This document shows, piece after piece, positions 1-64,000 of a stretch of DNA of 64,000 nt (position 1 is the stretch's first letter; the number at the start of each line of letters is the position of its first letter). Origin of the DNA: Ruficoccus amylovorans. GTDB lineage: Bacteria > Verrucomicrobiota > Verrucomicrobiia > Opitutales > Cerasicoccaceae. The DNA lies in contig NZ_JACHVB010000035.1 of the NCBI RefSeq assembly GCF_014230085.1, positions 186,001 to 250,000 on the forward strand, written 5' to 3'. The position numbers and the translations under genes were made by a program. The notes below the pieces were generated by a model that was not told the DNA's origin, ran no database searches, and worked only from the letters and a program-made list of their open reading frames with translations.

Positions 1-1373
1 GCTACGGACGCAAACCGATCCCCGACGAGGAATTCCAGGCCGACGCGGAGAAGGACGTTAACGAGTTCTCCCGCCGCCCGCTCAACCCCGACATCTGGCC
101 CCAGCTCAAGGCCAACATCCACTACCACGCGGGCGGTTACGACGACCCCAAGGCCTTCGCCGAGCTGCGCGAGAAGTGCCTCGACATCGAGAAAAAGGCC
201 GGGCGCGACCTCCAATTCGTGTTCTACATTTCGACCCCGCCCTCGGTTTTCAAGCCGATCCTCGAAAACCTCGGCTCCAGCGGCCTGGCCGCTCACGGCA
301 AGGGCACCCCGCTGGCCTCGAAGATGATTATCGAGAAGCCCTTCGGGCGCGACCTGGCCACCGCTCAGGAGTTGAACCAGATCATAGCCAACCAGTTTGA
401 CGAGCATCAGGTCTTCCGCATCGACCACTACCTGGGTAAGGAAACCGTGCAGGACCTCATGGTGCTGCGTTTTGCCAACACTATCTTTGAACCGATCTGG
501 AACCGTCGCTACGTGGACTGCGTGCAGATCACCGTGGCCGAAGACCTCGGTGTGGGAACGCGCGGGGGCTACTACGACACCAGCGGGGCGACCCGCGATA
601 TGCTCCAGAACCACACCATGCAGCTTCTCGCTCTCACGGCGATGGAGGCCCCGGTCTCGCTCGGGGCCGAGGACATCCGCGATGAGAAGGTCAAGCTGCT
701 CAAGTCCATCCAGCCCCTCAGGCTCGATCCGAAGGACGGCGACGCCGTGCGCGCCCAGTACGCCGAGGGCCTGATCGGCGGCGAGAAGGTGCCCGGCTAC
801 CTGCAGGAGAAGGACATCCCGGCGACTTCCTCGACCGAGACTTTTGCCGCGCTGCGCATGTCGATCAACAACTGGCGCTGGCAGGGGGTTCCTTTCTACC
901 TGCGCTCGGGTAAGCGCCTCGCGCGCCGCGTCTCCGAGATTGCTATCCAGTTTAAGCAGCCGCCCGGCGGCTTGTTCACGGACCCGTCGCGCTTCGACAT
1001 GGCCGCGAACACCCTCGTCATCCAGATCCAGCCGGACGAAGGCACGACCTTCCTGCTCAATTCGAAAATTCCTGGCCTGGAAACGCGTACTCAGCCGGTC
1101 AAGATGCACTTCCGCTACGCCACGACCTTTGGCTCGAACACGCCGGAGGCTTACGAGCGACTCATCCTCGACGCCATGGTCGGCGACTCCACGCTGTTCA
1201 TTCGCGGGGACGAGACTGAGACTTCGTGGAAGCTCTACACGCCGCTGCTTGAGTACTGGGAGGAATGCGGGCGCAAGGGGCTCGACTCCTACGCCTGCGG
1301 CTCGTGGGGACCGCTTTCGGCCGACCGCCTGCTGTGGGAGAGCAACCACGAGTGGCGCCGCGCCGGTCCCTGA
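1..1373 (+). CDS. zwf: glucose-6-phosphate dehydrogenase, 5' truncated by window edge
   Basis: Cytoplasmic enzyme that oxidises glucose 6-phosphate to 6-phosphogluconolactone with NADP, the first step of the oxidative pentose phosphate pathway. The reading frame is open from base 3 to the TGA at 1371-1373, giving about 456 visible residues. The N-terminal nucleotide-binding part is outside the window. The family hallmark RIDHYLGKE is encoded at about 418-444, and the following segment on to VLRFAN is typical of the substrate site. It is followed 41 bp later by opcA and then by pgl, so the three form a pathway block. Identity is secure; only the start is missing. Confidence 0.97.
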   Translation, partial: YGRKPIPDEEFQADAEKDVNEFSRRPLNPDIWPQLKANIHYHAGGYDDPKAFAELREKCLDIEKKAGRDLQFVFYISTPPSVFKPILENLGSSGLAAHGKGTPLASKMIIEKPFGRDLATAQELNQIIANQFDEHQVFRIDHYLGKETVQDLMVLRFANTIFEPIWNRRYVDCVQITVAEDLGVGTRGGYYDTSGATRDMLQNHTMQLLALTAMEAPVSLGAEDIRDEKVKLLKSIQPLRLDPKDGDAVRAQYAEGLIGGEKVPGYLQEKDIPATSSTETFAALRMSINNWRWQGVPFYLRSGKRLARRVSEIAIQFKQPPGGLFTDPSRFDMAANTLVIQIQPDEGTTFLLNSKIPGLETRTQPVKMHFRYATTFGSNTPEAYERLILDAMVGDSTLFIRGDETETSWKLYTPLLEYWEECGRKGLDSYACGSWGPLSADRLLWESNHEWRRAGP

Positions 1374-1414
1374 GTTCGCACCCTGCCGGAAAATCACCAA
1401 ACAAAGGCTGTTTT

Positions 1415-2413
1415 ATGACAGAGGATATGACCATTTTCGACGCGTTGCCGGGACAGCTCATGGATGTCTCCGAGGTGACGCACTCGCTCACCCAGATGTG
1501 GGCGGGTACGCCCAGCCTCGATCAGGAGGCTCCCTCCGAGTTCCGGGCCTCGCAGATGAACATCGTGCTGCACTTCGGCCTGAAAACCTCGCCCGACGAG
1601 GCTTTCGACCGGTTCAATACCGCCATTGCCTTTGCTCAGCGCTATCCGTGCCGCATCGTGGTCCTGTGCCCGATGGGGCGGGAGTCAAGCGACCGGCTGC
1701 TCCAGGGCAAGCTCTTCGCCCAGTGCTACGTCGGCTCCAGCATGCGCGAGATGTGCTGCTGCGAGGCGCTCATGCTCGGCTACCCGACGCGTGAGGCGGG
1801 CTTCCTCTCCAACCAGGTCTCGATCTGGCTGGAGAACGACCTGCCGACCTACCACTGGTTCAACCGCATCCCGGCCGAGCGCATCACGACCATGCACATG
1901 GACTTCGTGAAGCGTTGCCGCCGTGTCATCTACGACTCCGACATCGAGGAGGCGGACATTCTCAACGTGAAGTGGCCGCGCCCCGAGGCGGCGGTGGACC
2001 TCGCTCATGCACGCATCCTGCCCATCCGGCAGTCGCTTGGGCAGTTCCTCAGTCGTTACGACACGTCCAAGCTCGCCGGGGGGCTCCTCTCGGTGCAGGT
2101 CCGCTACACCGAAGGGCGCGAGGGCGAAGCCCGCAACCTGCTCAAGTGGACCGAGTCCTGTCTGCAAGCCTGCGCGAAGGACGCCAAACTTTCGCTCAAC
2201 GCGGAGTTTACGCTGCACAAGGCGGATTGCGACCACTGCCTCGAAATCGAGTGGAGCTACGATGACTCGCGGCACTTCCTGTGGACGCACGAGTCGAAGG
2301 GGCTCGACGCCCGCGTCACGGCCGACTTCGGCGCGGGGCGGGTCAGCTCGCCCATGCAGGTCGGCTTCCTCGAACCGGTCAACGCCCTGGCCGAGGCCCT
2401 GTTCTTCAACTAG
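1415..2413 (+). CDS. opcA: OpcA-like glucose-6-phosphate dehydrogenase assembly protein
   Basis: Predicted 332-residue cytoplasmic protein. I recognise it as the OpcA family, known from cyanobacteria and actinobacteria as an allosteric or assembly partner of glucose-6-phosphate dehydrogenase. The support is position directly after zwf, the expected length, and the general OpcA-like pattern; there is no catalytic motif to check. The ATG at 1415 is chosen because the frame upstream of it overlaps zwf, and an AAAGG lies about 8 bases before it. Pgl follows 117 bp downstream. The family assignment is good, but the biochemical role in this lineage is inferred from the relatives. Confidence 0.85.
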   Translation: MTEDMTIFDALPGQLMDVSEVTHSLTQMWAGTPSLDQEAPSEFRASQMNIVLHFGLKTSPDEAFDRFNTAIAFAQRYPCRIVVLCPMGRESSDRLLQGKLFAQCYVGSSMREMCCCEALMLGYPTREAGFLSNQVSIWLENDLPTYHWFNRIPAERITTMHMDFVKRCRRVIYDSDIEEADILNVKWPRPEAAVDLAHARILPIRQSLGQFLSRYDTSKLAGGLLSVQVRYTEGREGEARNLLKWTESCLQACAKDAKLSLNAEFTLHKADCDHCLEIEWSYDDSRHFLWTHESKGLDARVTADFGAGRVSSPMQVGFLEPVNALAEALFFN

Positions 2414-2488
2414 GATTTATGCGTATCCTGCCCGTCCGGCTCAGGTCTTGGCGGGCAGGAAGAACGCACGCTTTTTCGGATTTTCCCC

Positions 2489-2530
2489 GACTCTCAATCT
2501 CTCAAATTTTAAAACGCTCAAACCGCTCTC
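2489..2530 (+). repeat. degenerate AAACTCTC octamer repeat in the pgl leader
   Basis: The 42 bases just before the pgl start are built from degenerate octamers such as ACTCTC, AATCTCTC, AACGCTC and AAACCGCTCTC, and the run abuts the ATG. No Shine-Dalgarno sequence is visible between it and the start. The same kind of repeat is found before rhaA (25325-25361) and on both sides of the divergent gap at 45272-45376. The octamer pattern is seen directly. A role in translation is inference. Confidence 0.65.
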
Positions 2531-3262
2531 ATGAAGTCCATCCCCACTGATTACGGCCAGGTTCACATCGTCGGCGAAGAAGAACTCTATCTCGAAACGC
2601 TTCGCTACATCCGCCAGGCGGCGGAAAATGCGGGCTCCGGGCTGGCCCCCATCGGGCTGACCGGCGGCTCCACCCCGAAGGCGTTTTACCAGTGGGTTAC
2701 GGAGAAGAAAGCCCTCTCGCTGGACGTGGCGAAGAAGATTCTCTGGACGACCAGCGACGAGCGCTGCGTCCCCCAGAGTGACGACGACAGCAACTTCGGT
2801 CACGCCGACCGCGAGATGCTCAGCCCGCTCGGCGTACCGTCGGAGAACAAGCTCCCCTGGCCGACCGAGCTGGAACCTGCCGCCTGCGCCGACGCCTACA
2901 CCAAGGCCTGGAACGAGCGCGTGGGCAAGGACCGCGCCTACGATGTGTGCTTCGTCGGGATGGGCGGGGATAACCACACCCTGTCGCTTTTCCCCCATTG
3001 CCCGTTGATCGGTGCGGGGCTGACGGAGAGCTTTGCCGCCACCAATTGGCCCGAACGCGGCTGGCGCGTGACCCTGACTCCGCACGGCCTGAGCCTGTGC
3101 AAGCGCATTGTGGTTTCCTGCCCCGGCGCGGGTAAGGCCGAGGCGCTCAAGGCCGCCCTGCGAGGTGATTTCGACCCGACCAGCAAACCGATCCAGCTCC
3201 TGCGCGCCCACGCCGACAAGACCGTCTGGCTGGTGGACGAGGCCGCTGCCGCCCTGCTTTAA
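2531..3262 (+). CDS. pgl: 6-phosphogluconolactonase
   Basis: Predicted 243-residue cytoplasmic enzyme of the DevB/Pgl type that hydrolyses 6-phosphogluconolactone to 6-phosphogluconate, the second step of the pathway begun by zwf. Visible family motifs are GLTGGSTPK at residues 42-50 (phosphate loop), TSDERCVP at about 73-80, and GMGGDNHT near residue 145. The length matches the family. It lies in the same direction as zwf and opcA but has its own 117 bp leader, which is filled at its 3' end by octamer repeats and lacks a clear ribosome binding site. The ATG at 2531 fits the alignment of the first strand. Confidence 0.95.
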   Translation: MKSIPTDYGQVHIVGEEELYLETLRYIRQAAENAGSGLAPIGLTGGSTPKAFYQWVTEKKALSLDVAKKILWTTSDERCVPQSDDDSNFGHADREMLSPLGVPSENKLPWPTELEPAACADAYTKAWNERVGKDRAYDVCFVGMGGDNHTLSLFPHCPLIGAGLTESFAATNWPERGWRVTLTPHGLSLCKRIVVSCPGAGKAEALKAALRGDFDPTSKPIQLLRAHADKTVWLVDEAAAALL

Positions 3263-3332
3263 GGCCAGGTTTGTGGCGGAGGGGAAGGGGGCTGCGAGGC
3301 CGCTCTCGGATGCTCTCCAGAGCTATGTATTC

Positions 3333-3737
3333 ATGAAGCACTACGGTTCCTGTCTCTGCGGAGAGGTTACATATGAAATCGAAGGCGACTTCGGTCACTT
3401 CTTCCTTTGCCATTGCGACCGTTGTCGGAAGGACACCGGATCGGCGCACGCAGCTAACCTGTTTGCCTGGCAGGCCGGGATGAAATGGCTGACGGGCGAG
3501 ACCCGCGTGAAGACCTTTCATCTTCCGGGCACGCGGCACATGAAAAGCTTTTGCTCGGACTGCGGCTCGGCCTTGCCGTGTTTGCAAGAGGACGGAGCGC
3601 TGCTGGTGGTTCCGGCGGGGAGCCTGGATACGGATGTCCCGCTGCGGCCCGACGCGCATATCTGCATGGCCGACCGGGCGAACTGGGACGAGGCGCTGGA
3701 AAAGGTCCGAATGCTGGACGGACTGCCGGAGGGCTGA
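3333..3737 (+). CDS. GFA family zinc-binding protein
   Basis: Predicted 134-residue protein of the GFA family (glutathione-dependent formaldehyde-activating enzyme fold, Pfam PF04828). Zinc ligands are visible as CLCG at residues 7-10, CHCDRC at about 27-32, and CSDCGS in the centre, the usual pattern for this beta-tent fold. Most bacterial members have no known substrate, so formaldehyde activation should not be assumed. The ATG at 3333 gives the usual MxxYGSCLCG beginning; the frame upstream overlaps pgl. The 3' end faces the SRPBCC gene across a 54 bp convergent gap. Confidence 0.88.
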   Translation: MKHYGSCLCGEVTYEIEGDFGHFFLCHCDRCRKDTGSAHAANLFAWQAGMKWLTGETRVKTFHLPGTRHMKSFCSDCGSALPCLQEDGALLVVPAGSLDTDVPLRPDAHICMADRANWDEALEKVRMLDGLPEG

Positions 3738-3791
3738 GCCCGACAAGGAACGTCGGCTGCCTGGTACGGTTTGGCTGGCAGTCGGGCGGCT

Positions 3792-4253
3792 TCAGGCCTC
3801 GGTGTCAGCCAGTAGCAGGGCAGGGATGGCCGTGTTGCGGTAGGAGAAGATTGCCTCGACCCGTCGTCGGATCAGCGGGTAAGCGAGGTCGCCCAGCGGG
3901 GTGAGTGGTAGCTCGTAGGTCACATCGTCGATGATTCGCGTGCCGCCGTCAAACGACTCAAAATGGTGATGGTGGACCCAGCTTTTATAAGGCCCGGCCA
4001 GTTGCTCATCGACGAAGTGGTGCGGCGGGTTCCAGACGGGGATGCGCGTGCGCCAGCGCATGGGAAACCCGGAGATCCGCAGCCGGTAGTCGATCAGCGT
4101 GCCGGGGCACATGGTGATCGGCTCCGGGGTGAGGATTTCAAAGCCGAGGTTGTCGGGGGTGATGCGTTGCAGGTTGCGGGCGTCCGCGAAAAACGAAAAC
4201 ACTCGTTCGACAGGGAGGGGGAGTTCCAGCTCGGCGTGCAGACGGTGCTTCAT
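3792..4253 (-). CDS. SRPBCC / START-like superfamily protein
   Basis: Predicted 153-residue protein with the beginning typical of SRPBCC (polyketide cyclase / START-like) proteins: a short beta strand, LPLPVERVFSFFADARNLQRI, then a strand-rich body and a C-terminal helix. Such proteins bind lipophilic ligands in a helix-grip cavity; the ligand here cannot be read from the sequence. The ATG at 4253 is preferred because the longer frame upstream has no family-like content. It is divergent from the UPF0173 gene, with 142 bp between them. Fold assignment is good and function unknown. Confidence 0.78.
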   Translation of the reverse strand: MKHRLHAELELPLPVERVFSFFADARNLQRITPDNLGFEILTPEPITMCPGTLIDYRLRISGFPMRWRTRIPVWNPPHHFVDEQLAGPYKSWVHHHHFESFDGGTRIIDDVTYELPLTPLGDLAYPLIRRRVEAIFSYRNTAIPALLLADTEA

Positions 4254-4395
4254 GGGGTAGCCTATACCGTTGTCCCGCCGAAATAAAGTGGCGGGCTCTT
4301 TTTCATCAGGATTTTCTTCCGTCCGGGCGTGATGATCGCGGGGCGGCTTTCCTTTTTCCTGTTCAAGTGTGGTTAGGCTTTCTAAACTGGGCAGC

Positions 4396-5091
4396 ATGAA
4401 ACTGACGTATTTCGGCCATTCCGCCTGCTTGCTTGAAACCGAGGAGCACAAGCTCCTGTTCGACCCCTTCATTTCCGACAACCCCCTGTGCACAGTCAAA
4501 CTCGAAGATATCCAGTGCGACTACATCCTGCTCACGCACGGCCACAGCGACCACTACGGCGACACCGAGAGTATTTCCAGGGCTAATGACGCCCCTGTCA
4601 TCGCGACCTTCGAGCTGGCCTCCTACTGCGGCTCCAAGGGGCTGCGAACCGTTCCCATGAACATCGGCGGTTCGGCAGAGTTCCCCTTCGGGCGGGTCAA
4701 GCTGACCAGTGCTCACCACAGTTCCAGCTATCCGGGGCCGAACGGACTGCCTATCTATATGGGCGAACCGGCGGGCATCCTCGTCATGTCCGAAGGGCAG
4801 ACTTTTTATCACGCCGGGGATACCTCCCTGACGATGGATATGAAGCTGACCGGCGAACTGCACGAGATCGACCTTGCGCTGTTGCCGATCGGCGACCACT
4901 TCACGATGGGGATATTCGAGGCGATTAAGGCCGTCGGCTTCCTCAAGCCGAAGCGTGTAGTGCCCTGCCACTACAATACCTTTCCGCCCATCGAGACCGA
5001 TCCGATGGCCTTCGTCAGCAAACTGGCCGAAACCGAGGACATCGTCTGCGAAGGCCACGTGCTCGCTCCCGGCGAGTCGCTCCGGTTCTAG
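4396..5091 (+). CDS. UPF0173 metal-dependent hydrolase, metallo-beta-lactamase fold
   Basis: Predicted 231-residue cytoplasmic hydrolase. The signature THGHSDH at residues 47-53 gives the dinuclear metal site, and further ligands are visible as HHSSSYPG, FYHAGDT and PCHYNTFP. This order and length are those of the UPF0173 (YtkL-like) family, whose substrate is not established. The ATG at 4396 is chosen because MKLTYFGHSACLLE is the characteristic beginning. The downstream gap contains a chain of hairpins and a palindromic repeat and separates it from the convergent moeB-like gene. Confidence 0.92.
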   Translation: MKLTYFGHSACLLETEEHKLLFDPFISDNPLCTVKLEDIQCDYILLTHGHSDHYGDTESISRANDAPVIATFELASYCGSKGLRTVPMNIGGSAEFPFGRVKLTSAHHSSSYPGPNGLPIYMGEPAGILVMSEGQTFYHAGDTSLTMDMKLTGELHEIDLALLPIGDHFTMGIFEAIKAVGFLKPKRVVPCHYNTFPPIETDPMAFVSKLAETEDIVCEGHVLAPGESLRF

Positions 5092-5122
5092 TGTGGTGCT
5101 AGCTAAGTCCTTGCACAAAATA

Positions 5123-5187
5123 TTGGGGGCTCTGCACCCCCAAGCCCCGGTGCGTGACCGCACTGGACATTGAGGGGCGCTGCCCCT
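5123..5187. repeat. chain of three perfect hairpins
   Basis: Three consecutive short perfect stems can be read: TTGGGGG/CCCCCAA at 5123-5143, GTGCG/CGCAC at 5150-5163, and AGGGGC/GCCCCT at 5173-5187. The layout and the GGGGC-loop-GCCCC modules resemble the chains at 44202-44280 and 39288-39379. It lies in the convergent gap between the UPF0173 gene and the moeB-like gene. Seen directly; function unknown. Confidence 0.7.
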
Positions 5188-5253
5188 ACGCGTCCAAAAA
5201 GGCCGCTACCCCTGATTGCTGGTTCAATGTCTCAAAAGTTTTTTAGGGAGAGC

Positions 5254-5289
5254 GCGAGAGGGTGTTTTTTTCAAAAAACACCCTCTCGC
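5254..5289. repeat. dispersed palindrome, copy 1 (possible bidirectional terminator)
   Basis: A near-perfect palindrome: GCGAGAGGGTGTTTTTTT (5254-5271) faces its complement at 5272-5289 with one central mismatch. A second copy is at 48345-48381, and the flanks also match (CAAAAGTTTTTT before, ATAAA after). Both copies sit between convergent genes. The stem carries a T run on either strand, so it could end transcription from both sides, which is inference. Confidence 0.8.
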
Positions 5290-5323
5290 ATAAAACCCTC
5301 AAAGCTACTTTGAAACGCTTGCT

Positions 5324-6478
5324 CTAATAGCGGGTCATGGCGGGGTCGATTTCGCGGGCCCACTGGTCGATGCCGCCGCACATGCTGACGGCCTTGTCGA
5401 AGCCGCGTTCGCGCAGGAACTTGGCTGCGCGCAGGCTGCGGGCGCCGTGGTGGCAATAGACGATGACCTCCTGGTCGCGGGGGAGGGCGTCGGCCTGCGC
5501 GGGGAGCTGGCTCAGCGGGATGTGAGCGGAGCCGTCGATGCGGCAAATTTCGCGTTCAAAGCCTTCGCGTACGTCGAGCAGGACGGGCTTGTCGGCGGAT
5601 TCGGTTTTAGCCTTGGCGGTGTGAATATCAATTTCCATCAGGGTCTCTTCAGTCTGCGGTTCGTCAGTTTCGCAGGAAAACTCGTAGTTGTGCTGGTGCA
5701 ACCCTGAAATCGCGGGCTCGCTCCCGCACAGCGGGCACTGCGGATCTTTTTTCACGTTCAGGGTGCGCACACGGGCGTTGAGCGCGTCGATCACCAGCAA
5801 GCGCCCCTGGAGGCTCTCGCCGACGCCGAGCAGGTGCTTGAGGGCTTCCATCGCCTGATGGCTGCCGACGATCCCGCACAGAGCGCCGAAGACCCCGGCC
5901 TGTTCGCAGTTGGGGACGGTGCCGGGGGCGGGGATTTGCGGAAAAAGACAGCGGTAGCAGGGGCCTCCGGCCCGCGGGTTAAAGAGCGAGACCTGCCCCT
6001 CGAATTGGAAAATGCTCCCGTAAACGAGCGGTCGTCCGGCGAAGAAGGCGGCATCGTTGACCAGGTAGCGGGTGGGGAAGTTGTCCGAGCCGTCCACCAC
6101 GATATCGTAGCCGGAGATCAGTTCGACGGCGTTGTCCAGGGTGATGCCACCGCGGTGAAGCTCCAGGTTGCAGCTTGGGTTGAGCGCGTGCAGGCGCTCG
6201 GCGGCAGAGTCGAGCTTCGGGCGCCCGACAGCGGCCTGGGTGTGCAGGACCTGGCGCTGGAGGTTGTGCTCCTCGACCTTGTCGAAGTCGGCCATCCCGA
6301 GCGTGCCGACACCCCCGGCGGCCAGGTAGAGCGAAACCGGGCTGCCCAGCCCGCCCATACCGATGATGAGGACGCGCGCCTTGCGCAGTCGGGCCTGCCC
6401 GTCGATGCCGACTTGCGGCAGGCGGATATGCCGAGAGTAGCGGGACAGCTCTTGAGGAGAAAGTGACTCGTTGCCCAT
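5324..6478 (-). CDS. moeB: MoeB/ThiF-type adenylyltransferase fused to rhodanese
   Basis: Predicted 384-residue cytoplasmic enzyme. Residues 1-245 are an E1-like adenylating domain with the ATP loop GMGGLG at 40-45, the DFDKVEEHNLQRQ segment, and paired zinc cysteines (CYRC and CPLC). Residues from about 280 to the end are a rhodanese domain with the sulfur-carrying cysteine in VIVYCHHGARS. The same order occurs in MOCS3/Uba4 and in bacterial MoeBR, which activate a sulfur carrier such as MoaD or ThiS for C-terminal thiocarboxylation. The carrier is not in this window. Only 5 bp separate its start from the SHD1 gene upstream, so it may be co-transcribed with the exported-protein genes. Confidence 0.93.
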   Translation of the reverse strand: MGNESLSPQELSRYSRHIRLPQVGIDGQARLRKARVLIIGMGGLGSPVSLYLAAGGVGTLGMADFDKVEEHNLQRQVLHTQAAVGRPKLDSAAERLHALNPSCNLELHRGGITLDNAVELISGYDIVVDGSDNFPTRYLVNDAAFFAGRPLVYGSIFQFEGQVSLFNPRAGGPCYRCLFPQIPAPGTVPNCEQAGVFGALCGIVGSHQAMEALKHLLGVGESLQGRLLVIDALNARVRTLNVKKDPQCPLCGSEPAISGLHQHNYEFSCETDEPQTEETLMEIDIHTAKAKTESADKPVLLDVREGFEREICRIDGSAHIPLSQLPAQADALPRDQEVIVYCHHGARSLRAAKFLRERGFDKAVSMCGGIDQWAREIDPAMTRY

Positions 6479-6483
6479 TCCGT

Positions 6484-7227
6484 CTATTGTTCAGCTTCGG
6501 TGGGCGCTGTCGAGGTCTTGTCTTTGGCTTTTGAGAAATCCGGGGCCGTGGGCTCGATCGTCAGCGTGGCGATAATTTCCCCTTTGAAGGTGACGGTCGC
6601 TGTCAACGGGCTGAGCGTGTCGGAGAGGGGGGCGTTTCCGCCATCGGGCCAGGTCCAGCCGGGTTCCAATTCGGTCCGGCGGAGCTGGCTGCTGTTGCTG
6701 AGGGTGAAATGCTCGCCCGCCGGGAGGGTGAACTTCTTGCGTTCACTTTGCGGGAGCGGCTGAGGCGTCTCGGTTTCGGCTTTCGGCTTGGCCTGGGCGA
6801 GCTTGGCCGGTGTGCGTGTAAAAGTGTACGCGATCTCCAGGTCGGCCAGTTCGTAAGGGGACTGGTTGGTAACGGTGACCTTGTAAACGTGCCACCAGGT
6901 GAAAAGCACGAGCCCGTCCTCGGGCTGGCGTTGGAGGTCGGCGGTGGCGCTGTTCCCGGCCAGCTTGATGAGCGTGCCCTTTTCCTGCATGTCGGCGAGC
7001 TGCCACTCGCGGATGACGGCGAGGTCGTTTTTGGAAAAAGCCTCCACGGGAAGCTTGAAGGTGAGCTTGTCCGCCCGCTGGAGGACGATTTTTCCGTCCG
7101 TGATCTCGATGATACGCGCGTCGATGGTGCGCCCGTCGGTCAGGTTGAACGTGCGGAACTCCTGCGCCCGGGCCAAACTCAGGAACCCGAGAAAAAAGAG
7201 AATGAGGCTGGTGCGCAGGAGGGGCAC
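6484..7227 (-). CDS. exported SHD1-domain protein B
   Basis: Predicted 247-residue exported protein with a GTG start at 7227, chosen because it begins an ideal signal peptide (VPLLRTSLILFFLGFLSLARA) 4 bases after the stop of the preceding gene. Just after the signal is an SHD1-like segment (FNLTDGRTIDARIIEITDGK, then KLPVEAFSKNDL). That domain was named after yeast Sla1 and is common in exported planctomycete and verrucomicrobial proteins, with no fixed role. The C-terminal part has beta-strand character and an acidic, lysine-rich tail. It is paralogous to the gene just upstream at 7232-7948. Function unknown. Confidence 0.75.
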   Translation of the reverse strand: MPLLRTSLILFFLGFLSLARAQEFRTFNLTDGRTIDARIIEITDGKIVLQRADKLTFKLPVEAFSKNDLAVIREWQLADMQEKGTLIKLAGNSATADLQRQPEDGLVLFTWWHVYKVTVTNQSPYELADLEIAYTFTRTPAKLAQAKPKAETETPQPLPQSERKKFTLPAGEHFTLSNSSQLRRTELEPGWTWPDGGNAPLSDTLSPLTATVTFKGEIIATLTIEPTAPDFSKAKDKTSTAPTEAEQ

Positions 7228-7231
7228 GGGA

Positions 7232-7948
7232 TTACTTTTTATAAACTTTGGACCAGTCGTTTTTTTCCTTAAGACTGGAGGGGTTGGACCATTCCTGAAT
7301 GAGCTGGTCATCGTAGTAAACGCGGATCCAGATGCCCTCAAGCTTGTCGAGGCTCTTGTCCTTGCCGCCGTCGGCCCAGACGTAGCCCCTGGCCAGTTCG
7401 GTCGAGAGCATGTCGGCCTTGACGGAGTCGAATTCGAAATCGCTGCGCGCCTTGATCTGCGGGATGGTTAGCTCGCCCTGGACGATCTCGGTCTTGCCCT
7501 CGCGGCGACGGTCCGCGCCGAGCTCCATGTGAAAGGCCCAGAAGCCGTACATGATCTGGATGCCTTCCAGGGGCAGGTCGCTTTTATTGGTTAATTTGAT
7601 CTTGTAGTACCCGTCCCAGCGTTCGGCGAGGATGCCCGTGCCGACGTTGACCTCCTTGGGAGTGGTGCCGGAGGACTTGGCCTGGATGTCGAGCAAAGAG
7701 TCACGTCCGCTCAGTTCGCGGAGCATCCACAGGGTGATGTATTCCTGGTCCTCTTTGCTAAAGGCGGAGGGGGAGACGTTGAAGGCGCTTCCGTCCTCGC
7801 GCTTGATGCGGATCTTGTCGCCGACGACGTTGATCAGCTCGGCCTTCATTGTGCGCCCGTCCTTGGCGGTGAACTCGCGGTACTCGGCGTGCGCGAGCGC
7901 GGCGGCGAGGCAAAACAACAGGGCGGGGAATAGTCGATACAGTGGCAT
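7232..7948 (-). CDS. exported SHD1-domain protein A
   Basis: Predicted 238-residue exported protein. Residues 1-21 form a signal peptide ending ALAHA. Residues 23-71 are an SHD1-like domain (EFTAKDGRTMKAELINVVGD, then FNVSPSAFSKEDQEYI), closely parallel to that of its neighbour. The remainder, about 165 residues, looks like a beta-sandwich (YYKIKLTNKSDLPLEGIQI) and is shared in outline with the neighbour, which suggests a tandem duplication. It starts 20 bp after the C39-like gene and ends 4 bp before the next start, so the three are one transcription unit. Function unknown. Confidence 0.8.
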   Translation of the reverse strand: MPLYRLFPALLFCLAAALAHAEYREFTAKDGRTMKAELINVVGDKIRIKREDGSAFNVSPSAFSKEDQEYITLWMLRELSGRDSLLDIQAKSSGTTPKEVNVGTGILAERWDGYYKIKLTNKSDLPLEGIQIMYGFWAFHMELGADRRREGKTEIVQGELTIPQIKARSDFEFDSVKADMLSTELARGYVWADGGKDKSLDKLEGIWIRVYYDDQLIQEWSNPSSLKEKNDWSKVYKK

Positions 7949-7968
7949 GGCGTATTGAGTTTTTTCGG

Positions 7969-9291
7969 TTATTGCGCGGGTTCAAGCACATACATGTGCC
8001 GGTTCAAAGACAGGAACTCGTCGTAGGGCATGGTCTTGTAGGCGTGATCCGGGCCCCACGAATCCGAGAACACAATCTCCCGGGTGTCGGGGTGGATGCC
8101 GATAATCAGGCGGCAGTGGCCGGGCACGAGCCAGACGATGGGCAAGCCCTGCTCGATGACGGAGCGGATGCTGGCTGGCTCGTTGCTGCCGAGCTCTTTC
8201 ACCCGCAGTGGGGCGGTGCCGCTGACTCGCCGCATGGCGGTGGTCATGTTGTCCAGCGAGGTGCCGTAGCGCTCGGTTTCGGCCAGTTTGGCCACGCTGT
8301 ACATATCGACCGGGTAGCCGTAGTAGGACAAGACGCGGGCGAGGGTGGCCGCCACACAGTAGCCTTTTTCGCCCTGCGAGATCATGGGGATGTCGGCGAC
8401 GTACAGCTCGCCGTTTTCGGAGGTTTTGACATGCCCGATGAGGTCCTGGCCGGAGGCCGGGGAATTGCCTTGGCGAATCCCGTATTCGCTCAGTTCGAGA
8501 ATCAGGTACTCGTCGGAGCTGTAACGCAGGCGGGCCTCCGTTTCGTTGGGGAGGTAATAAAGCTCTTCGCCGTAGCGCAGGGCATTGATACCCGGCCCGG
8601 AGTCGTGGTCGGAGCCGAACTGGTTTGTCCCAAACGCCTTCTCGATCCGCGCGAGCTTGTCGCGAAGAATCGGGTAGGCGCGCCGGGGGTCCACCACGCT
8701 GTGGCGGTCGCCCTTGTTCCAGAAGTTGATCACGATGCGCGCCGAGCGGGCGGTGTTTTTCGAGAGGCGCACTTCGACCGGCATCTGGTCCCAGGCGAAC
8801 CCGTCCTGCCGGGGCTGGCTGGAAGCAATGCTCATGGGGTCGTCCTCGGTGCCGTCCATGAGGATGGCTTTTTTGCCCAGCAGGCGCTTGCGAAGCTCAA
8901 GCAGTTCGATGCTCCAGGGGGTCTCGGCTTCGAGCTGCTTTTTCAGCAGGGGAAAGGAGTCAATGTCCTCGCGCACGCTGGCGTAAGCGCGAGGGTGGAC
9001 CTTGGACAGGTCGGGGACGTGGATCTGCGCCTGGATGGGGGGCGCGCCGTAGCGGACATATTCGACATCCCAGAAGCGTCCCTTGGCGGATGTTGATTCA
9101 CTGACGACGTTGACCTTGATCCCTGGCTGGAAGTCGCCGAGCTGTTCACCGGTTTCGGGGTTATAGGCGGGGGTGGCGACAGTAAAAGTCCAGGTCTCCG
9201 GAAGCGTGAGCGGCGAGTAAGCGGCCCGGGCGGTGGGCAGGAACGCAGTCAGCAGGCACAGGAGCAGGTACTGGCGGACAGCGGTAGGCAT
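7969..9291 (-). CDS. exported C39-like (papain-fold) cysteine peptidase
   Basis: Predicted 440-residue exported protein. Residues 1-23 are a signal peptide ending TARA. The C-terminal 130 residues show the C39-family layout: a glutamine and cysteine in SQGEKGYCVAATLARVLSYY (Cys312), a histidine in VPGHCRLIIGIHP (His392), and an aspartate in FSDSWG (Asp410). The triad looks complete, so it could be an active protease, though many such secreted domains have unknown substrates. The first 290 residues have no clear family. It is the first gene of a minus-strand unit with two SHD1 proteins, and is divergent from the manC-like gene with 80 bp between. Confidence 0.8.
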   Translation of the reverse strand: MPTAVRQYLLLCLLTAFLPTARAAYSPLTLPETWTFTVATPAYNPETGEQLGDFQPGIKVNVVSESTSAKGRFWDVEYVRYGAPPIQAQIHVPDLSKVHPRAYASVREDIDSFPLLKKQLEAETPWSIELLELRKRLLGKKAILMDGTEDDPMSIASSQPRQDGFAWDQMPVEVRLSKNTARSARIVINFWNKGDRHSVVDPRRAYPILRDKLARIEKAFGTNQFGSDHDSGPGINALRYGEELYYLPNETEARLRYSSDEYLILELSEYGIRQGNSPASGQDLIGHVKTSENGELYVADIPMISQGEKGYCVAATLARVLSYYGYPVDMYSVAKLAETERYGTSLDNMTTAMRRVSGTAPLRVKELGSNEPASIRSVIEQGLPIVWLVPGHCRLIIGIHPDTREIVFSDSWGPDHAYKTMPYDEFLSLNRHMYVLEPAQ

Positions 9292-9371
9292 GGCGGTTTT
9301 TCGGGGGTTAATTGGACAACGGTGATATTCACTATTGTGTCCGGAGCCTAAAAATCAAACATGTTCCGCCT

Positions 9372-10460
9372 ATGCCGGAAAAATACGTTGTCATTATGGC
9401 CGGTGGGCGCGGTGAGCGTTTCTGGCCGCAAAGCCGCCTGCGCAAGCCCAAACACCTCCTGCCCATCGTGGGTGAAACCTCCATGCTCAGCCAGACCATT
9501 GACCGCCTGGAGGGGTTGGTCCCGGTGGAGAACGTCTTTGTCATCACCAACGCCGAACAGCGCGACGCCGTGCTGGAAGTCTGCCCCGCGCTCAAACCGG
9601 AGAACGTCATCGGCGAACCCGTCGGGCGCGATACCGCCCCGGCAGTCGGCCTGGCCGCGCTGCTGGTCAAGCGCCGCGACGCGCAGGCCGTCTTTGCCAT
9701 CCTGCCCGCCGACCACGTGATCCACGACGCGGCCGGCTTTCAGCGGGTGCTGCGGGCCGGGTTTGACGCCGCCTCCGCCGAGCCCGTGCTCGTCACCATC
9801 GGCATCCAGCCGGCCTTTCCCGCCACCGGCTACGGCTACATCCACAAGGGGCAGGAGTGGACGCAGTTCGACGATCTGCCCGCCTACCGCGTGCGCCGCT
9901 TCGTCGAAAAGCCTGACCTGGAGACGGCCCGCTCCTATGTGGACAGCGGCGAGTATTTCTGGAACGCGGGGATGTTCATCTGGGCGGTGCCGACGGTCGA
10001 GGCCGCCTTTGAACAACACTCCCCGGGCCACTTCCGGGACTTTTCCGCCATGAACGCGGCGCTCGACGCGGGCGAATCCCTCGACGCGGCCATGCAGCGT
10101 TTTTACCCGAAGATGGAAAAAATCTCGGTCGATTTCGCCCTGATGGAAAAGGCCGACAACGTGGTCACGATCCCCTCGGCCTTCGACTGGGATGACGTGG
10201 GCGAATGGCCCGCTATCGCCCGCCACCACGAGGCCGACGCCAACGGCAATGTCCTCAAGGGCGAGGCCATGGTCGAGGCCGGGGCGAACAACATCATCGT
10301 CAGCTCCAAGGGGCACCTGACCGCCATTGTCGGGGCCGACGACCTGATCGTCGTCCATACCGACGACGCCACCCTCGTCTGTCCCAAGTCCCGCGCCCAG
10401 GAAATCAAGGCCCTCGTCAAACGCCTCGGCGCCGACGAAGCCCTCAAGCGTCTGACCTGA
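9372..10460 (+). CDS. manC: mannose-1-phosphate guanylyltransferase
   Basis: Predicted 362-residue cytoplasmic nucleotidyltransferase making GDP-mannose from mannose 1-phosphate and GTP, feeding polysaccharide and glycan synthesis. The N-terminal VIMAGGRGERFWPQSR is the pyrophosphorylase signature. FVEKPDLETA, EYFWNAGMFIW and SAFDWDDVGEWPA are characteristic of the ManC/AlgA group. The C-terminal isomerase domain of bifunctional AlgA is absent, so this is the single-function short form. The ATG at 9372 gives the usual start. No related sugar gene is adjacent, but glycosyltransferases lie at 59431-64000. Confidence 0.93.
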   Translation: MPEKYVVIMAGGRGERFWPQSRLRKPKHLLPIVGETSMLSQTIDRLEGLVPVENVFVITNAEQRDAVLEVCPALKPENVIGEPVGRDTAPAVGLAALLVKRRDAQAVFAILPADHVIHDAAGFQRVLRAGFDAASAEPVLVTIGIQPAFPATGYGYIHKGQEWTQFDDLPAYRVRRFVEKPDLETARSYVDSGEYFWNAGMFIWAVPTVEAAFEQHSPGHFRDFSAMNAALDAGESLDAAMQRFYPKMEKISVDFALMEKADNVVTIPSAFDWDDVGEWPAIARHHEADANGNVLKGEAMVEAGANNIIVSSKGHLTAIVGADDLIVVHTDDATLVCPKSRAQEIKALVKRLGADEALKRLT

Positions 10461-10702
10461 GCCATACTGAGACCTGGTCTGTTTGAGGAGGCGGGATTGG
10501 TGATTTTTTGAGTTACAATTCTGTTATTAACAAAAATGTTAGTTGAAGTGGGCGACGCTTTGAGGTTGCCGCCGGGGGCGGATTGGGGATGTTCATTGGT
10601 CGGGCCGGGAAGGCATAGCCGATCCGTGGCAGGTTGCCGGTTGTGCCCGGTGTGGCCTTTACCGACCTACTGAGAACTGAATAACCATTAACCCAAAATC
10701 CC
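10461..10702. other. intergenic stretch with nothing recognised
   Basis: I see no gene, RNA signature, strong hairpin or repeat in these 242 bases. The segment around 10505-10545 is AT-rich and could hold the promoter for the ruvX-truA pair, but I cannot place a convincing -35/-10 pair. Confidence 0.4.
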
Positions 10703-11179
10703 GTGAATTTTCTCGGCATTGATTATGGCGAAAAGCGTGTCGGACTGAGCTTCGGCGACGACATCGGTGTGGCCGTGCCCATTCCGGCGGCAGTCGAACC
10801 CTCGAAAAAGGCCCGTCTGGCTCGGATCGGCGAGGAGATCAAGCGCCGCCGGATCGACGCGCTCGTGGTGGGCTATCCGTATAACATGGACGGCTCGGTC
10901 GGTTTCAAGGCGAAGGAAGTCGACGCTTTTATCGCGGAGTTGGAGGCGGCCTTCGGGTTGCCCGTCACCCGTGGCGACGAGCGCCTGACCTCGCAGCAGG
11001 TCGAGCGCGGCATGGCCGCCATGCCCGGTCGCAAGCGCCGTACCCCGCAGGCGCAGCGCGCCGCCCGCGCCAGCGGCGAAGTGGATTCGCGCGCCGCCGC
11101 CCTCATCCTTCAGGATTACCTTGATAGCCGGGTCGTGGGGGAGGGTGGGTTTCTCCCCGAGGAGGACGACGAGGAATGA
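10703..11179 (+). CDS. ruvX: YqgF/RuvX family putative Holliday junction resolvase
   Basis: Predicted 158-residue RNase H-fold protein. The beginning NFLGIDYGEKRVGLSFGD carries the first catalytic aspartate and the conserved DYGxKRxG motif. A second acidic residue is in VTRGDERLTS and a third in GEVDSRAAALILQDYL, the full YqgF pattern. The family processes 16S rRNA 5' ends in E. coli and is also annotated as a Holliday junction resolvase. The C-terminus is extended by an acidic tail (PEEDDEE). Its stop overlaps the truA start in an ATGA, so the two are translationally coupled. Confidence 0.93.
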   Translation: MNFLGIDYGEKRVGLSFGDDIGVAVPIPAAVEPSKKARLARIGEEIKRRRIDALVVGYPYNMDGSVGFKAKEVDAFIAELEAAFGLPVTRGDERLTSQQVERGMAAMPGRKRRTPQAQRAARASGEVDSRAAALILQDYLDSRVVGEGGFLPEEDDEE

Positions 11180-11952
11180 CCGCCCCGGCCCTGAAAAAGT
11201 TCAAGGCCGTCTGTGCCTACGACGGGACGGACTTTTTCGGCTGGCAGAGTCAGGCGGGCGGAAACACGGTGCAGGACTTTATCGAGGCGCGGCTGGCGGC
11301 TATTTTAAAAACCCCGACGCGCATCCACGGCAGCGGACGGACGGATTCCGGGGTTCACTCCAAGGGGCAGGTTTTCCACTTCGAGGCCGATTGGGAACAC
11401 CCGCCCGCGCATCTGCTGCGAGCCCTGCGCTGCGGCCTCCCGGCGGGCATCCAGGTGAGCCGCCTCAGTCGCGCCGCGCCGGACTTTCACGCCCGCTTCT
11501 CGGCCACCGGCAAGCGCTACTGTTACCGCCTATTTGAAGGCTACGCCCCGCCTTGGGAAAACCGCTATTGCTGGTCACTGGGGAACCGCCGCCTGGACAC
11601 CGCCGCTATGGCCGAGGCCGCCCGGTACTTTGTCGGGGAGCAGGACTTCACCGCCTTTGGGGCCAACCGACGGGACGGCTCCGCCGACAACCCGGTCAAG
11701 GACATGCGCCGGGCCGACGTGATCCGGCGGGGGCCGCGCATCACCGTCACGTTGGAGGCGAGCGGTTTTTTATACAAAATGGCCCGCAGCATGGCCGGTA
11801 CGCTGGTCGAAGTGGGGCTGGGAAAAATGAGTCCCGACGAATTGGCCGCGATTCTGGCCAACCGTCGCCGGGTCGAGCAGGTCGCCACCGCCCCGGCCAA
11901 AGGCTTGTGGATGGAGCGGGTGTACTACACCGGCGAGCGCAAGCGAAAGTAG
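11176..11952 (+). CDS. truA: tRNA pseudouridine synthase A
   Basis: Predicted 258-residue enzyme that isomerises uridine to pseudouridine at positions 38-40 in the tRNA anticodon stem-loop. The catalytic aspartate is visible in GSGRTDSGVH (Asp57). KRYCYRL, DFTAFGA and FLYKMARSMAGTLVEVG are further family blocks in the right order. Length is typical. It overlaps ruvX by 4 bases and ends before a palindromic repeat that fills the convergent gap to thiC. Confidence 0.96.
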   Translation: MTAPALKKFKAVCAYDGTDFFGWQSQAGGNTVQDFIEARLAAILKTPTRIHGSGRTDSGVHSKGQVFHFEADWEHPPAHLLRALRCGLPAGIQVSRLSRAAPDFHARFSATGKRYCYRLFEGYAPPWENRYCWSLGNRRLDTAAMAEAARYFVGEQDFTAFGANRRDGSADNPVKDMRRADVIRRGPRITVTLEASGFLYKMARSMAGTLVEVGLGKMSPDELAAILANRRRVEQVATAPAKGLWMERVYYTGERKRK

Positions 11953-11974
11953 CCCATTACGGGTTGGCCTTCTT

Positions 11975-12046
11975 TTAACCACAGAGGGCACAAAGGCCAC
12001 AGAGGTTCAGGGGAGAACTCCGCGCCTTTTGCGCCTTTGCGGTTAA
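11975..12046. repeat. palindromic CACAGAGG / CGCCTTTGCGG repeat in convergent gap
   Basis: The element begins with TTAACCACAGAGGGCACAAA and ends with GCGCCTTTGCGGTTAA, so the ends are complementary and the whole can fold into an imperfect stem. Similar words occur at 26406-26468 (ending GTCTTTGCGGTTAA), 15491-15520 and 22588-22614. It sits between the stops of truA and thiC. Seen directly; a terminator-like role is inference. Confidence 0.65.
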
Positions 12047-12066
12047 CAAAAACACGCCCGGGAAGT

Positions 12067-14001
<1,935 letters not shown>

Positions 14002-14024
14002 TTATGTGGTGGTGGCTAAGTTGG

Positions 14025-14663
14025 TCAGAAAGGCAGAGGTCCCCAAGTGACCCCATTTTCTCTGGTGGTAGACATTTCCGCTGTCAGCAGATATGGCGGT
14101 TGAAAGATGGATGTGTAAATCTGATTGCTGAGATTACCAGGTAGTGGCTCGGGGTTGATTTCAATAAATCGGGGCTCGCTGATTGCTCCGTCTTTGATCT
14201 CGTAATAGCCGACGACTCCACTGGTTGCGCTTCCATGGAGATAGACCCAAATTCGGGTGCGTTTATATAGCGGTTCCAGCGCGACAGCCTTCGGGTGTCC
14301 ATCTATGCTTCCGATGTGGCGATAGGTGCCGTCATCATTAAGAAAACACCAGAAATAACCCCCACCTGTGCCAAACGTTTCGGGGCCGCCCGAGAGCAGC
14401 AGGTCGTTATCGCCGTCTTGGTCGAGGTCTACGACGAAGCGATAGCGTTCGACTGTCTCGCCGGCATGGTTGATCGCGGGGGAGCCAGAAGGGTCTGGTA
14501 TGTCGGGAACCGTGCGTATAGCGGTTGCATCCTGTGGATTTTGAATTCTCTCATCAACCGCGCATAAGGTGATCGCCGGAAGCGCCAGCAGGAGAGCGGA
14601 AAATAAAGTCCGCGTGCTCCTGAGTCCTCTGTGTCTGCGAAAAAGCGTGGAAAAAACGTGCAT
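14025..14663 (-). CDS. exported hypothetical protein between TPP riboswitch and thiC
   Basis: Predicted 212-residue protein. The ATG at 14663 comes right after the 3' strand of the TPP aptamer, with the aptamer's own AAGGGA as the only Shine-Dalgarno candidate. The N-terminus is basic, then hydrophobic (TLFSALLLALPAITLCA), a plausible signal peptide. One motif stands out: VVDLDQDGDNDLLLSGG, an FG-GAP/VCBS-like calcium-loop segment, and the rest looks beta-rich. By eye its codons are more AT-rich than those of thiC. I do not recognise a family and nothing links it to thiamine except position. It may be an insertion into the thiC leader. Confidence 0.65.
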   Translation of the reverse strand: MHVFSTLFRRHRGLRSTRTLFSALLLALPAITLCAVDERIQNPQDATAIRTVPDIPDPSGSPAINHAGETVERYRFVVDLDQDGDNDLLLSGGPETFGTGGGYFWCFLNDDGTYRHIGSIDGHPKAVALEPLYKRTRIWVYLHGSATSGVVGYYEIKDGAISEPRFIEINPEPLPGNLSNQIYTSIFQPPYLLTAEMSTTRENGVTWGPLPF

Positions 14664-14758
14664 GTGTCCCTTCGTCGGCATTACCCGTAGCAGGTTCCTC
14701 GGGTCGAAGGCCGTTTCGTGCCCTCCTCTCAGCCCCGCGCGCGGAGCCCCCCGTTTGT
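14664..14758 (-). promoter_or_regulatory. TPP riboswitch (THI element)
   Basis: Read on the minus strand, the segment contains the conserved parts of the aptamer in order: CGGGGGGCUCC, then CUGAGA with GGAGGG, then ACCC with AACCUG, then GGGUAAUGCCG and finally GAAGGGA. These are the pyrimidine-sensing and pyrophosphate-sensing arms of known TPP riboswitches. The P1 helix is weakly paired as far as I can see. The 3' end carries the only ribosome binding site candidate for the next ORF, so control by hiding it is likely. thiC itself begins about 680 bases further on. Confidence 0.93.
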
Positions 14759-14857
14759 GAAGCGCACTAAAGGGGAAAAACCCGTGTTTCGCAACCCCTT
14801 AAAGCGATTATCCTCAGGTGTGCGCCGGGGGATAAGGCGAAAGGGGGGAAGCGCTTT

Positions 14858-15319
14858 TTACTGAGCGGTGACTTCGAAAAAGGTCTCCGGCGCGAAGTCG
14901 GTGTTACCGGGCATGGTTTCGAGGACGTTACCGTCGGGGCCGAGGACAACGATTTTGTCACCGATGCCGACGAATACCTTTTCGAGTTGGCCGGAGGGGG
15001 AGAACTGGTCGCAACGCAGGTAGCGGTTATCGAGGCCCGGGTAGGGGAGCATGGTGTAGAGCAACTCCCCGCTGCCGTCGTAAACGGTGTAGCGGGTGGC
15101 GAGCCCCTGCGCGTTGCGCTCGTAGTAGCCGTGCAGGATGACGTTGCCGTCGGGGTCGTGCTTGATGAACTCGGAGGGCCGGTCCGGATGGCCGACGATG
15201 GTGCCACGGTTGGCGGCGGTGGCGGGGGAAGACGCCTGGGTGATGTCCGGGGTGGAAAAAGCGACGAGCAGGAGAATGCCAAGCAGACCCAGCAGGAGGA
15301 GCGGGTTTTTATTCTTCAT
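14858..15319 (-). CDS. hypothetical exported or membrane-anchored protein
   Basis: Predicted 153-residue protein with a strongly hydrophobic N-terminus (NPLLLLGLLGILLLVAF) serving as a signal anchor or signal peptide. The rest is soluble and strand-rich, with repeated loops of the form DPDGN, DGSGE and GPDGN that recall bacterial beta-repeat proteins. I do not recognise a family. It is transcribed in the same direction as the TPP-thiC unit but is separated from it by about 100 bases. The single frame is clean and codon use fits the neighbours. Confidence 0.6.
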   Translation of the reverse strand: MKNKNPLLLLGLLGILLLVAFSTPDITQASSPATAANRGTIVGHPDRPSEFIKHDPDGNVILHGYYERNAQGLATRYTVYDGSGELLYTMLPYPGLDNRYLRCDQFSPSGQLEKVFVGIGDKIVVLGPDGNVLETMPGNTDFAPETFFEVTAQ

Positions 15320-15490
15320 CGGGGTGATGGGGTAAAGGGTATGTTCGCCTGTTTTATAACCTATGGCGGGTTTTCTTCAGTTGTTTTACAAGAAGGAACC
15401 GTGTTTTGCAGTAACCCTTGTTGAGGGTATTTAGTGGCCTTATTCTACCGGGAAGGATCGTATCCGTGTCATCCGTGGTTAAGAAAAAGA

Positions 15491-15520
15491 GGCTCACACG
15501 GAGGCACAGAGGCACGGAGG
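15491..15520. repeat. CACGGAGGCACAGAGGCAC repeat, copy 1
   Basis: The segment from GGCTCACACGGAGG on reads as the reverse complement of 22588-22617, with at least 25 matching bases. It belongs to the same loose family as 11975-12046 and 26406-26468. Seen directly by comparison within the window. Confidence 0.7.
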
Positions 15521-15526
15521 GGAGAA

Positions 15527-15598
15527 AATGGTTAAAATGGCTAATGGTTGTTTCCTGGGGTCAATATTAAACCATTAGAAATCAGGCATTTAACCATG
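15527..15598. repeat. ATGGTTAAA-type imperfect palindrome, copy 1
   Basis: The left part reads AATGGTTAAAATGGCTAATG and the right part ends AGGCATTTAACCAT, which is roughly its complement, around a central loop. Related elements are at 44392-44473 and 52035-52126. The palindrome is degenerate here. Confidence 0.55.
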
Positions 15599-15645
15599 CG
15601 ATATTGTGGCTGTGATATTTCTTGCAATGCATTTGGATGCTTTGT

Positions 15646-17889
15646 TCAGCGTTGCTCCATCTTGTCGCGCAGGGCGGTGAGGCGGCGAGCGCTTTCGCGG
15701 TTGCGCACGGCCATGGAGTAGGCCGCCGGGTCTCCGACGAGGAAGACCTTTTTGCGCCCGCGGGTGATGGCGGTGTAAAGGAGGTTGCGCTGGAGCATGA
15801 CGAAGTGCTGCTTGAGCAGCGGGATGATGACGATGGGGAATTCGCTGCCCTGGCTCTTGTGGATGCTGATGGCGTAGGCCAGGGAGAGGTCCGTCATCTC
15901 CGTGCGGGTAAAGTCGTGGATCTCGTTGTCAAAGCGCACGGCGATGGTTCCGGCCTCGGCGTTGATATGGCTGATGCGCCCGAGGTCGCCGTTGAAGAGG
16001 TTCTTGTCGTAGTTGTTGCGCTGCTGGATGACCTTGTCGCCCCGGTGGAAGCGGACCGGGCCGAGCGTCACGCCCGGTTGGCCGGGGTTGAGCGCGGACT
16101 GGAGCACGGCGTTGAGATTGAGCGTGCCGCCCGCTCCCTTGTGCATGGGCGGGAGCACCTGCACGTCCATGACCGGGTCCAGGTGCGGATACCAGCGCGG
16201 GATGCAGTCGCGGCAGAGGCTGACCACGGCCTCGGCGCAGCGTTCGGGCTCGGGCGCGGCGATAAAGTGCAAATCCTCCGAGGGATCGACGTGGGCGGGG
16301 TCTTCCGCCGGGCCGGGCGGCGAGGCCTCGCCGTGGAGGATGGCGTGCGCGGTCAGGACAATCCGGCTGCGGGCCTGCTGGCGGAAAATCTGCGAGAGTC
16401 GCGTGACGGACGGCACATGGGGCAGGCCGCCGCTTTTTTCGGCCAGGCCGATGAGGTCGCCCAGGACGTTGCCCGCGCCGACGCTGGGGAGCTGGTCGGC
16501 GTCGCCCACGAGCAGGAGGTGAGCCCGCGAGGGGATGGCCCGGAAGAGGCAGGCGGCCAGCTTGCTGTCGAGCATGGAAGCCTCGTCCACCACCACGAAG
16601 TCGCAGGGCAGGGGGTTGTCGGCGTTGATGCTGAAGCCGCCCGCCGCCGGGTCGAACTGGAGCAGCCGGTGAATGGTCTGGGCCTGCGCGCCGGTGGTCT
16701 CACCCATCCGCTGGGCGGCCCGCCCGGTGGGGGCGGCCATGAGGAGCCGGACTTTTTTGGCCCGGAGGATTTCGGTCAGGGCCTTGAGAATAGTGGTCTT
16801 GCCGGTGCCGGGGCCGCCGGTGAGGATGGAAACCTTGTGGGCGAGGGCGGCGGAAATGGCGGCGGCCTGCTCGGGCGCGAATTCAAACCCGGCCCGCTCC
16901 TGCGCCCATTCGACGGCTTTGTCGATGAGGATGGGGGGCAGGCAGGAAGGGGTGTCGAGCAGGTCACGCAGGGCGTGGGCGACGACGACTTCGGCCCGGT
17001 GAGAGGCCGGAAGCTGGAGGATCGTTTGCGGGGAGTAAAGCTCGGCCGGATCCGTCGCCGCCGCGCCGGAGGGGATGAGCGCGCCCTGTTCGACGAGGCT
17101 CTTGAGCGGGGTGTTGAGCAGGTGCGGGTCCACGTCGAGCAGACGGGTGGCGTGCTCGATCAGGTCCGGGGTGGCAAAGGCGGTGTGCCCCTCGCTCTCG
17201 GCCTCCTCCAGCGCGAAGATCAGCCCCGCCTCCAGGCGGCGCGGGTTGTCGTTCTGGAGCCCGAGGTTGCGGGCAATCTGGTCGGCGGTTTTGAAGCCGA
17301 TGCCCTGGATGTCGCGGGCGACGCGGTAGGGGTCGCGCTCAAGAATGGTGCGGGCCTCGTTGCCGAACTTGCGGTAAATACGTGTGCACAGGGCGGTGCT
17401 GACCCCGTAGGTGTGCAAAAAGAGCATGATTTCGCGCTGGGCCTGCTGGGATTCCCAAGCCAGCTTGATGTCCTTGGCCCGCTGTTTGCCCACGCCGGGG
17501 ACTTCGCGCAGGCGGCCCGACTCCTCGGAAATGACTTTCAGGGTCTCAACCCCGAAGTGCTCGACGATCTTTTCGGCGAACTTCGGCCCGATATTGGGAA
17601 TCATGCCGGAGCCGAGGTATTTTCTGATCCCGTGGACGGTGGAGGGCAGCTTGCTGGTGAAGCCCTTGATCTTGAACTGCGGGCCGTGGACGGGGTGGCG
17701 TTGCCATTCGCCGCGCAGTTCGAGGGTCTCACCACACTGGACGCCGGGCAGGTTCCCGGCGATGGTCACGCACTGGCGCTGGCCGTTGGGGCGGAATTCG
17801 CCGATCGTGTAGTGGTTCTCCTCGTTGGCGAAGACGATCCGCTCCAGCGTGCCGGTCAGGGTGTCGGGACTGTCGTTGGGGTCGGGCAA
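15646..17889 (-). CDS. recD2: RecD2-type ATP-dependent DNA helicase
   Basis: Predicted 747-residue superfamily 1B helicase that unwinds DNA 5' to 3' and helps in repair and replication restart. The N-terminal OB-like part and helix-hairpin-helix repeats (IPNIGPKFAEKIV, VPGVGKQRAKDI, IQGIGFKTADQIA) are followed by Walker A GGPGTGKTT near residue 358, TGRAAQRM, the DEASMLD Walker B motif, and GDADQLPSVG. The C-terminus has the UvrD-like AISIHKSQGSEFP motif. Unlike RecD of RecBCD it has the long N-terminal extension that defines RecD2. Length is typical. Confidence 0.95.
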   Translation of the reverse strand: MPDPNDSPDTLTGTLERIVFANEENHYTIGEFRPNGQRQCVTIAGNLPGVQCGETLELRGEWQRHPVHGPQFKIKGFTSKLPSTVHGIRKYLGSGMIPNIGPKFAEKIVEHFGVETLKVISEESGRLREVPGVGKQRAKDIKLAWESQQAQREIMLFLHTYGVSTALCTRIYRKFGNEARTILERDPYRVARDIQGIGFKTADQIARNLGLQNDNPRRLEAGLIFALEEAESEGHTAFATPDLIEHATRLLDVDPHLLNTPLKSLVEQGALIPSGAAATDPAELYSPQTILQLPASHRAEVVVAHALRDLLDTPSCLPPILIDKAVEWAQERAGFEFAPEQAAAISAALAHKVSILTGGPGTGKTTILKALTEILRAKKVRLLMAAPTGRAAQRMGETTGAQAQTIHRLLQFDPAAGGFSINADNPLPCDFVVVDEASMLDSKLAACLFRAIPSRAHLLLVGDADQLPSVGAGNVLGDLIGLAEKSGGLPHVPSVTRLSQIFRQQARSRIVLTAHAILHGEASPPGPAEDPAHVDPSEDLHFIAAPEPERCAEAVVSLCRDCIPRWYPHLDPVMDVQVLPPMHKGAGGTLNLNAVLQSALNPGQPGVTLGPVRFHRGDKVIQQRNNYDKNLFNGDLGRISHINAEAGTIAVRFDNEIHDFTRTEMTDLSLAYAISIHKSQGSEFPIVIIPLLKQHFVMLQRNLLYTAITRGRKKVFLVGDPAAYSMAVRNRESARRLTALRDKMEQR

Positions 17890-17940
17890 AATCGTGGTGA
17901 GAGTTTTTACCTCCGTGGAAATCCGGCCTTGCGGCGGCGT

Positions 17941-18618
17941 TCAGGCCGGGCAGGCTTCGATCTCGACCCCGAAGAATTCGAGGCCCAGTTCGGCCAGGTC
18001 GGCGTAGGCGCCGAGGGGGGCGGGGTCGTTGGCGGAGAGTTGCTTGATGGAGTGGCTGCCGGTGGCCACGACGAGGCAGCGCAGCCCGGCGGTGGCGGCG
18101 GAAGCAATATCCCAGGGGGAGTCGCCGATCATGAGAGTGGTGGCCGGGTCGGCCTGCATCGTCTCCATGACATGCCGGGTGAACTCCGGCTGCGGCTTGC
18201 GCCAGGGGGTGTCGCCGGTGCCGAAGACTTTCTCCAGGTAAGGGGTGTAGCCGAGGTAATCGGCGACGAGGCGGGCGTTGTTGCCCTCCTTGTTGGTAAA
18301 GATCGCCTGCTTGAAACCGCGTTCGTGGAGGGCTTTGAGCAGTTCGAGGGAGCCGGGGAGGGCGACCAGATCCTCCTTCCAGATTTCGGCGTAGTGCGAA
18401 CGGAAGAGCTTGACCGCCCGCTCGGCGTTTTCCTTGCCCACGAGCCGTTCCATTGTGATCGGCACGGAGCCGCCGACGGTTGCCCGGACCGTCTCGTAGG
18501 ACGCCGGTTCGAGCCCGAGCACGTCCTGTGCGTACCGGTAGCATCGGTAGATGGTCATGAAATGATCGATCAGGGTTCCGTCCAGATCGAAGAGAATGGT
18601 CTGTGTATCCTGCCCCAT
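17941..18618 (-). CDS. HAD-superfamily phosphatase, phosphoglycolate phosphatase-like
   Basis: Predicted 225-residue cytoplasmic hydrolase. Motif I is ILFDLDGTLID (nucleophile Asp11, acid Asp13), motif II is IFTNKEGN, the lysine motif is WRKPQPEF, and motif IV is MIGDSPWDIASA. The cap is the helical type of Gph/PGP enzymes, so phosphoglycolate is a reasonable but unproven substrate. The ATG at 18618 is chosen over an upstream one because it places motif I at the usual distance. It is 51 bases upstream of recD2 in the same direction, and divergent from the Mla operon. Confidence 0.88.
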   Translation of the reverse strand: MGQDTQTILFDLDGTLIDHFMTIYRCYRYAQDVLGLEPASYETVRATVGGSVPITMERLVGKENAERAVKLFRSHYAEIWKEDLVALPGSLELLKALHERGFKQAIFTNKEGNNARLVADYLGYTPYLEKVFGTGDTPWRKPQPEFTRHVMETMQADPATTLMIGDSPWDIASAATAGLRCLVVATGSHSIKQLSANDPAPLGAYADLAELGLEFFGVEIEACPA

Positions 18619-18683
18619 AATTCTAGCGTAAGTAGCATAGAATTTGCCCATCCGGGGCAATATGGCCAGCCTTTTGCTTGACC

Positions 18684-18701
18684 CGGGGGGATTGTCCCCC
18701 G
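18684..18701 (+). other. GC hairpin in the leader of the Mla operon
   Basis: CGGGGG and CCCCCG form a perfect 6 bp stem around GATTGT, 50 bases before the ATG of the permease gene and inside its likely 5' untranslated region. Seen directly; any regulatory effect is unproven. Confidence 0.4.
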
Positions 18702-18750
18702 ACTTTCAGACCTGCCGGATATAATATCCGTCTCCCCTCTTCGCTAAACT

Positions 18751-19887
18751 ATGCCGGAACAGGACGCACCTCCCGAACTGGACTTTCGTCGTGATGGCTC
18801 CGACTGCCTGACGATTGTTCTACGCGGTACCTGGAAGATGCAGCAGCAACTTCCGGACTCCGACCGTGTGCAGCAGGAGCTGGCCCCGGGACTGTCCCGG
18901 CTGGCCTTTGACGCTCAGGGCGTAAGCGGTTGGGACAGCGGCCTGATGACCTTTCTGCTGCGCTGCTGGGACCTGGCGGGTGCGAACAAAATCCAGATCG
19001 ACTCCGAGGGGCTGCCCAAAGGCGTCAATGGCCTGATGAAGCTCGCCACCGCCGTCCCCGAGAAGGAAGGCACCGGACGCGGGGTAACCACGCGCTCGCT
19101 TTTTTACCGGGTCGGCTCACAGAGCATCGCGCTGGCCGAGGAGGCGCAGGAGATTTTTACGTTTCTGGGCGAGGCGGTTATTGCCTTCTTTCGCTTTTTT
19201 ACCGGAAGGGCGCGCTTTCGCTGGAGCGACCTGTGGGTTGTGGTCCAGCAGACCGGGGCCGAGGCCCTGCCCATTGTCGCGCTGATCAGCTTTCTCGTCG
19301 GCCTGATCCTGGCCTATGTCGGGGCGGTGCAGTTGGCGCAGTTCGGGGCGACCATCTACGTGGCCGACCTGGTCGGCCTGGCCATGGTCCGCGAAATGGG
19401 CGCGATCATGACGGCTATTGTCATGTGCGGGCGGACGGGGGCGGCCTTTGCTGCTCAGTTGGGGACGATGAAGGTCTCTGAGGAGATTGACGCGCTCCAG
19501 ACCCTCGGCATCTCGCCGATGGAGTTCCTGGTCCTGCCGCGCATGCTCGCCCTGTGCTGCATGCTCCCGCTGCTGGTACTCTTTTCCGACTTTATCGGCA
19601 TCCTCGGGGGGCTGGTGGTCAGCATCACCACGCTCGATATTTCCTTCCAGCAGTTTGTGAACCGGACTATCGCGGCCATCGACCTGGCCAATTTCTCCAG
19701 CGGTCTGATCAAGTCCGTCTTCTTCGGCGTGCTGGTGGCCTCGACCGGATGCCTGCGCGGCATGCAGTGCGGGGACAGTTCCGCCGCGGTCGGGGTGGCC
19801 GCCACTTCCGCCGTGGTCACGGGTATCACCTGCATCATCGTGGCGGACGCGGTTTTTGCCGTGATCTTTAACATTCTCGGGATATGA
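18751..19887 (+). CDS. mlaE: MlaE-family ABC permease with N-terminal STAS-like domain
   Basis: Predicted 378-residue inner-membrane permease of a lipid (MCE) transport system. Residues from about 130 to the end are the MlaE domain, with the conserved GLILAYVGAVQLAQFGA, MVREMGAIMTAIVMCGRTGAAFAAQLGTM and SEEIDALQTLGISP stretches. The first 110 residues look like a STAS domain (TIVLRGTWKMQQQ, FDAQGVSGWDSGLMTFLLR), as in the separate MlaB protein of E. coli. So MlaB and MlaE functions appear fused. Its stop overlaps the mlaF start in an ATGA. Confidence 0.92.
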   Translation: MPEQDAPPELDFRRDGSDCLTIVLRGTWKMQQQLPDSDRVQQELAPGLSRLAFDAQGVSGWDSGLMTFLLRCWDLAGANKIQIDSEGLPKGVNGLMKLATAVPEKEGTGRGVTTRSLFYRVGSQSIALAEEAQEIFTFLGEAVIAFFRFFTGRARFRWSDLWVVVQQTGAEALPIVALISFLVGLILAYVGAVQLAQFGATIYVADLVGLAMVREMGAIMTAIVMCGRTGAAFAAQLGTMKVSEEIDALQTLGISPMEFLVLPRMLALCCMLPLLVLFSDFIGILGGLVVSITTLDISFQQFVNRTIAAIDLANFSSGLIKSVFFGVLVASTGCLRGMQCGDSSAAVGVAATSAVVTGITCIIVADAVFAVIFNILGI

Positions 19888-20657
19888 GCCAGGAGCCGCC
19901 AAAGATCAAAGTCGAGCACCTGACCATGGCCTACGGTTCGTTCGTGGTCATGAACGACCTGAATTTCGAGATCAAAAAGGGGGAGATCTTCGTCATCATG
20001 GGCGGGTCGGGCTGCGGCAAGAGCACCCTGCTCAAGCACCTGATCGGGCTGAAAGACCCGGCGAAAGGCGAAATCTACTACGACGGGGAGAACTTCAATC
20101 ACGCCGAGCCGGAGCAAAAGCTCCTTATGCTGCAAAAGTTCGGCGTGCTCTATCAGGGCGGAGCACTGTGGAGTTCGATGACGCTGGCCGAGAACGTCGC
20201 GCTGCCGCTGGGCGAGTTCACCTCGCTCTCGCAGAAGGAAATCCGCGACATCGCCACCCTGAAGCTTTCGCTGGTCGGACTGCGCGGGTTCGAGGACTTT
20301 TACCCGTCAGAGATCAGCGGCGGGATGCGCAAGCGCGCCGGCCTGGCCCGCGCGATGGCGCTCGACCCCGACGTGCTCTTTTTCGACGAGCCCTCCGCCG
20401 GACTGGACCCGATCAGCTCGCGCCGTCTGGACGACCTGATCCTGGAGCTGCGCGACAGCCTGGGGGCGACGGTCGTGGTGGTCACGCATGAGTTGGCCAG
20501 TATTTTCGCGATTGCCGACAAGGCGATCTTTCTCGACGCCGCCACGCGCACCCAGGGCGCGATCGGCAACCCGCACGACTTGCGGGACCAGACCGAGAAC
20601 ATGGCTGTGCGCACTTTTCTGCGCCGGGGCGAGGAGGAGATCCCCGAGGTCGTCTGA
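19884..20657 (+). CDS. mlaF: MlaF-family ABC transporter ATPase
   Basis: Predicted 257-residue cytoplasmic ATPase energising lipid transport through the MlaE-like permease. Walker A GGSGCGKST is at residues 40-48. The ABC signature is the family-specific ISGGMRKRAGLARA, and Walker B with the switch region is VLFFDEPSAGLDP. The SGGM form of the signature is typical of MlaF/Ttg2A. It overlaps mlaE by 4 bases, and the MCE-domain gene follows 60 bases on. Confidence 0.95.
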   Translation: MSQEPPKIKVEHLTMAYGSFVVMNDLNFEIKKGEIFVIMGGSGCGKSTLLKHLIGLKDPAKGEIYYDGENFNHAEPEQKLLMLQKFGVLYQGGALWSSMTLAENVALPLGEFTSLSQKEIRDIATLKLSLVGLRGFEDFYPSEISGGMRKRAGLARAMALDPDVLFFDEPSAGLDPISSRRLDDLILELRDSLGATVVVVTHELASIFAIADKAIFLDAATRTQGAIGNPHDLRDQTENMAVRTFLRRGEEEIPEVV

Positions 20658-20717
20658 ACGGCATGAAAAAAGCCATTGCCCAACCTTTTTAATCCACTAA
20701 CGTTTCTAATAAACCGT

Positions 20718-21746
20718 ATGAGCAAAAAAGCCAATCCAGCCGCCATTGGGGTTTTCGTGGTGGGGGCCGTCATCCTGGCAGTCGTCTCTCTGGTCATTTT
20801 CGGCTCCGGCACGCTCTTTCGCAAGACCGAGACCTTTCTGCTGTACTTTCAGGACTCGATCAACGGGCTGGAGGTCGGCGCTCCGGTCAAGTTCAAGGGC
20901 GTTCGTATCGGCCAAGTGACGGACATCCGCATTCGCTTCAACCAGGACGACGAGTCGCCGCATGTGCCGGTCTTTATCCAAATTGACATCGACCGGCTCC
21001 AGAACTCGCTCGGCGTGGACGTTGACCTGAGCAACGACAAGATCTTCGAAGAACAGGTCGATATCCTCGGGTTGCGGGGTAAGCTGCAGCAGGCGAGCTT
21101 TGTCACCGGGATGCTTTTCATCGAGCTTGACTATGATCCCAACGCTGGCCCGGCCTACTTCGTTCAATTGAAGAACGAAGACGACGACTATGATTACAAG
21201 GAAATCCCCACCGTCTCCTCCGGCCTGACCGAAGTTATCAAGAAAGTCACCGGTATGGTGGACAAGATCAGCAAGATCGACTTCCAGTCCATCGGGGAAA
21301 AGGCCAACGACATCCTGACCCGGCTTGACGACGGGATGGCCGAAATCCAGTTCAAGGAAATCAACGACAAGGCCGTCGCCCTGCTCGACAATCTCGACAG
21401 CATCAGCGGCGATCCCGAGTTCAAGAAGCTCCCCGGTAACCTCAATGCTACTCTTGATGACGGACGCAAGTTCATCGCCACCCTCGACAAGAGCATGGAC
21501 GGTGTGATTTCCGACCTGAAAATCACACTCAACGGTGCCCGCAGCACGCTTGGGCAGATCGATGTGGTGGCCGACAACCTGAATAACATGCTCGAACCGG
21601 AATCCCCGTTGCGCTACCAGCTCGAAAGCTCGCTGAGCGAACTGTCTGATGCGCTGCGCTCGATCCGTGTGCTGGCCGACTACTTGGAGCGTAATCCGAG
21701 TGCGCTGCTCATCGGTAAGCAGAATAATTCATCTTCAGACAAGTAA
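20718..21746 (+). CDS. mlaD: MCE-domain (MlaD-like) substrate-binding protein
   Basis: Predicted 342-residue protein with one N-terminal membrane anchor (residues 8-30) followed by an MCE domain (NGLEVGAPVKFKGVRIGQVT) and a long helical C-terminal region with DNL- and LDD-rich heptads. It would form the periplasmic hexamer that carries lipids between membranes. It is longer than E. coli MlaD (183 residues) and nearer to PqiB/YebT-like single-MCE proteins with coiled-coil tails. The ATG at 20718 fits the anchor; no strong ribosome binding site is seen. Confidence 0.92.
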   Translation: MSKKANPAAIGVFVVGAVILAVVSLVIFGSGTLFRKTETFLLYFQDSINGLEVGAPVKFKGVRIGQVTDIRIRFNQDDESPHVPVFIQIDIDRLQNSLGVDVDLSNDKIFEEQVDILGLRGKLQQASFVTGMLFIELDYDPNAGPAYFVQLKNEDDDYDYKEIPTVSSGLTEVIKKVTGMVDKISKIDFQSIGEKANDILTRLDDGMAEIQFKEINDKAVALLDNLDSISGDPEFKKLPGNLNATLDDGRKFIATLDKSMDGVISDLKITLNGARSTLGQIDVVADNLNNMLEPESPLRYQLESSLSELSDALRSIRVLADYLERNPSALLIGKQNNSSSDK

Positions 21747-21749
21747 ACC

Positions 21750-22481
21750 ATGCGTAAACTCATCCTTGCACCGCTGCTCTTTGCCTGCCTGCTCGCCCTG
21801 TCCGGCTGCTCCATCGGCGAGTCTTCCTCGCCTTCGCGCTTCTACGTGCTGACCCCCCTGCCCGAGGGGACCCAGCCGGTTTCCTTCGAGGGCGAGGCAC
21901 CTTCGGTTGGCCTGACTCGCGTGCAGATTCCGGCCACGCTGGACCGTCCGCAGATGGTTGTCTTTACGGCCCCCAACGAGGTCAACTACAACGAATTCAA
22001 CCGCTGGAGCGAGCCGCTCTCGCAAGGCATCGGCGAGACCGTCCGCCGCAATCTGCTTGTGCTCATGGGGCCGGGCAAGGTGTCCGCGTTCCCGTGGATG
22101 CAGACCTTTCCGCGTGACTACAACGTGCAGATTATCGTGCAGGAGTTCGGTCCCTACACCTATCTGAACGAAGTCATCCTCCGCGCCGTGTACCGGATCG
22201 AGGAAGTGGGCAAGGGCAAGCGTGACACGGTATTTGTGGCGGAAGTCGTCTATAACCAGCCCATCGCCGGGGAGACGCAGAACTTCGATGATATCGTCGA
22301 TGCCCTCAGCAAGACCGTGGCCCGTCTGAGCCAGGACATTGCCGCCGAAATCCAGAAGCTCGAACAGCAGCAGGACGAGACCGAAGGCGAAAACAAGTCC
22401 GCCGACGCGCCCAAGACCGAGACGACCGAAGCAGGCAAGGGCATGCTTCAGCCGCACTTCCGTGGTCTGGATAAGGAGTAG
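21750..22481 (+). CDS. ABC-type transport auxiliary lipoprotein (PqiC/YmbA-like)
   Basis: Predicted 243-residue lipoprotein. The signal peptide ends in the lipobox LSGC with the lipidated cysteine at residue 20. The body, with RFYVLTPLP, RVQIPATLDRPQMV and RWSEPLSQGI, matches the PqiC/YmbA family, outer-membrane lipoproteins that accompany MCE transporters. The C-terminus is a charged Glu/Lys-rich tail. It starts 3 bases after mlaD, so it belongs to the operon. A periplasmic carrier like MlaC is not present here. Confidence 0.88.
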   Translation: MRKLILAPLLFACLLALSGCSIGESSSPSRFYVLTPLPEGTQPVSFEGEAPSVGLTRVQIPATLDRPQMVVFTAPNEVNYNEFNRWSEPLSQGIGETVRRNLLVLMGPGKVSAFPWMQTFPRDYNVQIIVQEFGPYTYLNEVILRAVYRIEEVGKGKRDTVFVAEVVYNQPIAGETQNFDDIVDALSKTVARLSQDIAAEIQKLEQQQDETEGENKSADAPKTETTEAGKGMLQPHFRGLDKE

Positions 22482-22541
22482 TCCCGCTTTTCCCGCCAGG
22501 GGAGCAGAGATTTATTACCGGCTTTAAGTCGTTTTGAAAAC

Positions 22542-22617
22542 GGAACTTCGTTCCTTTCTCACTTCCCGGTCTTCCTGTTACACAAAACTCCGTGCCTCTG
22601 TGCCTCCGTGTGAGGCT
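22542..22617. repeat. two repeat modules in convergent gap
   Basis: A GGAAC-TTC-GTTCC hairpin at 22542-22554 lies in a context that recurs in reverse complement at 48304-48325. The bases 22588-22617 are the inverted copy of the CACGGAGGCACAGAGG repeat at 15491-15520. Both lie between the stops of the lipoprotein and the alcohol dehydrogenase genes. Seen directly. Confidence 0.65.
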
Positions 22618-22679
22618 CTTTATTTACCGGCTCGTTATTTGTCTTGTTGTGAACGGTCTGTGCCGTTTCTGGGCGAGGT

Positions 22680-23930
22680 TCAAGACCCGGCTTCGACCAT
22701 GATCTTGACGCCTTCCTGGCGGATGTTGGTGGCAAAGGCTTCCTCGATCTGGTCGAGCGGGAACCGGTGCGTGATGAGTGAACTCATGGGCAGGCCGATG
22801 CGCTCGGCGCGCTGGAGGAAGTGGTAGGCGTTCGGGTACTCGAAGCTGTTGTAAGCCCAACTGCCGGTCACGGTGATTTCCTTGCGGCAGATGTCGAGAT
22901 GCGGGTTGATCTTGCACTCGCCACCGTCCACAAAGTGCCCGACCTCGCAAATGCCGCCTCCCCGGCGGATGCACTTGAAGAGGTTGGAAAAAGCCGCGGG
23001 CACGCCCGTCACCTGGAAGCCGAAGTGCGCGCCTACGCCCTTGGTCATGCCGTTGACGGCATCGGCCAGCTCGTCGATCCCGGCGAAGTCGCGGTAGTTG
23101 AGCGTTTCGTCCGCGCCCATCTTGCGGGCCAGTTCGAGGCGTCCGGGGTTGCCGTCGATGGCGATGAGCGTGTTGATCCCATAGGTGCGCAGAACCGCGA
23201 GCATCATCAACCCGATGGGGCCGCAGCCCTGCACGATGACCCGTGTGCGGAAATTCAGGGTGGCCCCGCAGCTCTTGGCGCGTTCCAGGGCGTGGCAGCC
23301 GACGGCGGCGGGCTCGATCAGGGTGCGCAGCTCCAGGCTCATGTCGTTGACGACAAAGACGGAGGAGCCGGGGCGGATGATGAGGTACTCGCCGAAGTAG
23401 CCGTTGAAATGGTTGTCGGGCTCGTCGGGTAGCAGCCCGTAGATGCGCATGTCGTCGCACAAGTTCGCCTTGAGCGGGTTGTACTTGGCGATCATGCAGG
23501 CCTCGGAGGTCTCCATCAGGCTGGTAACGATCCGGTCACCGGGCACAATGGGTTTGCCCACGCTGTCCATTTTGATGTTTTTGCCGACTTCTATCACCAC
23601 GCCGGTGCCCTCGTGCCCGAGCACGACCGGGGCGAGGCCGAAAGGGTCGGAGTTGTAGCAGTGCACGTCGGTGCCGCAGACGCCGCAGGCTTCGACCTTG
23701 ACCAGAATTTCGTCTGGCCCGATGGCGCGGAGCGGGAACTCGCGTATCTCGACCTGCTTGGGTCCGGTGAGGACAGCGGCCCGCGCGTAAGCCGGGACGG
23801 TGCCCCGTGTCTTGGCTGGAGCGGAAGTTCGCTCACTGGCCGCAGCTTGTGTTCCGGCAGTGGTGGCCGGGCGGGATTGGGTTACGACCTCGCGGACGAT
23901 GCGGTCGATGTCATCTCGGGTGAACTGCAT
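22680..23930 (-). CDS. zinc-dependent alcohol dehydrogenase with candidate microcompartment encapsulation peptide
   Basis: Predicted 416-residue medium-chain dehydrogenase. Zinc and substrate residues are visible in ACGVCGTDVH (Cys82, Cys85, Asp88) and GHEGTGVV (His106, Glu107), and VQGCGPIGLMM is the NAD-binding loop. Ahead of the enzyme is an extension of about 45 residues: an amphipathic helix (TRDDIDRIVREVVTQ, residues 4-18), then a Thr/Ala/Ser/Pro-rich linker. This is the form of N-terminal encapsulation peptides that target enzymes into bacterial microcompartments. It lies 121 bases after rhaA in the same direction. The substrate could be a product of rhamnose breakdown such as lactaldehyde, which is inference. 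Confidence 0.85.
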   Translation of the reverse strand: MQFTRDDIDRIVREVVTQSRPATTAGTQAAASERTSAPAKTRGTVPAYARAAVLTGPKQVEIREFPLRAIGPDEILVKVEACGVCGTDVHCYNSDPFGLAPVVLGHEGTGVVIEVGKNIKMDSVGKPIVPGDRIVTSLMETSEACMIAKYNPLKANLCDDMRIYGLLPDEPDNHFNGYFGEYLIIRPGSSVFVVNDMSLELRTLIEPAAVGCHALERAKSCGATLNFRTRVIVQGCGPIGLMMLAVLRTYGINTLIAIDGNPGRLELARKMGADETLNYRDFAGIDELADAVNGMTKGVGAHFGFQVTGVPAAFSNLFKCIRRGGGICEVGHFVDGGECKINPHLDICRKEITVTGSWAYNSFEYPNAYHFLQRAERIGLPMSSLITHRFPLDQIEEAFATNIRQEGVKIMVEAGS

Positions 23931-24051
23931 GGGCAAAGAAAGCGAAAAAAGCGGCAACGGATGCCAGATTTTGAAAGTGGTGCTCCGGCGCGCCTCTCCA
24001 CGGTGGGACAGGCGCACCGAAGTCCACGATCAGGCTTAGTTATGCAAAAAA

Positions 24052-25293
24052 TCAAGCACGCCCGGCCAGAACTGTGCGCTCATATTGCCGGATGGAATCG
24101 GCCAAGGCAAGCTCTCCCGGGACATTATTTCGGCGGCAGAACTCCTCCCAAACCACGCTCCAGGGCAGGGCCTTGGCGGTCTCCAGCAGCAGCAGGCGGG
24201 AGGTGTAGTCGCCTTCGAGTTCGGCCTGGCGCAGCTTTTCGCGGGGTTCGAGCAGGGCGAGCAGCAAGCACTTCTGGGCGGCGCGGGTGCCGATGGCCCA
24301 GGCGGCGATGCGGTTGATGGAGGCGTCGAAGAAGTCCAGCCCGATGTGGGTGCGGGGCAGGGCGTCGCAGCGGACAAGCTCCTGCATGATGGCCTGGGTG
24401 GCGTCGTCGAAGAGCACGACGTGGTCGCTGTCCCAGCGGACGCCGCGGGAGACGTGCAGGAGCAGTTCGGGCACGAACATCAGGACGGAGGAAATCTTGT
24501 CCGCGATGCTCTCGGTCGGGTGGAAATGCCCGGCGTCCAGGCAGAGGGCCGTCTGGTTCTTGAAGGCGTAGCCCATGTAGAACTCGTGCGAGCCGACGAC
24601 GAAGCTTTCCGATCCGATGCCGAACAGCTTCGACTCGACGGCGTCGATGTTGTGGGCGGGGGAGAGTTTCTCCTCCAGCACGGCGTCGAGGCTGGCCTCC
24701 AGACGCTGGCGGAAGCCGAGGCGGTCCGCTGGCAGGTCCTTCATGCCGTCGGGAACCCAGATGTTGGTCACGCAGGGGCTGCCGAGCTGCTCGCCGATGA
24801 CGGCACCGATCTGGCGGCTGGCGCGGCAGTGGGCGATCCAGAAATCGCGGATGCCCTGGTCCGGGCTGCTCAGCGTAAAGCCCGCATCGGCATTGGGGTG
24901 GGAGAAGCAGGACGGGTTAAAGTCCATGCCCAAGCCCTGCTGACGGCACCAGTCGATCCAGCTCTGAAAGTGTGCGGGCTCAATGGCGTCGCGGTCCACG
25001 CTCTTGCCGCCGAAGTCGCCGTACATGGCGTGCAGGTTGAGCCGGTGACTCCCCGGCAGCAGCGAAAGCGCCTGTTCCAGGTCCTGACGCAGCTCGTCGA
25101 TGGAGCGGGCCTTGCCGGGGTAGTTACCGGTCACGGCCAGGCCGCTGCCCAGCGTGCCGTCGCCGCCCTCAAAACCGCCCACGTCGTCCCCTTGCCAGCA
25201 GTGCAGCGAGATCGGGGTCGAAGTCATGGCTTCGAGCGCTTTTTCCACATCGACGCCGAGGCTGGCGTATTTGTCTTTTACCTGGTCAAACAT
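24052..25293 (-). CDS. rhaA: L-rhamnose isomerase
   Basis: Predicted 413-residue cytoplasmic enzyme converting L-rhamnose to L-rhamnulose. It follows E. coli RhaA (419 residues) closely over the full length: [15 protein letters not shown] near the start, [59 protein letters not shown], and [20 protein letters not shown]. These contain the metal-binding and catalytic residues. The ATG at 25293 fits the conserved beginning. There is no Shine-Dalgarno sequence; the leader holds octamer repeats. Kinase and aldolase genes for the pathway are not in the window. An AraC regulator is divergent. Confidence 0.96.
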
Positions 25294-25324
25294 GGGTATC
25301 CGTAAGTTTAAGGGGTTGGGGTTG

Positions 25325-25361
25325 GGAGTTTGAGAGTTTGAAAGTTTGGGGTTTGAGAGTT
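25325..25361 (-). repeat. degenerate AAACTCTC octamer repeat in the rhaA leader
   Basis: On the minus strand this is a run of AAACTCTC, AAACCCC, AAACTTTC, AAACTCTC and AAACTCCC units, ending about 30 bases before the rhaA start and trailing into C/A-rich sequence. No Shine-Dalgarno is seen. The pattern matches the repeats at 2489-2530 and 45272-45376. Confidence 0.75.
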
Positions 25362-25487
25362 TTTTGGGGGATGAGTTGGGGGAGGGGGAATGGCGGGCAG
25401 TATAGCAGGTAAGGCCGGAAATCGCCATGCACGGGCTGACTTCTTGTTTGCACTTTTTGACAGGATTTCGGAGGGTGTTCTCACGCC

Positions 25488-26378
25488 ATGCCCGCCCGCC
25501 TGGATACTTTCAGCCGTTACCTGCCGCCCGACCCTCAGTCCACCCGCTGGGGCTGGCGACTGATCGACGCCGGACGGCAGCAGGTTCCTGCGGGCGGGGA
25601 CTATCCGTTGGCCGGACATCCGCTGGCGTACTTTTTTGATAAAAATGGTCGCCGCACGCTGCCAGAGTTTCAGCTCGTGATGATTACCGCCGGGAGCGGG
25701 CATTTTCAGTCGCGGTCATGTCCGGAGCGCACCGTTGGCGCGGGAGATACGCTGCTGCTTTTTCCCGGCGAATGGCACCGCTACGGGCCTTCGCCGCGTA
25801 CCGGGTGGACGGAGTATTGGCTCGGTTTCGAAGGGGAGGAGGCGGCCCGCATCATGAAAACTTTTTTCAGCCGCAGTCAGCCAGTCCAGCCGGGGGCCTA
25901 CACCGCCGAGGCGATCCGGATTTTTGACCAGTTGATGGACTGGCTGCGCCACCCCCGCCCCGGCGGGGAGCAGGTGACGGCCAGCTTTATTCCGCAACTG
26001 CTGGCCTTGCTCCGGGCCGGAAGTGCGGGCACGGGCACGCATCGGGGGCGAGAGGAGGAGCTTGTCATGGCCGTGCGTGCGCGTCTCATGGCCGATCCGG
26101 CTGAACGCGCCGACCTGCCCGCGCTGGCGGCAGAGCTGGGCGTGAGCTACTCCCTGCTGCGGGGGTTGTTCCGGCGGCACACGGGCCATTCGCCCCGGCA
26201 ATTCGAGAACTTGATCCGTCTCAACCGTTCGCGGGATTTGCTGGCGGCGGGCGAAAGCGTCACCGCCACCGCCGCCAACCTCGGCTACGCCAGCGTGCAT
26301 TACTTCTCGCGGGCGTTCAAGCGGCAGTTCGGCCAAGCTCCGCAGCAGTGGCGCGAGCGGCGGGGCATGGTCAGTTAA
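25488..26378 (+). CDS. AraC-family transcription regulator
   Basis: Predicted 296-residue DNA-binding protein. The N-terminal half is a cupin-like sensor ([19 protein letters not shown]). The C-terminal 100 residues hold two helix-turn-helix motifs ([21 protein letters not shown] and [20 protein letters not shown]). It is divergent from rhaA with 194 bases between the starts, so it probably controls the rhaA-dehydrogenase unit in response to rhamnose. The ligand is inferred from position only. Confidence 0.88.
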
Positions 26379-26405
26379 GCAATTCAGTCGCAACGGGCGC
26401 GAATA

Positions 26406-26468
26406 AGGCACCACGGCACAAAGACTTTTGCTTGCTCAAGCCTTTGTGCCTTTGCGTCTTTGCGGTTA
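26406..26468. repeat. palindromic CACAAAG / CTTTGTG repeat in convergent gap
   Basis: GGCACAAAG (26415-26423) pairs perfectly with CTTTGTGCC (26442-26450), followed by TTTGCGTCTTTGCGGTTAA. The final part is shared with 11975-12046. The element occupies the gap between the araC-type gene and the RND transporter gene, which converge. Bidirectional termination is plausible. Confidence 0.7.
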
Positions 26469-26477
26469 AAATAAAAC

Positions 26478-29400
26478 TTAAACCGTCTTGGCGGGAGCTT
26501 CGCCATCGATCTCGCCGGGGCGGTGATGGGTGCGGCCCCGCAGGTCCTCCAGGATGACATAAAAACACGGCACGAGCACAAGCGTGATGAGAGTCGCGAA
26601 GAGGATGCCGAAACCGAGTGAAATCGCCATCGGGATCATAAACCGGGCCTGGCGCGAGGTTTCCAGAATCATCGGGAAGAGCCCGCCGAAGGTGGTCAGG
26701 GTGGTCAGCACGATGGCGCGGAAGCGCGCGGTGGCCGCGCCCGTGACGGCTTCGGCGGCGTTACGACCCTCTTTGCGCAGCCGGTTGGTGAAGTCGATCA
26801 GCACGAGCGAGTCGTTGACCACGACGCCGCTCAGGGCCACGATCCCCAACAGGCTCATGAGCGAGAGGTTGTAGCCCATGATGATGTGCCCGATGACAGC
26901 CCCGACGATTCCGAACGGAATCGCGAGCATGACGATAGCCGGTTGCAGGTAGCTGTTGAAGGGGATGGCCAGCAGCGCGTAAACCGCCAGCAGCGTCATT
27001 GCGAGGCCGATAATCATGGCCTGTACGCTGTCGTTCATGTCAGCCTGACGGCCCTCATAGGAATAACTCAGTCCGGGGTAACGGGCCACCAGGTCGGGCA
27101 GGACATGCGCGGAGAGGTCCGCCGTGATCAGCGGCGCGTCCGCAGGGTCCGCCGTGTCGGCGGTGACGGAGAGCACGCGGCGGCCGTCGCGGCGCGAGAT
27201 ACTGGTAAAGGCGCGGTCGCGCTCGATGGTGACGACATCGGCCAGGGGAACTTCACCACCGCTGGGCGTCATCAGGATGAGCGAGTCCACATCGGCTTCC
27301 GAACTGCGTTCGGCCTCGGGCAGCCGGACCATGACCTTGATCTCGTGGCGGCCCCGCAACTGCCGCAGCGCCTCTGAGCCGTAGAACGATCCGCGCACCT
27401 GCCGGGCCACGTTGCGGGCGGTCAGGCCGAGGCTCTGGCCCTCGGGTTTTAGCCGCAGGTTGAACTGCTCCTTGCCCGGCTGGAAGCCGTCGTTGGCGTC
27501 CGTGACTTCGGGGTATTCGAGCAGGGTGTTGGCCAGGTCTTCGGCGGCTGCCTCCAGGGTGGGGATGTTGCGGTGGCTCAGTTCCACGGTGACGGCCTGG
27601 CCGGAGCCCGGACCGCCCCGGTCCGAGGCGAAGGAGGAGGTATCCACCCCGTAGAGGGTGCCGACTTTTTCACGCCATTTTCGGGTAAACTCCAGTGTGG
27701 AAATGGGCCGGGTGTCGGCGTCGGTCAGGTAAACACGAAAGGTGACAATGTGGCTGCCGCCGCTCCCGACCACGGAGTAGATGCCCTTGCTCAACTGGTC
27801 GCCGCCGTTTTCGGCAACGACGGCCTCGGCGGCCTGAAGCACTTGCTGACGGATACGTTCGGTCTGGGACACGGGGGAGCCATAGGGCAGCTCGACCGAG
27901 GCGTAGGCGAAGTCTTGCTCGACGCGCGGCATCAGGATCATCCGCATGCGTCCGCTGTCCACCCAGGCGAAGATCAGCGACATGGCACACAGGCCGATGG
28001 CGCAAACCACATAGCGCCAGCGCAGGGTACGGCTCAGCCACGGGTGGTAGCGGTTGTTCACGAAACGGGTGAAGGCTTTGCCGAAGCGCTGCTGGAGGTG
28101 GTGGAGCTTGCCGCCGATGCCGTGCGGGTGGATGTCCTTCTGGTGGCTGAGGTGGGCGGGCAGGATGTAGAGCGACTCGATCAGGGAGACGGAAAAAACC
28201 GAGATGACGACCACCGGGATGACGCCGAAGATTTTCCCCATCATGCCGGGCACGAAGAACAGCGGCATGAAGGCGGCGATGTTGGTCAGCACACTGAAGA
28301 CCACGGGCATGGCTACTTCGCGGGTCCCGTCGATGGCGGCCAGGAAGAAGGGCTTGCCGGACTGGTGGTGGCTGTAGATGTTTTCGCCCACCACGATGGC
28401 GTCGTCCACCACGATCCCCAGTGTGATGATGAACGCGAACATCGAAATCATGTTGATGGTGGCGTCGAACATGGGGAAGAACAGGAACGCCCCCAGGAAC
28501 GAAATGGGAATCCCGAGCATGACCCAGAAGGCCAGCCGCGCTTCGAGAAAAACGCCCAGCACGAGCAGCACCAGGACGAGGCCCATCATGAGGTTTTTCA
28601 ACAACAACTCGGCGCGCTGGGAGTAGATCTCGGAGCGGTCGTCGAGCACATCGATATAAACGCCGTGGGGGAGCGTTTCCTTCAGCTTGGCCACCTCGTC
28701 CCTCACCGCGCTGGCCACGCCGATGGGGGTCTGGTCGCCGATGCGGTACACGTCGATGAGCACCGCGCGGTCACCGTTGTAGTAGGCGTACTGGTCGGTA
28801 TCTTCAAAACCATCCTCGATCGTGGCGATATCCTTGAGTAGGACGCGCACCCCGTCGTTGCCGCTGACGATGGGGATATCCGCGAACTCCCGGGCGTAGT
28901 CGCGGCGCTGCTTGAGGCGCACGAGGATTTCCCCCGAAACGGTGTCAACCCCGCCCCCGGCCATGTCGAGCGCGGAATTATTGATCGCGTCGGCCACGTC
29001 GCCGAGCGTCAGCCCGTAACGGCGCAGGGTCTCGCGCGGGACGGTGATCGTGACCTCGTAGTCCCTCGCCCCCGAAAGCTCGACCTGGGTGACGCCGCCG
29101 TTGGACAAGAGTGAGTCGCGGACGGTTTCCGCTACCGAGCGCAGTGTCCACTCGTCCAGGTTGCCGTGGATGGCGAGCGTGACCACATCGCGCTTGCGGC
29201 TGACGATGGACACGGTCGGTTCTTCGGCTTCGTCGGGAAAAGTCGTGATGCGGTCAACTTCGTTTTTGATGTCGGCGGCGAGTTGCTGGAGGTTCTCGCC
29301 CTCGATCAGCTCGACCTGGACCGAGCCGCTGCCTTCACTGGCGGTGGAGGTGACTTCCTTGACCCCGTCGAGCCCCTGCACGGCCTCTTCCACCGGCAGA

Positions 29401-29618
29401 ATGATACTCTGCTCGACCTCCTCAGGGCTGGCGCCGGGATAGCTCACCCTGATGTTGACTATGTCCAGCTCGAACTCTGGGAATATTTCCTGTTTCGCCC
29501 GCAGGGCGAAGATCAGCCCGCCCACGATGAAAACCGCCATGAGCAGGTTCGCCGTCACTGAGTGCCCGGCCATCCAGGCGATGGTGCCACGACGGCGGAG
29601 TTTGTCAGGTGTATTCAT
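26478..29618 (-). CDS. RND-family efflux pump, inner-membrane subunit
   Basis: Predicted 1046-residue transporter of the AcrB/MexB superfamily that exports drugs or other compounds using proton flow. An N-terminal membrane helix precedes the porter domain (RVSYPGASPEEVEQSI, then PRETLRRYGLTLGDVADAIN), and the proton-relay helix contains LGIVVDDAIVVGENI. The second half repeats the first, as usual. The length is typical. It is the last gene of an operon with a TetR regulator, outer-membrane factor, adaptor and an MFS pump. The start at 29618 is an ATG 35 bases after the MFS stop. Confidence 0.94.
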   Translation of the reverse strand: MNTPDKLRRRGTIAWMAGHSVTANLLMAVFIVGGLIFALRAKQEIFPEFELDIVNIRVSYPGASPEEVEQSIILPVEEAVQGLDGVKEVTSTASEGSGSVQVELIEGENLQQLAADIKNEVDRITTFPDEAEEPTVSIVSRKRDVVTLAIHGNLDEWTLRSVAETVRDSLLSNGGVTQVELSGARDYEVTITVPRETLRRYGLTLGDVADAINNSALDMAGGGVDTVSGEILVRLKQRRDYAREFADIPIVSGNDGVRVLLKDIATIEDGFEDTDQYAYYNGDRAVLIDVYRIGDQTPIGVASAVRDEVAKLKETLPHGVYIDVLDDRSEIYSQRAELLLKNLMMGLVLVLLVLGVFLEARLAFWVMLGIPISFLGAFLFFPMFDATINMISMFAFIITLGIVVDDAIVVGENIYSHHQSGKPFFLAAIDGTREVAMPVVFSVLTNIAAFMPLFFVPGMMGKIFGVIPVVVISVFSVSLIESLYILPAHLSHQKDIHPHGIGGKLHHLQQRFGKAFTRFVNNRYHPWLSRTLRWRYVVCAIGLCAMSLIFAWVDSGRMRMILMPRVEQDFAYASVELPYGSPVSQTERIRQQVLQAAEAVVAENGGDQLSKGIYSVVGSGGSHIVTFRVYLTDADTRPISTLEFTRKWREKVGTLYGVDTSSFASDRGGPGSGQAVTVELSHRNIPTLEAAAEDLANTLLEYPEVTDANDGFQPGKEQFNLRLKPEGQSLGLTARNVARQVRGSFYGSEALRQLRGRHEIKVMVRLPEAERSSEADVDSLILMTPSGGEVPLADVVTIERDRAFTSISRRDGRRVLSVTADTADPADAPLITADLSAHVLPDLVARYPGLSYSYEGRQADMNDSVQAMIIGLAMTLLAVYALLAIPFNSYLQPAIVMLAIPFGIVGAVIGHIIMGYNLSLMSLLGIVALSGVVVNDSLVLIDFTNRLRKEGRNAAEAVTGAATARFRAIVLTTLTTFGGLFPMILETSRQARFMIPMAISLGFGILFATLITLVLVPCFYVILEDLRGRTHHRPGEIDGEAPAKTV

Positions 29619-29653
29619 GTTTGGATACTAAAGTGGTTGGTGGGTTTTTTCGC

Positions 29654-30847
29654 TTACTGGAAACGCAGGCGCTTCATCAGGAAGGGCCACAGAGCCAGGA
29701 TCAGGCCGGGCATGAAAAGGATGCACAGGGCATAGGCCATGACAGGGCGGGACCAGCCCGCCGTGGTGATCGCCATACAAATGGCCCCGGCCATGAACTG
29801 CGTGAAAATGATCGTCGAGGAGGCCGCGCCGATGTCTTCGCGCACTTGCTCAAGGATGAGGTGGTTACTGAGCGGCCGGCTCAGCCCGGCGAAGAACGCG
29901 AAGCCCGAGGCCCCCAGCGTGAAGAACGCGAAGTGCCAGTTGCCCAGGGCCAGGAGGATGAAGGACATGGTGACGCTGCCGCAGAGGCTGGCGAAGATCA
30001 GTTGCCGGTCGCTGAAGCGCTGGAGCAGGCGGGTGCAGGTAAACGCCCCGCTCATGGACAGGAGCGGAGCCACCGCGAAGAGCAGGCCGAAGGTCTGTTC
30101 GCTCAGCCCGTACCTTTCCATGTAAACCGTTCCGGCAATACCGACGTAGCCCAGCATGGGGGCGGCCAGCAGGCACATGCTGCTGTTGGCCAGGACGAAG
30201 TTGCGGTTGCGGGCGAGGCGGGCGTAGCGCTTCACTGCCGCCACCACGCCGCCGCCTTCGAGCTTGGCGGCGCTCTCGCGAAAATAAAACGCGGCAATCG
30301 CCAGCAGTCCGAGTCCGACCAGCGACAGCAACAGGAATATGATGCGCCACGTTGCTACGCGCAGGATGAGCGCTCCCACACTGGGGGCGACCATCGGGGC
30401 GATGGAAATGATGATGCCGATCCAGGCGAGCATCTGCTGGCGTACGCGTCCCTCGAAGCAGTCCCGGCAGTAGGCCATCGTCATGGCAGAGGGGGCCGCT
30501 GCCGTCACCCCCTGAAGGATACGGGCGAGGATAAACCAGACCGGTCCGGTCGCCATGGCGCACAGGGCGGACGCGATTGAAAAGCCCAACAGCCCGCCGA
30601 GCAGGACGGGCCGCCGGCCCACGCGGTCGGAGAGCGCGCCGAAGAAGAGCAGGCTCACGCTGAAGGCGACAAACCAGAGCACCAGCGAGAGATTGATCTG
30701 GCTGATGGGAGCGTCCCACTGCTCGGCGATGTGGGGGATCGCTGCCAGGTACATGTCCGTGGACAAGGGCGGCGTCGCGCTCAGCATGGCCAGAAAAAGG
30801 ACCAGCAGGCGCCGGGGGCGTTGCTGTTGCTGTTGAGCTTCGTTCAC
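29654..30847 (-). CDS. Bcr/CflA-type MFS drug efflux transporter
   Basis: Predicted 397-residue membrane protein with 12 helices. PPLSTDMYLAAIPHIAEQW is the Bcr/CflA beginning, and GALSDRVGRRPVLLGG is the MFS signature loop; RILQGVTAAAPS is also typical of this group. It would export bicyclomycin- or chloramphenicol-like drugs, or sugars and peptides, by proton antiport. The GTG start at 30847 overlaps the adaptor stop (GTGA), so the two are coupled. Its place between the adaptor and the RND pump is unusual. Confidence 0.92.
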   Translation of the reverse strand: MNEAQQQQQRPRRLLVLFLAMLSATPPLSTDMYLAAIPHIAEQWDAPISQINLSLVLWFVAFSVSLLFFGALSDRVGRRPVLLGGLLGFSIASALCAMATGPVWFILARILQGVTAAAPSAMTMAYCRDCFEGRVRQQMLAWIGIIISIAPMVAPSVGALILRVATWRIIFLLLSLVGLGLLAIAAFYFRESAAKLEGGGVVAAVKRYARLARNRNFVLANSSMCLLAAPMLGYVGIAGTVYMERYGLSEQTFGLLFAVAPLLSMSGAFTCTRLLQRFSDRQLIFASLCGSVTMSFILLALGNWHFAFFTLGASGFAFFAGLSRPLSNHLILEQVREDIGAASSTIIFTQFMAGAICMAITTAGWSRPVMAYALCILFMPGLILALWPFLMKRLRFQ

Positions 30848-32076
30848 GGGGCGGCCTCCCCGTTCGTGGAGAGCGGGTTTTCCACTTCGGCCACGAGCAG
30901 CTTGAGTCCGGGGGCGGGCATGGAGAGGTTACTTAATACGAGTCGCTCGCCCACTTCTAGCCCGTCGGCCACGATGACGGATTCGTCGCCCATCCAGACT
31001 GGCGAGAGGGGGCGGATCTCCAGTTGGTCGTTGTCTCCGACGATCCACACGCGGCTGCCTTCATGGAAGCTTTCGCGGGGCAGTTGGAAAATGTCCTTCA
31101 ACTCGGTGCCGTCGATCTCCACCCGTACGTAATCGCCCAGCAGGAGAGCGGGCTGGCCGCGGTTTTCGGGCTTGATCGCGAGTGGGTCTTCCACCGCCAC
31201 GAGCAGACGGGCCATGCGCCCGGCCGGGTCGAGGTCGCCCAGCAGGGCCACGACATAGGCTTCGCGGTAGCGGGATGTAGTGGAGTTTGGATACACACGT
31301 GCACGGCTGCCGCTGGTTTCACCGGGAGCCGGGATGGTCAGCCAGCCGAGTTGGGACTCGGGCACGGCCACCTGTACCCAGTAGGTGTCGAGTCCGGCCA
31401 GCGTGGCCACCGTCGATTGCTGAGGGATGTAGGAGCCCATGTCGGCGTTTTTCTCCAGCACGATGGCGTTAAAGGGGGCGACAATACGGGTGCGCTCGAG
31501 GTCGAGCTTGGCGTCGTCGAGGTTGGCCTGAGCCGTGGCGACCGTCGCCTTGGCCGACTGGAGCTGCGGCTCGCGCAGGGCGAGCGAAGAGTTGGCACCG
31601 GAGACTTCGGCCGCTTCCTTGATTAGCTCCCACTCGCGACGGGCGATGGTTTGGCTGCCGTCTTCGATGGCGAGGGAACTCTGGGCCTGGAGGAGATTGG
31701 CCTCGGCCTGCTGGAGCGCGATTTGGTAGTCACGGTCGTCCAGGCGCAGGAGTAGTTCGCCTTTTTCGAGCATTCTGCCTTCGGAGAAGTGCTCACCCAT
31801 CTCAACCACTTCACCTCCGACCTGGGCGCGGATTTCCACGGACTTTTGCGGGATGACCGCGCCCATGCCCTCGACCACAACACGGGCATCGGTGCGGGCG
31901 AGTTTTATCGCCTCGACGTTGGCCTGCATCGGGGCGGGAGGGCGGCGGGAAGTCGCCGGCCCGGTTTCTATCAACAGAAAGCTGCCGCCAACGGCGATCA
32001 GGGCCACTACGAGGAGGGCAATCGTTCGCCGCCAGGGAAAGCGGCGTTCGGCGCGGGATGCTTGTTCGTCTGACAT
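30844..32076 (-). CDS. RND-type periplasmic adaptor (membrane fusion protein)
   Basis: Predicted 410-residue protein anchored by one N-terminal helix (RRTIALLVVALIAVGGSFLL). It has the biotinyl-lipoyl halves (VEIRAQVGGEVVEM and TRIVAPFNAIVLEKNADMG) around a helical hairpin rich in Ala/Gln (YQIALQQAEANLLQAQ). It bridges an inner-membrane pump and the outer-membrane channel. It starts 23 bases after the outer-membrane factor gene and overlaps the MFS start. Start chosen at 32076 for the anchor. Confidence 0.93.
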   Translation of the reverse strand: MSDEQASRAERRFPWRRTIALLVVALIAVGGSFLLIETGPATSRRPPAPMQANVEAIKLARTDARVVVEGMGAVIPQKSVEIRAQVGGEVVEMGEHFSEGRMLEKGELLLRLDDRDYQIALQQAEANLLQAQSSLAIEDGSQTIARREWELIKEAAEVSGANSSLALREPQLQSAKATVATAQANLDDAKLDLERTRIVAPFNAIVLEKNADMGSYIPQQSTVATLAGLDTYWVQVAVPESQLGWLTIPAPGETSGSRARVYPNSTTSRYREAYVVALLGDLDPAGRMARLLVAVEDPLAIKPENRGQPALLLGDYVRVEIDGTELKDIFQLPRESFHEGSRVWIVGDNDQLEIRPLSPVWMGDESVIVADGLEVGERLVLSNLSMPAPGLKLLVAEVENPLSTNGEAAP

Positions 32077-32098
32077 GGGTGTGGTGGGAAAGTCTTGG

Positions 32099-33577
32099 TT
32101 ACTGGGCGTCTGAACTGTCGCCATTGAAAACTTCGGCGATGGCGGGGACGAAGGGAATGGTGTCTTCCGGTGAAAGGATCGGGCCGGGCTGCGGGTTTTC
32201 CAGCGGGATGTTGCCACCGAGGGCGAGGTGGAGGTCGATGCGGGACTGGAGAACCTGGGAGACGGCATCAATGCGCTCGCGCTGGAGCCCTTGGAGAGTC
32301 GAGAGGGAGGAAATCACATCCAGGTAGTCCGTCTGGCCGTTGATGTAGCGCAGTTGTGCTTCGGTGAATTCCTGCTTCGCGGCCACCAGCTCGACATCGA
32401 GCGCGGCCAGCGCTTGCGTGTACCAGTACTCGTTGGCGAGCGCGTCGCGGACTTCCTTGTAGGCGGTCAGGACGATAGATCGGTACTGGAGCATGGCCTG
32501 GCGGGCGAGCGCGAGCTGGCGCTCGACCTCGGCCTGGCGCGCTCCGGCGTCAAAAAGCGGCTGCGCAAGCGAGGCGACGAACGAACCGGACCACGAGTCG
32601 AACACGTCGCTGAAGGCCTGAGCGGTGCTGGTCGCATCCGCGCTAAGTGAAATGCGCGGCAGGCGGTCGGCCTTGGCTCCGGCCACGTTCCAGCTGGCCG
32701 ATTCCAACTCCAAGTAAGCGGCGCGGACATCGGGCCGCTGCGTCAGCAGGTCGGAGGGAATGCCGGTCGACGGGGTCGGCGGCAGCGCGGGAAGTTCGTG
32801 GTTGCCGTCCAGATCGTAAACCTGATCGGCGGGGACGCCGAGCAGGAGCGCCATCTGGTTCTGGAGCAGGCGGATCTGGCGCTCGGCTTCGGGCAGGCGG
32901 GCCTCTGCTGCCGCGAGCAATTGACGTTGCTGGAGAACGGCGAGGGCGTTCGACTGGGCGTTGGCGAAGCGCAGGAGGATCAGTTCAAGCTGGGTGCGGT
33001 TGGTGGCTACCTGGTCGTTCAGCAGGCGCAGGCCTTCGCGGTAGGCCAGCAGCCCGATCCAGGTCGAGGCAATATCCCCGCTGAGGGTGAGGGCGGTGGC
33101 CTGCACGTCAAAGCTGCTCGCCTCGGCCTGGGCCTGGGCGCTTTCGGAGCCAGCCCGGATGCGACCCCACAGGTCCACCTCGTAGCCGATGCCGGTCCCG
33201 AGTCCCCAGCCGTCGGTAGTGGCCGACCCGCTCCCAAAGGTGCGCGTCTTGCTCCAGGACCCGCTGGCATCGACGGAGGGGTAGAGGTCGGCTCCGGCGA
33301 TGACCGCCTCGGCTTGCGCCTGGCGCAGGCGGGCCCAGGCAGAGGCCAGATCGAGGTTGCCGCTCATGGCCTGGTCTTCGAGGGCGTTGAGGTCGGGCCG
33401 GTTGAAAGCGGTCCACCACTGCTCCTGTTTGGCTGCGGCGGAGACCTCGTCGGTATCGCCATAGGTGGAGGGAAGCGGCTGTGTGGTGTCGGCGGACGGG
33501 GTCTGGGCCGTGTACTGGCAACCGGCCAGCGCCAGCGCGGCGCCGAGTGTCACTCCCATGCGGAACAAGCTATTCAC
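32099..33577 (-). CDS. outer-membrane efflux lipoprotein (NodT/OprM-like)
   Basis: Predicted 492-residue TolC-like channel. GTG at 33577 is preferred over the ATG at 33610 because a GGAG lies 10 bases before it, the overlap with tetR is then only 8 bases, and the lipobox LALAGC comes soon after the start. Two repeated helical domains are visible (LDLASAWARLRQAQAEAVIA and LDVELVAAKQEFTEAQLRYI). It forms the exit duct for the pump or pumps encoded downstream. Operon order is tetR, this gene, adaptor, MFS, RND. Confidence 0.92.
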   Translation of the reverse strand: MNSLFRMGVTLGAALALAGCQYTAQTPSADTTQPLPSTYGDTDEVSAAAKQEQWWTAFNRPDLNALEDQAMSGNLDLASAWARLRQAQAEAVIAGADLYPSVDASGSWSKTRTFGSGSATTDGWGLGTGIGYEVDLWGRIRAGSESAQAQAEASSFDVQATALTLSGDIASTWIGLLAYREGLRLLNDQVATNRTQLELILLRFANAQSNALAVLQQRQLLAAAEARLPEAERQIRLLQNQMALLLGVPADQVYDLDGNHELPALPPTPSTGIPSDLLTQRPDVRAAYLELESASWNVAGAKADRLPRISLSADATSTAQAFSDVFDSWSGSFVASLAQPLFDAGARQAEVERQLALARQAMLQYRSIVLTAYKEVRDALANEYWYTQALAALDVELVAAKQEFTEAQLRYINGQTDYLDVISSLSTLQGLQRERIDAVSQVLQSRIDLHLALGGNIPLENPQPGPILSPEDTIPFVPAIAEVFNGDSSDAQ

Positions 33578-34217
33578 GGTCTCTGATCTCCTTTTGTTTT
33601 TCACGGACACCGGCCAGCGCGAAGCGGACAGTGTGCTCGATCACGGTATCGACATTGAACGGGCGGTGGCGTTTCGTGCGGATCGCCATTTCGCGGATGG
33701 CCCGGCTGAAATTAAAGAATTGAAACAGAGCTATGATCGACAGGCGGCACAGGGCGCGGTCTTCCTCCGTGGCCTGTTCGCCGAGCAGTTCGCGGACGAT
33801 GTCGATCAGCGCGCTGCGTTCGCATTCGATCACTTCGGAAAAGATATACTCCAACTGCTCGGTGGGGTCCGCCATTTCCTTGACGAACATGCGCGGGAAA
33901 AGGCTCCCGGCCCCGGTGTCGAAAATACGGCGGCAGTGGGTGGCGAGGTAGGCGCGGAGGCGATCCTCGGCAGGCGCTTCGCCCATGTCGGGCAGGGGAT
34001 ACTCGCGCTGGGCCTCGGCGAAGGCGTAGCGGAGCGCCTCGGCATAGAGCCCGAGCTTGTCCCCGAAGTGATAGTTGGCCGCCGCCTGGTTGGCCCCGGC
34101 CTCTTGGCAGATCACGGCCAGGGTGGCACGGTTGTACCCGTGCGCGGCGAAAGTCTCCGCTGCCGCCTTGAGCAGGCGTTCGCGGGTTTCGCAGGCTTTT
34201 TTTACATGCTGGCTCAT
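33570..34217 (-). CDS. TetR-family regulator, CecR-like C-terminal domain
   Basis: Predicted 215-residue repressor. The N-terminal helix-turn-helix spans residues 12-55 (RERLLKAAAETFAAHGYNRA, then ANQAAANYHFGDKLGLYAEAL). The C-terminal part (FPRMFVKEMADPTEQLEYIF) resembles CecR/YbiH of E. coli, which controls drug export genes. It is the first gene of the efflux operon and is likely autoregulatory. A palindrome that could be its operator lies 36 bases upstream at 34253-34272. Confidence 0.92.
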   Translation of the reverse strand: MSQHVKKACETRERLLKAAAETFAAHGYNRATLAVICQEAGANQAAANYHFGDKLGLYAEALRYAFAEAQREYPLPDMGEAPAEDRLRAYLATHCRRIFDTGAGSLFPRMFVKEMADPTEQLEYIFSEVIECERSALIDIVRELLGEQATEEDRALCRLSIIALFQFFNFSRAIREMAIRTKRHRPFNVDTVIEHTVRFALAGVREKQKEIRDRE

Positions 34218-34252
34218 GTCCTGCGGGATAGAACGCCAGATTCCAATAAAGG

Positions 34253-34272
34253 TTTCAAATAAACATTTGAAA
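34253..34272 (-). promoter_or_regulatory. candidate TetR operator
   Basis: TTTCAAAT and ATTTGAAA form a perfect 8+8 palindrome around AAAC, upstream of the tetR start and within an AT-rich promoter-like stretch. Self-operators in this position are usual for TetR proteins. The palindrome is seen; binding by this regulator is inference. Confidence 0.65.
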
Positions 34273-34456
34273 TTTTTATTTTAATAAAGCGCGCCGCGCA
34301 CACCGCTTAAGCGGAACTGTTAACCGGCTGTGGCTGCGCTTAAAACGGCGGCTCGGCTGGGCTGGTTTCTCGACAAGTCCGTCCAGCCGTGGCCAGAATC
34401 CTTTTTCCGGAAGGGCGGCGACTGCCACCCACCGCCATGATTTATCCAAAGCGCCC

Positions 34457-34834
34457 ATGAAAGAAATTCCCGAGACCATACTCAAAGCCTTCGCCGAAGA
34501 CCGCGAAGGGGTCTGCTGTCTGGCTACCGCGAGCACCGAAGGCGTCCCAAACGTCGTTTACGTGGGCATCGTGGGGCATTGCGCGGAGGGCTTTTTTGTG
34601 GCCAACAACTATTTTAACAAGACAAAGACAAACCTGGAGGCCAACCCGCACGCGTCGCTGCTTTTTCTCACCAAGGAGCGTAAGGCCTATCAGATCAAGG
34701 GGACGGTCAGCTTCCACACCGAGGGGCCAGTCTATGACGCGATGAAAGCGATCAACCCGGACAAGTACCCCGGCCACTCGGCAGCGCTTTTCACCGTCGA
34801 ATCGATCTACAGCGGAGCCGAGCAACTGGTCTGA
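34457..34834 (+). CDS. pyridoxamine 5'-phosphate oxidase-like flavin-binding protein
   Basis: Predicted 125-residue cytoplasmic protein of the PPOX/FMN-binding split-barrel fold. GVCCLATASTEGVPNVVYVG is the usual first strand pair and ANPHASLLFLT the FMN-contact region. Such small proteins bind FMN, F420 or heme, and their substrates are mostly unknown. It stands alone, divergent from tetR and convergent with the sigma factor. The 180-base leader has no recognised motif. Confidence 0.85.
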   Translation: MKEIPETILKAFAEDREGVCCLATASTEGVPNVVYVGIVGHCAEGFFVANNYFNKTKTNLEANPHASLLFLTKERKAYQIKGTVSFHTEGPVYDAMKAINPDKYPGHSAALFTVESIYSGAEQLV

Positions 34835-34897
34835 GGGGCCGTTTGGGCGGCGCGGGGCGCGAACAGATCTTCGTTGATGGTTCATGAAGACAGAAAA

Positions 34898-34923
34898 GCC
34901 CGGACGCGCTAACGCATCCGGGC
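34898..34923 (-). terminator. rho-independent terminator of the sigma factor gene
   Basis: On the minus strand GCCCGGATGCG, loop TTAG, CGCGTCCGGGC, then TTTT. It is 36 bases after the sigma factor stop and also lies beyond the stop of the convergent PPOX gene, so it may serve both. Confidence 0.88.
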
Positions 34924-34958
34924 TCTACTGCTGCTGTTCGTATTGACCTCTTGAAAAA

Positions 34959-35708
34959 TTATTTTACGCGCTGGATATTGCGGCGCAGGATGCCGAGAGC
35001 CTGTGTATGTATCTGGCAGATACGGGCTTCGGAGACACCGAAGATTTCTGCGATTTCGGCCAGGCGCATGCCCTCGTAGTAGTACATCGCGAGGACTTTC
35101 TTCTGGCGGTCCGGGAGTTCGGCGATCATGTCGGCCATGAGATCGATGTATTCGCTCTTTTCCAGATCCTCGTAGCACGGGCGGCTGTTTTGATCGGGAA
35201 TGGATTCGTGCAGGTTGGCGTCCGTGTCGTCGTCCTGGCCGGGGGCTCCGTCGAGAGAGACGAGGACGACCGGGCGAGCCTTCTGCTGGTAGCGTTCGAG
35301 TTCGGCCAGGGTCAGGCCCATGGCATCGGCGATTTCGGCATCGCGCGGGGCGCGGCCGAGCTTCTGCTCAAGTTCTTCGACCACTTTACCCAGTTCGCGG
35401 ACCTTGGCCCGGCGGGTGCGGGGGAGGGAGTCCATGCGGCGGAGTTCGTCGAGGATGGCACCGCGGATACGAAGGGAGGCATAGGCCTTGAAGGTGCCGG
35501 ACTGCTCGGGGTCGAACTTCTGGACAGCGGCAATCAGGCCGGTCAGCCCGACGCTGTGAAGTTCTTCAAAATCGGCGCAACGCGGCAGGTATGAAAGCAT
35601 GCTCTTCACCACGGTATTGACGAGCGGGTAGTGCTCCTCAAGCAGCTCGCTCTGGATGACATCCATGACGCGGGGCTTGTTCTTGGAGGCGGTGGTGTGT
35701 GGTTTCAT
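34959..35708 (-). CDS. FliA/WhiG-type RNA polymerase sigma factor
   Basis: Predicted 249-residue sigma-70-family protein of the sigma-28 group. Region 2 runs from LLEEHYPLVNTVVKSMLSYL through FEELHSVGLTGLIAAVQKFD. Region 3 is RRAKVRELGKVVEELEQKLG. Region 4 holds LPDRQKKVLAMYYYEGMRLA and SEARICQIHTQALGILR. Such factors drive motility, development or envelope genes. No flagellar gene is near and no anti-sigma factor is adjacent, but a STAS protein and a zf-HC2-like protein occur later in the window. ATG at 35708; the upstream region is strikingly AT-rich. Confidence 0.93.
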   Translation of the reverse strand: MKPHTTASKNKPRVMDVIQSELLEEHYPLVNTVVKSMLSYLPRCADFEELHSVGLTGLIAAVQKFDPEQSGTFKAYASLRIRGAILDELRRMDSLPRTRRAKVRELGKVVEELEQKLGRAPRDAEIADAMGLTLAELERYQQKARPVVLVSLDGAPGQDDDTDANLHESIPDQNSRPCYEDLEKSEYIDLMADMIAELPDRQKKVLAMYYYEGMRLAEIAEIFGVSEARICQIHTQALGILRRNIQRVK

Positions 35709-35943
35709 AGCGTTGTATTGTAGAAGAGTAGCGTTGTTTCGCTTGTTCTTGAACCACATGCCGTGCCATTTGTTTTTTGTGTTTTGTAAGTATCTGTCTG
35801 TTAGGAATATATATATAAATATAAAAAACAAAAGATTGAGCCCTAAGTGTTTGCTATTCTTTTGCAGTGCAAATTGTGTATTTTGCATTGCATTTATAAT
35901 GCTATTTGTTGGGCAGGGAAAAACTTTCTGGTTTATAGGTAAA
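35709..35943 (-). promoter_or_regulatory. AT-rich leader and promoter region of the sigma factor gene
   Basis: This 235-base stretch is far richer in A and T than the rest of the window, with a TATATATATAAATATAAAAA run at about 35810-35830 and TTTATAATG at about 35890. It must hold the promoter for the sigma factor gene, and several candidate -10 boxes are present, so no single one can be chosen. No gene is seen in it. It could also be a site for a silencing protein that binds AT-rich DNA. Confidence 0.55.
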
Positions 35944-35987
35944 AGGCCCGTGGTGAAAACCGGACCATTCGGTTCTGCCACGGGCCT
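35944..35987 (-). terminator. likely terminator of the GH4 gene
   Basis: AGGCCCGTGG (35944-35953) pairs with CCACGGGCCT (35978-35987), enclosing a smaller AACCG/CGGTT stem. Read on the minus strand it is followed by TTTT. It is about 120 bases beyond the GH4 stop and just before the AT-rich leader of the sigma factor gene. Confidence 0.75.
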
Positions 35988-36107
35988 GAAGCGGACCTTG
36001 TTTTTGTCTGTAACCAGAGATGTCGGACAGTGCCTGGCCTTGTTCAGGCCGTCAGCGTGAGGCTTGAGGCAGGACTCCGGTAGATGTTATGTGCTCACGG
36101 GCTACCT

Positions 36108-38255
36108 TTACCAGCCGATCCAGGCGAACTGCCCACTGTCGGCGGAGAGACTGATTTTACCGCCGGAGTGAGCGTCACCGAGCGCGCCGATGTTGCAGGC
36201 GCTATCGAAGAGCAGGGCTCCGGCGTCCGGCTCCAGGCGGAGAGCGGCGAAGGGCAGGGTGATGTCGGCCTCGTAGTAGATCGGGGTCGTACGCTGGGTG
36301 ACATTGGAGCCGGGGACAGGCTTACCACGCTGATAAAGGACAGCCTCTTCGCAGTCGTTGCGGGCGGGCTGGAGGACGACTTCCTGGATGCGCTCGGGGT
36401 GTTCGGGCGCGGCAAAGAACAGGTGCACGCAGGAGCCGTAGGTGACCTCGTCCGGGTTGCGCTTGATGTCGGAGTCGTTGACTTTTACGCGGATGCGCAG
36501 GCTATCGCCCTCTCTGGATAGGGCTCCTTCCATCGCGTCGAAACCGGCCAGCTTCATGGCGAAGAGGACCTCGCCCGCGGCGTTTTTATCAAGCTGGTGG
36601 CGGGGGCGGAGGACAGCGCCGATGGCCAGCACCTGATCGGTGTCGCATTCCAGGGAGACGCGGTATTCGTTTTCGAAGGCTGCGTTGTTGACGGCGACAA
36701 GCTCGACCTCGGCAGTGCCGTTGGCAGGCACAGAGAGGGTCAGCTCGTTTCCAGAGGGCAGACTGAGGCGTTCGTCCTGTGGGCGCAGGCGGAAGGTCAG
36801 CTCGGCGGGCTGGGCGGTGGGGTTTTCGACGCTGAGTCGCAGCGTGTTGCTCTCGCCCTCGCCGATGGCGAAAGCGCCCTTGCCCTGGAGGCGGGCGATG
36901 AAGCGGTCGCCCAGCCCGGCGAAACCGCGTCCGGTGTTCTTGAGGACGGGGCTGAACTCGCCGAGAAAACCGTCCTGCTGGTGCGCCTCGATCAACTCGT
37001 CGCACATGGCCCAGATCCGGTCAAGGGGGAGCGTGGCCGCGGCATGCGGGTCGAGCATGACGGCATGGTAGATGTGTTCGCGCTTGCCGGTGAGAGCGGC
37101 GCGGACGGTTAGCTCCTGCACGTTGATGTTGGTCATGCAGAGGGCGGCCAGTTGCGGGGGCAGGTCGCCGATGCGGACCGGGTGCAGGCCGGTTCCGTCC
37201 ACGAGGCAGGGGACTTCGACATTGCAGCGGGCGGGCAGGTTGGAAATGGTGCCGCGGTTGGGCACGTTGCCGTAAACGGTGCGCGGCTGACCGCTCTCAA
37301 TGGAGTGGATGATGTAGGAGCCGTACTCGTGAGACTGCGGACGCAGGTCGATGTCGCCGTCCTTGCCCAGCAGCTCGGCCTCGGTCTCCTGCCAGGAGCC
37401 GATGATGGCCTTGCAGCGGCGGATGTACTCGTCGATCGGGATGTTAAAACGCTCGATCAGTTCGCGTCCGTGGTGGATGAAATACGGGACGTACTCGCTC
37501 TGGTGCTCGCTCGACTCAGTGACGAAGTACCCGGTGCGGCGCATCATCTCGAAGCGGACAAGCTCGTGCGTGCGCTCAGGGTCTTCGAGCGCCTTGAACA
37601 GCAGCGGATAGGCGTCCTGCCCCTTGTACTGGAATTTTAGGAAAAACGCCATGTGGTTGATCCCGGCGACGAGGTAGCTGACGTCCTCGGGCGGGAGGTT
37701 GGCGAAGCGGGACAGAAGGTTGGCCGTGCCAAAGACCGAGTGGCACAGGCCCACGTGCGGGATGCCGACGGCTTCCTCCACGGCCCAGCAGTTCATGGCC
37801 ATCGGGTTGGTGTAGTTGAGCAGGAGACAGCCGGGGCGGGCCAGGTCGGCAATGTCGCGGGCGATGCCGTTGATGACGGGGATGGTTCGCAGGGCGCGGA
37901 AGACACCGCCCACGCCGAGCGTATCGGCGATGGTCTGCTCAAGCCCGTACTTTTTCGGAATCTCGAAGTCGCGCACGGTGGAGGGCTTGTAGCCGCCGAC
38001 CTGGACGGTGCAGATGACGTAGTTGGCGTTGCGGATGGCGGCCTTCTGGTCGAGGGTGGCCTCGATGCGGGCGGGGACGCCGAGCTTCTTCGCGATGCGG
38101 CGCATCATAATGTCGGCGACCTTGAGGCGCTCGGGGGAGATATCCATCAGGCAGATGGTGGCGTCGGCCAGTTCGGGAAAGCGCAGGATGTCGCCGATGA
38201 GGGTCTTGGCGAAGACGACGGAGCCGGCTCCGATGAGGGTGATTTTGCAGGACAT
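36108..38255 (-). CDS. GH4 family NAD-dependent glycosidase with C-terminal CBM9-like extension
   Basis: Predicted 715-residue cytoplasmic protein. Residues 1-450 are a GH4 enzyme (MelA/AglA/LplD group): the NAD loop TLIGAGSVVFAK, LLNYTNPMAMNCWAV, and the manganese ligands Cys171 in GLCHSV and His201 in GINHMAFF. Substrate could be an alpha-galactoside or alpha-galacturonide. The family usually ends near residue 450-480; here about 250 more residues follow. First comes a beta-rich, Ig-like part (LRLSVENPTAQPAELTFRL), then a segment resembling CBM9/DOMON sugar-binding domains (SLRIRVKVNDSD, HLFFAAPEH). It has no signal peptide. An AraC regulator is divergent. Confidence 0.88.
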   Translation of the reverse strand: MSCKITLIGAGSVVFAKTLIGDILRFPELADATICLMDISPERLKVADIMMRRIAKKLGVPARIEATLDQKAAIRNANYVICTVQVGGYKPSTVRDFEIPKKYGLEQTIADTLGVGGVFRALRTIPVINGIARDIADLARPGCLLLNYTNPMAMNCWAVEEAVGIPHVGLCHSVFGTANLLSRFANLPPEDVSYLVAGINHMAFFLKFQYKGQDAYPLLFKALEDPERTHELVRFEMMRRTGYFVTESSEHQSEYVPYFIHHGRELIERFNIPIDEYIRRCKAIIGSWQETEAELLGKDGDIDLRPQSHEYGSYIIHSIESGQPRTVYGNVPNRGTISNLPARCNVEVPCLVDGTGLHPVRIGDLPPQLAALCMTNINVQELTVRAALTGKREHIYHAVMLDPHAAATLPLDRIWAMCDELIEAHQQDGFLGEFSPVLKNTGRGFAGLGDRFIARLQGKGAFAIGEGESNTLRLSVENPTAQPAELTFRLRPQDERLSLPSGNELTLSVPANGTAEVELVAVNNAAFENEYRVSLECDTDQVLAIGAVLRPRHQLDKNAAGEVLFAMKLAGFDAMEGALSREGDSLRIRVKVNDSDIKRNPDEVTYGSCVHLFFAAPEHPERIQEVVLQPARNDCEEAVLYQRGKPVPGSNVTQRTTPIYYEADITLPFAALRLEPDAGALLFDSACNIGALGDAHSGGKISLSADSGQFAWIGW

Positions 38256-38315
38256 GGGTCTGGGAATGGATTGCTGGTTTAAAAGAAAATATGGGCGGCA
38301 GGGTGCCGGTTGGTC

Positions 38316-39269
38316 ATGAATTCACTGCCTGACATTAAGACTCGGTTGAGGCCATTTATCAAGCGGTCGGTTGTGACCAATGATATGCAATTTGTGATGG
38401 ACGCTTTCAACGGATCGCAGGAAAGTACCCGCATGCCAGACCTGCTGAAGTGCATTTATTACGGTGTCGAGAGCTACTCATCGAACCGCTACTTCTACGA
38501 CAATAAGACGCGCGGCGACGGATCGGATGGGGTGTTTGTGATTCAGCGGACAATCAGAGGGGCGGCTTTTTACCGGGACCGGCGGGAGCATGTGCGCGTC
38601 GGGCCGGGCCAGGCCATGCTCTTTTGCCACGGGGAGGACTCCTGCTACGGCTACCCCGAGGATGCGACCGAGCCTTACGAACTGGAGTTTCTGGCCATGA
38701 CGGGGGAGCGGTCGCTGTTTGACGCCGTGCGGCAAAAGGCCGGCTCGCGGGTGGCACTCGCGGCGCATTCGGAATCGCTGGCGGCGTTTCAGGCTTTGGC
38801 GTTCCATGTGCGGGAGCACCGCTTCAGGGACCGCTTTCACGAATCGCTGTGCGGGTACGAACTACTGATCGCGCTCTTGCGGCAGGCATGGACGGGCGAC
38901 CTCTTGCACGACCCGGTGGCAGCCGCCCGTGAGTACATTAAAAACCACTACAGCGAGCCGCTCACCCAGCAGGAAGTCGCCGCGCACGTGGGGCTGAGCC
39001 GGGAGCACCTGACGCGCTCCTTCCGGCAGCGCTTCGGGACGACTCCCGCCCGGCTGTGCGAAGATCTTCGCATGGGCAAGGCCCGCGAATTACTCAGTTT
39101 GCAATTCCGGTCCGTTTCGCAGATCGCGGCCAATTGCGGCTACACCGACGCCAACAGCTTCGCCCGCGCCTTTCGCCGCCGAAACGGGGTTTCGCCTCAA
39201 CAATTCCAGCAGTTCGCTATGCCCGGCCACAGGCCCACCCCAAGCGATCCCACGCTGCGGTCGCGTTGA
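38316..39269 (+). CDS. AraC-family transcription regulator
   Basis: Predicted 317-residue regulator with a cupin-like N-terminal half (VRVGPGQAMLFCHGEDSCYG) and C-terminal double helix-turn-helix (LTQQEVAAHVGLSREHLTRS and VSQIAANCGYTDANSFARAF). Divergent from the GH4 glycosidase by 60 bases, so it likely controls that gene. ATG at 38316 is chosen; a TTG two codons earlier is possible. The 3' end meets a hairpin repeat and the convergent cysE. Confidence 0.88.
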   Translation: MNSLPDIKTRLRPFIKRSVVTNDMQFVMDAFNGSQESTRMPDLLKCIYYGVESYSSNRYFYDNKTRGDGSDGVFVIQRTIRGAAFYRDRREHVRVGPGQAMLFCHGEDSCYGYPEDATEPYELEFLAMTGERSLFDAVRQKAGSRVALAAHSESLAAFQALAFHVREHRFRDRFHESLCGYELLIALLRQAWTGDLLHDPVAAAREYIKNHYSEPLTQQEVAAHVGLSREHLTRSFRQRFGTTPARLCEDLRMGKARELLSLQFRSVSQIAANCGYTDANSFARAFRRRNGVSPQQFQQFAMPGHRPTPSDPTLRSR

Positions 39270-39287
39270 GAGTCATCGCTTCCCAAG

Positions 39288-39379
39288 GGGGCAGGAGCCT
39301 TTCTGGCTCCGATGGGGCGCAGCCCCATGATTGCTGCTCCAGCCGGAGCGCAGCTCCATGATGGCTGCTCCAGCCGGAG
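39288..39379. repeat. hairpin chain with a 31-base tandem duplication
   Basis: The first 41 bases (39288-39328) carry GGAGCC-TTTCT-GGCTCC and ATGGGGC-GC-AGCCCCAT hairpins and match the inverted copy at 44240-44280 almost exactly. From 39317 a 31-base unit is repeated twice in tandem (39317-39347 and 39348-39378), each with a GCTCC-AGCC-GGAGC hairpin. It fills the gap between the convergent araC-type gene and cysE. Confidence 0.85.
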
Positions 39380-40159
39380 TCAGGAGCGGATGCACTGGTC
39401 CATGCTTTCGGCCGGGTCGGGGTCTTTGGTAAAGCCGACGACGACGGCGGGCACGCCGACCACGGTGGCGTGCGGGGGCACATCTTCGACCACGACGGAG
39501 CCTGCGCCGATGCGCGCGCCCTGGCCGATCTCGATGTTGCCCAGCAGCTTGGCCCCGGCCCCGATGAGCACGTTGTGGCGCACCTTCGGGTGGCGGTCGC
39601 CCGCGACCTTGCCGGTGCCGCCGAGGGTGACTTCGTGCAGGATGGAGACGTGGTTTTCGATCACGCTGGTCTCGCCCGCGACGAAGCTGGTGGCATGGTC
39701 GAGCAGGATGCCGCAGCCGATGCGGGCTGCCGGGTGGATGTCCACTGCGAACACCTCCGAGATCAGGCTCTGGAGGTAAAGGGCGAGCTCTTCGCGTCCG
39801 TTGGTCCACAGCTCATGGGCGACGCGGTAGCAGGTGATGGCCTGAAAGCCCTTGAAGTAGAGCAGGGGGGCCAGGTAGTTCCTGCAGGCCGGGTCGCGCT
39901 GCTTGATGGCGAGGATGTCATGGCGGATGCTCTGGCCGATCTTCGGGTTGGAGCGGAAGCACTCGCAGAAAACTTCTTTCAGGTAACCCTCCGGGGTGGC
40001 GTGGTAGGCGAGTTTGCGGGACAGGCGCACGGCCAGCGCGCTCTCCAGACTGTCCTGGCTGAGCACGACTTCCTCGAACAGGCTGGCCAGGGCCTGCTCC
40101 TTGCGGGCGGCTTCCTCGGCTTCTGTTCGCATCTGTTCCCAGACCTGATCGTTTTCCAT
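39380..40159 (-). CDS. cysE: serine O-acetyltransferase
   Basis: Predicted 259-residue cytoplasmic enzyme making O-acetylserine from serine and acetyl-CoA for cysteine synthesis. An N-terminal helical part is followed by a left-handed beta helix of hexapeptide repeats. Family blocks include FAVDIHPAARIGCGILLDHA, GETSVIENHVSILHEVTLGG, HPKVRHNVLIGAGAKLLGNI and GAGSVVVEDVPPHATVVGVP. The catalytic histidine is in LLDHAT. The stop is directly at the edge of the repeat chain. Confidence 0.94.
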   Translation of the reverse strand: MENDQVWEQMRTEAEEAARKEQALASLFEEVVLSQDSLESALAVRLSRKLAYHATPEGYLKEVFCECFRSNPKIGQSIRHDILAIKQRDPACRNYLAPLLYFKGFQAITCYRVAHELWTNGREELALYLQSLISEVFAVDIHPAARIGCGILLDHATSFVAGETSVIENHVSILHEVTLGGTGKVAGDRHPKVRHNVLIGAGAKLLGNIEIGQGARIGAGSVVVEDVPPHATVVGVPAVVVGFTKDPDPAESMDQCIRS

Positions 40160-40274
40160 GTGGGCTAGCTAAACGCGCTTTGCGGATTGAGCAAGGGATT
40201 TGACAGCAAAGTTTTTCCGGGGAACCTTTGCCCCCTGCGACAAACTAAAGGTAACCCTCTCATCCTTATTCACT

Positions 40275-40886
40275 ATGAAAATCCTGACCTATCCTCTGAT
40301 TGTTATCGCCTTCCTTGGGGCCGCGTTCGCGGCGCAGGGGGCGCCCAAGCCCGGTGACAAAGCACCGGACTTTACCCTGCAAGGAGCCGACGGTAAGGAG
40401 TACACGCTCTCCGACTATGAGGGCCAGTATGTAATCCTCGAATGGCTCAACCACGGCTGCCCGTACGTGAAAAAGCACTACGACAGCGGCAACATGCCCG
40501 CCACCCAGGCCAAGCAGACGGCCGACGGCGTGGTCTGGCTGAGCATCGTCTCCTCCGCGCCCGGCAAGCAGGGCTACGAAACGCCGGAGCAAACGCTCAA
40601 GACCGCCGAGGCCAAGGGCTCGAAGGCGAGCGCCATCCTCCTCGACCCGACCGGCAAGGTGGGCAAGGAGTACGGGGCGAAGCGCACGCCGGAGATGTTT
40701 ATCATCAACCCGGAAGGCGAGATTGTTTACCACGGGGCGATTGACAGCATCAGCTCGGCCAGCCAGGCCGACATCAAGGACGCCAAGAACTACGTCAACG
40801 CCGCTATGGCCGAAGCGAAAGCCGGGCAGCCCGTTTCCCAGGCCAGTACCCAGCCCTACGGCTGTGGCGTGAAGTATCCGAACTGA
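40275..40886 (+). CDS. exported thioredoxin-like redoxin
   Basis: Predicted 203-residue protein with a signal peptide (residues 1-22) and an AhpC/TSA-type redoxin fold. The active-site segment is WLNHGCPYVKKHYD (Cys62), a single-cysteine form, with a second cysteine near the C-terminus (PYGCGVKYPN, Cys197) that could be resolving. Peroxide reduction or thiol exchange in the periplasm is likely. The ATG at 40275 fits the signal peptide. A terminator follows. Confidence 0.86.
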   Translation: MKILTYPLIVIAFLGAAFAAQGAPKPGDKAPDFTLQGADGKEYTLSDYEGQYVILEWLNHGCPYVKKHYDSGNMPATQAKQTADGVVWLSIVSSAPGKQGYETPEQTLKTAEAKGSKASAILLDPTGKVGKEYGAKRTPEMFIINPEGEIVYHGAIDSISSASQADIKDAKNYVNAAMAEAKAGQPVSQASTQPYGCGVKYPN

Positions 40887-40936
40887 TTGTTACGGATCAG
40901 GAGCGCATCGAAAAACGTTGCGCCGCTCAATTTTTC

Positions 40937-40978
40937 AAAAGCCTCCAGAGCGCATGTTCCGGGGGCTTTTTTTGTTTT
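40937..40978 (+). terminator. rho-independent terminator after the redoxin gene
   Basis: AAAAGCCTCC and GGGGGCTTTT form a 10 bp stem with one G-U pair around a 14-base loop, followed by TTTG and more T. It is 50 bases after the redoxin stop, on the same strand. Confidence 0.88.
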
Positions 40979-41012
40979 CAGAGGGAAGGGGCAGGGTATT
41001 GTCAGGGGCATC

Positions 41013-41468
41013 ATGCCGGGGTGGACGATAGAATTACTGGCCGGGGAGCGGATTACCCGCGCCTTCTGGATCATTCTCGCGCTGCCCGCGCCGTTCTGGC
41101 TGGCGGTGATCTTTTTCCCGTCCGCGCGGGTGGTGCGGCACATCTGCCAGCCGCTGGTGGCCCCCACGATTCTGGTTTTCGCGCTGCTGTATCTGTACTA
41201 CCAAGCCTGGGGGCTGGGCGGCTTTGTCTGGCCGGGCGGGATCGGCTACACCGAGGCGCAGTCGGTCGTGTTGCATCCGATGGGCTTTCTTATCCTGTGG
41301 TGCCAGATCCAGATCATGCACCTGTTTCTCGGGTTGGTCATCTACCAGCATGCCTCCCGGCTGGGGCTGCGCATCCCCGTCGAACTGATCGTCTGCTGGG
41401 TGCTCGGGCCGGTCGGCTTGCTGCCCTACCTCGGGCGGCTGCTGGTCTATCGGCTCAAGCGGGGCTGA
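41013..41468 (+). CDS. small integral membrane protein, ABA4-like (DUF4281) candidate
   Basis: Predicted 151-residue protein with about four hydrophobic segments (FWIILALPAPFWLAVIFF, TILVFALLYLYY, MGFLILWCQIQIMHLFLGLV, ELIVCWVLGPVGLLPYLG). The end pattern, a helix with G..I then C-WVLGPVGLL, resembles ABA4-like proteins, a family whose plant member takes part in neoxanthin formation. The match is by pattern only and is weak in the first half. The ATG at 41013 has GCAGGG upstream. Function unknown. Confidence 0.55.
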   Translation: MPGWTIELLAGERITRAFWIILALPAPFWLAVIFFPSARVVRHICQPLVAPTILVFALLYLYYQAWGLGGFVWPGGIGYTEAQSVVLHPMGFLILWCQIQIMHLFLGLVIYQHASRLGLRIPVELIVCWVLGPVGLLPYLGRLLVYRLKRG

Positions 41469-41524
41469 TCTTGTCAGGCCGGGATTGCTTGTGGCAACGC
41501 GGGCGGAGCACGCTCGCCCCGGCG

Positions 41525-43462
41525 TCAAGCGGGCGGGGGCATCGGGCAGTCGAGGGAGACGGCGATGGCGCGGAACAGTTCGGCCTCGTCGGTGCTGGTT
41601 TTACCGTCGGCGCTGATGGCGTGCGCGCAGACGGTGAGCACCTGCTTGCGCAGGCCGTAGGCGCCACGGGCGAGTTGGTCGAGGGACTGGTCTAGCCCGG
41701 CGAAGTTGAGCTGCGCGGCGGGAACGAGCTTCAGGTGGTCCTTGAAAACGGGGGACGTGCGGGCGGCTTCGGTGAAGAAGCGTTCGGCCTCGGCGGGGTT
41801 CTGCGTGCTCAGGTAAATGACGGCGGAGAGCAACTGCGAAAAAGGCGCGGCCAGCACGGAAGCGCTCCAGATGTAGGTCGAGGGGGGGGCCTTGGGTGTG
41901 TTGCGCAGGGTGAGGTGGCGGCGGACCAGCCGCGTGACCACGAACTCGAAAACCGTCACCTTGCCGTCCATCTCCACCAGCCGGTTGAGGCGATGGAGGA
42001 AGCGTTCGCTGAAGCTTTTTTCCATCTGGCTGAGCGCGGGCAGGGCCAGCTCGATCATGGGCAGGTAGTCGGCGCGGTCGCGGCGGACGATGCGCGGGTA
42101 AAGCTCGCGGACGGTCTGGGCGACTTCGTCCCCGGCCTCGGTCTGGAGGTAGCCGAGCTGCTGGCTGCGGCGGGTCTCGTCGGCGTCAAGTACGAGCGCG
42201 TAAATGAGCGAACGCGCCTCCAGCGGTCCGCGTAGCGCGAGGCCGAATTCCTCCTCCAGCGAACGCCGGGTGGCGGTTGCCTGCTCCAGCGCGGAGGCGC
42301 TCAGCGTGCCCACGGCGAAGACCATTTCCAGCGGGCTGGCGGTGGCTTTGGGGGTGATGGGAGAGGGCTTGATGTGCGGGGGCAGCTTGGGAGGTGTCAG
42401 CGCGGAGTCGGGCCAGGCGTAGGGGCTGTTGAAGAGCCGACCGTCCCAGTCCGGCTCGATGGCGCGGATGCGCTCGTCCAGCGGCGGGTGGGTGGCGAAG
42501 ATCCCGCCGAGGTAGCTGCGGATGCCGCTGGCGAAAAACAGGTGCGCGGCCTCCTGGGCGTGGGGGCTTTCCAGCCGGGAGCCGAGCCCGATCCCGCCGA
42601 TGCGCTTGAGCGCGCCGGAGAGGCCGCCGGGGTTACGGGTGAACTGCACCGCCGCGGCGTCGGCTAAAAACTCCCGTTGCCGGGAAACTGCACTCTGGAT
42701 GAGACGACCGAAAAACACGCCGATGGACCCGATGAGATAGAGCGAGACGGCCAGAGCGAGGATGGCGATGATGAACCCGCCGCCTCCTCCGCCGTCCTTG
42801 CTGTTACGTCTGTTGCCGGAAAGGCTCACGAAGCGCAGGCTGCGCAGGATGCCGCCCCCGATGACGGCGAGCACGAGGATGCCAAAGATGACGCCCATGA
42901 GCCGGATGTTCAGCCGCATGTCGCCATTGAGGATGTGGCTGAACTCGTGCGCGATGACGCCCTGGAGCTCGTCGCGGCTGAGATTGTCGAGGCAGCCCTG
43001 GGTGACGGCCACGGCCGCGTCGTGGGGGCTGAATCCGGCGGCAAAGGCGTTGATGCTCTGCTCCGGCAGCACGTAAACCTCCGGCACCGGCGTGCCCGAG
43101 GCGATGGCCATTTCCTCCACCACGTTGAGCAGGCGGCGATGGCTGGGATCCTGCGTAAAGGGTTCGATTTTGCGGCCCCCGAGGCTTTCGGCGACCACGC
43201 CGCCCCCGCCGCTGAGGGCCTGGATCTTTATCAGGCTGGCGATGCCGATGACGGACACCGTGACGACGCTGACCCAGAAAAAAATCGTCGGCTGCCACCA
43301 CTGAAACTCAGAGGCGGGGCGGCTGAGGGATTTAGTGAAAATCAGCACCGAGACGACGTACAGGGCCGCGATGATGCACAGCACGGTGAGGACAAAGTAC
43401 ACCACCAAGAGCGTGGTCCTGCCGCGCGCCTGGTCCTGACGTTCAAAGAAGTCCATCGACAT
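41525..43462 (-). CDS. M48-family membrane metallopeptidase with C-terminal extension
   Basis: Predicted 645-residue protein. Two N-terminal membrane helices (TLLVVYFVLTVLCIIAALYV and PTIFFWVSVVTVSVIGIASL) precede an M48 peptidase domain with the zinc motif VIAHEFSHILNGD and a further ligand region REFLADAAAVQF. Further helices follow. The C-terminal 280 residues are an extension that ends in a TerB-like segment (VCAHAISADGKTSTDEAELF). HtpX-like M48 proteins remove damaged membrane proteins. It is paired with lemA just upstream, a pairing often seen in bacteria. Confidence 0.9.
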   Translation of the reverse strand: MSMDFFERQDQARGRTTLLVVYFVLTVLCIIAALYVVSVLIFTKSLSRPASEFQWWQPTIFFWVSVVTVSVIGIASLIKIQALSGGGGVVAESLGGRKIEPFTQDPSHRRLLNVVEEMAIASGTPVPEVYVLPEQSINAFAAGFSPHDAAVAVTQGCLDNLSRDELQGVIAHEFSHILNGDMRLNIRLMGVIFGILVLAVIGGGILRSLRFVSLSGNRRNSKDGGGGGGFIIAILALAVSLYLIGSIGVFFGRLIQSAVSRQREFLADAAAVQFTRNPGGLSGALKRIGGIGLGSRLESPHAQEAAHLFFASGIRSYLGGIFATHPPLDERIRAIEPDWDGRLFNSPYAWPDSALTPPKLPPHIKPSPITPKATASPLEMVFAVGTLSASALEQATATRRSLEEEFGLALRGPLEARSLIYALVLDADETRRSQQLGYLQTEAGDEVAQTVRELYPRIVRRDRADYLPMIELALPALSQMEKSFSERFLHRLNRLVEMDGKVTVFEFVVTRLVRRHLTLRNTPKAPPSTYIWSASVLAAPFSQLLSAVIYLSTQNPAEAERFFTEAARTSPVFKDHLKLVPAAQLNFAGLDQSLDQLARGAYGLRKQVLTVCAHAISADGKTSTDEAELFRAIAVSLDCPMPPPA

Positions 43463-43552
43463 TTTTTTGAAAAAACGCTCCCGCTGCGGTAGCCAATGAT
43501 CCCGGCACTTGCCGGTCGTCACCAGTGGCGCGGGATTAGCGAGCCGGTTGTT

Positions 43553-44152
43553 TTACTGGAAGGAAACCTTGGGAGCTTCTTTTTGCTCGGGGGCGTCGAT
43601 TTCGAAAGGTTCGGCGGGCTGGAAGCCAAGCGCTCCGGCGAAGAGCACGGCAGGGAAAACTTCGCGGGCGTTGTTGTAGTGCATGACCGAGTCGTTAAAG
43701 GCCTGGCGGGCGAAGGCGACCTTGTTCTCGGTCGAGGTCAGCTCCTCGGTCAGTTGCATCATGTTCTGGTTGGCCTTGAGATCGGGGTAGGCTTCGGAGA
43801 GCGCGAAGAGGCGGCCAAGCACACCGGCGAGCTGTCCTTCGGCTGCGCCCAGTTCGCGGATGGCGGCGGGGCTGTCGGGGTGGGCGGCGGCTTTCTGTTG
43901 GGCGTTGACCGCGGTGGAGCGGGCGGCGATCACGGCCTCCAGCGTCTCGCGCTCGTGTTTGAGGTAGCCCTTGGCCGTTTCGACCAGATTGGGAATCAGG
44001 TCGTAGCGGCGCTTGAGCTGCACGTCGATCTGGGAGAACGCGTTTTTGAAGCGGTTGCGGAGCTGGACCAGTTTATTGTAAGTGCCGACCACGACAAGGA
44101 CCAGCACGACGAGGATCAGGACAACGACGCCCAAAGCAATAAAACCTGTCAT
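43553..44152 (-). CDS. lemA: LemA family protein
   Basis: Predicted 199-residue protein with an N-terminal membrane anchor (VVVLILVVLVLVVVGTYN) and the LemA core NRFKNAFSQIDVQLKRRYDL and IPNLVETAKGYLKHE, then AARSTAV and ALSEAYPDLKANQNMMQL. It forms a helical domain outside the membrane; the role is not known, though many LemA genes sit beside an M48 peptidase, as here. The C-terminal tail is acidic and proline-rich. Confidence 0.94.
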   Translation of the reverse strand: MTGFIALGVVVLILVVLVLVVVGTYNKLVQLRNRFKNAFSQIDVQLKRRYDLIPNLVETAKGYLKHERETLEAVIAARSTAVNAQQKAAAHPDSPAAIRELGAAEGQLAGVLGRLFALSEAYPDLKANQNMMQLTEELTSTENKVAFARQAFNDSVMHYNNAREVFPAVLFAGALGFQPAEPFEIDAPEQKEAPKVSFQ

Positions 44153-44201
44153 AATGCCTCGCAGTAAAAAGGACCACTAATCCTGAAGCGAGATTTTTTC
44201 G

Positions 44202-44280
44202 GCAGGGCATGCCCTGCACCCTCGGTGCTTCGCACCGTGATGGGGCTCTGCCCCATCGGAGCCAGAAAGGCTCCTGCCCC
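44202..44280. repeat. chain of four perfect hairpins
   Basis: In order: GCAGGGCATGCCCTGC (44202-44217), CGGTGC-TTC-GCACCG (44223-44237), ATGGGGC-TCT-GCCCCAT (44240-44256), and GGAGCC-AGAAA-GGCTCC (44258-44274). The bases 44240-44280 are an inverted near-copy of 39288-39328. Seen directly. Confidence 0.88.
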
Positions 44281-44391
44281 GCGGAGGCTGGGTTCCTTTG
44301 TTTATGCTAGGGGGGCGATTGTTGGTTTAGCCGGGGACCTTGTGTGTCTTATTGCATAGAACGCTTTTAAAATACGGTAGCCACAATGATT

Positions 44392-44473
44392 GAATGGTTA
44401 AATGGCCAATTGTTAATTGTTGGATACGGAACGTAGAAAACAACAATTAGCCATTTTAACCATTTAGCCATTC
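44392..44473. repeat. ATGGTTAAA-type palindrome, copy 2
   Basis: The left arm GAATGGTTAAATGGCC... (44392-44422) is close to the complement of the right arm 44441-44473, which ends ACCATTTAGCCATTC. The arms are about 32 bases with a short loop of about 18. Related copies are at 15527-15598 and 52035-52126. Confidence 0.75.
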
Positions 44474-44511
44474 GGCCTTTTTGTGACGGCTACGACTATA
44501 TTTAAGCCGTT

Positions 44512-45264
44512 TTAGTGGGAGGTCCGCACCCAGCGGGAGGCTTGGGCGACGGTCCACTGGTATTTGCGGGCGGTTTCTTTGATGAGGAAGGGCATGTCCT
44601 TCTCCATTTCGAGTGCGAAGGCCGGTTCGAGTGCGCCGCGCAGGCCGTTGAAGGAATCCTCGGCTTTGGCCGTGCCGCCGAGCCAGTTTTCCGGTGGGGT
44701 GTATTCTTCCAGCCAGGTGAAGGGCGTGGTCAGGACGAGTTGGCCGCCGGGGTTGACCAGCGAGGGGAGGCGCTTGAGGAAATCTAGCGGGCGGGGCAAG
44801 CGGCAGATCAGGTTGCAGGCGATGACAAGGTCGAAGCTCCCGAGCGAGTCGGGCAGGGCGAGTGCGTCGCCGGTGCGGAAGCTGACCCGCGAGCGGTCGA
44901 TGTCTTCGGGGACGGCGGCGACGCTGCGCAGGTGGATATGCCCCTCGTGCGTGCGGGTGTAGTCGAGCAAGCCCTTTTGCGCCAATTCGTTGGCGGCGCC
45001 GATGAAGTTTTCCGAAGAGTCCATCCCGATCACCTCCCCGCAGTGCCGGGCTAGTTCAAAGCTGGTGCGCCCGACCGAGCAGCCGACCTCAAGGGCTCGT
45101 CTGTCCGGGCCGAGGCGAGCCGTGTCCACCAGTTCGCTTACGCAGCGGGCCGGGAAGTTCAGCGCCTCGCGCGGGCCGAAGCTGTAGGGGAGCGTCTCCT
45201 TCGCCGTGCCGTAGTGGAAAAGTAAATACAGGTTAAGTTGCTTGTCAGCTTCGTAGGGGTTCAT
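44512..45264 (-). CDS. OvoA C-terminal-type methyltransferase (putative 4-mercaptohistidine N1-methyltransferase)
   Basis: Predicted 250-residue SAM-dependent methyltransferase. It matches the pattern of the C-terminal domain of OvoA: NLYLLFHYGTAKE at the start, LEVGCSVGRTSFELARHC as SAM loop, FDLVIACNLICRLPRP, PGGQLVLTTPFTWLEEYTPP and the final ARKYQWTVAQASRWVR. In OvoA this domain methylates 4-mercaptohistidine to ovothiol A. Here it stands alone, and the sulfoxide synthase part is not in the window. It starts at 45264 without a Shine-Dalgarno sequence, directly after octamer repeats. Divergent from the sugar kinase. Confidence 0.85.
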   Translation of the reverse strand: MNPYEADKQLNLYLLFHYGTAKETLPYSFGPREALNFPARCVSELVDTARLGPDRRALEVGCSVGRTSFELARHCGEVIGMDSSENFIGAANELAQKGLLDYTRTHEGHIHLRSVAAVPEDIDRSRVSFRTGDALALPDSLGSFDLVIACNLICRLPRPLDFLKRLPSLVNPGGQLVLTTPFTWLEEYTPPENWLGGTAKAEDSFNGLRGALEPAFALEMEKDMPFLIKETARKYQWTVAQASRWVRTSH

Positions 45265-45271
45265 GCGGGCA

Positions 45272-45376
45272 AGTTTGAGAGTTTGAATGTTTGAGGGTTT
45301 GAAAGTTGGTAACTGCTGGGGAGGTGGATGAGGACATATTAACTCTCAAACTCTCAAACATTCAAACTCTCAAACT
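45272..45376. repeat. long inverted repeat of AAACTCTC octamers between divergent genes
   Basis: Bases 45272-45307 and 45341-45376 are complementary over 36 positions with 2 mismatches, around a 33-base spacer. Each arm is a run of octamers of AAACTCTC type (on the outgoing strand) and forms the leader of the gene on its side. The same octamers occur in the leaders of pgl and rhaA. Confidence 0.88.
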
Positions 45377-45443
45377 CCCAAACGTACTAAAAGGCCCCTT
45401 TTCGCTCGCCCACGTGAAACCGGTTCATTTACGTTGGGAGGAT

Positions 45444-46313
45444 ATGGAGAAGATCGTTTGCTTCGGCGAAGTGCTCTGGGACTGCCTCCCGAAGGGGCTC
45501 TTTCTCGGCGGTGCGCCTTTCAACGCCGCCTGCCACTTGCGCAGGCTGGGTTGTCGTCCGGTGATGATCAGCGCCGTGGGGGACGATTTTCTGGGCGAGG
45601 AAGCCCTTCTGCGCGCGCAGGCTCAGGGGCTCGATACCTTCGCCTTTACGGTGAAAAAAGGGCTGCGCACGGGCGTGGCCAAGGTCGTGCTCGATGACTC
45701 CGGCTGCGCCAGTTATGTCTTTCCCGAACCGTGCGCGTGGGACCGGATCGAACTGGGGGAAGCGGCCCGCAACGAGTTGACCACGGCCAATGCGATCCTT
45801 TTCGGTTCCCTCGCCGCCCGTAGTGAACGCAACGCCGAGCAGCTCGACAGCATCTTGAGCGAAACACACGCGCTGCGGATCTTCGATGTGAATCTCCGTC
45901 CCCCTCACGACGACTTGGAGACGGTGCTTGAGCTGGCGCAAAAGGCCGACGTGCTCAAGGTCAACGAAACCGAATTGGCCGTTCTGTCCGGGCGACCGTT
46001 TGACTCAGGTGACCTGGAAGGGGCGATCCGCGCCGTGGTCGAGCGCACGCATGTGCGCAAGGTCTGCGTGACCCTGGGGGGAGAGGGGGCGGCTTATTTC
46101 GACGGGCGGCGATTACTCCGGGCCGAGGCTCCGCTAGTGCAGGTGCGTGACACCGTTGGAGCAGGCGACTCTTTCACGGCGGCGTTTACCGCCGGGCTGG
46201 TTCGCGGCGATGCTCCGCAGGAAACACTGGAGCGGGCCTGCCGTCTGGGGGCGTATGTGGCCAGTTGCGACGGGGCCACGCCGGAGTACGATCCGGCCGA
46301 AGTGCTGGGGTGA
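45444..46313 (+). CDS. PfkB-family sugar kinase, fructokinase-like
   Basis: Predicted 289-residue cytoplasmic ribokinase-type enzyme. VCFGEVLWDCLP and FLGGAPFNAACHLRRLG form the sugar-binding beginning; DTVGAGDSFTAAFTAGL near residue 235 has the catalytic aspartate and anion hole. The fructokinase subgroup is likely from the beginning FGEVLWD. ATG at 45444 has a good ribosome binding site (GGGAGGAT). The upstream leader has octamer repeats 60 bases away. Confidence 0.9.
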   Translation: MEKIVCFGEVLWDCLPKGLFLGGAPFNAACHLRRLGCRPVMISAVGDDFLGEEALLRAQAQGLDTFAFTVKKGLRTGVAKVVLDDSGCASYVFPEPCAWDRIELGEAARNELTTANAILFGSLAARSERNAEQLDSILSETHALRIFDVNLRPPHDDLETVLELAQKADVLKVNETELAVLSGRPFDSGDLEGAIRAVVERTHVRKVCVTLGGEGAAYFDGRRLLRAEAPLVQVRDTVGAGDSFTAAFTAGLVRGDAPQETLERACRLGAYVASCDGATPEYDPAEVLG

Positions 46314-46357
46314 TTTCACCAGCGGAACGGGCGAGCCTCCTTTATGTGTAAATAAGC

Positions 46358-48250
46358 GTGGCTGAGGCCAATTCGGGGTTGAACCCTGCGGGTGGGCACG
46401 CCTTACTGAGGGTATTCGCTGCTATTGGAATTAGATTGAGAAAGCTACGTGTAAAGACCCTTTCCCGCTGGCTGGTTTCGCAAAACCAGCTTGATTTCTT
46501 TCCCCTGCGTAAACACCTGCGCGGCTACAGCGGATCGGCTTTCAAGGGAGACTTCCGGGCCGGGCTCAATGTTGCTCTGCTGGCCTTCCCGCAGGGGATG
46601 GCCTATGCGATGATCGCCGGGCTGCCCATCCAGTACGGGATTTACGGTTCGGCGGTGGCGGCGATTGCGGCCACGTTTTTTGCCGGTTCGCGTTTCATTA
46701 CGCTGGGGCCGACGAACGCCACCTCCGTTACCCTGGCCAGCGCCTTTGCCGCGATGGAGATCATGGCCCCGGAACTGCGCGCCCAGTACATGCCGATCCT
46801 GCTTTTGCTGATCGGGCTTTTGCTGATCGTGGGGGCGTACCTCAAGGTCGCGAACCTCATCCAGTATATTTCCAGAACCGTCGTGGTGGGCTACATCACG
46901 GCGGCAGCGCTGCTGATTATTGTCGGGCAGCTGAAAAATGTCTTCGGCGTCAGTTTTGCGCCGGGCGAGGAGGCGATCACGTTTTTCGACAAGCTGTACC
47001 TGACAATCAAGCACCTGCCCGAGTGCCGCCCGGAATCACTCGTGCTCAGCGTGCTGACCCTGATCCTGTATTACGCGCTGAGCCGTCGCCTGCCCAAGCT
47101 TCCAAACGTGGCCATCGTGCTGCTGGTCATGTCCGCGCTGGCGGTGGGGGCGACGTATGTGGCGGAAATGCGCGGGGTGGAACTTCACTTCCAATGGCTG
47201 CGCTCCATCGACGCCTCTCAGTGGAAATTCACGCCGCCAGCACTGAACTTCGACGCCATCAGCCAGGTCGGTAACATGGCGTTGGCCATTGCTCTGCTGT
47301 GTGTGCTGGAAGGCACCTCCATCGGCAAGTCGCTGGCCGCCCGTTCCGGGGAGCGGCTGGATGCGAATCAAGAGATGTTCAGCATCGGCATGGCCAACAT
47401 GACCGGCGGTTTTTTCAGCGGAATGCCCGCCTCCGGCTCGCTTACGCGCTCGCAGTTGAGTTGGGCCAGCGGCGGCTCAACCCCGCTGGCCAGCCTCTTC
47501 AACGGCCTCATTGTGGCCGGCGGGGCCTTTGCTCTGGGGCCGTTCATCAAGCATGTGCCACAGTCGGTGTTAGCGGTGCTGGTTATCACTATCGGCCTGT
47601 CACTGATTAACCGCCGGGCGATCAAGCTTGTCTCCAGTGCCACCCGGGGCGACGCCATTGTGTTTTTCTCCACGCTGGTGGCGGGTCTGCTTGTTCCGCT
47701 GGACACGGCGATCTATTTCGGCGTGGGCCTGAGCATTATCCTGTTTCTGCGCAAGGCGGCTTCGCCCGAACTGGTCGAGTACGGCTTTACCGACGAGGGG
47801 CAGTTGACCGAACTGGAAGAAGAGGGCGGGCGGCGCGACCCGGAGATTTCCATCATCCACGTCGAGGGGGATCTGTTCTTTGGCGCGGCGGAAATCTTCC
47901 GCGACCAGATGCGCCGCGTCTGCGAGGACGCCAACCTGAAAATCGTCATCGTGAAGATGCGCAACGCCCGTCACCTTGACGCGACCGCCGTCATGGCGAT
48001 TGAGGAGTTGCTCAAGTTCATGCATGAGCACGACCGGCATCTGCTTTTCTCCGAATGCAAGAAGGACGTCATCCGTGTCTTTAAAAACTCCGGCCTGCTC
48101 GATGAACTCGGGCGCGGCCACGGCGTCTTCCCCGACACCCCGCACAACCCGACCAAGTCCACCGCCAACGCCCTCAAGCGGGCCATGGAAATCATGGGCG
48201 GCCAGCAGGCCGACATCAAAATCTACGTCAATCCCGGCAAGAAAAAGTAG
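46358..48250 (+). CDS. SulP-family anion transporter with STAS domain (first)
   Basis: Predicted 630-residue inner-membrane transporter. The SulP core begins with the GLNVALLAFPQGMAYAMIAG and LGPTNATSVT segments and has about 11 further hydrophobic stretches. The C-terminus from about residue 480 is a STAS domain (ISIIHVEGDLFFGAAEIFRD, then NARHLDATAVMAIEELL). Transport of sulfate, bicarbonate or dicarboxylates is possible. The GTG at 46358 is the first start in frame, but the first 60 residues are not conserved, so the true start may be further in. No ribosome binding site decides it. Confidence 0.88.
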   Translation: MAEANSGLNPAGGHALLRVFAAIGIRLRKLRVKTLSRWLVSQNQLDFFPLRKHLRGYSGSAFKGDFRAGLNVALLAFPQGMAYAMIAGLPIQYGIYGSAVAAIAATFFAGSRFITLGPTNATSVTLASAFAAMEIMAPELRAQYMPILLLLIGLLLIVGAYLKVANLIQYISRTVVVGYITAAALLIIVGQLKNVFGVSFAPGEEAITFFDKLYLTIKHLPECRPESLVLSVLTLILYYALSRRLPKLPNVAIVLLVMSALAVGATYVAEMRGVELHFQWLRSIDASQWKFTPPALNFDAISQVGNMALAIALLCVLEGTSIGKSLAARSGERLDANQEMFSIGMANMTGGFFSGMPASGSLTRSQLSWASGGSTPLASLFNGLIVAGGAFALGPFIKHVPQSVLAVLVITIGLSLINRRAIKLVSSATRGDAIVFFSTLVAGLLVPLDTAIYFGVGLSIILFLRKAASPELVEYGFTDEGQLTELEEEGGRRDPEISIIHVEGDLFFGAAEIFRDQMRRVCEDANLKIVIVKMRNARHLDATAVMAIEELLKFMHEHDRHLLFSECKKDVIRVFKNSGLLDELGRGHGVFPDTPHNPTKSTANALKRAMEIMGGQQADIKIYVNPGKKK

Positions 48251-48307
48251 CCGCTCGGCTTCTCTCCTTATTTATCTCCGGTGCTGGCAGTTCTGGTTCC
48301 TGCGAAG

Positions 48308-48381
48308 GAACGAAGTTCCGTTTCAAAAGTTTTTTGGGGAGCGGGCGAGAGGGTGTTTTTTTCAAAAAAACACCCTCTCGC
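48308..48381. repeat. dispersed palindrome, copy 2, with a small hairpin upstream
   Basis: GCGAGAGGGTGTTTTTTT (48345-48362) pairs with its full complement at 48364-48381 around one C, a perfect 18 bp stem. The flanks match copy 1 (5254-5289). Just upstream GGAAC-GAA-GTTCC (48308-48320) matches the hairpin at 22542-22554. It lies in the convergent gap between the transporter and the zf-HC2-like gene. Confidence 0.88.
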
Positions 48382-48411
48382 ATAAACCCACAAAGCGATT
48401 AAAAAACGGCC

Positions 48412-48684
48412 TTATTCTTCGCGCAGGCGGGCTTTCATGCGGGCGCGGGATTCCTCGCACAGGCCGAGTTCGGAGAGGGCTTCCTCGCAGCACTCGGGGT
48501 GGTTCTCGACTTGCGAGCAGACGGCCTCGATCTGTTGCCGGTAGCGGTCGGTGTAGCAGCAGCAGCGGCACAGCAGGCGCAGCTTCAGCTTTTCCCAAAA
48601 GCTCAGGTGGCGTTCCCGCGACTCGGAAATGAGCCGCGTGGCATCCCGGCAACTCAGGCCGTGCTTGAGGAAAAACTTGAGCAT
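48412..48684 (-). CDS. zf-HC2-like cysteine-rich small protein
   Basis: Predicted 90-residue cytoplasmic protein. The pattern LSCRDATRLISESRERHLSF, WEKLKLRLLCRCCC and YRQQIEAVCSQVEN resembles small zf-HC2 proteins related to zinc-binding anti-sigma domains. The usual HxxxCxxC is replaced by a dense CRCCC cluster, so metal binding is not certain. A partner sigma factor gene is not adjacent. Function as a regulator is inferred from the family only. Confidence 0.65.
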   Translation of the reverse strand: MLKFFLKHGLSCRDATRLISESRERHLSFWEKLKLRLLCRCCCYTDRYRQQIEAVCSQVENHPECCEEALSELGLCEESRARMKARLREE

Positions 48685-48785
48685 GTCTGGACAGGAAGGG
48701 CGGACGTTTATGCCCGGAAAGAAGCAAATGATGCAGGTTCTATGTCGTCAGGAGGGGCAAATCCTTTCAAGTTAGAGAGCCTTAC

Positions 48786-49637
48786 ATGCAATCGCTGCTC
48801 GATATTCTCCAGAAAACCACCGCATTTTTCCAGCAAAAAGGCGTGCCCCAGGCGAGGTTGGACGCCGAGCTGATCCTGGCTCATGCCCTCGGCTGCCGAC
48901 GCCTGGACCTTTACCTGCAATTCGAACGCCTCCTCAGCGACGACGAACTGGCCGCGATGCGTCCGATGGTCGCCCGGCGAGGCAAGCGCGAGCCCTTGCA
49001 GTACATCCTCGGGGAGGCACATTTCCACGGGCTCGTGCTCCGGGCTGACCCGCGTGCCCTCATTCCCCGCCCGGAGACTGAGGAGCTGATTGAGCTACTG
49101 GCCAGTCGTTTCGCAGCGGTGCCCCCGGTCTCGATCTGCGACCTGGGGACCGGCACCGGCGCCATCGCCCTGTCGCTGGCGACGGTTTTTCCGCAAGCGC
49201 AGGTCACGGCGGTGGACGCCTCGTCCGCCGCTTTGGAGCTGGCCACGGAAAACGCCCGTGCCGCCGGGGTGGCCGAGCGGGTGCGATTTGTCGAGTCGGA
49301 CTGGTTCGGGGCGCTGGGCGGGGAGCGCTTTTCTCTCATCGTCTCAAACCCGCCCTACCTGACTGAGCAGGAGTGGGAGCAGGCCGAGCCCGAAGTCCGT
49401 GACTGGGAGCCGCAAAGCGCCCTCACCGCCGGTCCCGACGGCTTGGACGATTACCGCAAAATCATCGCCACCGCTCCAGCCCATCTGGATGCCGGTGGCT
49501 GGCTGGCGTTGGAGACAGGGATCGCCCAGCACGCGGCATTGGAGGAGTTGGCCCGTGCGGCTGGGTTCGCCGAGGTCGAGAGCCTGCCAGACTTGAGCAA
49601 GCGGGAGCGGTTCTTCCTCGCCCGGATGGGATGTTAA
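48786..49637 (+). CDS. prmC: peptide chain release factor N5-glutamine methyltransferase
   Basis: Predicted 283-residue enzyme (HemK) that methylates the glutamine of the GGQ motif in release factors. The N-terminal helical part (VPQARLDAELILAHALG) is followed by the SAM fold with DLGTGTGAIALSLA and the catalytic NPPYLTE. LIPRPETEELIE is also conserved. Length is typical. ATG at 48786. Confidence 0.95.
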   Translation: MQSLLDILQKTTAFFQQKGVPQARLDAELILAHALGCRRLDLYLQFERLLSDDELAAMRPMVARRGKREPLQYILGEAHFHGLVLRADPRALIPRPETEELIELLASRFAAVPPVSICDLGTGTGAIALSLATVFPQAQVTAVDASSAALELATENARAAGVAERVRFVESDWFGALGGERFSLIVSNPPYLTEQEWEQAEPEVRDWEPQSALTAGPDGLDDYRKIIATAPAHLDAGGWLALETGIAQHAALEELARAAGFAEVESLPDLSKRERFFLARMGC

Positions 49638-49638
49638 G

Positions 49639-49659
49639 GGGCCGGTTGCCACCCGGCCC
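49639..49659. terminator. possible hairpin terminator in convergent gap
   Basis: GGGCCGG and CCGGCCC form a 7 bp stem around TTGCCAC in the 63-base gap between prmC and the second SulP gene. There is no clear T run next to it, so it is only a candidate. Confidence 0.4.
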
Positions 49660-49700
49660 AGCCCCGAAAACGAGTTTTTCAACAGGTCCTGGTGCAACCG

Positions 49701-51401
49701 CTAGCCGAGGCGGTCAGTGGCGACGTGGTACTGGGGGTCTTCGGAGAGGTTGACCTCGACCAGGTCGCCGGCCTTGTCGAGCAGCTTGCGGCACTCGGGG
49801 GAGAGGTGGGTCAGGTGCAGGCGTTTGCCGAGGCTGCGGTATTTTTCGGCCACGGTATTGATCGCTTCGAGGCCGGACTGGTCGTAAACGCGGGTGAAGT
49901 AGAAGTCGATGACGACCTCTTCCGGGTCTTCACGGGGATTGAACAGCTCCTTGAACGAGGCAACCGAGGCGAAAAACAGTGGGCCGTGTAGCTGGTACAC
50001 GCGTGCGCCTTTTTTGTCCGGGTAAACTTCCGCGCCCAGGTGGGTGGCGTGCCGCCAGGCGAAAACCAGCGCCGAGATAATTACCCCCAGGATGACCGCC
50101 GAGGCCAGGTCGTGCATGACCACGGTGTAGCCCGCCACCACGACCATGACGAGGATGTCGCTGAAAGGGACCTTGCGGAACATGCGCAGGCTGGCCCACT
50201 CGAAGGTCCCGATTACGACCATGAACATCACCCCAACCAGCGCCGCCATCGGGATCATTTCGATCCACGGGGCCAGCACCAACACGAAGGACAGCAGGCA
50301 GACGGCGGCAGTGATGCCGCTGGCTCGCCCGCGCCCACCGGAGTTTACGTTGATGAGCGACTGGCCGATCATGGCGCACCCGCCCATGCCGCCGAACATC
50401 CCGCACACGATATTGGCCAGGCCCTGTCCGACGCATTCGCGGTTGCCCCGTCCGCGGGTCTCGGTGATTTCGTCGATCAGGCTCAGCGTCATGAGCGACT
50501 CGATCAGCCCGACTCCGGCCATGGTCAGGGCAAAGGGCAGGATAATCCAGAGAGTCGCCAGGTTGAACGGCGGGAGGATGTCGTACTGCCCGTCGAGAAA
50601 GAACAGCTTCGGCAGCCCGGCGGAGATCCCGCTCTCGGCCTCGACGGTGGCGGCGACCTGCGCGGCGATGGCCGCATCCGGGGCCTCGGGGCCGAGCTCC
50701 TGGCGGGCCTCGGTAGTGGCGCGGGCGGTGGTGTTGGTCCGGAGCATGTCGCCCACCGTCAGCAGTGCGTGGGGCTGGTTCTGTGCGGACCAGCTTGCCG
50801 GAGCGGCCTGGTTGATGGCGATGGACAGGCCGGTGACAACGAGGATCGCGGCCAGCGAGGCCGGGACGGCGCGGGTCAGCTTGGGCAACAGCCAGATGAT
50901 GAGCATGGTCAGTCCGACCAGCGCGAACATCAGGATCAGCGGCGCACCAGCAAGCGGGATCAGCGCCCCGGCGTCGTTGACGGTGTTGAAGCTCCCGAAT
51001 TGGGCCATGAAAATCACGATGGCCAGCCCGTTGACAAAGCCCAGCATGACCGAGTGCGGCACCATACGGATAAATTGCCCGAGCTTGCCGATCCCGGCCA
51101 GTATCTGGATGACTCCGCAGAGGATGACGGCGGGAAAGAGGTATTCGACGCCGTGCAGGGCGACGAGGGAGACGATCACGACGGCGATGGCCCCGGTGGC
51201 CCCGGAGATCATGCCCGGTCGCCCGCCAAAGACAGCGGTGAGCAGGCCCATGAAAAAGGCCGAGTACAGCCCGATGATGGGCGAGACCCCAGCCACGAAG
51301 GCGAAGGCGATGGCCTCGGGGACGAGGGCGAGAGCGACAGTCAGGCCCGAGAGCAGATCGTCCTTGAGGTTGGCGGAGCGTTTACGGAAAAAATTGAGCA
51401 T
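49701..51401 (-). CDS. SulP-family anion transporter with STAS domain (second)
   Basis: Predicted 566-residue inner-membrane transporter. Blocks include [59 protein letters not shown] and [20 protein letters not shown], the pattern of bicarbonate- and sulfate-type SulP proteins. The C-terminal STAS domain begins near residue 440 ([20 protein letters not shown]). The start is taken as ATG 51401, since the 26 residues before it do not fit the family. It is transcribed opposite to the first SulP gene, and the two are not close copies. Confidence 0.92.
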
Positions 51402-51668
51402 GGTCTTCCTGATTTGAATGCGCCATCGGGGTAAGGCGCGGCTTGCGCTGGACAGGGCCAGCGGCTTGTGGGCCGTCAAACAAGGAAGCTAAAGCAAAAA
51501 CGAGGGGAACGGGGAGGCTGGGGAAGCGGCTGCACCATGTAAAGCCTTTACCCGGTTTTTTTCGCGTTTTTGGGGCCGTTACGTGTCGCACGGACGATAA
51601 GAGCCTGCGCCTCTGCCCGGCCTGACCACGGCTAACTTCACCGCTGAGGCTGGTCCGCCGGACCCGGC

Positions 51669-51977
51669 TTAGCTGCCCATGCCGAGCGCGTCCCAGAGGC
51701 CGGACATCTTGAAGACCTTTTTGACCTGCGGATCGACGTTGGTGATTTTCAACCGCTCCTTGCCGACGCGCTTGTTGACCGTCAGTACGATGCGCAAAAA
51801 GGAGGATGAGGCGAAGGTGACTTCCTTCATGTCGAAATGGACGACGCTTTCGGTGGCCTCGATCTTTCCGATCAGGTCCTCCTGGATTTGCTGGCAGCGT
51901 TCGGCGTTGAGCGGGCCCATGAAGGCGCAGACCAGCAGTTTTTCACCATCGGAGAATTGAACGACGTCGGAAGGCAT
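51669..51977 (-). CDS. STAS-domain protein, anti-sigma factor antagonist-like
   Basis: Predicted 102-residue cytoplasmic protein of the SpoIIAA/STAS type: KLLVCAFMGPLNAERC, then VVHFDMKEVTFASSSFLRIV with serines at the usual phosphorylation site, then KITNVDPQVKKVFKMSGLWD. Such proteins release a sigma factor from its anti-sigma kinase when not phosphorylated. No kinase or phosphatase gene lies beside it. It could serve the sigma factor at 34959-35708, which is speculation. Confidence 0.85.
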   Translation of the reverse strand: MPSDVVQFSDGEKLLVCAFMGPLNAERCQQIQEDLIGKIEATESVVHFDMKEVTFASSSFLRIVLTVNKRVGKERLKITNVDPQVKKVFKMSGLWDALGMGS

Positions 51978-52034
51978 ACGCCCCTAGATTTGCGAGCGAG
52001 CCGCTCAAGTCAAGCGCGGGATGTAGCCGATGGG

Positions 52035-52158
52035 AATGGCTGAATGGTTAAACGGCTAAATGGTTAATTGTTAAGGGCTGGGTGCCGGACGTTGGAAAAC
52101 TGCTATTCTGGCATTAAACCATCCATCTCTGGCCTATGTTTTTGCCCCAGGCAAAAAC
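52035..52158. repeat. ATGGTTAAA palindrome, copy 3, plus a perfect hairpin
   Basis: The left part (52035-52073, GGCTGAATGGTTAAACGGCT...) and the right part (52100-52126) are related to the palindromes at 15527-15598 and 44392-44473 but more degenerate. Next to it GTTTTTGCC-CCA-GGCAAAAAC (52138-52158) is a perfect 9 bp hairpin, and GGGCATGCCC follows. The gap lies between STAS and plsC genes on the minus strand. Confidence 0.65.
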
Positions 52159-52198
52159 AGCCGGATGCGGAGCATTCAGGGGCCAGGGCATGCCCCGG

Positions 52199-52846
52199 CT
52201 AGACTTCGCTGCGGGGCGGAGGATTGAGAGCGCCGATGGCGTCGAGGACGCCTTGGCTGATCCGCTGGAAGCGCCGGGGGGCGGTGTCGCCGGGGTCAAG
52301 GTCAGCCACGTCGAGGGCCGGGCCGTAAACGACGCTGATCCGGTTTTTCAGGTCGGGCAGCTTCTGATGGCGACTGAAGACCCGGAAGCTCCCGTGGATG
52401 CGGGCCGGGATGATGGGCACCTTCGCGCGGACCGCGATCATGCCCACGCCGGGGCGGGCTTCGCGCAGGTTGCCGTCGTCCGAGCGCGTGCCCTCTGGGA
52501 AGACAAGCAGCCCGCCGCCATTACGCAGGACTTTAAAGACTTCGCGAAAGGCCTGGAGGTCGTTGCCGCCGTCGCGGTCCACCGGGATGGCGTGGCACTG
52601 GCGGATGAGGTTGCCGAACTTCCCCACAAAGAGCGTGCTGCGGGCGAAGTAGTGCAGCTCGCGCGGGCAGGCCGAGCCGAAAGCCGGAGGGTCAAAAAAG
52701 CTGGCGTGGTTGCCCGCCAGCAGGAACGGCCCGTCCTTGGGGATGTTCTCCTTGCCGTAAATCTCCCAGCGGGTGAAGTAGTCGAAAATGAAGTGCGAGA
52801 GCGCCCAGCCCGCACGGTAAACGGGATTTGTGCCGGGGTTTTTCAT
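52199..52846 (-). CDS. plsC: lysophospholipid acyltransferase (PlsC-like)
   Basis: Predicted 215-residue membrane-associated enzyme acylating lysophosphatidic acid. The catalytic NHASFFDP is at residues 46-53 (His47, Asp52), and FPEGTRSDDG and IIPARIHGS are further motifs. Its ATG overlaps the cmk stop in an ATGA. It ends the tyrA-aroA-cmk-plsC operon, a layout seen in other bacteria. Confidence 0.93.
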   Translation of the reverse strand: MKNPGTNPVYRAGWALSHFIFDYFTRWEIYGKENIPKDGPFLLAGNHASFFDPPAFGSACPRELHYFARSTLFVGKFGNLIRQCHAIPVDRDGGNDLQAFREVFKVLRNGGGLLVFPEGTRSDDGNLREARPGVGMIAVRAKVPIIPARIHGSFRVFSRHQKLPDLKNRISVVYGPALDVADLDPGDTAPRRFQRISQGVLDAIGALNPPPRSEV

Positions 52847-53523
52847 GCCACGACGGGGGAGAGGCCGGTGGTTTGCTCGATGGCTTCGGCCAGCAGGTCC
52901 ACGACTTCGTCAAGGGTGAGGTGGGAGGTGTCCACGCGCTGCGCGCCCTCGGGGCAGCGCAGCGGGGCAGTCTTGCGGGAGGAGTCGATCCGGTCGCGTT
53001 CGGCGATGGAGTCGGTCTGGCCCTCCCTGGCGCGGCGGGCGGCGCGGGTGGCTTCGTCCGCCTCCAGAAAGAAGCGCAGGGGTGCGTCCGGGAAAATGAC
53101 CGAGCCGATGTCGCGGCCCTCCATGATGAGCCCGTTGAAGCCCGCTCGGGCGGCCACGGCGGCCTGCGAACGCTGGTACTGGTAAAGGAACTGCCGGACC
53201 TCGGGCACGGCGGCGAAGGGCGAGACGGCGGCGTTGACCGCCTCCGAGCGGATATCTTCCTCGCGCGGGACCTGCCCGTCGATGCAGATACGGGCGCTCT
53301 GCCCGTCAATTTGCTCACCCAGTTTGAGCCCCTTCAGGTGGCTCTGGATGGCGGCGGCGTCGCCGGGGCTGACCCCGGCCTGCACCAGCGCGAAGGTCAC
53401 GGCGCGGTAATGCGAGCCGGTATCGACGTGCATCAGGTTGAAACGGGCGGCCAGTCGGCGCGAGGTGGACGACTTGCCGCTGGCGGCACCGCCGTCCACG
53501 GCGATTACAGGTGTCTGGGTCAT
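52843..53523 (-). CDS. cmk: cytidylate kinase
   Basis: Predicted 226-residue cytoplasmic kinase phosphorylating CMP and dCMP. The P-loop is DGGAASGKSSTSRRLA at residues 9-24, GRDIGSVIFPDAPLRFFLEA is the family signature, and EADEATRAARR and DRIDSSR are in place. ATG at 53523 overlaps the aroA stop (ATGA) and the stop overlaps the plsC start. Confidence 0.95.
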   Translation of the reverse strand: MTQTPVIAVDGGAASGKSSTSRRLAARFNLMHVDTGSHYRAVTFALVQAGVSPGDAAAIQSHLKGLKLGEQIDGQSARICIDGQVPREEDIRSEAVNAAVSPFAAVPEVRQFLYQYQRSQAAVAARAGFNGLIMEGRDIGSVIFPDAPLRFFLEADEATRAARRAREGQTDSIAERDRIDSSRKTAPLRCPEGAQRVDTSHLTLDEVVDLLAEAIEQTTGLSPVVA

Positions 53524-54863
53524 GACGGGCGAAGGTCGTTGAGAACCTCGAAAAAGCGGGGAAAGGTTTTGGCGCAGCAGCCGGGATCGTTGATGGTGAT
53601 CCAGGGGCGTCCGTCGCCGTGCAGGTTGCGGCAGCCGAGGATGCCGAAGCTCATGGCCACACGGTGGTCGTGGTAGGTGTCGATGGCGACGGGGGCCGTG
53701 GCGGTGGCGGCTTTCAGCGCGGCCAGGTCGGGGGTGATGGTGAGCGAGTCTTCCGTCTCCGCGACTCGCTGACCGAGCTTGCGCAGCTCGGTCGCCATGG
53801 CGTGCACGCGGTCGGTCTCCTGCTTGCGGGTGTGGGCGATGCCGGTGATGGTGATCGGCTTTTCCAGCAGCGGGGAAATCGCGGCGAGGGTCAGGAAGGT
53901 GTCCGAAATGGCGTTGAAGTCGAAGCTGGCGGGAATGTCCCCGGCGGGGGCGCTTTTGGGGGAAACCACGAGGTCTTCGTCCTCGGTTTGGCTGTCCATG
54001 CCCAGCGCGGCCATGACTTCGGTGAAGCCGATGTCTCCCTGCAGGCAAATGTTACCCATCCGCTGGAGCCGGAGGCTGCCGCCGGTGACCCACGGCAGGG
54101 CCATGAAGTAGCTGGCGGCGGTGGCGTCGGGCTCGATCACATAGGCCGGGCGCGCGCAGTAGTAGCTGTGTTCTCCGGCGAAATGGTAGCGGCCGTGCTC
54201 GACCGATTTGGGCTCGGTGCCGAACTGCGCCATCATGGTCAGGGTCATGTCGATGAAGGGCCGCGAGACGGTTTCCCCCGTGAGTTCGACCGTGGTGGGG
54301 CCACCGGCCAGCGGGGCTACCATGAGCAGGGCTGACAATATCTGGCTGGAGGCCGAGGCGTCCACGCTCAGGGTGCCGCCGAAGAGGCCCCGGGTCTTGA
54401 TTTCAAAGGGGAAAAAGCCAGGCTCGCCGCTGAACTCGGGCACGATGGCACCGTTGTGGGTGAGTACGTCGAGCAGGCCCTTCATGGGGCGCTTGCGCAT
54501 GGCCTCGGAGCCATCGAGCCGGAAGCTGGCGCGGGGCTTGAGCGCGAGCATGGCGGTCAGGAAACGCGCGGCGGTCCCGGCGTTGCCGACATTGATCTCG
54601 ATGTCGCGGCCCAGGATGTAGCCGCCACGGCCCACGATAAAGATGGAGTTGCCCGCCGGGTCGGGAGAGAGGGTGAAGCCCAGCGCCTTGAGGGCCGAAA
54701 TCATGATCTCGGTGTCCTCGCTGAAGAGCGCCCCCTCCAGCGTGAGGGATTCGCGCGAGAGGGCGGCCAGGATGAGCGCCCGGTTGGTGATGCTCTTGGA
54801 GCCGGGGAGGCTGACGGTGCCCGAGGCCGGGCGGGTGAAGGGGGAGATAGTCAATTGCTCCAT
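53520..54863 (-). CDS. aroA: 3-phosphoshikimate 1-carboxyvinyltransferase (EPSP synthase)
   Basis: Predicted 447-residue enzyme of the shikimate pathway joining shikimate 3-phosphate and phosphoenolpyruvate. LPGSKSITNRALILAALS, NVGNAGTAARFLTAML and LDGSEAMRKRPMKGLLDVL are active-site blocks, and the later YHDHRVAMSFGIL is characteristic. The ATG at 54863 is preferred over an upstream TTG that overlaps tyrA. The position between tyrA and cmk supports the call. Confidence 0.96.
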   Translation of the reverse strand: MEQLTISPFTRPASGTVSLPGSKSITNRALILAALSRESLTLEGALFSEDTEIMISALKALGFTLSPDPAGNSIFIVGRGGYILGRDIEINVGNAGTAARFLTAMLALKPRASFRLDGSEAMRKRPMKGLLDVLTHNGAIVPEFSGEPGFFPFEIKTRGLFGGTLSVDASASSQILSALLMVAPLAGGPTTVELTGETVSRPFIDMTLTMMAQFGTEPKSVEHGRYHFAGEHSYYCARPAYVIEPDATAASYFMALPWVTGGSLRLQRMGNICLQGDIGFTEVMAALGMDSQTEDEDLVVSPKSAPAGDIPASFDFNAISDTFLTLAAISPLLEKPITITGIAHTRKQETDRVHAMATELRKLGQRVAETEDSLTITPDLAALKAATATAPVAIDTYHDHRVAMSFGILGCRNLHGDGRPWITINDPGCCAKTFPRFFEVLNDLRPS

Positions 54864-54871
54864 GTCAGTGA

Positions 54872-55723
54872 TCAATCGTTGCGCACCGCGTCGCGGTACT
54901 GTTTGCCCTTGTCGAGCAGGTTGACGATTTCAAAGGGGTCGTTGTTGGCGATGGCGGCCCGCATCCGCTGCCAGTGCTCCTCGAAGCCCTGCATGGCCCG
55001 GAGGATTTCTTCGCGGTTTTCGAGGATAATGGCTTTCCACAGGTCTGGGTCTCCGGCGGCGATGCGGGTCGTATCGCGCAGGCCGCCTCCGGCGTAGTTG
55101 CGCCAGGACGGGTCTTTGGCCGCGAGAGTGTCGCACAGGACCGAGGCGAGGACGTGCGGCAAATGGCTAATGTGGGCCACGATCTCGTCGTGGGCCTCGG
55201 GGCTGGCGGTGGCGACTTCCATGCCCAGTTCGCGCCAGAAGCGGATAATCTGCTCCGTGGCCTGCGGCGGGGTATTCTCCAGCGGGGTGACGAAGCAGGC
55301 CCGCTTTTCAAAGAGGTCTTCCCGGGCGAAGTCCAGGCCGGTCTTTTCCGAACCGGCCATCGGGTGCGAGCCGACAAAGGTCGCCTGCGCCGGGGTGGCG
55401 GCGCTGCCGTGGCGGCAGATCAGGCTCTTGGTGCTGCCCACGTCAGTAACGAGCGCACCGGGCTTGAGGGAGGGGGCGATCTCTTCGATCAGCGGCACGA
55501 TGTTGATGACCGGCACGGCCAGCACGACCAGGTCGGCCTCCGCCACCGCCTCTGCCGCGGTGGGGTAAACGCCGTCGCACCAGCTTTGCTGCTCACACTT
55601 GAGACGGGTCTCGGGCCGGCGGGACCAGGCCAGTGCCTGCCGGCACAGCCCGCGCGCTTTGGCTGCCTGCATGAGCGAGGCGCCCAGAAGGCCCGTGCCG
55701 AGAACTGTGAGTTTACCAAACAT
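54872..55723 (-). CDS. tyrA: prephenate dehydrogenase
   Basis: Predicted 283-residue enzyme for tyrosine synthesis. VLGTGLLGASLMQAAKARG is the NAD-binding loop, and VGSTKSLI, GSHPMAGSEKTGLDFARED and AHISHLPHVLAS hold the catalytic histidines. ATG at 55723 is taken; a GTG lies one codon before. It is the first gene of the operon; its promoter lies within 55724-55862. Confidence 0.94.
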   Translation of the reverse strand: MFGKLTVLGTGLLGASLMQAAKARGLCRQALAWSRRPETRLKCEQQSWCDGVYPTAAEAVAEADLVVLAVPVINIVPLIEEIAPSLKPGALVTDVGSTKSLICRHGSAATPAQATFVGSHPMAGSEKTGLDFAREDLFEKRACFVTPLENTPPQATEQIIRFWRELGMEVATASPEAHDEIVAHISHLPHVLASVLCDTLAAKDPSWRNYAGGGLRDTTRIAAGDPDLWKAIILENREEILRAMQGFEEHWQRMRAAIANNDPFEIVNLLDKGKQYRDAVRND

Positions 55724-55862
55724 CACCCTTATGTTTCATGCACCGGGCATGGAACAGGCGAGCCAAAATGTGTTCTTTTCCTTTGGAAGGCCTCCCGGAG
55801 CGCTTGCCTTTTGACTGGCATTTCCCCGGCGGGCGCCTTTTACTGCGCTTTTTTACCCTGCC

Positions 55863-57656
55863 ATGTCTCGTCACCGCAAAGACCGAAGTTTCTGGTACCG
55901 TCACCGTATCCTTTTCCGTGTGATGGCCATCACCCTGGCCATCGTGGTCGGCCTAGGGGCGGCCTATGCCCTTTCCTTGCTCGGCCCGAAGAATATTGAT
56001 CCCTCCGAGATCAAATACACCCGCGTCAACACCGAGGAGGCCCTCAAGCTGCTTGACGCCAGCAAGACCCTGGAACAGCAGTTTATCGAGATTTCCGCGC
56101 TGCGGGAGCCGACGCAGGAGGATATCGCCGTGCTGGAGCAGTCCATCGCCAGGCAGCAGGAGTACAGCCGGGCGATTGGCGGCTACAACAGCGAGGCCAA
56201 CCAGCGGCTCAAGAGCCTGCAAACGCTTTATCAGGACACGCTGGCCTCCCAGCAGTACCGCGAAAGCCTGGTCGCCGAGCGCCAGGGGGGTAATTACGAG
56301 TCTCAGGAGGATGCCGAGATGGCCCTGCGCAACTACCGCAAGGCGGCTGAAATCCAGCGCAAGATCAATGAGGACTTCCCGTTGAGCAACCGGCGCGACG
56401 TGGGCCGTCTGGCCCAGCTCGACCGCAAGGTGAACGAACTGCGGGCCGAGCCAATCTGGAAAGCCTCCAACGAGGCCGAACGCGCCTCCGAGGCTGCCGC
56501 GAAGAAAGGGGACTGGCCCGAGGCAAAAAAGCAGCTCGCCGAAGCCATCCGCTTGCAAAAGGAGCTGAATCTGGAGTTCCGTGGCCTGCACTACGCCGAC
56601 GTTACCCGCCTGAGCCGTCTGCAGGTGGACCTGGCTTCGCTCGAATCCAGTGACTTGTACGAGGAAATCCGGCGGCTCGACGCGGAGGGGAGCGAAGCGC
56701 TTGAAAAGCAGGACTACAGTGTCGCCGCCGAGAAGCTGAATGCGGCCTCACGGCTCCAGCGGCGCCTCAACGAGGAGCATCCGCAGAGCCGTTTCGCCTC
56801 TAATAAGCGCATGGAGGAACTGAGCGATCTGGCGACCGCCTCCGTCAGCCGTGAAGTCGGAGCGGAAATCCTGGGTGAACTGGCCGAGCTGGAGCAGAAC
56901 CTGCGTGAGCGCAAGGTCTGGCAGGCCGGGGAGATCATTCCGGGCCTGTCGGAGAAGATGGAAGCCTTCCGGCAGACTTATCCGCGCAGCGAGCTTCTGT
57001 CCGACACGGACGTGCTCAAGCTGCGTTTTCTCAAGTTCGTCAAGGACGACATCGCGCTGTTGCAGGACCGCATATACGGCCAACTCGTCCCCGTGCCCGG
57101 CTCCGACGGTTGGCACATGACGAAGTTCGAGGTTACTCAGGCCCTGTACCACAGCGTCATGCTGAACAATCCCAGCCGCCATAACGGGCCGACCCTGCCG
57201 GTCGATTCGGTCAGTTGGAGCGAAGCGTCCGAATTTTGCCAGAAGACGGGCTGGATTCTGGGGCTTCCGGCGCGTCTGCCGATGCGTGAGGAATTTGACG
57301 CCTCCGTCGGCACCCTGCGGTATGTGAACCTGGACGAGATTTCATGGAACGCCGGCAACTCCGGCGACGAAACCCACGAGGTCGGCACAAAGCAACCCAA
57401 TGCCCAGGGCTTCTACGACCTGCTGGGCAATGTCGAGGAGTGGCTGGCCTCGACCGATATTCTCTCCCAGGAAAAGGCCTATGTGGCCGGAGGCACCGCG
57501 GAGGATTCCGTGGACGTGCTGGCCGACGTGCCTGTCAACCTGGACAACCCCCGCCGACGGGACCGCATGGGCGGTTTCCGGCTCGCGGTGAACCTCAACA
57601 CCTCTTCTCAAAATGCCGATGCAGACGCCACCGTCTCAGCCGGAACTCAGCCCTGA
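55863..57656 (+). CDS. membrane-anchored protein with coiled-coil and FGE/SUMF1-like domain
   Basis: Predicted 597-residue protein. A basic N-terminus precedes one membrane helix (VMAITLAIVVGLGAAYALSL). Residues 50-390 are long helical, charged and rich in Glu/Arg/Gln with repeats of about 50 (LQTLYQDTLASQQY, LAEAIRLQKELN, LNAASRLQRRLNEEHP). The last 180 residues are an FGE/SUMF1-type domain (KFEVTQALYHSVM, VDSVSWSEASEFCQKTGW, GFYDLLGNVEEWL, MGGFRLAV). Only one cysteine is present in the whole protein, so the cysteine pair used by formylglycine-generating enzymes is missing. It is likely a binding, not catalytic, version. Ends in frame overlap with the next gene. Confidence 0.85.
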   Translation: MSRHRKDRSFWYRHRILFRVMAITLAIVVGLGAAYALSLLGPKNIDPSEIKYTRVNTEEALKLLDASKTLEQQFIEISALREPTQEDIAVLEQSIARQQEYSRAIGGYNSEANQRLKSLQTLYQDTLASQQYRESLVAERQGGNYESQEDAEMALRNYRKAAEIQRKINEDFPLSNRRDVGRLAQLDRKVNELRAEPIWKASNEAERASEAAAKKGDWPEAKKQLAEAIRLQKELNLEFRGLHYADVTRLSRLQVDLASLESSDLYEEIRRLDAEGSEALEKQDYSVAAEKLNAASRLQRRLNEEHPQSRFASNKRMEELSDLATASVSREVGAEILGELAELEQNLRERKVWQAGEIIPGLSEKMEAFRQTYPRSELLSDTDVLKLRFLKFVKDDIALLQDRIYGQLVPVPGSDGWHMTKFEVTQALYHSVMLNNPSRHNGPTLPVDSVSWSEASEFCQKTGWILGLPARLPMREEFDASVGTLRYVNLDEISWNAGNSGDETHEVGTKQPNAQGFYDLLGNVEEWLASTDILSQEKAYVAGGTAEDSVDVLADVPVNLDNPRRRDRMGGFRLAVNLNTSSQNADADATVSAGTQP

Positions 57657-57765
57657 TGAAAAAAAGCGCGCTGAACGGGCGCAGTGGATCCTCTACGGAG
57701 TCATGATCCTGTTTATTGTCGCCCCGTTTATCGTCTGGCTTCTCATCGAAAAAGAGCCTAAATAA
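57613..57765 (+). CDS. 50-residue membrane protein overlapping the FGE-like gene
   Basis: A frame of 50 codons starts inside the last 44 bases of the preceding gene, in another frame, and ends at TAA 57763-57765. The product has a Pro/Gln-rich beginning (MPMQTPPSQPELSPD), a charged stretch (EKKRAERAQ), then one membrane helix (WILYGVMILFIVAPFIVWLL) and a short charged end (IEKEPK). The form is typical of single-pass membrane miniproteins. An ATG at 57619 is a second possible start. No homologue is recognised. Confidence 0.6.
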   Translation: MPMQTPPSQPELSPDEKKRAERAQWILYGVMILFIVAPFIVWLLIEKEPK

Positions 57766-57868
57766 TTGCTGGTATCTGAACACGGGACGGACGACGGGTT
57801 TACCGGCCTGTCCTGTGGGGTAAAGATACGGGCTTGTTTTCTGCATTTCTCCCTGCGGGTCTCCTGAT

Positions 57869-58870
57869 ATGAAAAAGACGATTTTCATTATACGGGTATT
57901 TTTCTTTATCCTGTGCATTGTCGGGGCCTGGCTGATTCGTTACGCCGCCGGTTATGAAGGGTCGGAAAAGCTCATTCAGTACGTGGGCTTCGGAGCCTTG
58001 CTGGGGGCTTTCACGATCTTGACGGATATTTACCTGAAAGGTTTTTCCCTGCGCGGGCTGACGGCGCTGACCTTCGGCTTGGCTATGGGGGCGCTGATCG
58101 CGATGTTGATCTCGATCTCGCCGTTGTTCGAAAGGGGCGACCCGGAAATCATCCTTCTGGTGCGCATGAGCCTCTATATCGTCAGTATGTACCTGGGCGC
58201 GGTGATCGCCCTGCGCGGGCGGGACGAGTTTAACCTGGTCATCCCTTATGTCCGCTTTGTGCCGCAGAAGGTGGATATGGCCGTCGTGGTGCTCGACACC
58301 AGCGCGTTGATTGACGGGCGTGTGGTTGGCATCTGCAAAAGCGGTTTCCTCATGGCGGAGCTTGTCGTCCCGCGGTTCATCATGGACGAGTTGCAGCGCA
58401 TCGCCGATTCCAAAGACCCGCACCGCCAGTCCAAGGGCCGGAAGGGGCTCCAGGTGCTTAACGAACTGCGCAAGCTCACCCAGATCCCCGTTTCCATCCA
58501 CGAAAGCGAAGTGGGCTCCCGGCAGAACGTTGAGGATAAGCTCATTTTTGTCACCCGTAGCCTCAAGGCGAAGTTGCTGACCACGGATTACAACCTGGCG
58601 CGACTGGCCGAGTTCCAGGGGGTGAGCTGGCTGAACATCAACGAACTGGGCCGTGCCCTGAACACCGAGACCAGCGTGGGGGAAAAATTCGAAATCGAAC
58701 TGGTCAAGGCCGGGAAGGAACGTGACCAGGCGGTCGGCTATCTCAGCGACGGGTCGATGGTGGTCGTCAACGACGCGGTGGAGATGATTGGCCAGAACGT
58801 CCATGTCGAGGTCATCAGTGTGATGCCGTCGGCGGGCGGAAAGCTCATCTTTGCCCGCTTGATTCACTGA
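57869..58870 (+). CDS. PIN-TRAM domain membrane protein (YacL-like)
   Basis: Predicted 333-residue protein with about four N-terminal membrane helices, then a PIN domain (VVLDTSALIDGRVV, PRFIMDELQRIADS, EDKLIFVTRSLKAKLLTTDY) with acidic residues for metal, and a C-terminal TRAM segment (AVGYLSDGSMVVVNDAVEMI). This layout is that of YacL-type proteins, putative membrane-bound nucleases. ATG at 57869 fits the first helix. Confidence 0.92.
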   Translation: MKKTIFIIRVFFFILCIVGAWLIRYAAGYEGSEKLIQYVGFGALLGAFTILTDIYLKGFSLRGLTALTFGLAMGALIAMLISISPLFERGDPEIILLVRMSLYIVSMYLGAVIALRGRDEFNLVIPYVRFVPQKVDMAVVVLDTSALIDGRVVGICKSGFLMAELVVPRFIMDELQRIADSKDPHRQSKGRKGLQVLNELRKLTQIPVSIHESEVGSRQNVEDKLIFVTRSLKAKLLTTDYNLARLAEFQGVSWLNINELGRALNTETSVGEKFEIELVKAGKERDQAVGYLSDGSMVVVNDAVEMIGQNVHVEVISVMPSAGGKLIFARLIH

Positions 58871-58997
58871 AGTGGAGCTACCGCAGGTGAGGGCCTATTA
58901 GTAAAAATCATGCTAATGCGCATGGGGGGGCTTTTGAGCTTGTAATAGGGGGTTATCAATAGCTATTTTCAGGGAAGATGGGGCCTGCCCATTCGTA

Positions 58998-59021
58998 TAT
59001 AATAATTAATCAAAACAGGAG
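58998..59021 (+). promoter_or_regulatory. pilin gene -10 box and ribosome binding site
   Basis: TATAAT at 58998-59003 lies 25 bases before the pilin ATG, and AGGAG at 59017-59021 is at a spacing of 6 bases. The -35 region is not a clear match. Both motifs are stronger than for most genes here, which agrees with high expression of a pilin. Confidence 0.55.
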
Positions 59022-59027
59022 AATAAC

Positions 59028-59372
59028 ATGAAGAAGAACAGCAAGAAGGGTTTCACCCTCGTCGAAATTATGATCGTCGTGGTCATCATCGGCCTGCTCG
59101 CCGCTATGGCCATTCCCGCCTTCAACAAGGTGCGTGAAGAGTCGCGTATGAAGACCATTACGAACAACCTTCGCCAAGTGGCCGGTGCCGGCCAGCGCTA
59201 CATCCTTGAAAACGGTGTCGAAACCGTTGAGTACGGTGATTTGGTCGCGACCTATTTCGCCACGATCAAGACCGTGGCGGGCGAAGACTACACGGCTCTC
59301 GTGGTTCGCGAAAGTGGTGGCGTCCTGACGGTAGAGATGAACAACGGTTCGCTTGTTCCCTTTACGTACTAA
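59028..59372 (+). CDS. type IV pilin-like / type II secretion pseudopilin
   Basis: Predicted 114-residue prepilin. KKGFTLVEIMIVVVIIGLLA is the class III signal: cleavage after glycine, then Phe1 and Glu5 and a long hydrophobic helix. The mature body is small (NLRQVAGAGQRYILENGVET), smaller than most pilins. No prepilin peptidase, ATPase or secretin gene is near. A strong terminator follows, so it is a single-gene unit. Confidence 0.93.
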   Translation: MKKNSKKGFTLVEIMIVVVIIGLLAAMAIPAFNKVREESRMKTITNNLRQVAGAGQRYILENGVETVEYGDLVATYFATIKTVAGEDYTALVVRESGGVLTVEMNNGSLVPFTY

Positions 59373-59394
59373 CCGCTTGACCGCGTAAATTTCG

Positions 59395-59426
59395 GCCGCT
59401 CATAGTCAGATATGAGCGGCTTTTTT
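59395..59426 (+). terminator. rho-independent terminator after the pilin gene
   Basis: GCCGCTCATA and TATGAGCGGC form a perfect 10 bp stem around GTCAGA, followed by TTTTTT. It lies 5 bases before the ATG of the next gene, so it also occupies the leader of that gene. Confidence 0.93.
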
Positions 59427-59430
59427 ATTT

Positions 59431-61230
59431 ATGGAAGAGCGTAAGAAGCTACTGCTGTTCGTTCTGGTTGGGATGGCCGCTTTCCAGTTGGGGTATTTCT
59501 CCTTCGCGGACGCGGCAGTCGTCTCGTGGTTCAGCCATGCCGGGTACTGGGTTATCGCGGTGACATTCGCAGCGTTTCTCTGGCTGGTTTACCGGGGGTA
59601 CCGGACCTGCTGGCCGCAGGTTCGGGCCTACCTGGGCTCACGGGCGGGGCGGCTTGGCGTGCTGGTGGCGGTGCTTGGCACGGTGGTGCTTTTCCGCAGC
59701 GAGCCCTGGGAGTTCAAAACGATCATGGATGAGCACGTCCTCGCAGCCACGGCGATGGGGATGCACGAGACCCGGGAGGTGGACGCGGCCACGCGGATCA
59801 TGTCCATTAATGCGGTCCCGACCCGGTTGCGTGGTTTTGTGGACAAGCGGCCCATTCTTCAGCCGTTTCTGGTGGCCACGGTTCACGACCTGACTGGCTT
59901 CAGGCCCTTGAACGGCGTGTACCTGAATGTGGTGTTGACGCCTTTTATGCTGTTTTTGCTCTACCTTCTGGCCGAGCGAATCGGCGGGGTTGGGGCGGCT
60001 GTCGGGGCGGTTGCACTTTTCTGCTCAACCCCCTTGCTCGGTTATATTTGTGGCGGGGGAGGGCTTCAGCCGCTGAACCTGTTCTTTATCCTTCTGACCT
60101 GCCTGCTGGGGGGGCTCTACCTGAAGGCGCCGGATCACTGGCGTCTGGGGGCATTGGTCCTCAGTGCCATCCTGCTGGCGCAGTGCCGGTATGAGTCGGT
60201 GCTGTTCATCGTGCCGGTGGGGCTGATCATATTCTGGTCCTGGTGGCAGATGCGGCGGCTCCTGGTGCCGTGGACGCTGATCCTGTGCCCGCTGCTGCTG
60301 GTCCCGGCGCTGTGGCAACACCGGGTTTTCCGTCTGGCCGGGCATATGTGGGAGATGGAAAAGGGGATGGAGCCTTTTGGCTTGCAGTACATTTACGATA
60401 ATTTCGGGCGCGCGGTCGGTTTCTTTTTCGATTTCGGGTATCGCACGCCCAACTCTTGGCTGCTGGTGGCACTCGGGGCGGTGGCGCTGCTGCTGTTTGC
60501 GGTGTCGGGATTGCGGCGCTGGCGTGAGTTTCCGGAATTACCGGCGTTGACGCAGGCCGGGGTGTTTTTTGTCCCGGGCTTCCTGCTGCTCTTTATCCTG
60601 TTGCTGGGATACGGCTGGGAGTTCGACAATCCAATCATCCAGCGCTTGAGCCTGCCTTTGCATATTCCGTTGGCGGTGGCCGGAGCGTATCTGGTTTTTG
60701 GTTACTTGAAAGGGCGTACGCTGCACCGCATCGCAACGGTAGTGCTGGTGGTATATTTTCTGGGCTATGTTTTTCCGGCTACTTCGCAACGCCTTTACGG
60801 CAGGGGGTATCAGGCGTCCCATGATTTCCGGCTGGCGGACAAATTCATGCGTCAGCATGAGGGGGAGCGCATGCTCGTGGTAGCGGATAACTCCCTGTTC
60901 TTCTCGCTTTACGGGGTGGATGTTCTCGGGACCGATATGGCCAATGCCCGCAAGAAGGCCATCAAGTTTTTCCTCCAGCAGCCGAATTCCCCGCCGATCT
61001 ACTATTACCGGCGTCTGGTCTATGACCCGATGATAAAGGAGTTCAAGCCCAGTTCGGCCGGTTCGCTGGATGACGATTTTGTCACCGAACAGGTGTGGGA
61101 AGAGCCCTATTCGGAGTTTCGCAAAGTCGCCTTTGTCCGCGTCTTGGATGTGAAAAATGTCGAGCCCGACAACACCGAGTACAAGGACCTGACCGAGTTT
61201 ATCAAGCTGTGGGGGCGCAACCTGCCATGA
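59431..61230 (+). CDS. GT39-like membrane glycosyltransferase (first)
   Basis: Predicted 599-residue integral membrane protein with about 12 helices. The first loop has FKTIMDEHVLAATAMGMHE with an acidic pair, and the layout, with a large C-terminal soluble domain (FRLADKFMRQHEGERMLVV), fits the PMT/ArnT-like GT-C superfamily, which uses lipid-linked sugars. The acceptor is unknown. ATG at 59431 comes right after the pilin terminator and has no clear ribosome binding site. Its stop overlaps the next start (ATGA). Confidence 0.8.
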   Translation: MEERKKLLLFVLVGMAAFQLGYFSFADAAVVSWFSHAGYWVIAVTFAAFLWLVYRGYRTCWPQVRAYLGSRAGRLGVLVAVLGTVVLFRSEPWEFKTIMDEHVLAATAMGMHETREVDAATRIMSINAVPTRLRGFVDKRPILQPFLVATVHDLTGFRPLNGVYLNVVLTPFMLFLLYLLAERIGGVGAAVGAVALFCSTPLLGYICGGGGLQPLNLFFILLTCLLGGLYLKAPDHWRLGALVLSAILLAQCRYESVLFIVPVGLIIFWSWWQMRRLLVPWTLILCPLLLVPALWQHRVFRLAGHMWEMEKGMEPFGLQYIYDNFGRAVGFFFDFGYRTPNSWLLVALGAVALLLFAVSGLRRWREFPELPALTQAGVFFVPGFLLLFILLLGYGWEFDNPIIQRLSLPLHIPLAVAGAYLVFGYLKGRTLHRIATVVLVVYFLGYVFPATSQRLYGRGYQASHDFRLADKFMRQHEGERMLVVADNSLFFSLYGVDVLGTDMANARKKAIKFFLQQPNSPPIYYYRRLVYDPMIKEFKPSSAGSLDDDFVTEQVWEEPYSEFRKVAFVRVLDVKNVEPDNTEYKDLTEFIKLWGRNLP

Positions 61231-62921
61231 CAGTTGGCGATGCCTCAGATGCCGAGGCGACGCATGTCGCTTCGGTCTCCGGGTGCTCTGACCGGACTTA
61301 CGGCTGGGCCTCGGTGCTGTTGTTTTTGCTGGTGGCGTTTTGGGGGCTGTATTCGCTGCCCGACTACGGCATGAGCTGGGACGAGTTTTTCCGCTGGAAA
61401 GGCGGGCAGGAAAAACTTCTCTACTACAAGGTACTCCTGAGTGGCGGCGATGCGCAGGCCGTTCTGCCGAGCAAGGACCTCTATCCCGGCTTGTTCGACC
61501 TGACGCTGGCCGCGGCCAATGAGGTGCTGCCCTTTGGCCTGCTGGCACTGGGCCACGGGTTGAGCCTGGCGCTGGGCGTGGGCGCGGTGGCAGGGGCCTG
61601 GGCGATCGGGCGTTTGCTGGGCGGAGCGCGTCTGGCCTTTTGGTGCGCGTTCTTCCTGCTCATGATTCCGCGCTTTTACGGGCATATGTTTTTCAACCCG
61701 AAGGACATTCCCTTTGCCGCGGGGATGGTCTGGTCGCTGTATTTCCTGCTGCGCTGGGGGCGCTGGCTGCCAACTCCTCGCCTGGGGGCGAGCCTGGCGC
61801 TGGGCGTGGCCATTGGCCTGACACTGGCCCTGCGGATTGGCGGGCTGGTCTTTTTCGGTTATGTGGCCGGCTACGCGGGCTTTGTCCTGTTGCGCGAACT
61901 GCTGGTCGGTCGCGTTGGCTGGCGGGCATGGATCAGGAGTGTGCTGCGCGTGGCAGTTCACGGGCTGCTGGTGGCGGTGGTGGCGTTTATCGTTCTGGTG
62001 CCGTGGTGGCCTGCGATCCACAGTAACCCGCTGGTCAAGCCTTTCCAATCGCTCGGCGCGGTCTCTCAGTATCCGTGGTCGGGATTGGTGCTTTTCCGGG
62101 GCGAGTTTATACCGGCGCCGGACTTGCCCTGGTATTATCCGCTGACATGGCTGGCGATCACGCTCCCCGACTTCCTGATTGCAGTGCTGGCGGCAGGCCT
62201 GGTCCTGGCCGCCGTGAAGTTCCGCCAGCTCGCCGGGGCGCTTTTTACCGGGCGTGGTTTTCCCTGGGTTGTCGTGGCGACGACGGTGGTTTTCCCGTTG
62301 CTGTTCGTCATCGTGCGGGACTCCGTTCTCTACGACGGGATGCGTCATCTGCTCTTTATCCTGCCGCCACTGGCCTGCCTGGGGGCTTTCGCCTGGACGC
62401 GGCTGGTCGATGTGCTGCGCTGCGGCTGGCGGATTGTGGCTGGAGTTGTGCTGGCGGTGCTTATGCTGATGCAGTTACCGGTGGTGTATCGGCTGCACCC
62501 TTACGAGTACGTTTTCTTTAACCAAGTCAGCGGTGGCGTGCAGTCCAAGGCAGGTCGCTACGAGGGCGAGTATTGGGGGACTTCCCTGCGTGAAGCCAGC
62601 CAGTGGCTGATTCAGCACGTACCGGCGGGGAACTGCCGTGTGGCGACATCGGCTCCTCCGCTCATGGCAATCCTCTATCTGCCCGAGCGCTTCCAACTGG
62701 TCAGCCCCCGCGATAACCCAGACTTTTTTATCAGCCTGACGCGCCTGAATTATGACCAGCGCATGCCGGGGGAGACGGTGCAGGTGATCGGGCGCTTGGG
62801 GATTCCCATGGCTGTGATTAAAGACCTGCGGGGCTTTTCGCCGACTGCTCCCGCGCAGGGGGAGATGCCTTCGGGCTCAGAACTCCCGCTCGAGCTTGAG
62901 AGACCTCCCGTTGAGGAGTAA
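61227..62921 (+). CDS. GT39-like membrane glycosyltransferase (second)
   Basis: Predicted 564-residue integral membrane protein with about 11 helices. The first loop has DYGMSWDEFFRWKGG, and later loops include RFYGHMFFNPKDIPFAAGM, the pattern of GT-C enzymes with Asp-Glu in the first external loop. The C-terminal soluble part (ASQWLIQHVPAGNCRVATS) follows. It is translationally coupled to the first GT39-like gene. The two proteins differ in sequence, so they may transfer different sugars. Confidence 0.82.
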   Translation: MTVGDASDAEATHVASVSGCSDRTYGWASVLLFLLVAFWGLYSLPDYGMSWDEFFRWKGGQEKLLYYKVLLSGGDAQAVLPSKDLYPGLFDLTLAAANEVLPFGLLALGHGLSLALGVGAVAGAWAIGRLLGGARLAFWCAFFLLMIPRFYGHMFFNPKDIPFAAGMVWSLYFLLRWGRWLPTPRLGASLALGVAIGLTLALRIGGLVFFGYVAGYAGFVLLRELLVGRVGWRAWIRSVLRVAVHGLLVAVVAFIVLVPWWPAIHSNPLVKPFQSLGAVSQYPWSGLVLFRGEFIPAPDLPWYYPLTWLAITLPDFLIAVLAAGLVLAAVKFRQLAGALFTGRGFPWVVVATTVVFPLLFVIVRDSVLYDGMRHLLFILPPLACLGAFAWTRLVDVLRCGWRIVAGVVLAVLMLMQLPVVYRLHPYEYVFFNQVSGGVQSKAGRYEGEYWGTSLREASQWLIQHVPAGNCRVATSAPPLMAILYLPERFQLVSPRDNPDFFISLTRLNYDQRMPGETVQVIGRLGIPMAVIKDLRGFSPTAPAQGEMPSGSELPLELERPPVEE

Positions 62922-63107
62922 CGGGGCGAATTATCCGGGTGGTTTGGGAGCAATCTATCGGTATCGGTATGCGGGGGTGTGCATTGTCTTGATCCGTCAA
63001 GCGGGGGGATTCATGATCAGGTTTCAATTCATTTCACTTGTGCTGTCCCTTCGCTCCGTGCCGGACGCCTCTCCATCCGCAACACCTGATCTACCTGCTT
63101 TCGTCGC

Positions 63108-64000
63108 ATGCCGCGTCCGCGTATCCTGATTATTGGCCCGTCGCATCCGTTTCGCGGCGGGATTGCCGCGTATTCGACGCTGCTCTACGACACGTTGAGG
63201 AAACGCACGGCAGTCGATTTCTTCGGCTATCGGCGTCAGTTCTGGAAATGGCTTTACCCGGGCCGTTCGCAATTGGAACCTGGCCGCGTGAACATGGCGC
63301 GCAAGGGAATCGAATACTGCCTGGACACTTATAACCCCTTTAGCTGGCTGCGGGCCGGGCGTCGGGCCAGAGACTACGATGCGGTAGTGTTGCCGTGGTG
63401 GGTGGTTTTCTGGGTTCCCTTTTATGCGCTGTTTCTGTGGGCGTCGCGAGGGGGAGCGGTCAGGGTGCTGCTCTGCCACAACGTGCAGGATCACGAAACC
63501 GGGCTGCTGACACGGCTGGGAGCGCGGTTTATTTTTAACCGGGCGGATGCCTTTGTGGTGCAGAGCGAGGCCGAGGCTGCCCGCCTGAGAGCGGTGCTGT
63601 CGCATCCCCATCCGGTGGCGGTGCATGGGCATCCGAGCTACGCCTTTTACAACAGCGGAGAGTGGACCCGTGAGGCCGCGCGCGAACATCTCGGCCTGGA
63701 TCGGCGTGACCGCGTTGCCCTGTTTTTCGGTTACGTGCGCGGCTACAAGGGGGTGGATGTGCTCCTGCGGGCGATGGGACGTTTGAAGTCGGACAATGTC
63801 CCGCTGCGGCTGCTCGTGGTTGGGGAAATCTGGAAAGACGACCCCGTGTACCGTCAACTGGCCGATGAGCTTGGTCTTGGCGACCGGGTGGAGTTCGTGG
63901 ACCGCTATGTGGGAATCGAAGAGATTGAGCCTTATTTTAAAGCCGCCGACGTGAGCGTGCTTCCCTACCGTTCGGCCACGGGCAGTGGGGTGCTCCAGCT
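63108..64000 (+). CDS. GT4-family glycosyltransferase, 3' truncated by window edge
   Basis: The first 297 residues of a cytoplasmic GT-B glycosyltransferase. ILIIGPSHPFRGGIAAYST is the N-terminal glycine-rich beginning, and FFGYVRGYKGVDVLLRAMG with VSVLPYRSATGSGVLQ in the C-terminal half are the nucleotide-sugar site, where SATGSGV carries the usual donor-binding contacts. Substrate unknown. It probably acts with the two GT39-like proteins in surface glycan synthesis. ATG at 63108. Confidence 0.9.
   Translation, partial: MPRPRILIIGPSHPFRGGIAAYSTLLYDTLRKRTAVDFFGYRRQFWKWLYPGRSQLEPGRVNMARKGIEYCLDTYNPFSWLRAGRRARDYDAVVLPWWVVFWVPFYALFLWASRGGAVRVLLCHNVQDHETGLLTRLGARFIFNRADAFVVQSEAEAARLRAVLSHPHPVAVHGHPSYAFYNSGEWTREAAREHLGLDRRDRVALFFGYVRGYKGVDVLLRAMGRLKSDNVPLRLLVVGEIWKDDPVYRQLADELGLGDRVEFVDRYVGIEEIEPYFKAADVSVLPYRSATGSGVLQ

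Follow-up and report, generated by a model that had tools for sequence, protein, structure and literature searches.

The closest described counterpart of the locus analyzed here is the B12 riboswitch of Mycobacterium tuberculosis ppe2, where an upstream open reading frame (ORF), uPPE2, overlaps the regulated gene at an AUGA and is reported to be essential for PPE2, mainly through termination-reinitiation (PMC11260477). The likeness lies in the order of the parts, a riboswitch followed by a short ORF and then a regulated gene (in M. tuberculosis one without a Shine-Dalgarno (SD) motif), and in three of the genomes examined here (G001, G003, and G004) it extends to the AUGA overlap itself. The aptamer class and the phylum differ, however, and the ORFs described below span 30–212 codons and can be complete genes; moreover, in M. 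tuberculosis the gene was shown to require translation of the uORF, a requirement that is here proposed from the layout. The aptamer family and the target gene are instead shared with the E. coli thiC riboswitch, in which TPP is reported to lower translation initiation and, via Rho, the transcript (PMC5234074), but in E. coli the target of the switch is the start of thiC itself, whereas here an extra cistron lies between. Termination-reinitiation at overlapping genes is described as widespread, and the coupling of ATGA gene pairs resembles the present case in its stop-start overlap or close spacing and in that, for some groups, an SD motif is described as not needed (PMC6728339); these are, however, general operon pairs with no riboswitch relay.

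In the open-licence literature, searched at the level of entries, we found neither a description of an aptamer, leader ORF, and thiC in this order nor anything on TPP riboswitches with thiC in Verrucomicrobia. The annotation of a riboswitch usually follows the gene that adjoins it. In the leaders considered here that gene is probably a relay and not the target, and on this view leaders in which a gene separates the aptamer from a biosynthetic gene have to be read differently. If the coupling is true, these leaders would be a TPP counterpart, in SD-poor bacteria, of the one riboswitch-uORF relay that we found described (uPPE2), would supply a set of naturally varied leader genes with which to ask whether being translated can by itself be the reason for keeping an ORF, and would provide a simple route for unrelated genes into vitamin control.

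The Aptamer, Leader Gene, and thiC

The window analyzed, a stretch of 64,000 nucleotides from Ruficoccus amylovorans, carries on its minus strand a TPP aptamer, a gene for an unrelated exported protein (P0001), and thiC (Table 1). The order aptamer, exported-protein gene, thiC given in the preliminary description was borne out, all three elements being verified, and the ORF indeed abuts the aptamer, with its ATG 3 bases past the GGGA and its end 41 bases before thiC. The conserved aptamer core read there from the letters is present as well, and an Infernal comparison with RF00059 gave a match over the whole model. Its score lies 0.2 bits below the gathering score of 54.3, and a gathering-threshold Rfam scan is therefore empty at this locus. 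The P1 stem is weak, with non-standard pairs at four of the five model P1 positions, while the conserved core is intact. The scores of the three aptamers from the window's genus (48.6, 52.3, and 54.1 bits) compare with 57.3–65.5 bits in the seven other family genomes, and may reflect relaxed control.

Table 1. Features of the aptamer-thiC locus in window coordinates, and leader frames of the family genomes with their ends relative to the thiC ATG.
Feature	Position	Strand	Frame (codons)	Frame end	Remarks
TPP riboswitch aptamer (RF00059)	14763-14650	minus			54.1 bits, E 2.3e-9, model 1-105 (cmscan)
Aptamer-core AUG	14681-14679	minus			in frame with leader gene; would give 218 codons
GGGA, 3′ end of aptamer core	14670-14667	minus			3 bases before leader-gene ATG (sequence)
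Leader cistron P0001, exported-protein gene	14663-14025	minus	212	-41	weak FG-GAP / XAC2610-like similarity
Gap between leader gene and thiC, 41 bases	14024-13984	minus			no GGAG/GAGG/AGGA in last 22 bases
thiC (phosphomethylpyrimidine synthase)	13983-12067	minus			Pfam ThiC_Rad_SAM E 1.1e-187; ThiC-associated E 8.1e-30
G003 leader frame			155	+4	ATGA overlap
G001 leader frame			40	+4	ATGA overlap
G004 leader frame			33	+4	ATGA overlap
G005, G006, G007 leader frames			30 each	-5
G008 leader frame			185	-7
G009 leader frame			37	-11

A second TPP switch before thiC was rejected on a genome-wide RF00059 search, in which this aptamer was the only match. A near promoter before thiC was likewise rejected, with no sigma-70-like site in 13900–15000 against 0.5 expected, in a search for the sigma-70 type only. 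Nor did the ten family loci, the window's among them, show the form of an intrinsic-terminator riboswitch: a crude scan, which reached no further than ~150 bases into each leader, gave a hairpin with a U-run between aptamer and gene in none of the ten and in two of 48 other loci. The one terminator-like site in 13900–15000 (1.2 expected) lies upstream of the aptamer. Directly upstream of the aptamer is also the gene for a 153-aa protein (15319–14858, minus strand) with a hydrophobic N-terminus, which has no Pfam match and no counterpart in the other family loci.

Leader ORFs across the Family

The family set comprised ten genomes (Cerasicoccus and relatives), each with one TPP match and thiC downstream; in the NCBI taxonomy, Cerasicoccus is placed in Cerasicoccaceae, Puniceicoccales, Verrucomicrobiota. 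Comparing thiC leaders among these relatives, a check put forward in the preliminary description, we noted that nine of the ten hold an ORF between the aptamer and the thiC start, which opens with an ATG 0–8 bases past the aptamer GGGA, runs for 30–212 codons, and ends at −41 to +4 of the thiC ATG. The exception (G002) has a 722-base spacer with a 71-codon frame from the aptamer AUG, followed by a PDDEXK_3 gene (E 4.9e-39), which we take to be of the GxxExxY type and whose frame stops 108 bases before thiC. The 71-codon ORF of this genome (L004 / L153), open from the aptamer's own AUG, appears membrane-like.

The likelihood of such a layout arising by chance was assessed by shuffling each spacer while keeping its dinucleotides. 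An ORF running from the aptamer to the start of the regulated gene, as in the uPPE2 relay, was found under strict limits (ATG at 0–12, at least 10 codons, frame end at −12 to +6 of thiC) in 8/10 family loci against 0.27 expected, and in 1/48 thiC loci from elsewhere in the order, outside this family, against 1.21 expected. With the end limit widened to −45 to +6, which is needed for the window's own frame (end −41) to be counted, the figures were 9/10 (0.51 expected) and 2/48 (2.58 expected). These limits were chosen after the pattern was seen, and the other families are for that reason the important control. When the search range, the start codons, and the end limits were varied in 16 ways, Fisher p ranged from 9.2e-9 to 1.9e-5, and pooling close relatives left 6/7 lineages against 1/48 (p 1.7e-6). 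A second collection, made up of 80 named thiC loci, had some members in common with the first; seven had no aptamer by regex, five belonged to the family, and one of the remaining 68 showed the layout.

The 58 loci counted were those with thiC downstream, on the same strand, and within the available DNA, out of 150 TPP loci drawn from a search of 372 genomes, 258 of which had a match, plus family and further searches; a 151st (L005, a protein match from the window's own genome) was dropped. The thiC starts in the 58 were assigned by rule, as the in-frame ATG nearest the expected start, and some may be wrong. Chance accounts least readily for the long frames, which have probabilities of 0.0003 to 0.015 in shuffles, while the short ORFs are singly only mildly unlikely (0.03–0.06). 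A reading in which the leader frames arose by chance and the layout is sampling noise draws on the latter, as frames of 30–40 codons are individually common once an ATG is given (0.18–0.76 each). This reading, already disfavoured, is highly improbable in view of the excess over shuffles in the family, the control families standing at expectation, and the robustness of the result over all 16 settings.

The leader products are mostly unrelated, comprising short peptides, an ORF6N protein (G008, E 9.9e-30), and the exported protein of the window. No mutual homology is evident among the short ORFs except in three Cerasicoccus-type genomes (G005–G007). In two of these, G006 and G007 (loci L006 and L009), 0/93 leader bases differ against 94/1413 in thiC (P 0.0017), and the G005 leader (L007) has three differences from each, one per codon position. 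The conservation would fit a leader whose DNA is an RNA expression platform, with the frame incidental there, but we noted no unusual folding in these leaders, and in G001, G004, and G009 the DNA is not conserved while the frame layout is still kept; the platform reading is thus very unlikely. Within the genus of the window, the thiC identities (G001–G003 0.903, G000–G003 0.894, G000–G001 0.873) are too close to root a series for the order of leader-gene loss.

The Exported Protein and Its Relatives

P0001 has a hydrophobic stretch at its N-terminus, and its gene differs from thiC in composition, with a third-codon-position G+C of 0.55 against 0.88 in the part of thiC within the locus, in line with the AT-richness remarked on earlier. 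No homologue was found in the nine other family genomes by BLAST-level search, and the same level of search gave P0001 in only 3/372 genomes of the order, its own included. A three-row profile extended this to 7/387 genomes of the phylum, a count that includes the own genome and one profile member. One relative (L235) is full-length, with 39% identity and with the DxDxDG loop, the TFGT-GG stretch, and the C-terminal STT..VTW motif all present. A further exported protein in the window, encoded at 9291–7969 (minus strand), carries a Peptidase_C39-like domain (E 4.7e-7).

A diverged relative, missed by the BLAST-level genome search, is found at the same position in G003. Compared directly as two sequences, its leader protein is 31% identical to P0001 (E 4e-8), and none of 1000 shuffles scored as well; at this identity, the G000 and G003 leaders are saturated for dN/dS. 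The thiC of the window and of G003 are 93% identical. The G003 protein has neither the DxDxDG (calcium-loop) nor the GTGGG motif and is without the C-terminal third, yet its 155-codon frame is open up to the overlap with thiC; an open frame of this length has a shuffle chance of ~0.01–0.015. On our reading the protein has decayed while its frame has been maintained, although divergence to a new function is possible instead.

The nature of P0001 is hinted at by weak similarities. The FG-GAP-like loop of the preliminary description stood as a resemblance over one stretch to PF13517 (16.6 bits, E 0.012), a score below the gathering cut-off of 26.9, and P0001 was not accepted as an FG-GAP repeat protein. 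Assignment as an XAC2610-related protein (NF047539) failed in the same way, all scores being below the curated cut-off of 35 bits (P0001, 13.7 bits, E 0.068; L232, 19.9; L238, 16; L239, 15.7). XAC2610 and PliI-like proteins are described as periplasmic inhibitors (NCBIfam NF047539; PMC10933484). The likeness to these consists of weak matches by P0001 and three relatives over the same region (E 7.8e-4 to 0.016 for the relatives), whereas L235 has no match, and we take it as a hint, from profile similarity, at a periplasmic inhibitor-like protein. A structure prediction from two sequences was unusable (mean pLDDT 30.7), and a profile search of solved structures with P0001 gave nothing (best E 0.36).

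A real role of the protein in thiamine use, offered earlier as one of two readings, would make its control by TPP adaptive. The gene is intact, has full-length relatives such as L235, and occupies the same position in two species of the genus. Against this, the protein is patchy in the phylum and escaped detection by BLAST-level search in the rest of the family, the G003 copy is without most of the family motifs, the weak XAC2610-like match, below cut-off, points to the cell envelope and away from thiamine, and the other family leader ORFs encode other things. The proposed role was left unsupported, and we consider it very unlikely. The window gene probably occupies a leader-cistron slot as a passenger and is not a thiamine gene. 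The other earlier reading, of an insertion into the leader with thiamine control retained, fits the family comparison in its outline, but the leader of this family already carried an ORF at this place. The exported-protein gene is therefore more likely to have taken the place of a leader ORF, or to have grown inside one, than to have broken a bare leader.

Translation Starts and RNA Structure

Of 44 genes taken from the window by a crude selection, five are preceded by SD-like motifs (GGAG/GAGG/AGGA), against a shuffle mean of 3.3. Since this is hardly above shuffles, most genes of the genome probably start without an SD motif, as has been described for Bacteroidetes (PMC6847099) and for some Verrucomicrobia, e.g., Akkermansia (PMC10783764). 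Within 22 bases before thiC the motifs occur in none of the ten family loci, but they are likewise not enriched in the window generally, and by eye the thiC SD motif is also missing in other families, where no leader ORF exists; its absence in the family thus proves nothing. By the same measure, the GAAGGGA proposed earlier is an uncertain ribosome binding site for the leader gene; its GGGA lies 3 bases before the ATG. Elsewhere in the window, three gene pairs have 4-base overlaps.

The deciding factor for such starts is probably whether RNA structure leaves the AUG region accessible. The leader start could be blocked directly by an aptamer ending 3 bases before the AUG or holding an in-frame AUG. 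An in-frame AUG within the aptamer core was observed in the window and in G003 (161 codons), G002 (71 codons), G006 (37 codons), and G009 (44 codons), and in these five the start codon could come from the aptamer itself; in the window, either the core AUG or the leader ATG could serve as the leader start. An extended P1 covering the leader AUG was considered and rejected, as the best upstream-downstream duplexes were, as a group, no better than in shuffles, and no better than in other families (duplex z between −2.6 and 0.5 for the family's ten loci, between −3.0 and 1.8 for 48 others). Four short leaders had no special folding stability (z 0.1 to 1.4 against shuffles). With neither a duplex nor a folding signal, the structural step of the mechanism set out below is without computed support.

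A Proposed Translational Relay

The recurrence of an ORF at this place in nine of the ten family genomes suggests, at the level of gene layout, that the switch acts on thiC through the leader gene. We hold it moderately probable that thiC is controlled via a translated leader cistron, which in the window is a complete exported-protein gene. From the aptamer, the gene order, and the frame and end positions as they compare with shuffles and other families, we infer translation of the leader, its coupling to thiC, the part played by Rho, the response to TPP, and the passenger status of the window gene. The TPP aptamer would thus control a two-gene unit of leader cistron and thiC. At low TPP, the leader AUG region would be free, and ribosomes would translate the leader and then reach thiC, either by termination-reinitiation or by opening of the thiC start, with protection from Rho in addition. 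When TPP is bound, the aptamer would close over the leader start, the leader would stay untranslated, and thiC would be silenced along with the leader, because ribosomes no longer reinitiate, because of Rho polarity, or for both reasons.

Under the proposal, only translation of the leader would matter, and its sequence would for that reason be free to drift or be exchanged, giving the short peptides, the ORF6N protein, and the window's exported protein, the last of which would come under thiamine control as a passenger. A stronger form of the proposal, which we regard as possible though doubtful, is that selection acts on the leader being translated and not on its product, so that any gene arriving there in frame may be captured into thiamine control and may then decay with its frame still open. 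The intact gene of the window, the degenerate open frame of G003, the 40-codon frame of G001, and the ORF6N exchange in G008 would then be snapshots of this process.

Several observations stand against the relay, among them the low aptamer scores in the window's genus, the short ORFs that are each only mildly unlikely, the duplexes no better than in shuffles, the misfit of G002, and the window's own stop, which at 41 bases before thiC is far for classic reinitiation. With this gap, pure reinitiation is a less likely mechanism for the window than for its relatives, and the odds shift toward polarity or a weakened link. The thiC starts are A/T-rich and could also admit ribosomes directly, in the manner of other SD-poor bacteria. 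Direct entry of this kind belongs to an explanation in which the leader is a tolerant insertion site, and thiC is co-transcribed but starts alone, the switch acting via Rho and transcript continuity or via structure. Its appeal rests on the spacers, which span 102–722 bases in the family, and 467–722 in 4/10 of its genomes, against 35–225 in the 48 loci of other families, on three unrelated inserts (the orf212 type, ORF6N, and PDDEXK_3), on the uncoupled G002, and on thiC doing without an SD motif in other families as well. An insertion site, however, leaves unexplained why frames start 0–8 bases past the aptamer and stop at −11 to +4 in 8/10 family genomes, and we consider it unlikely.

Two further arrangements were noted outside the family. 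Long spacers between a TPP aptamer and thiC are seen in L219 (Chthoniobacterales, 361 bases) and L214 (Verrucomicrobia AV28, 241 bases), and at G062:C3:53782-54105 two TPP matches on opposite strands, ~100 bases apart, form a divergent pair (L077 and L078).
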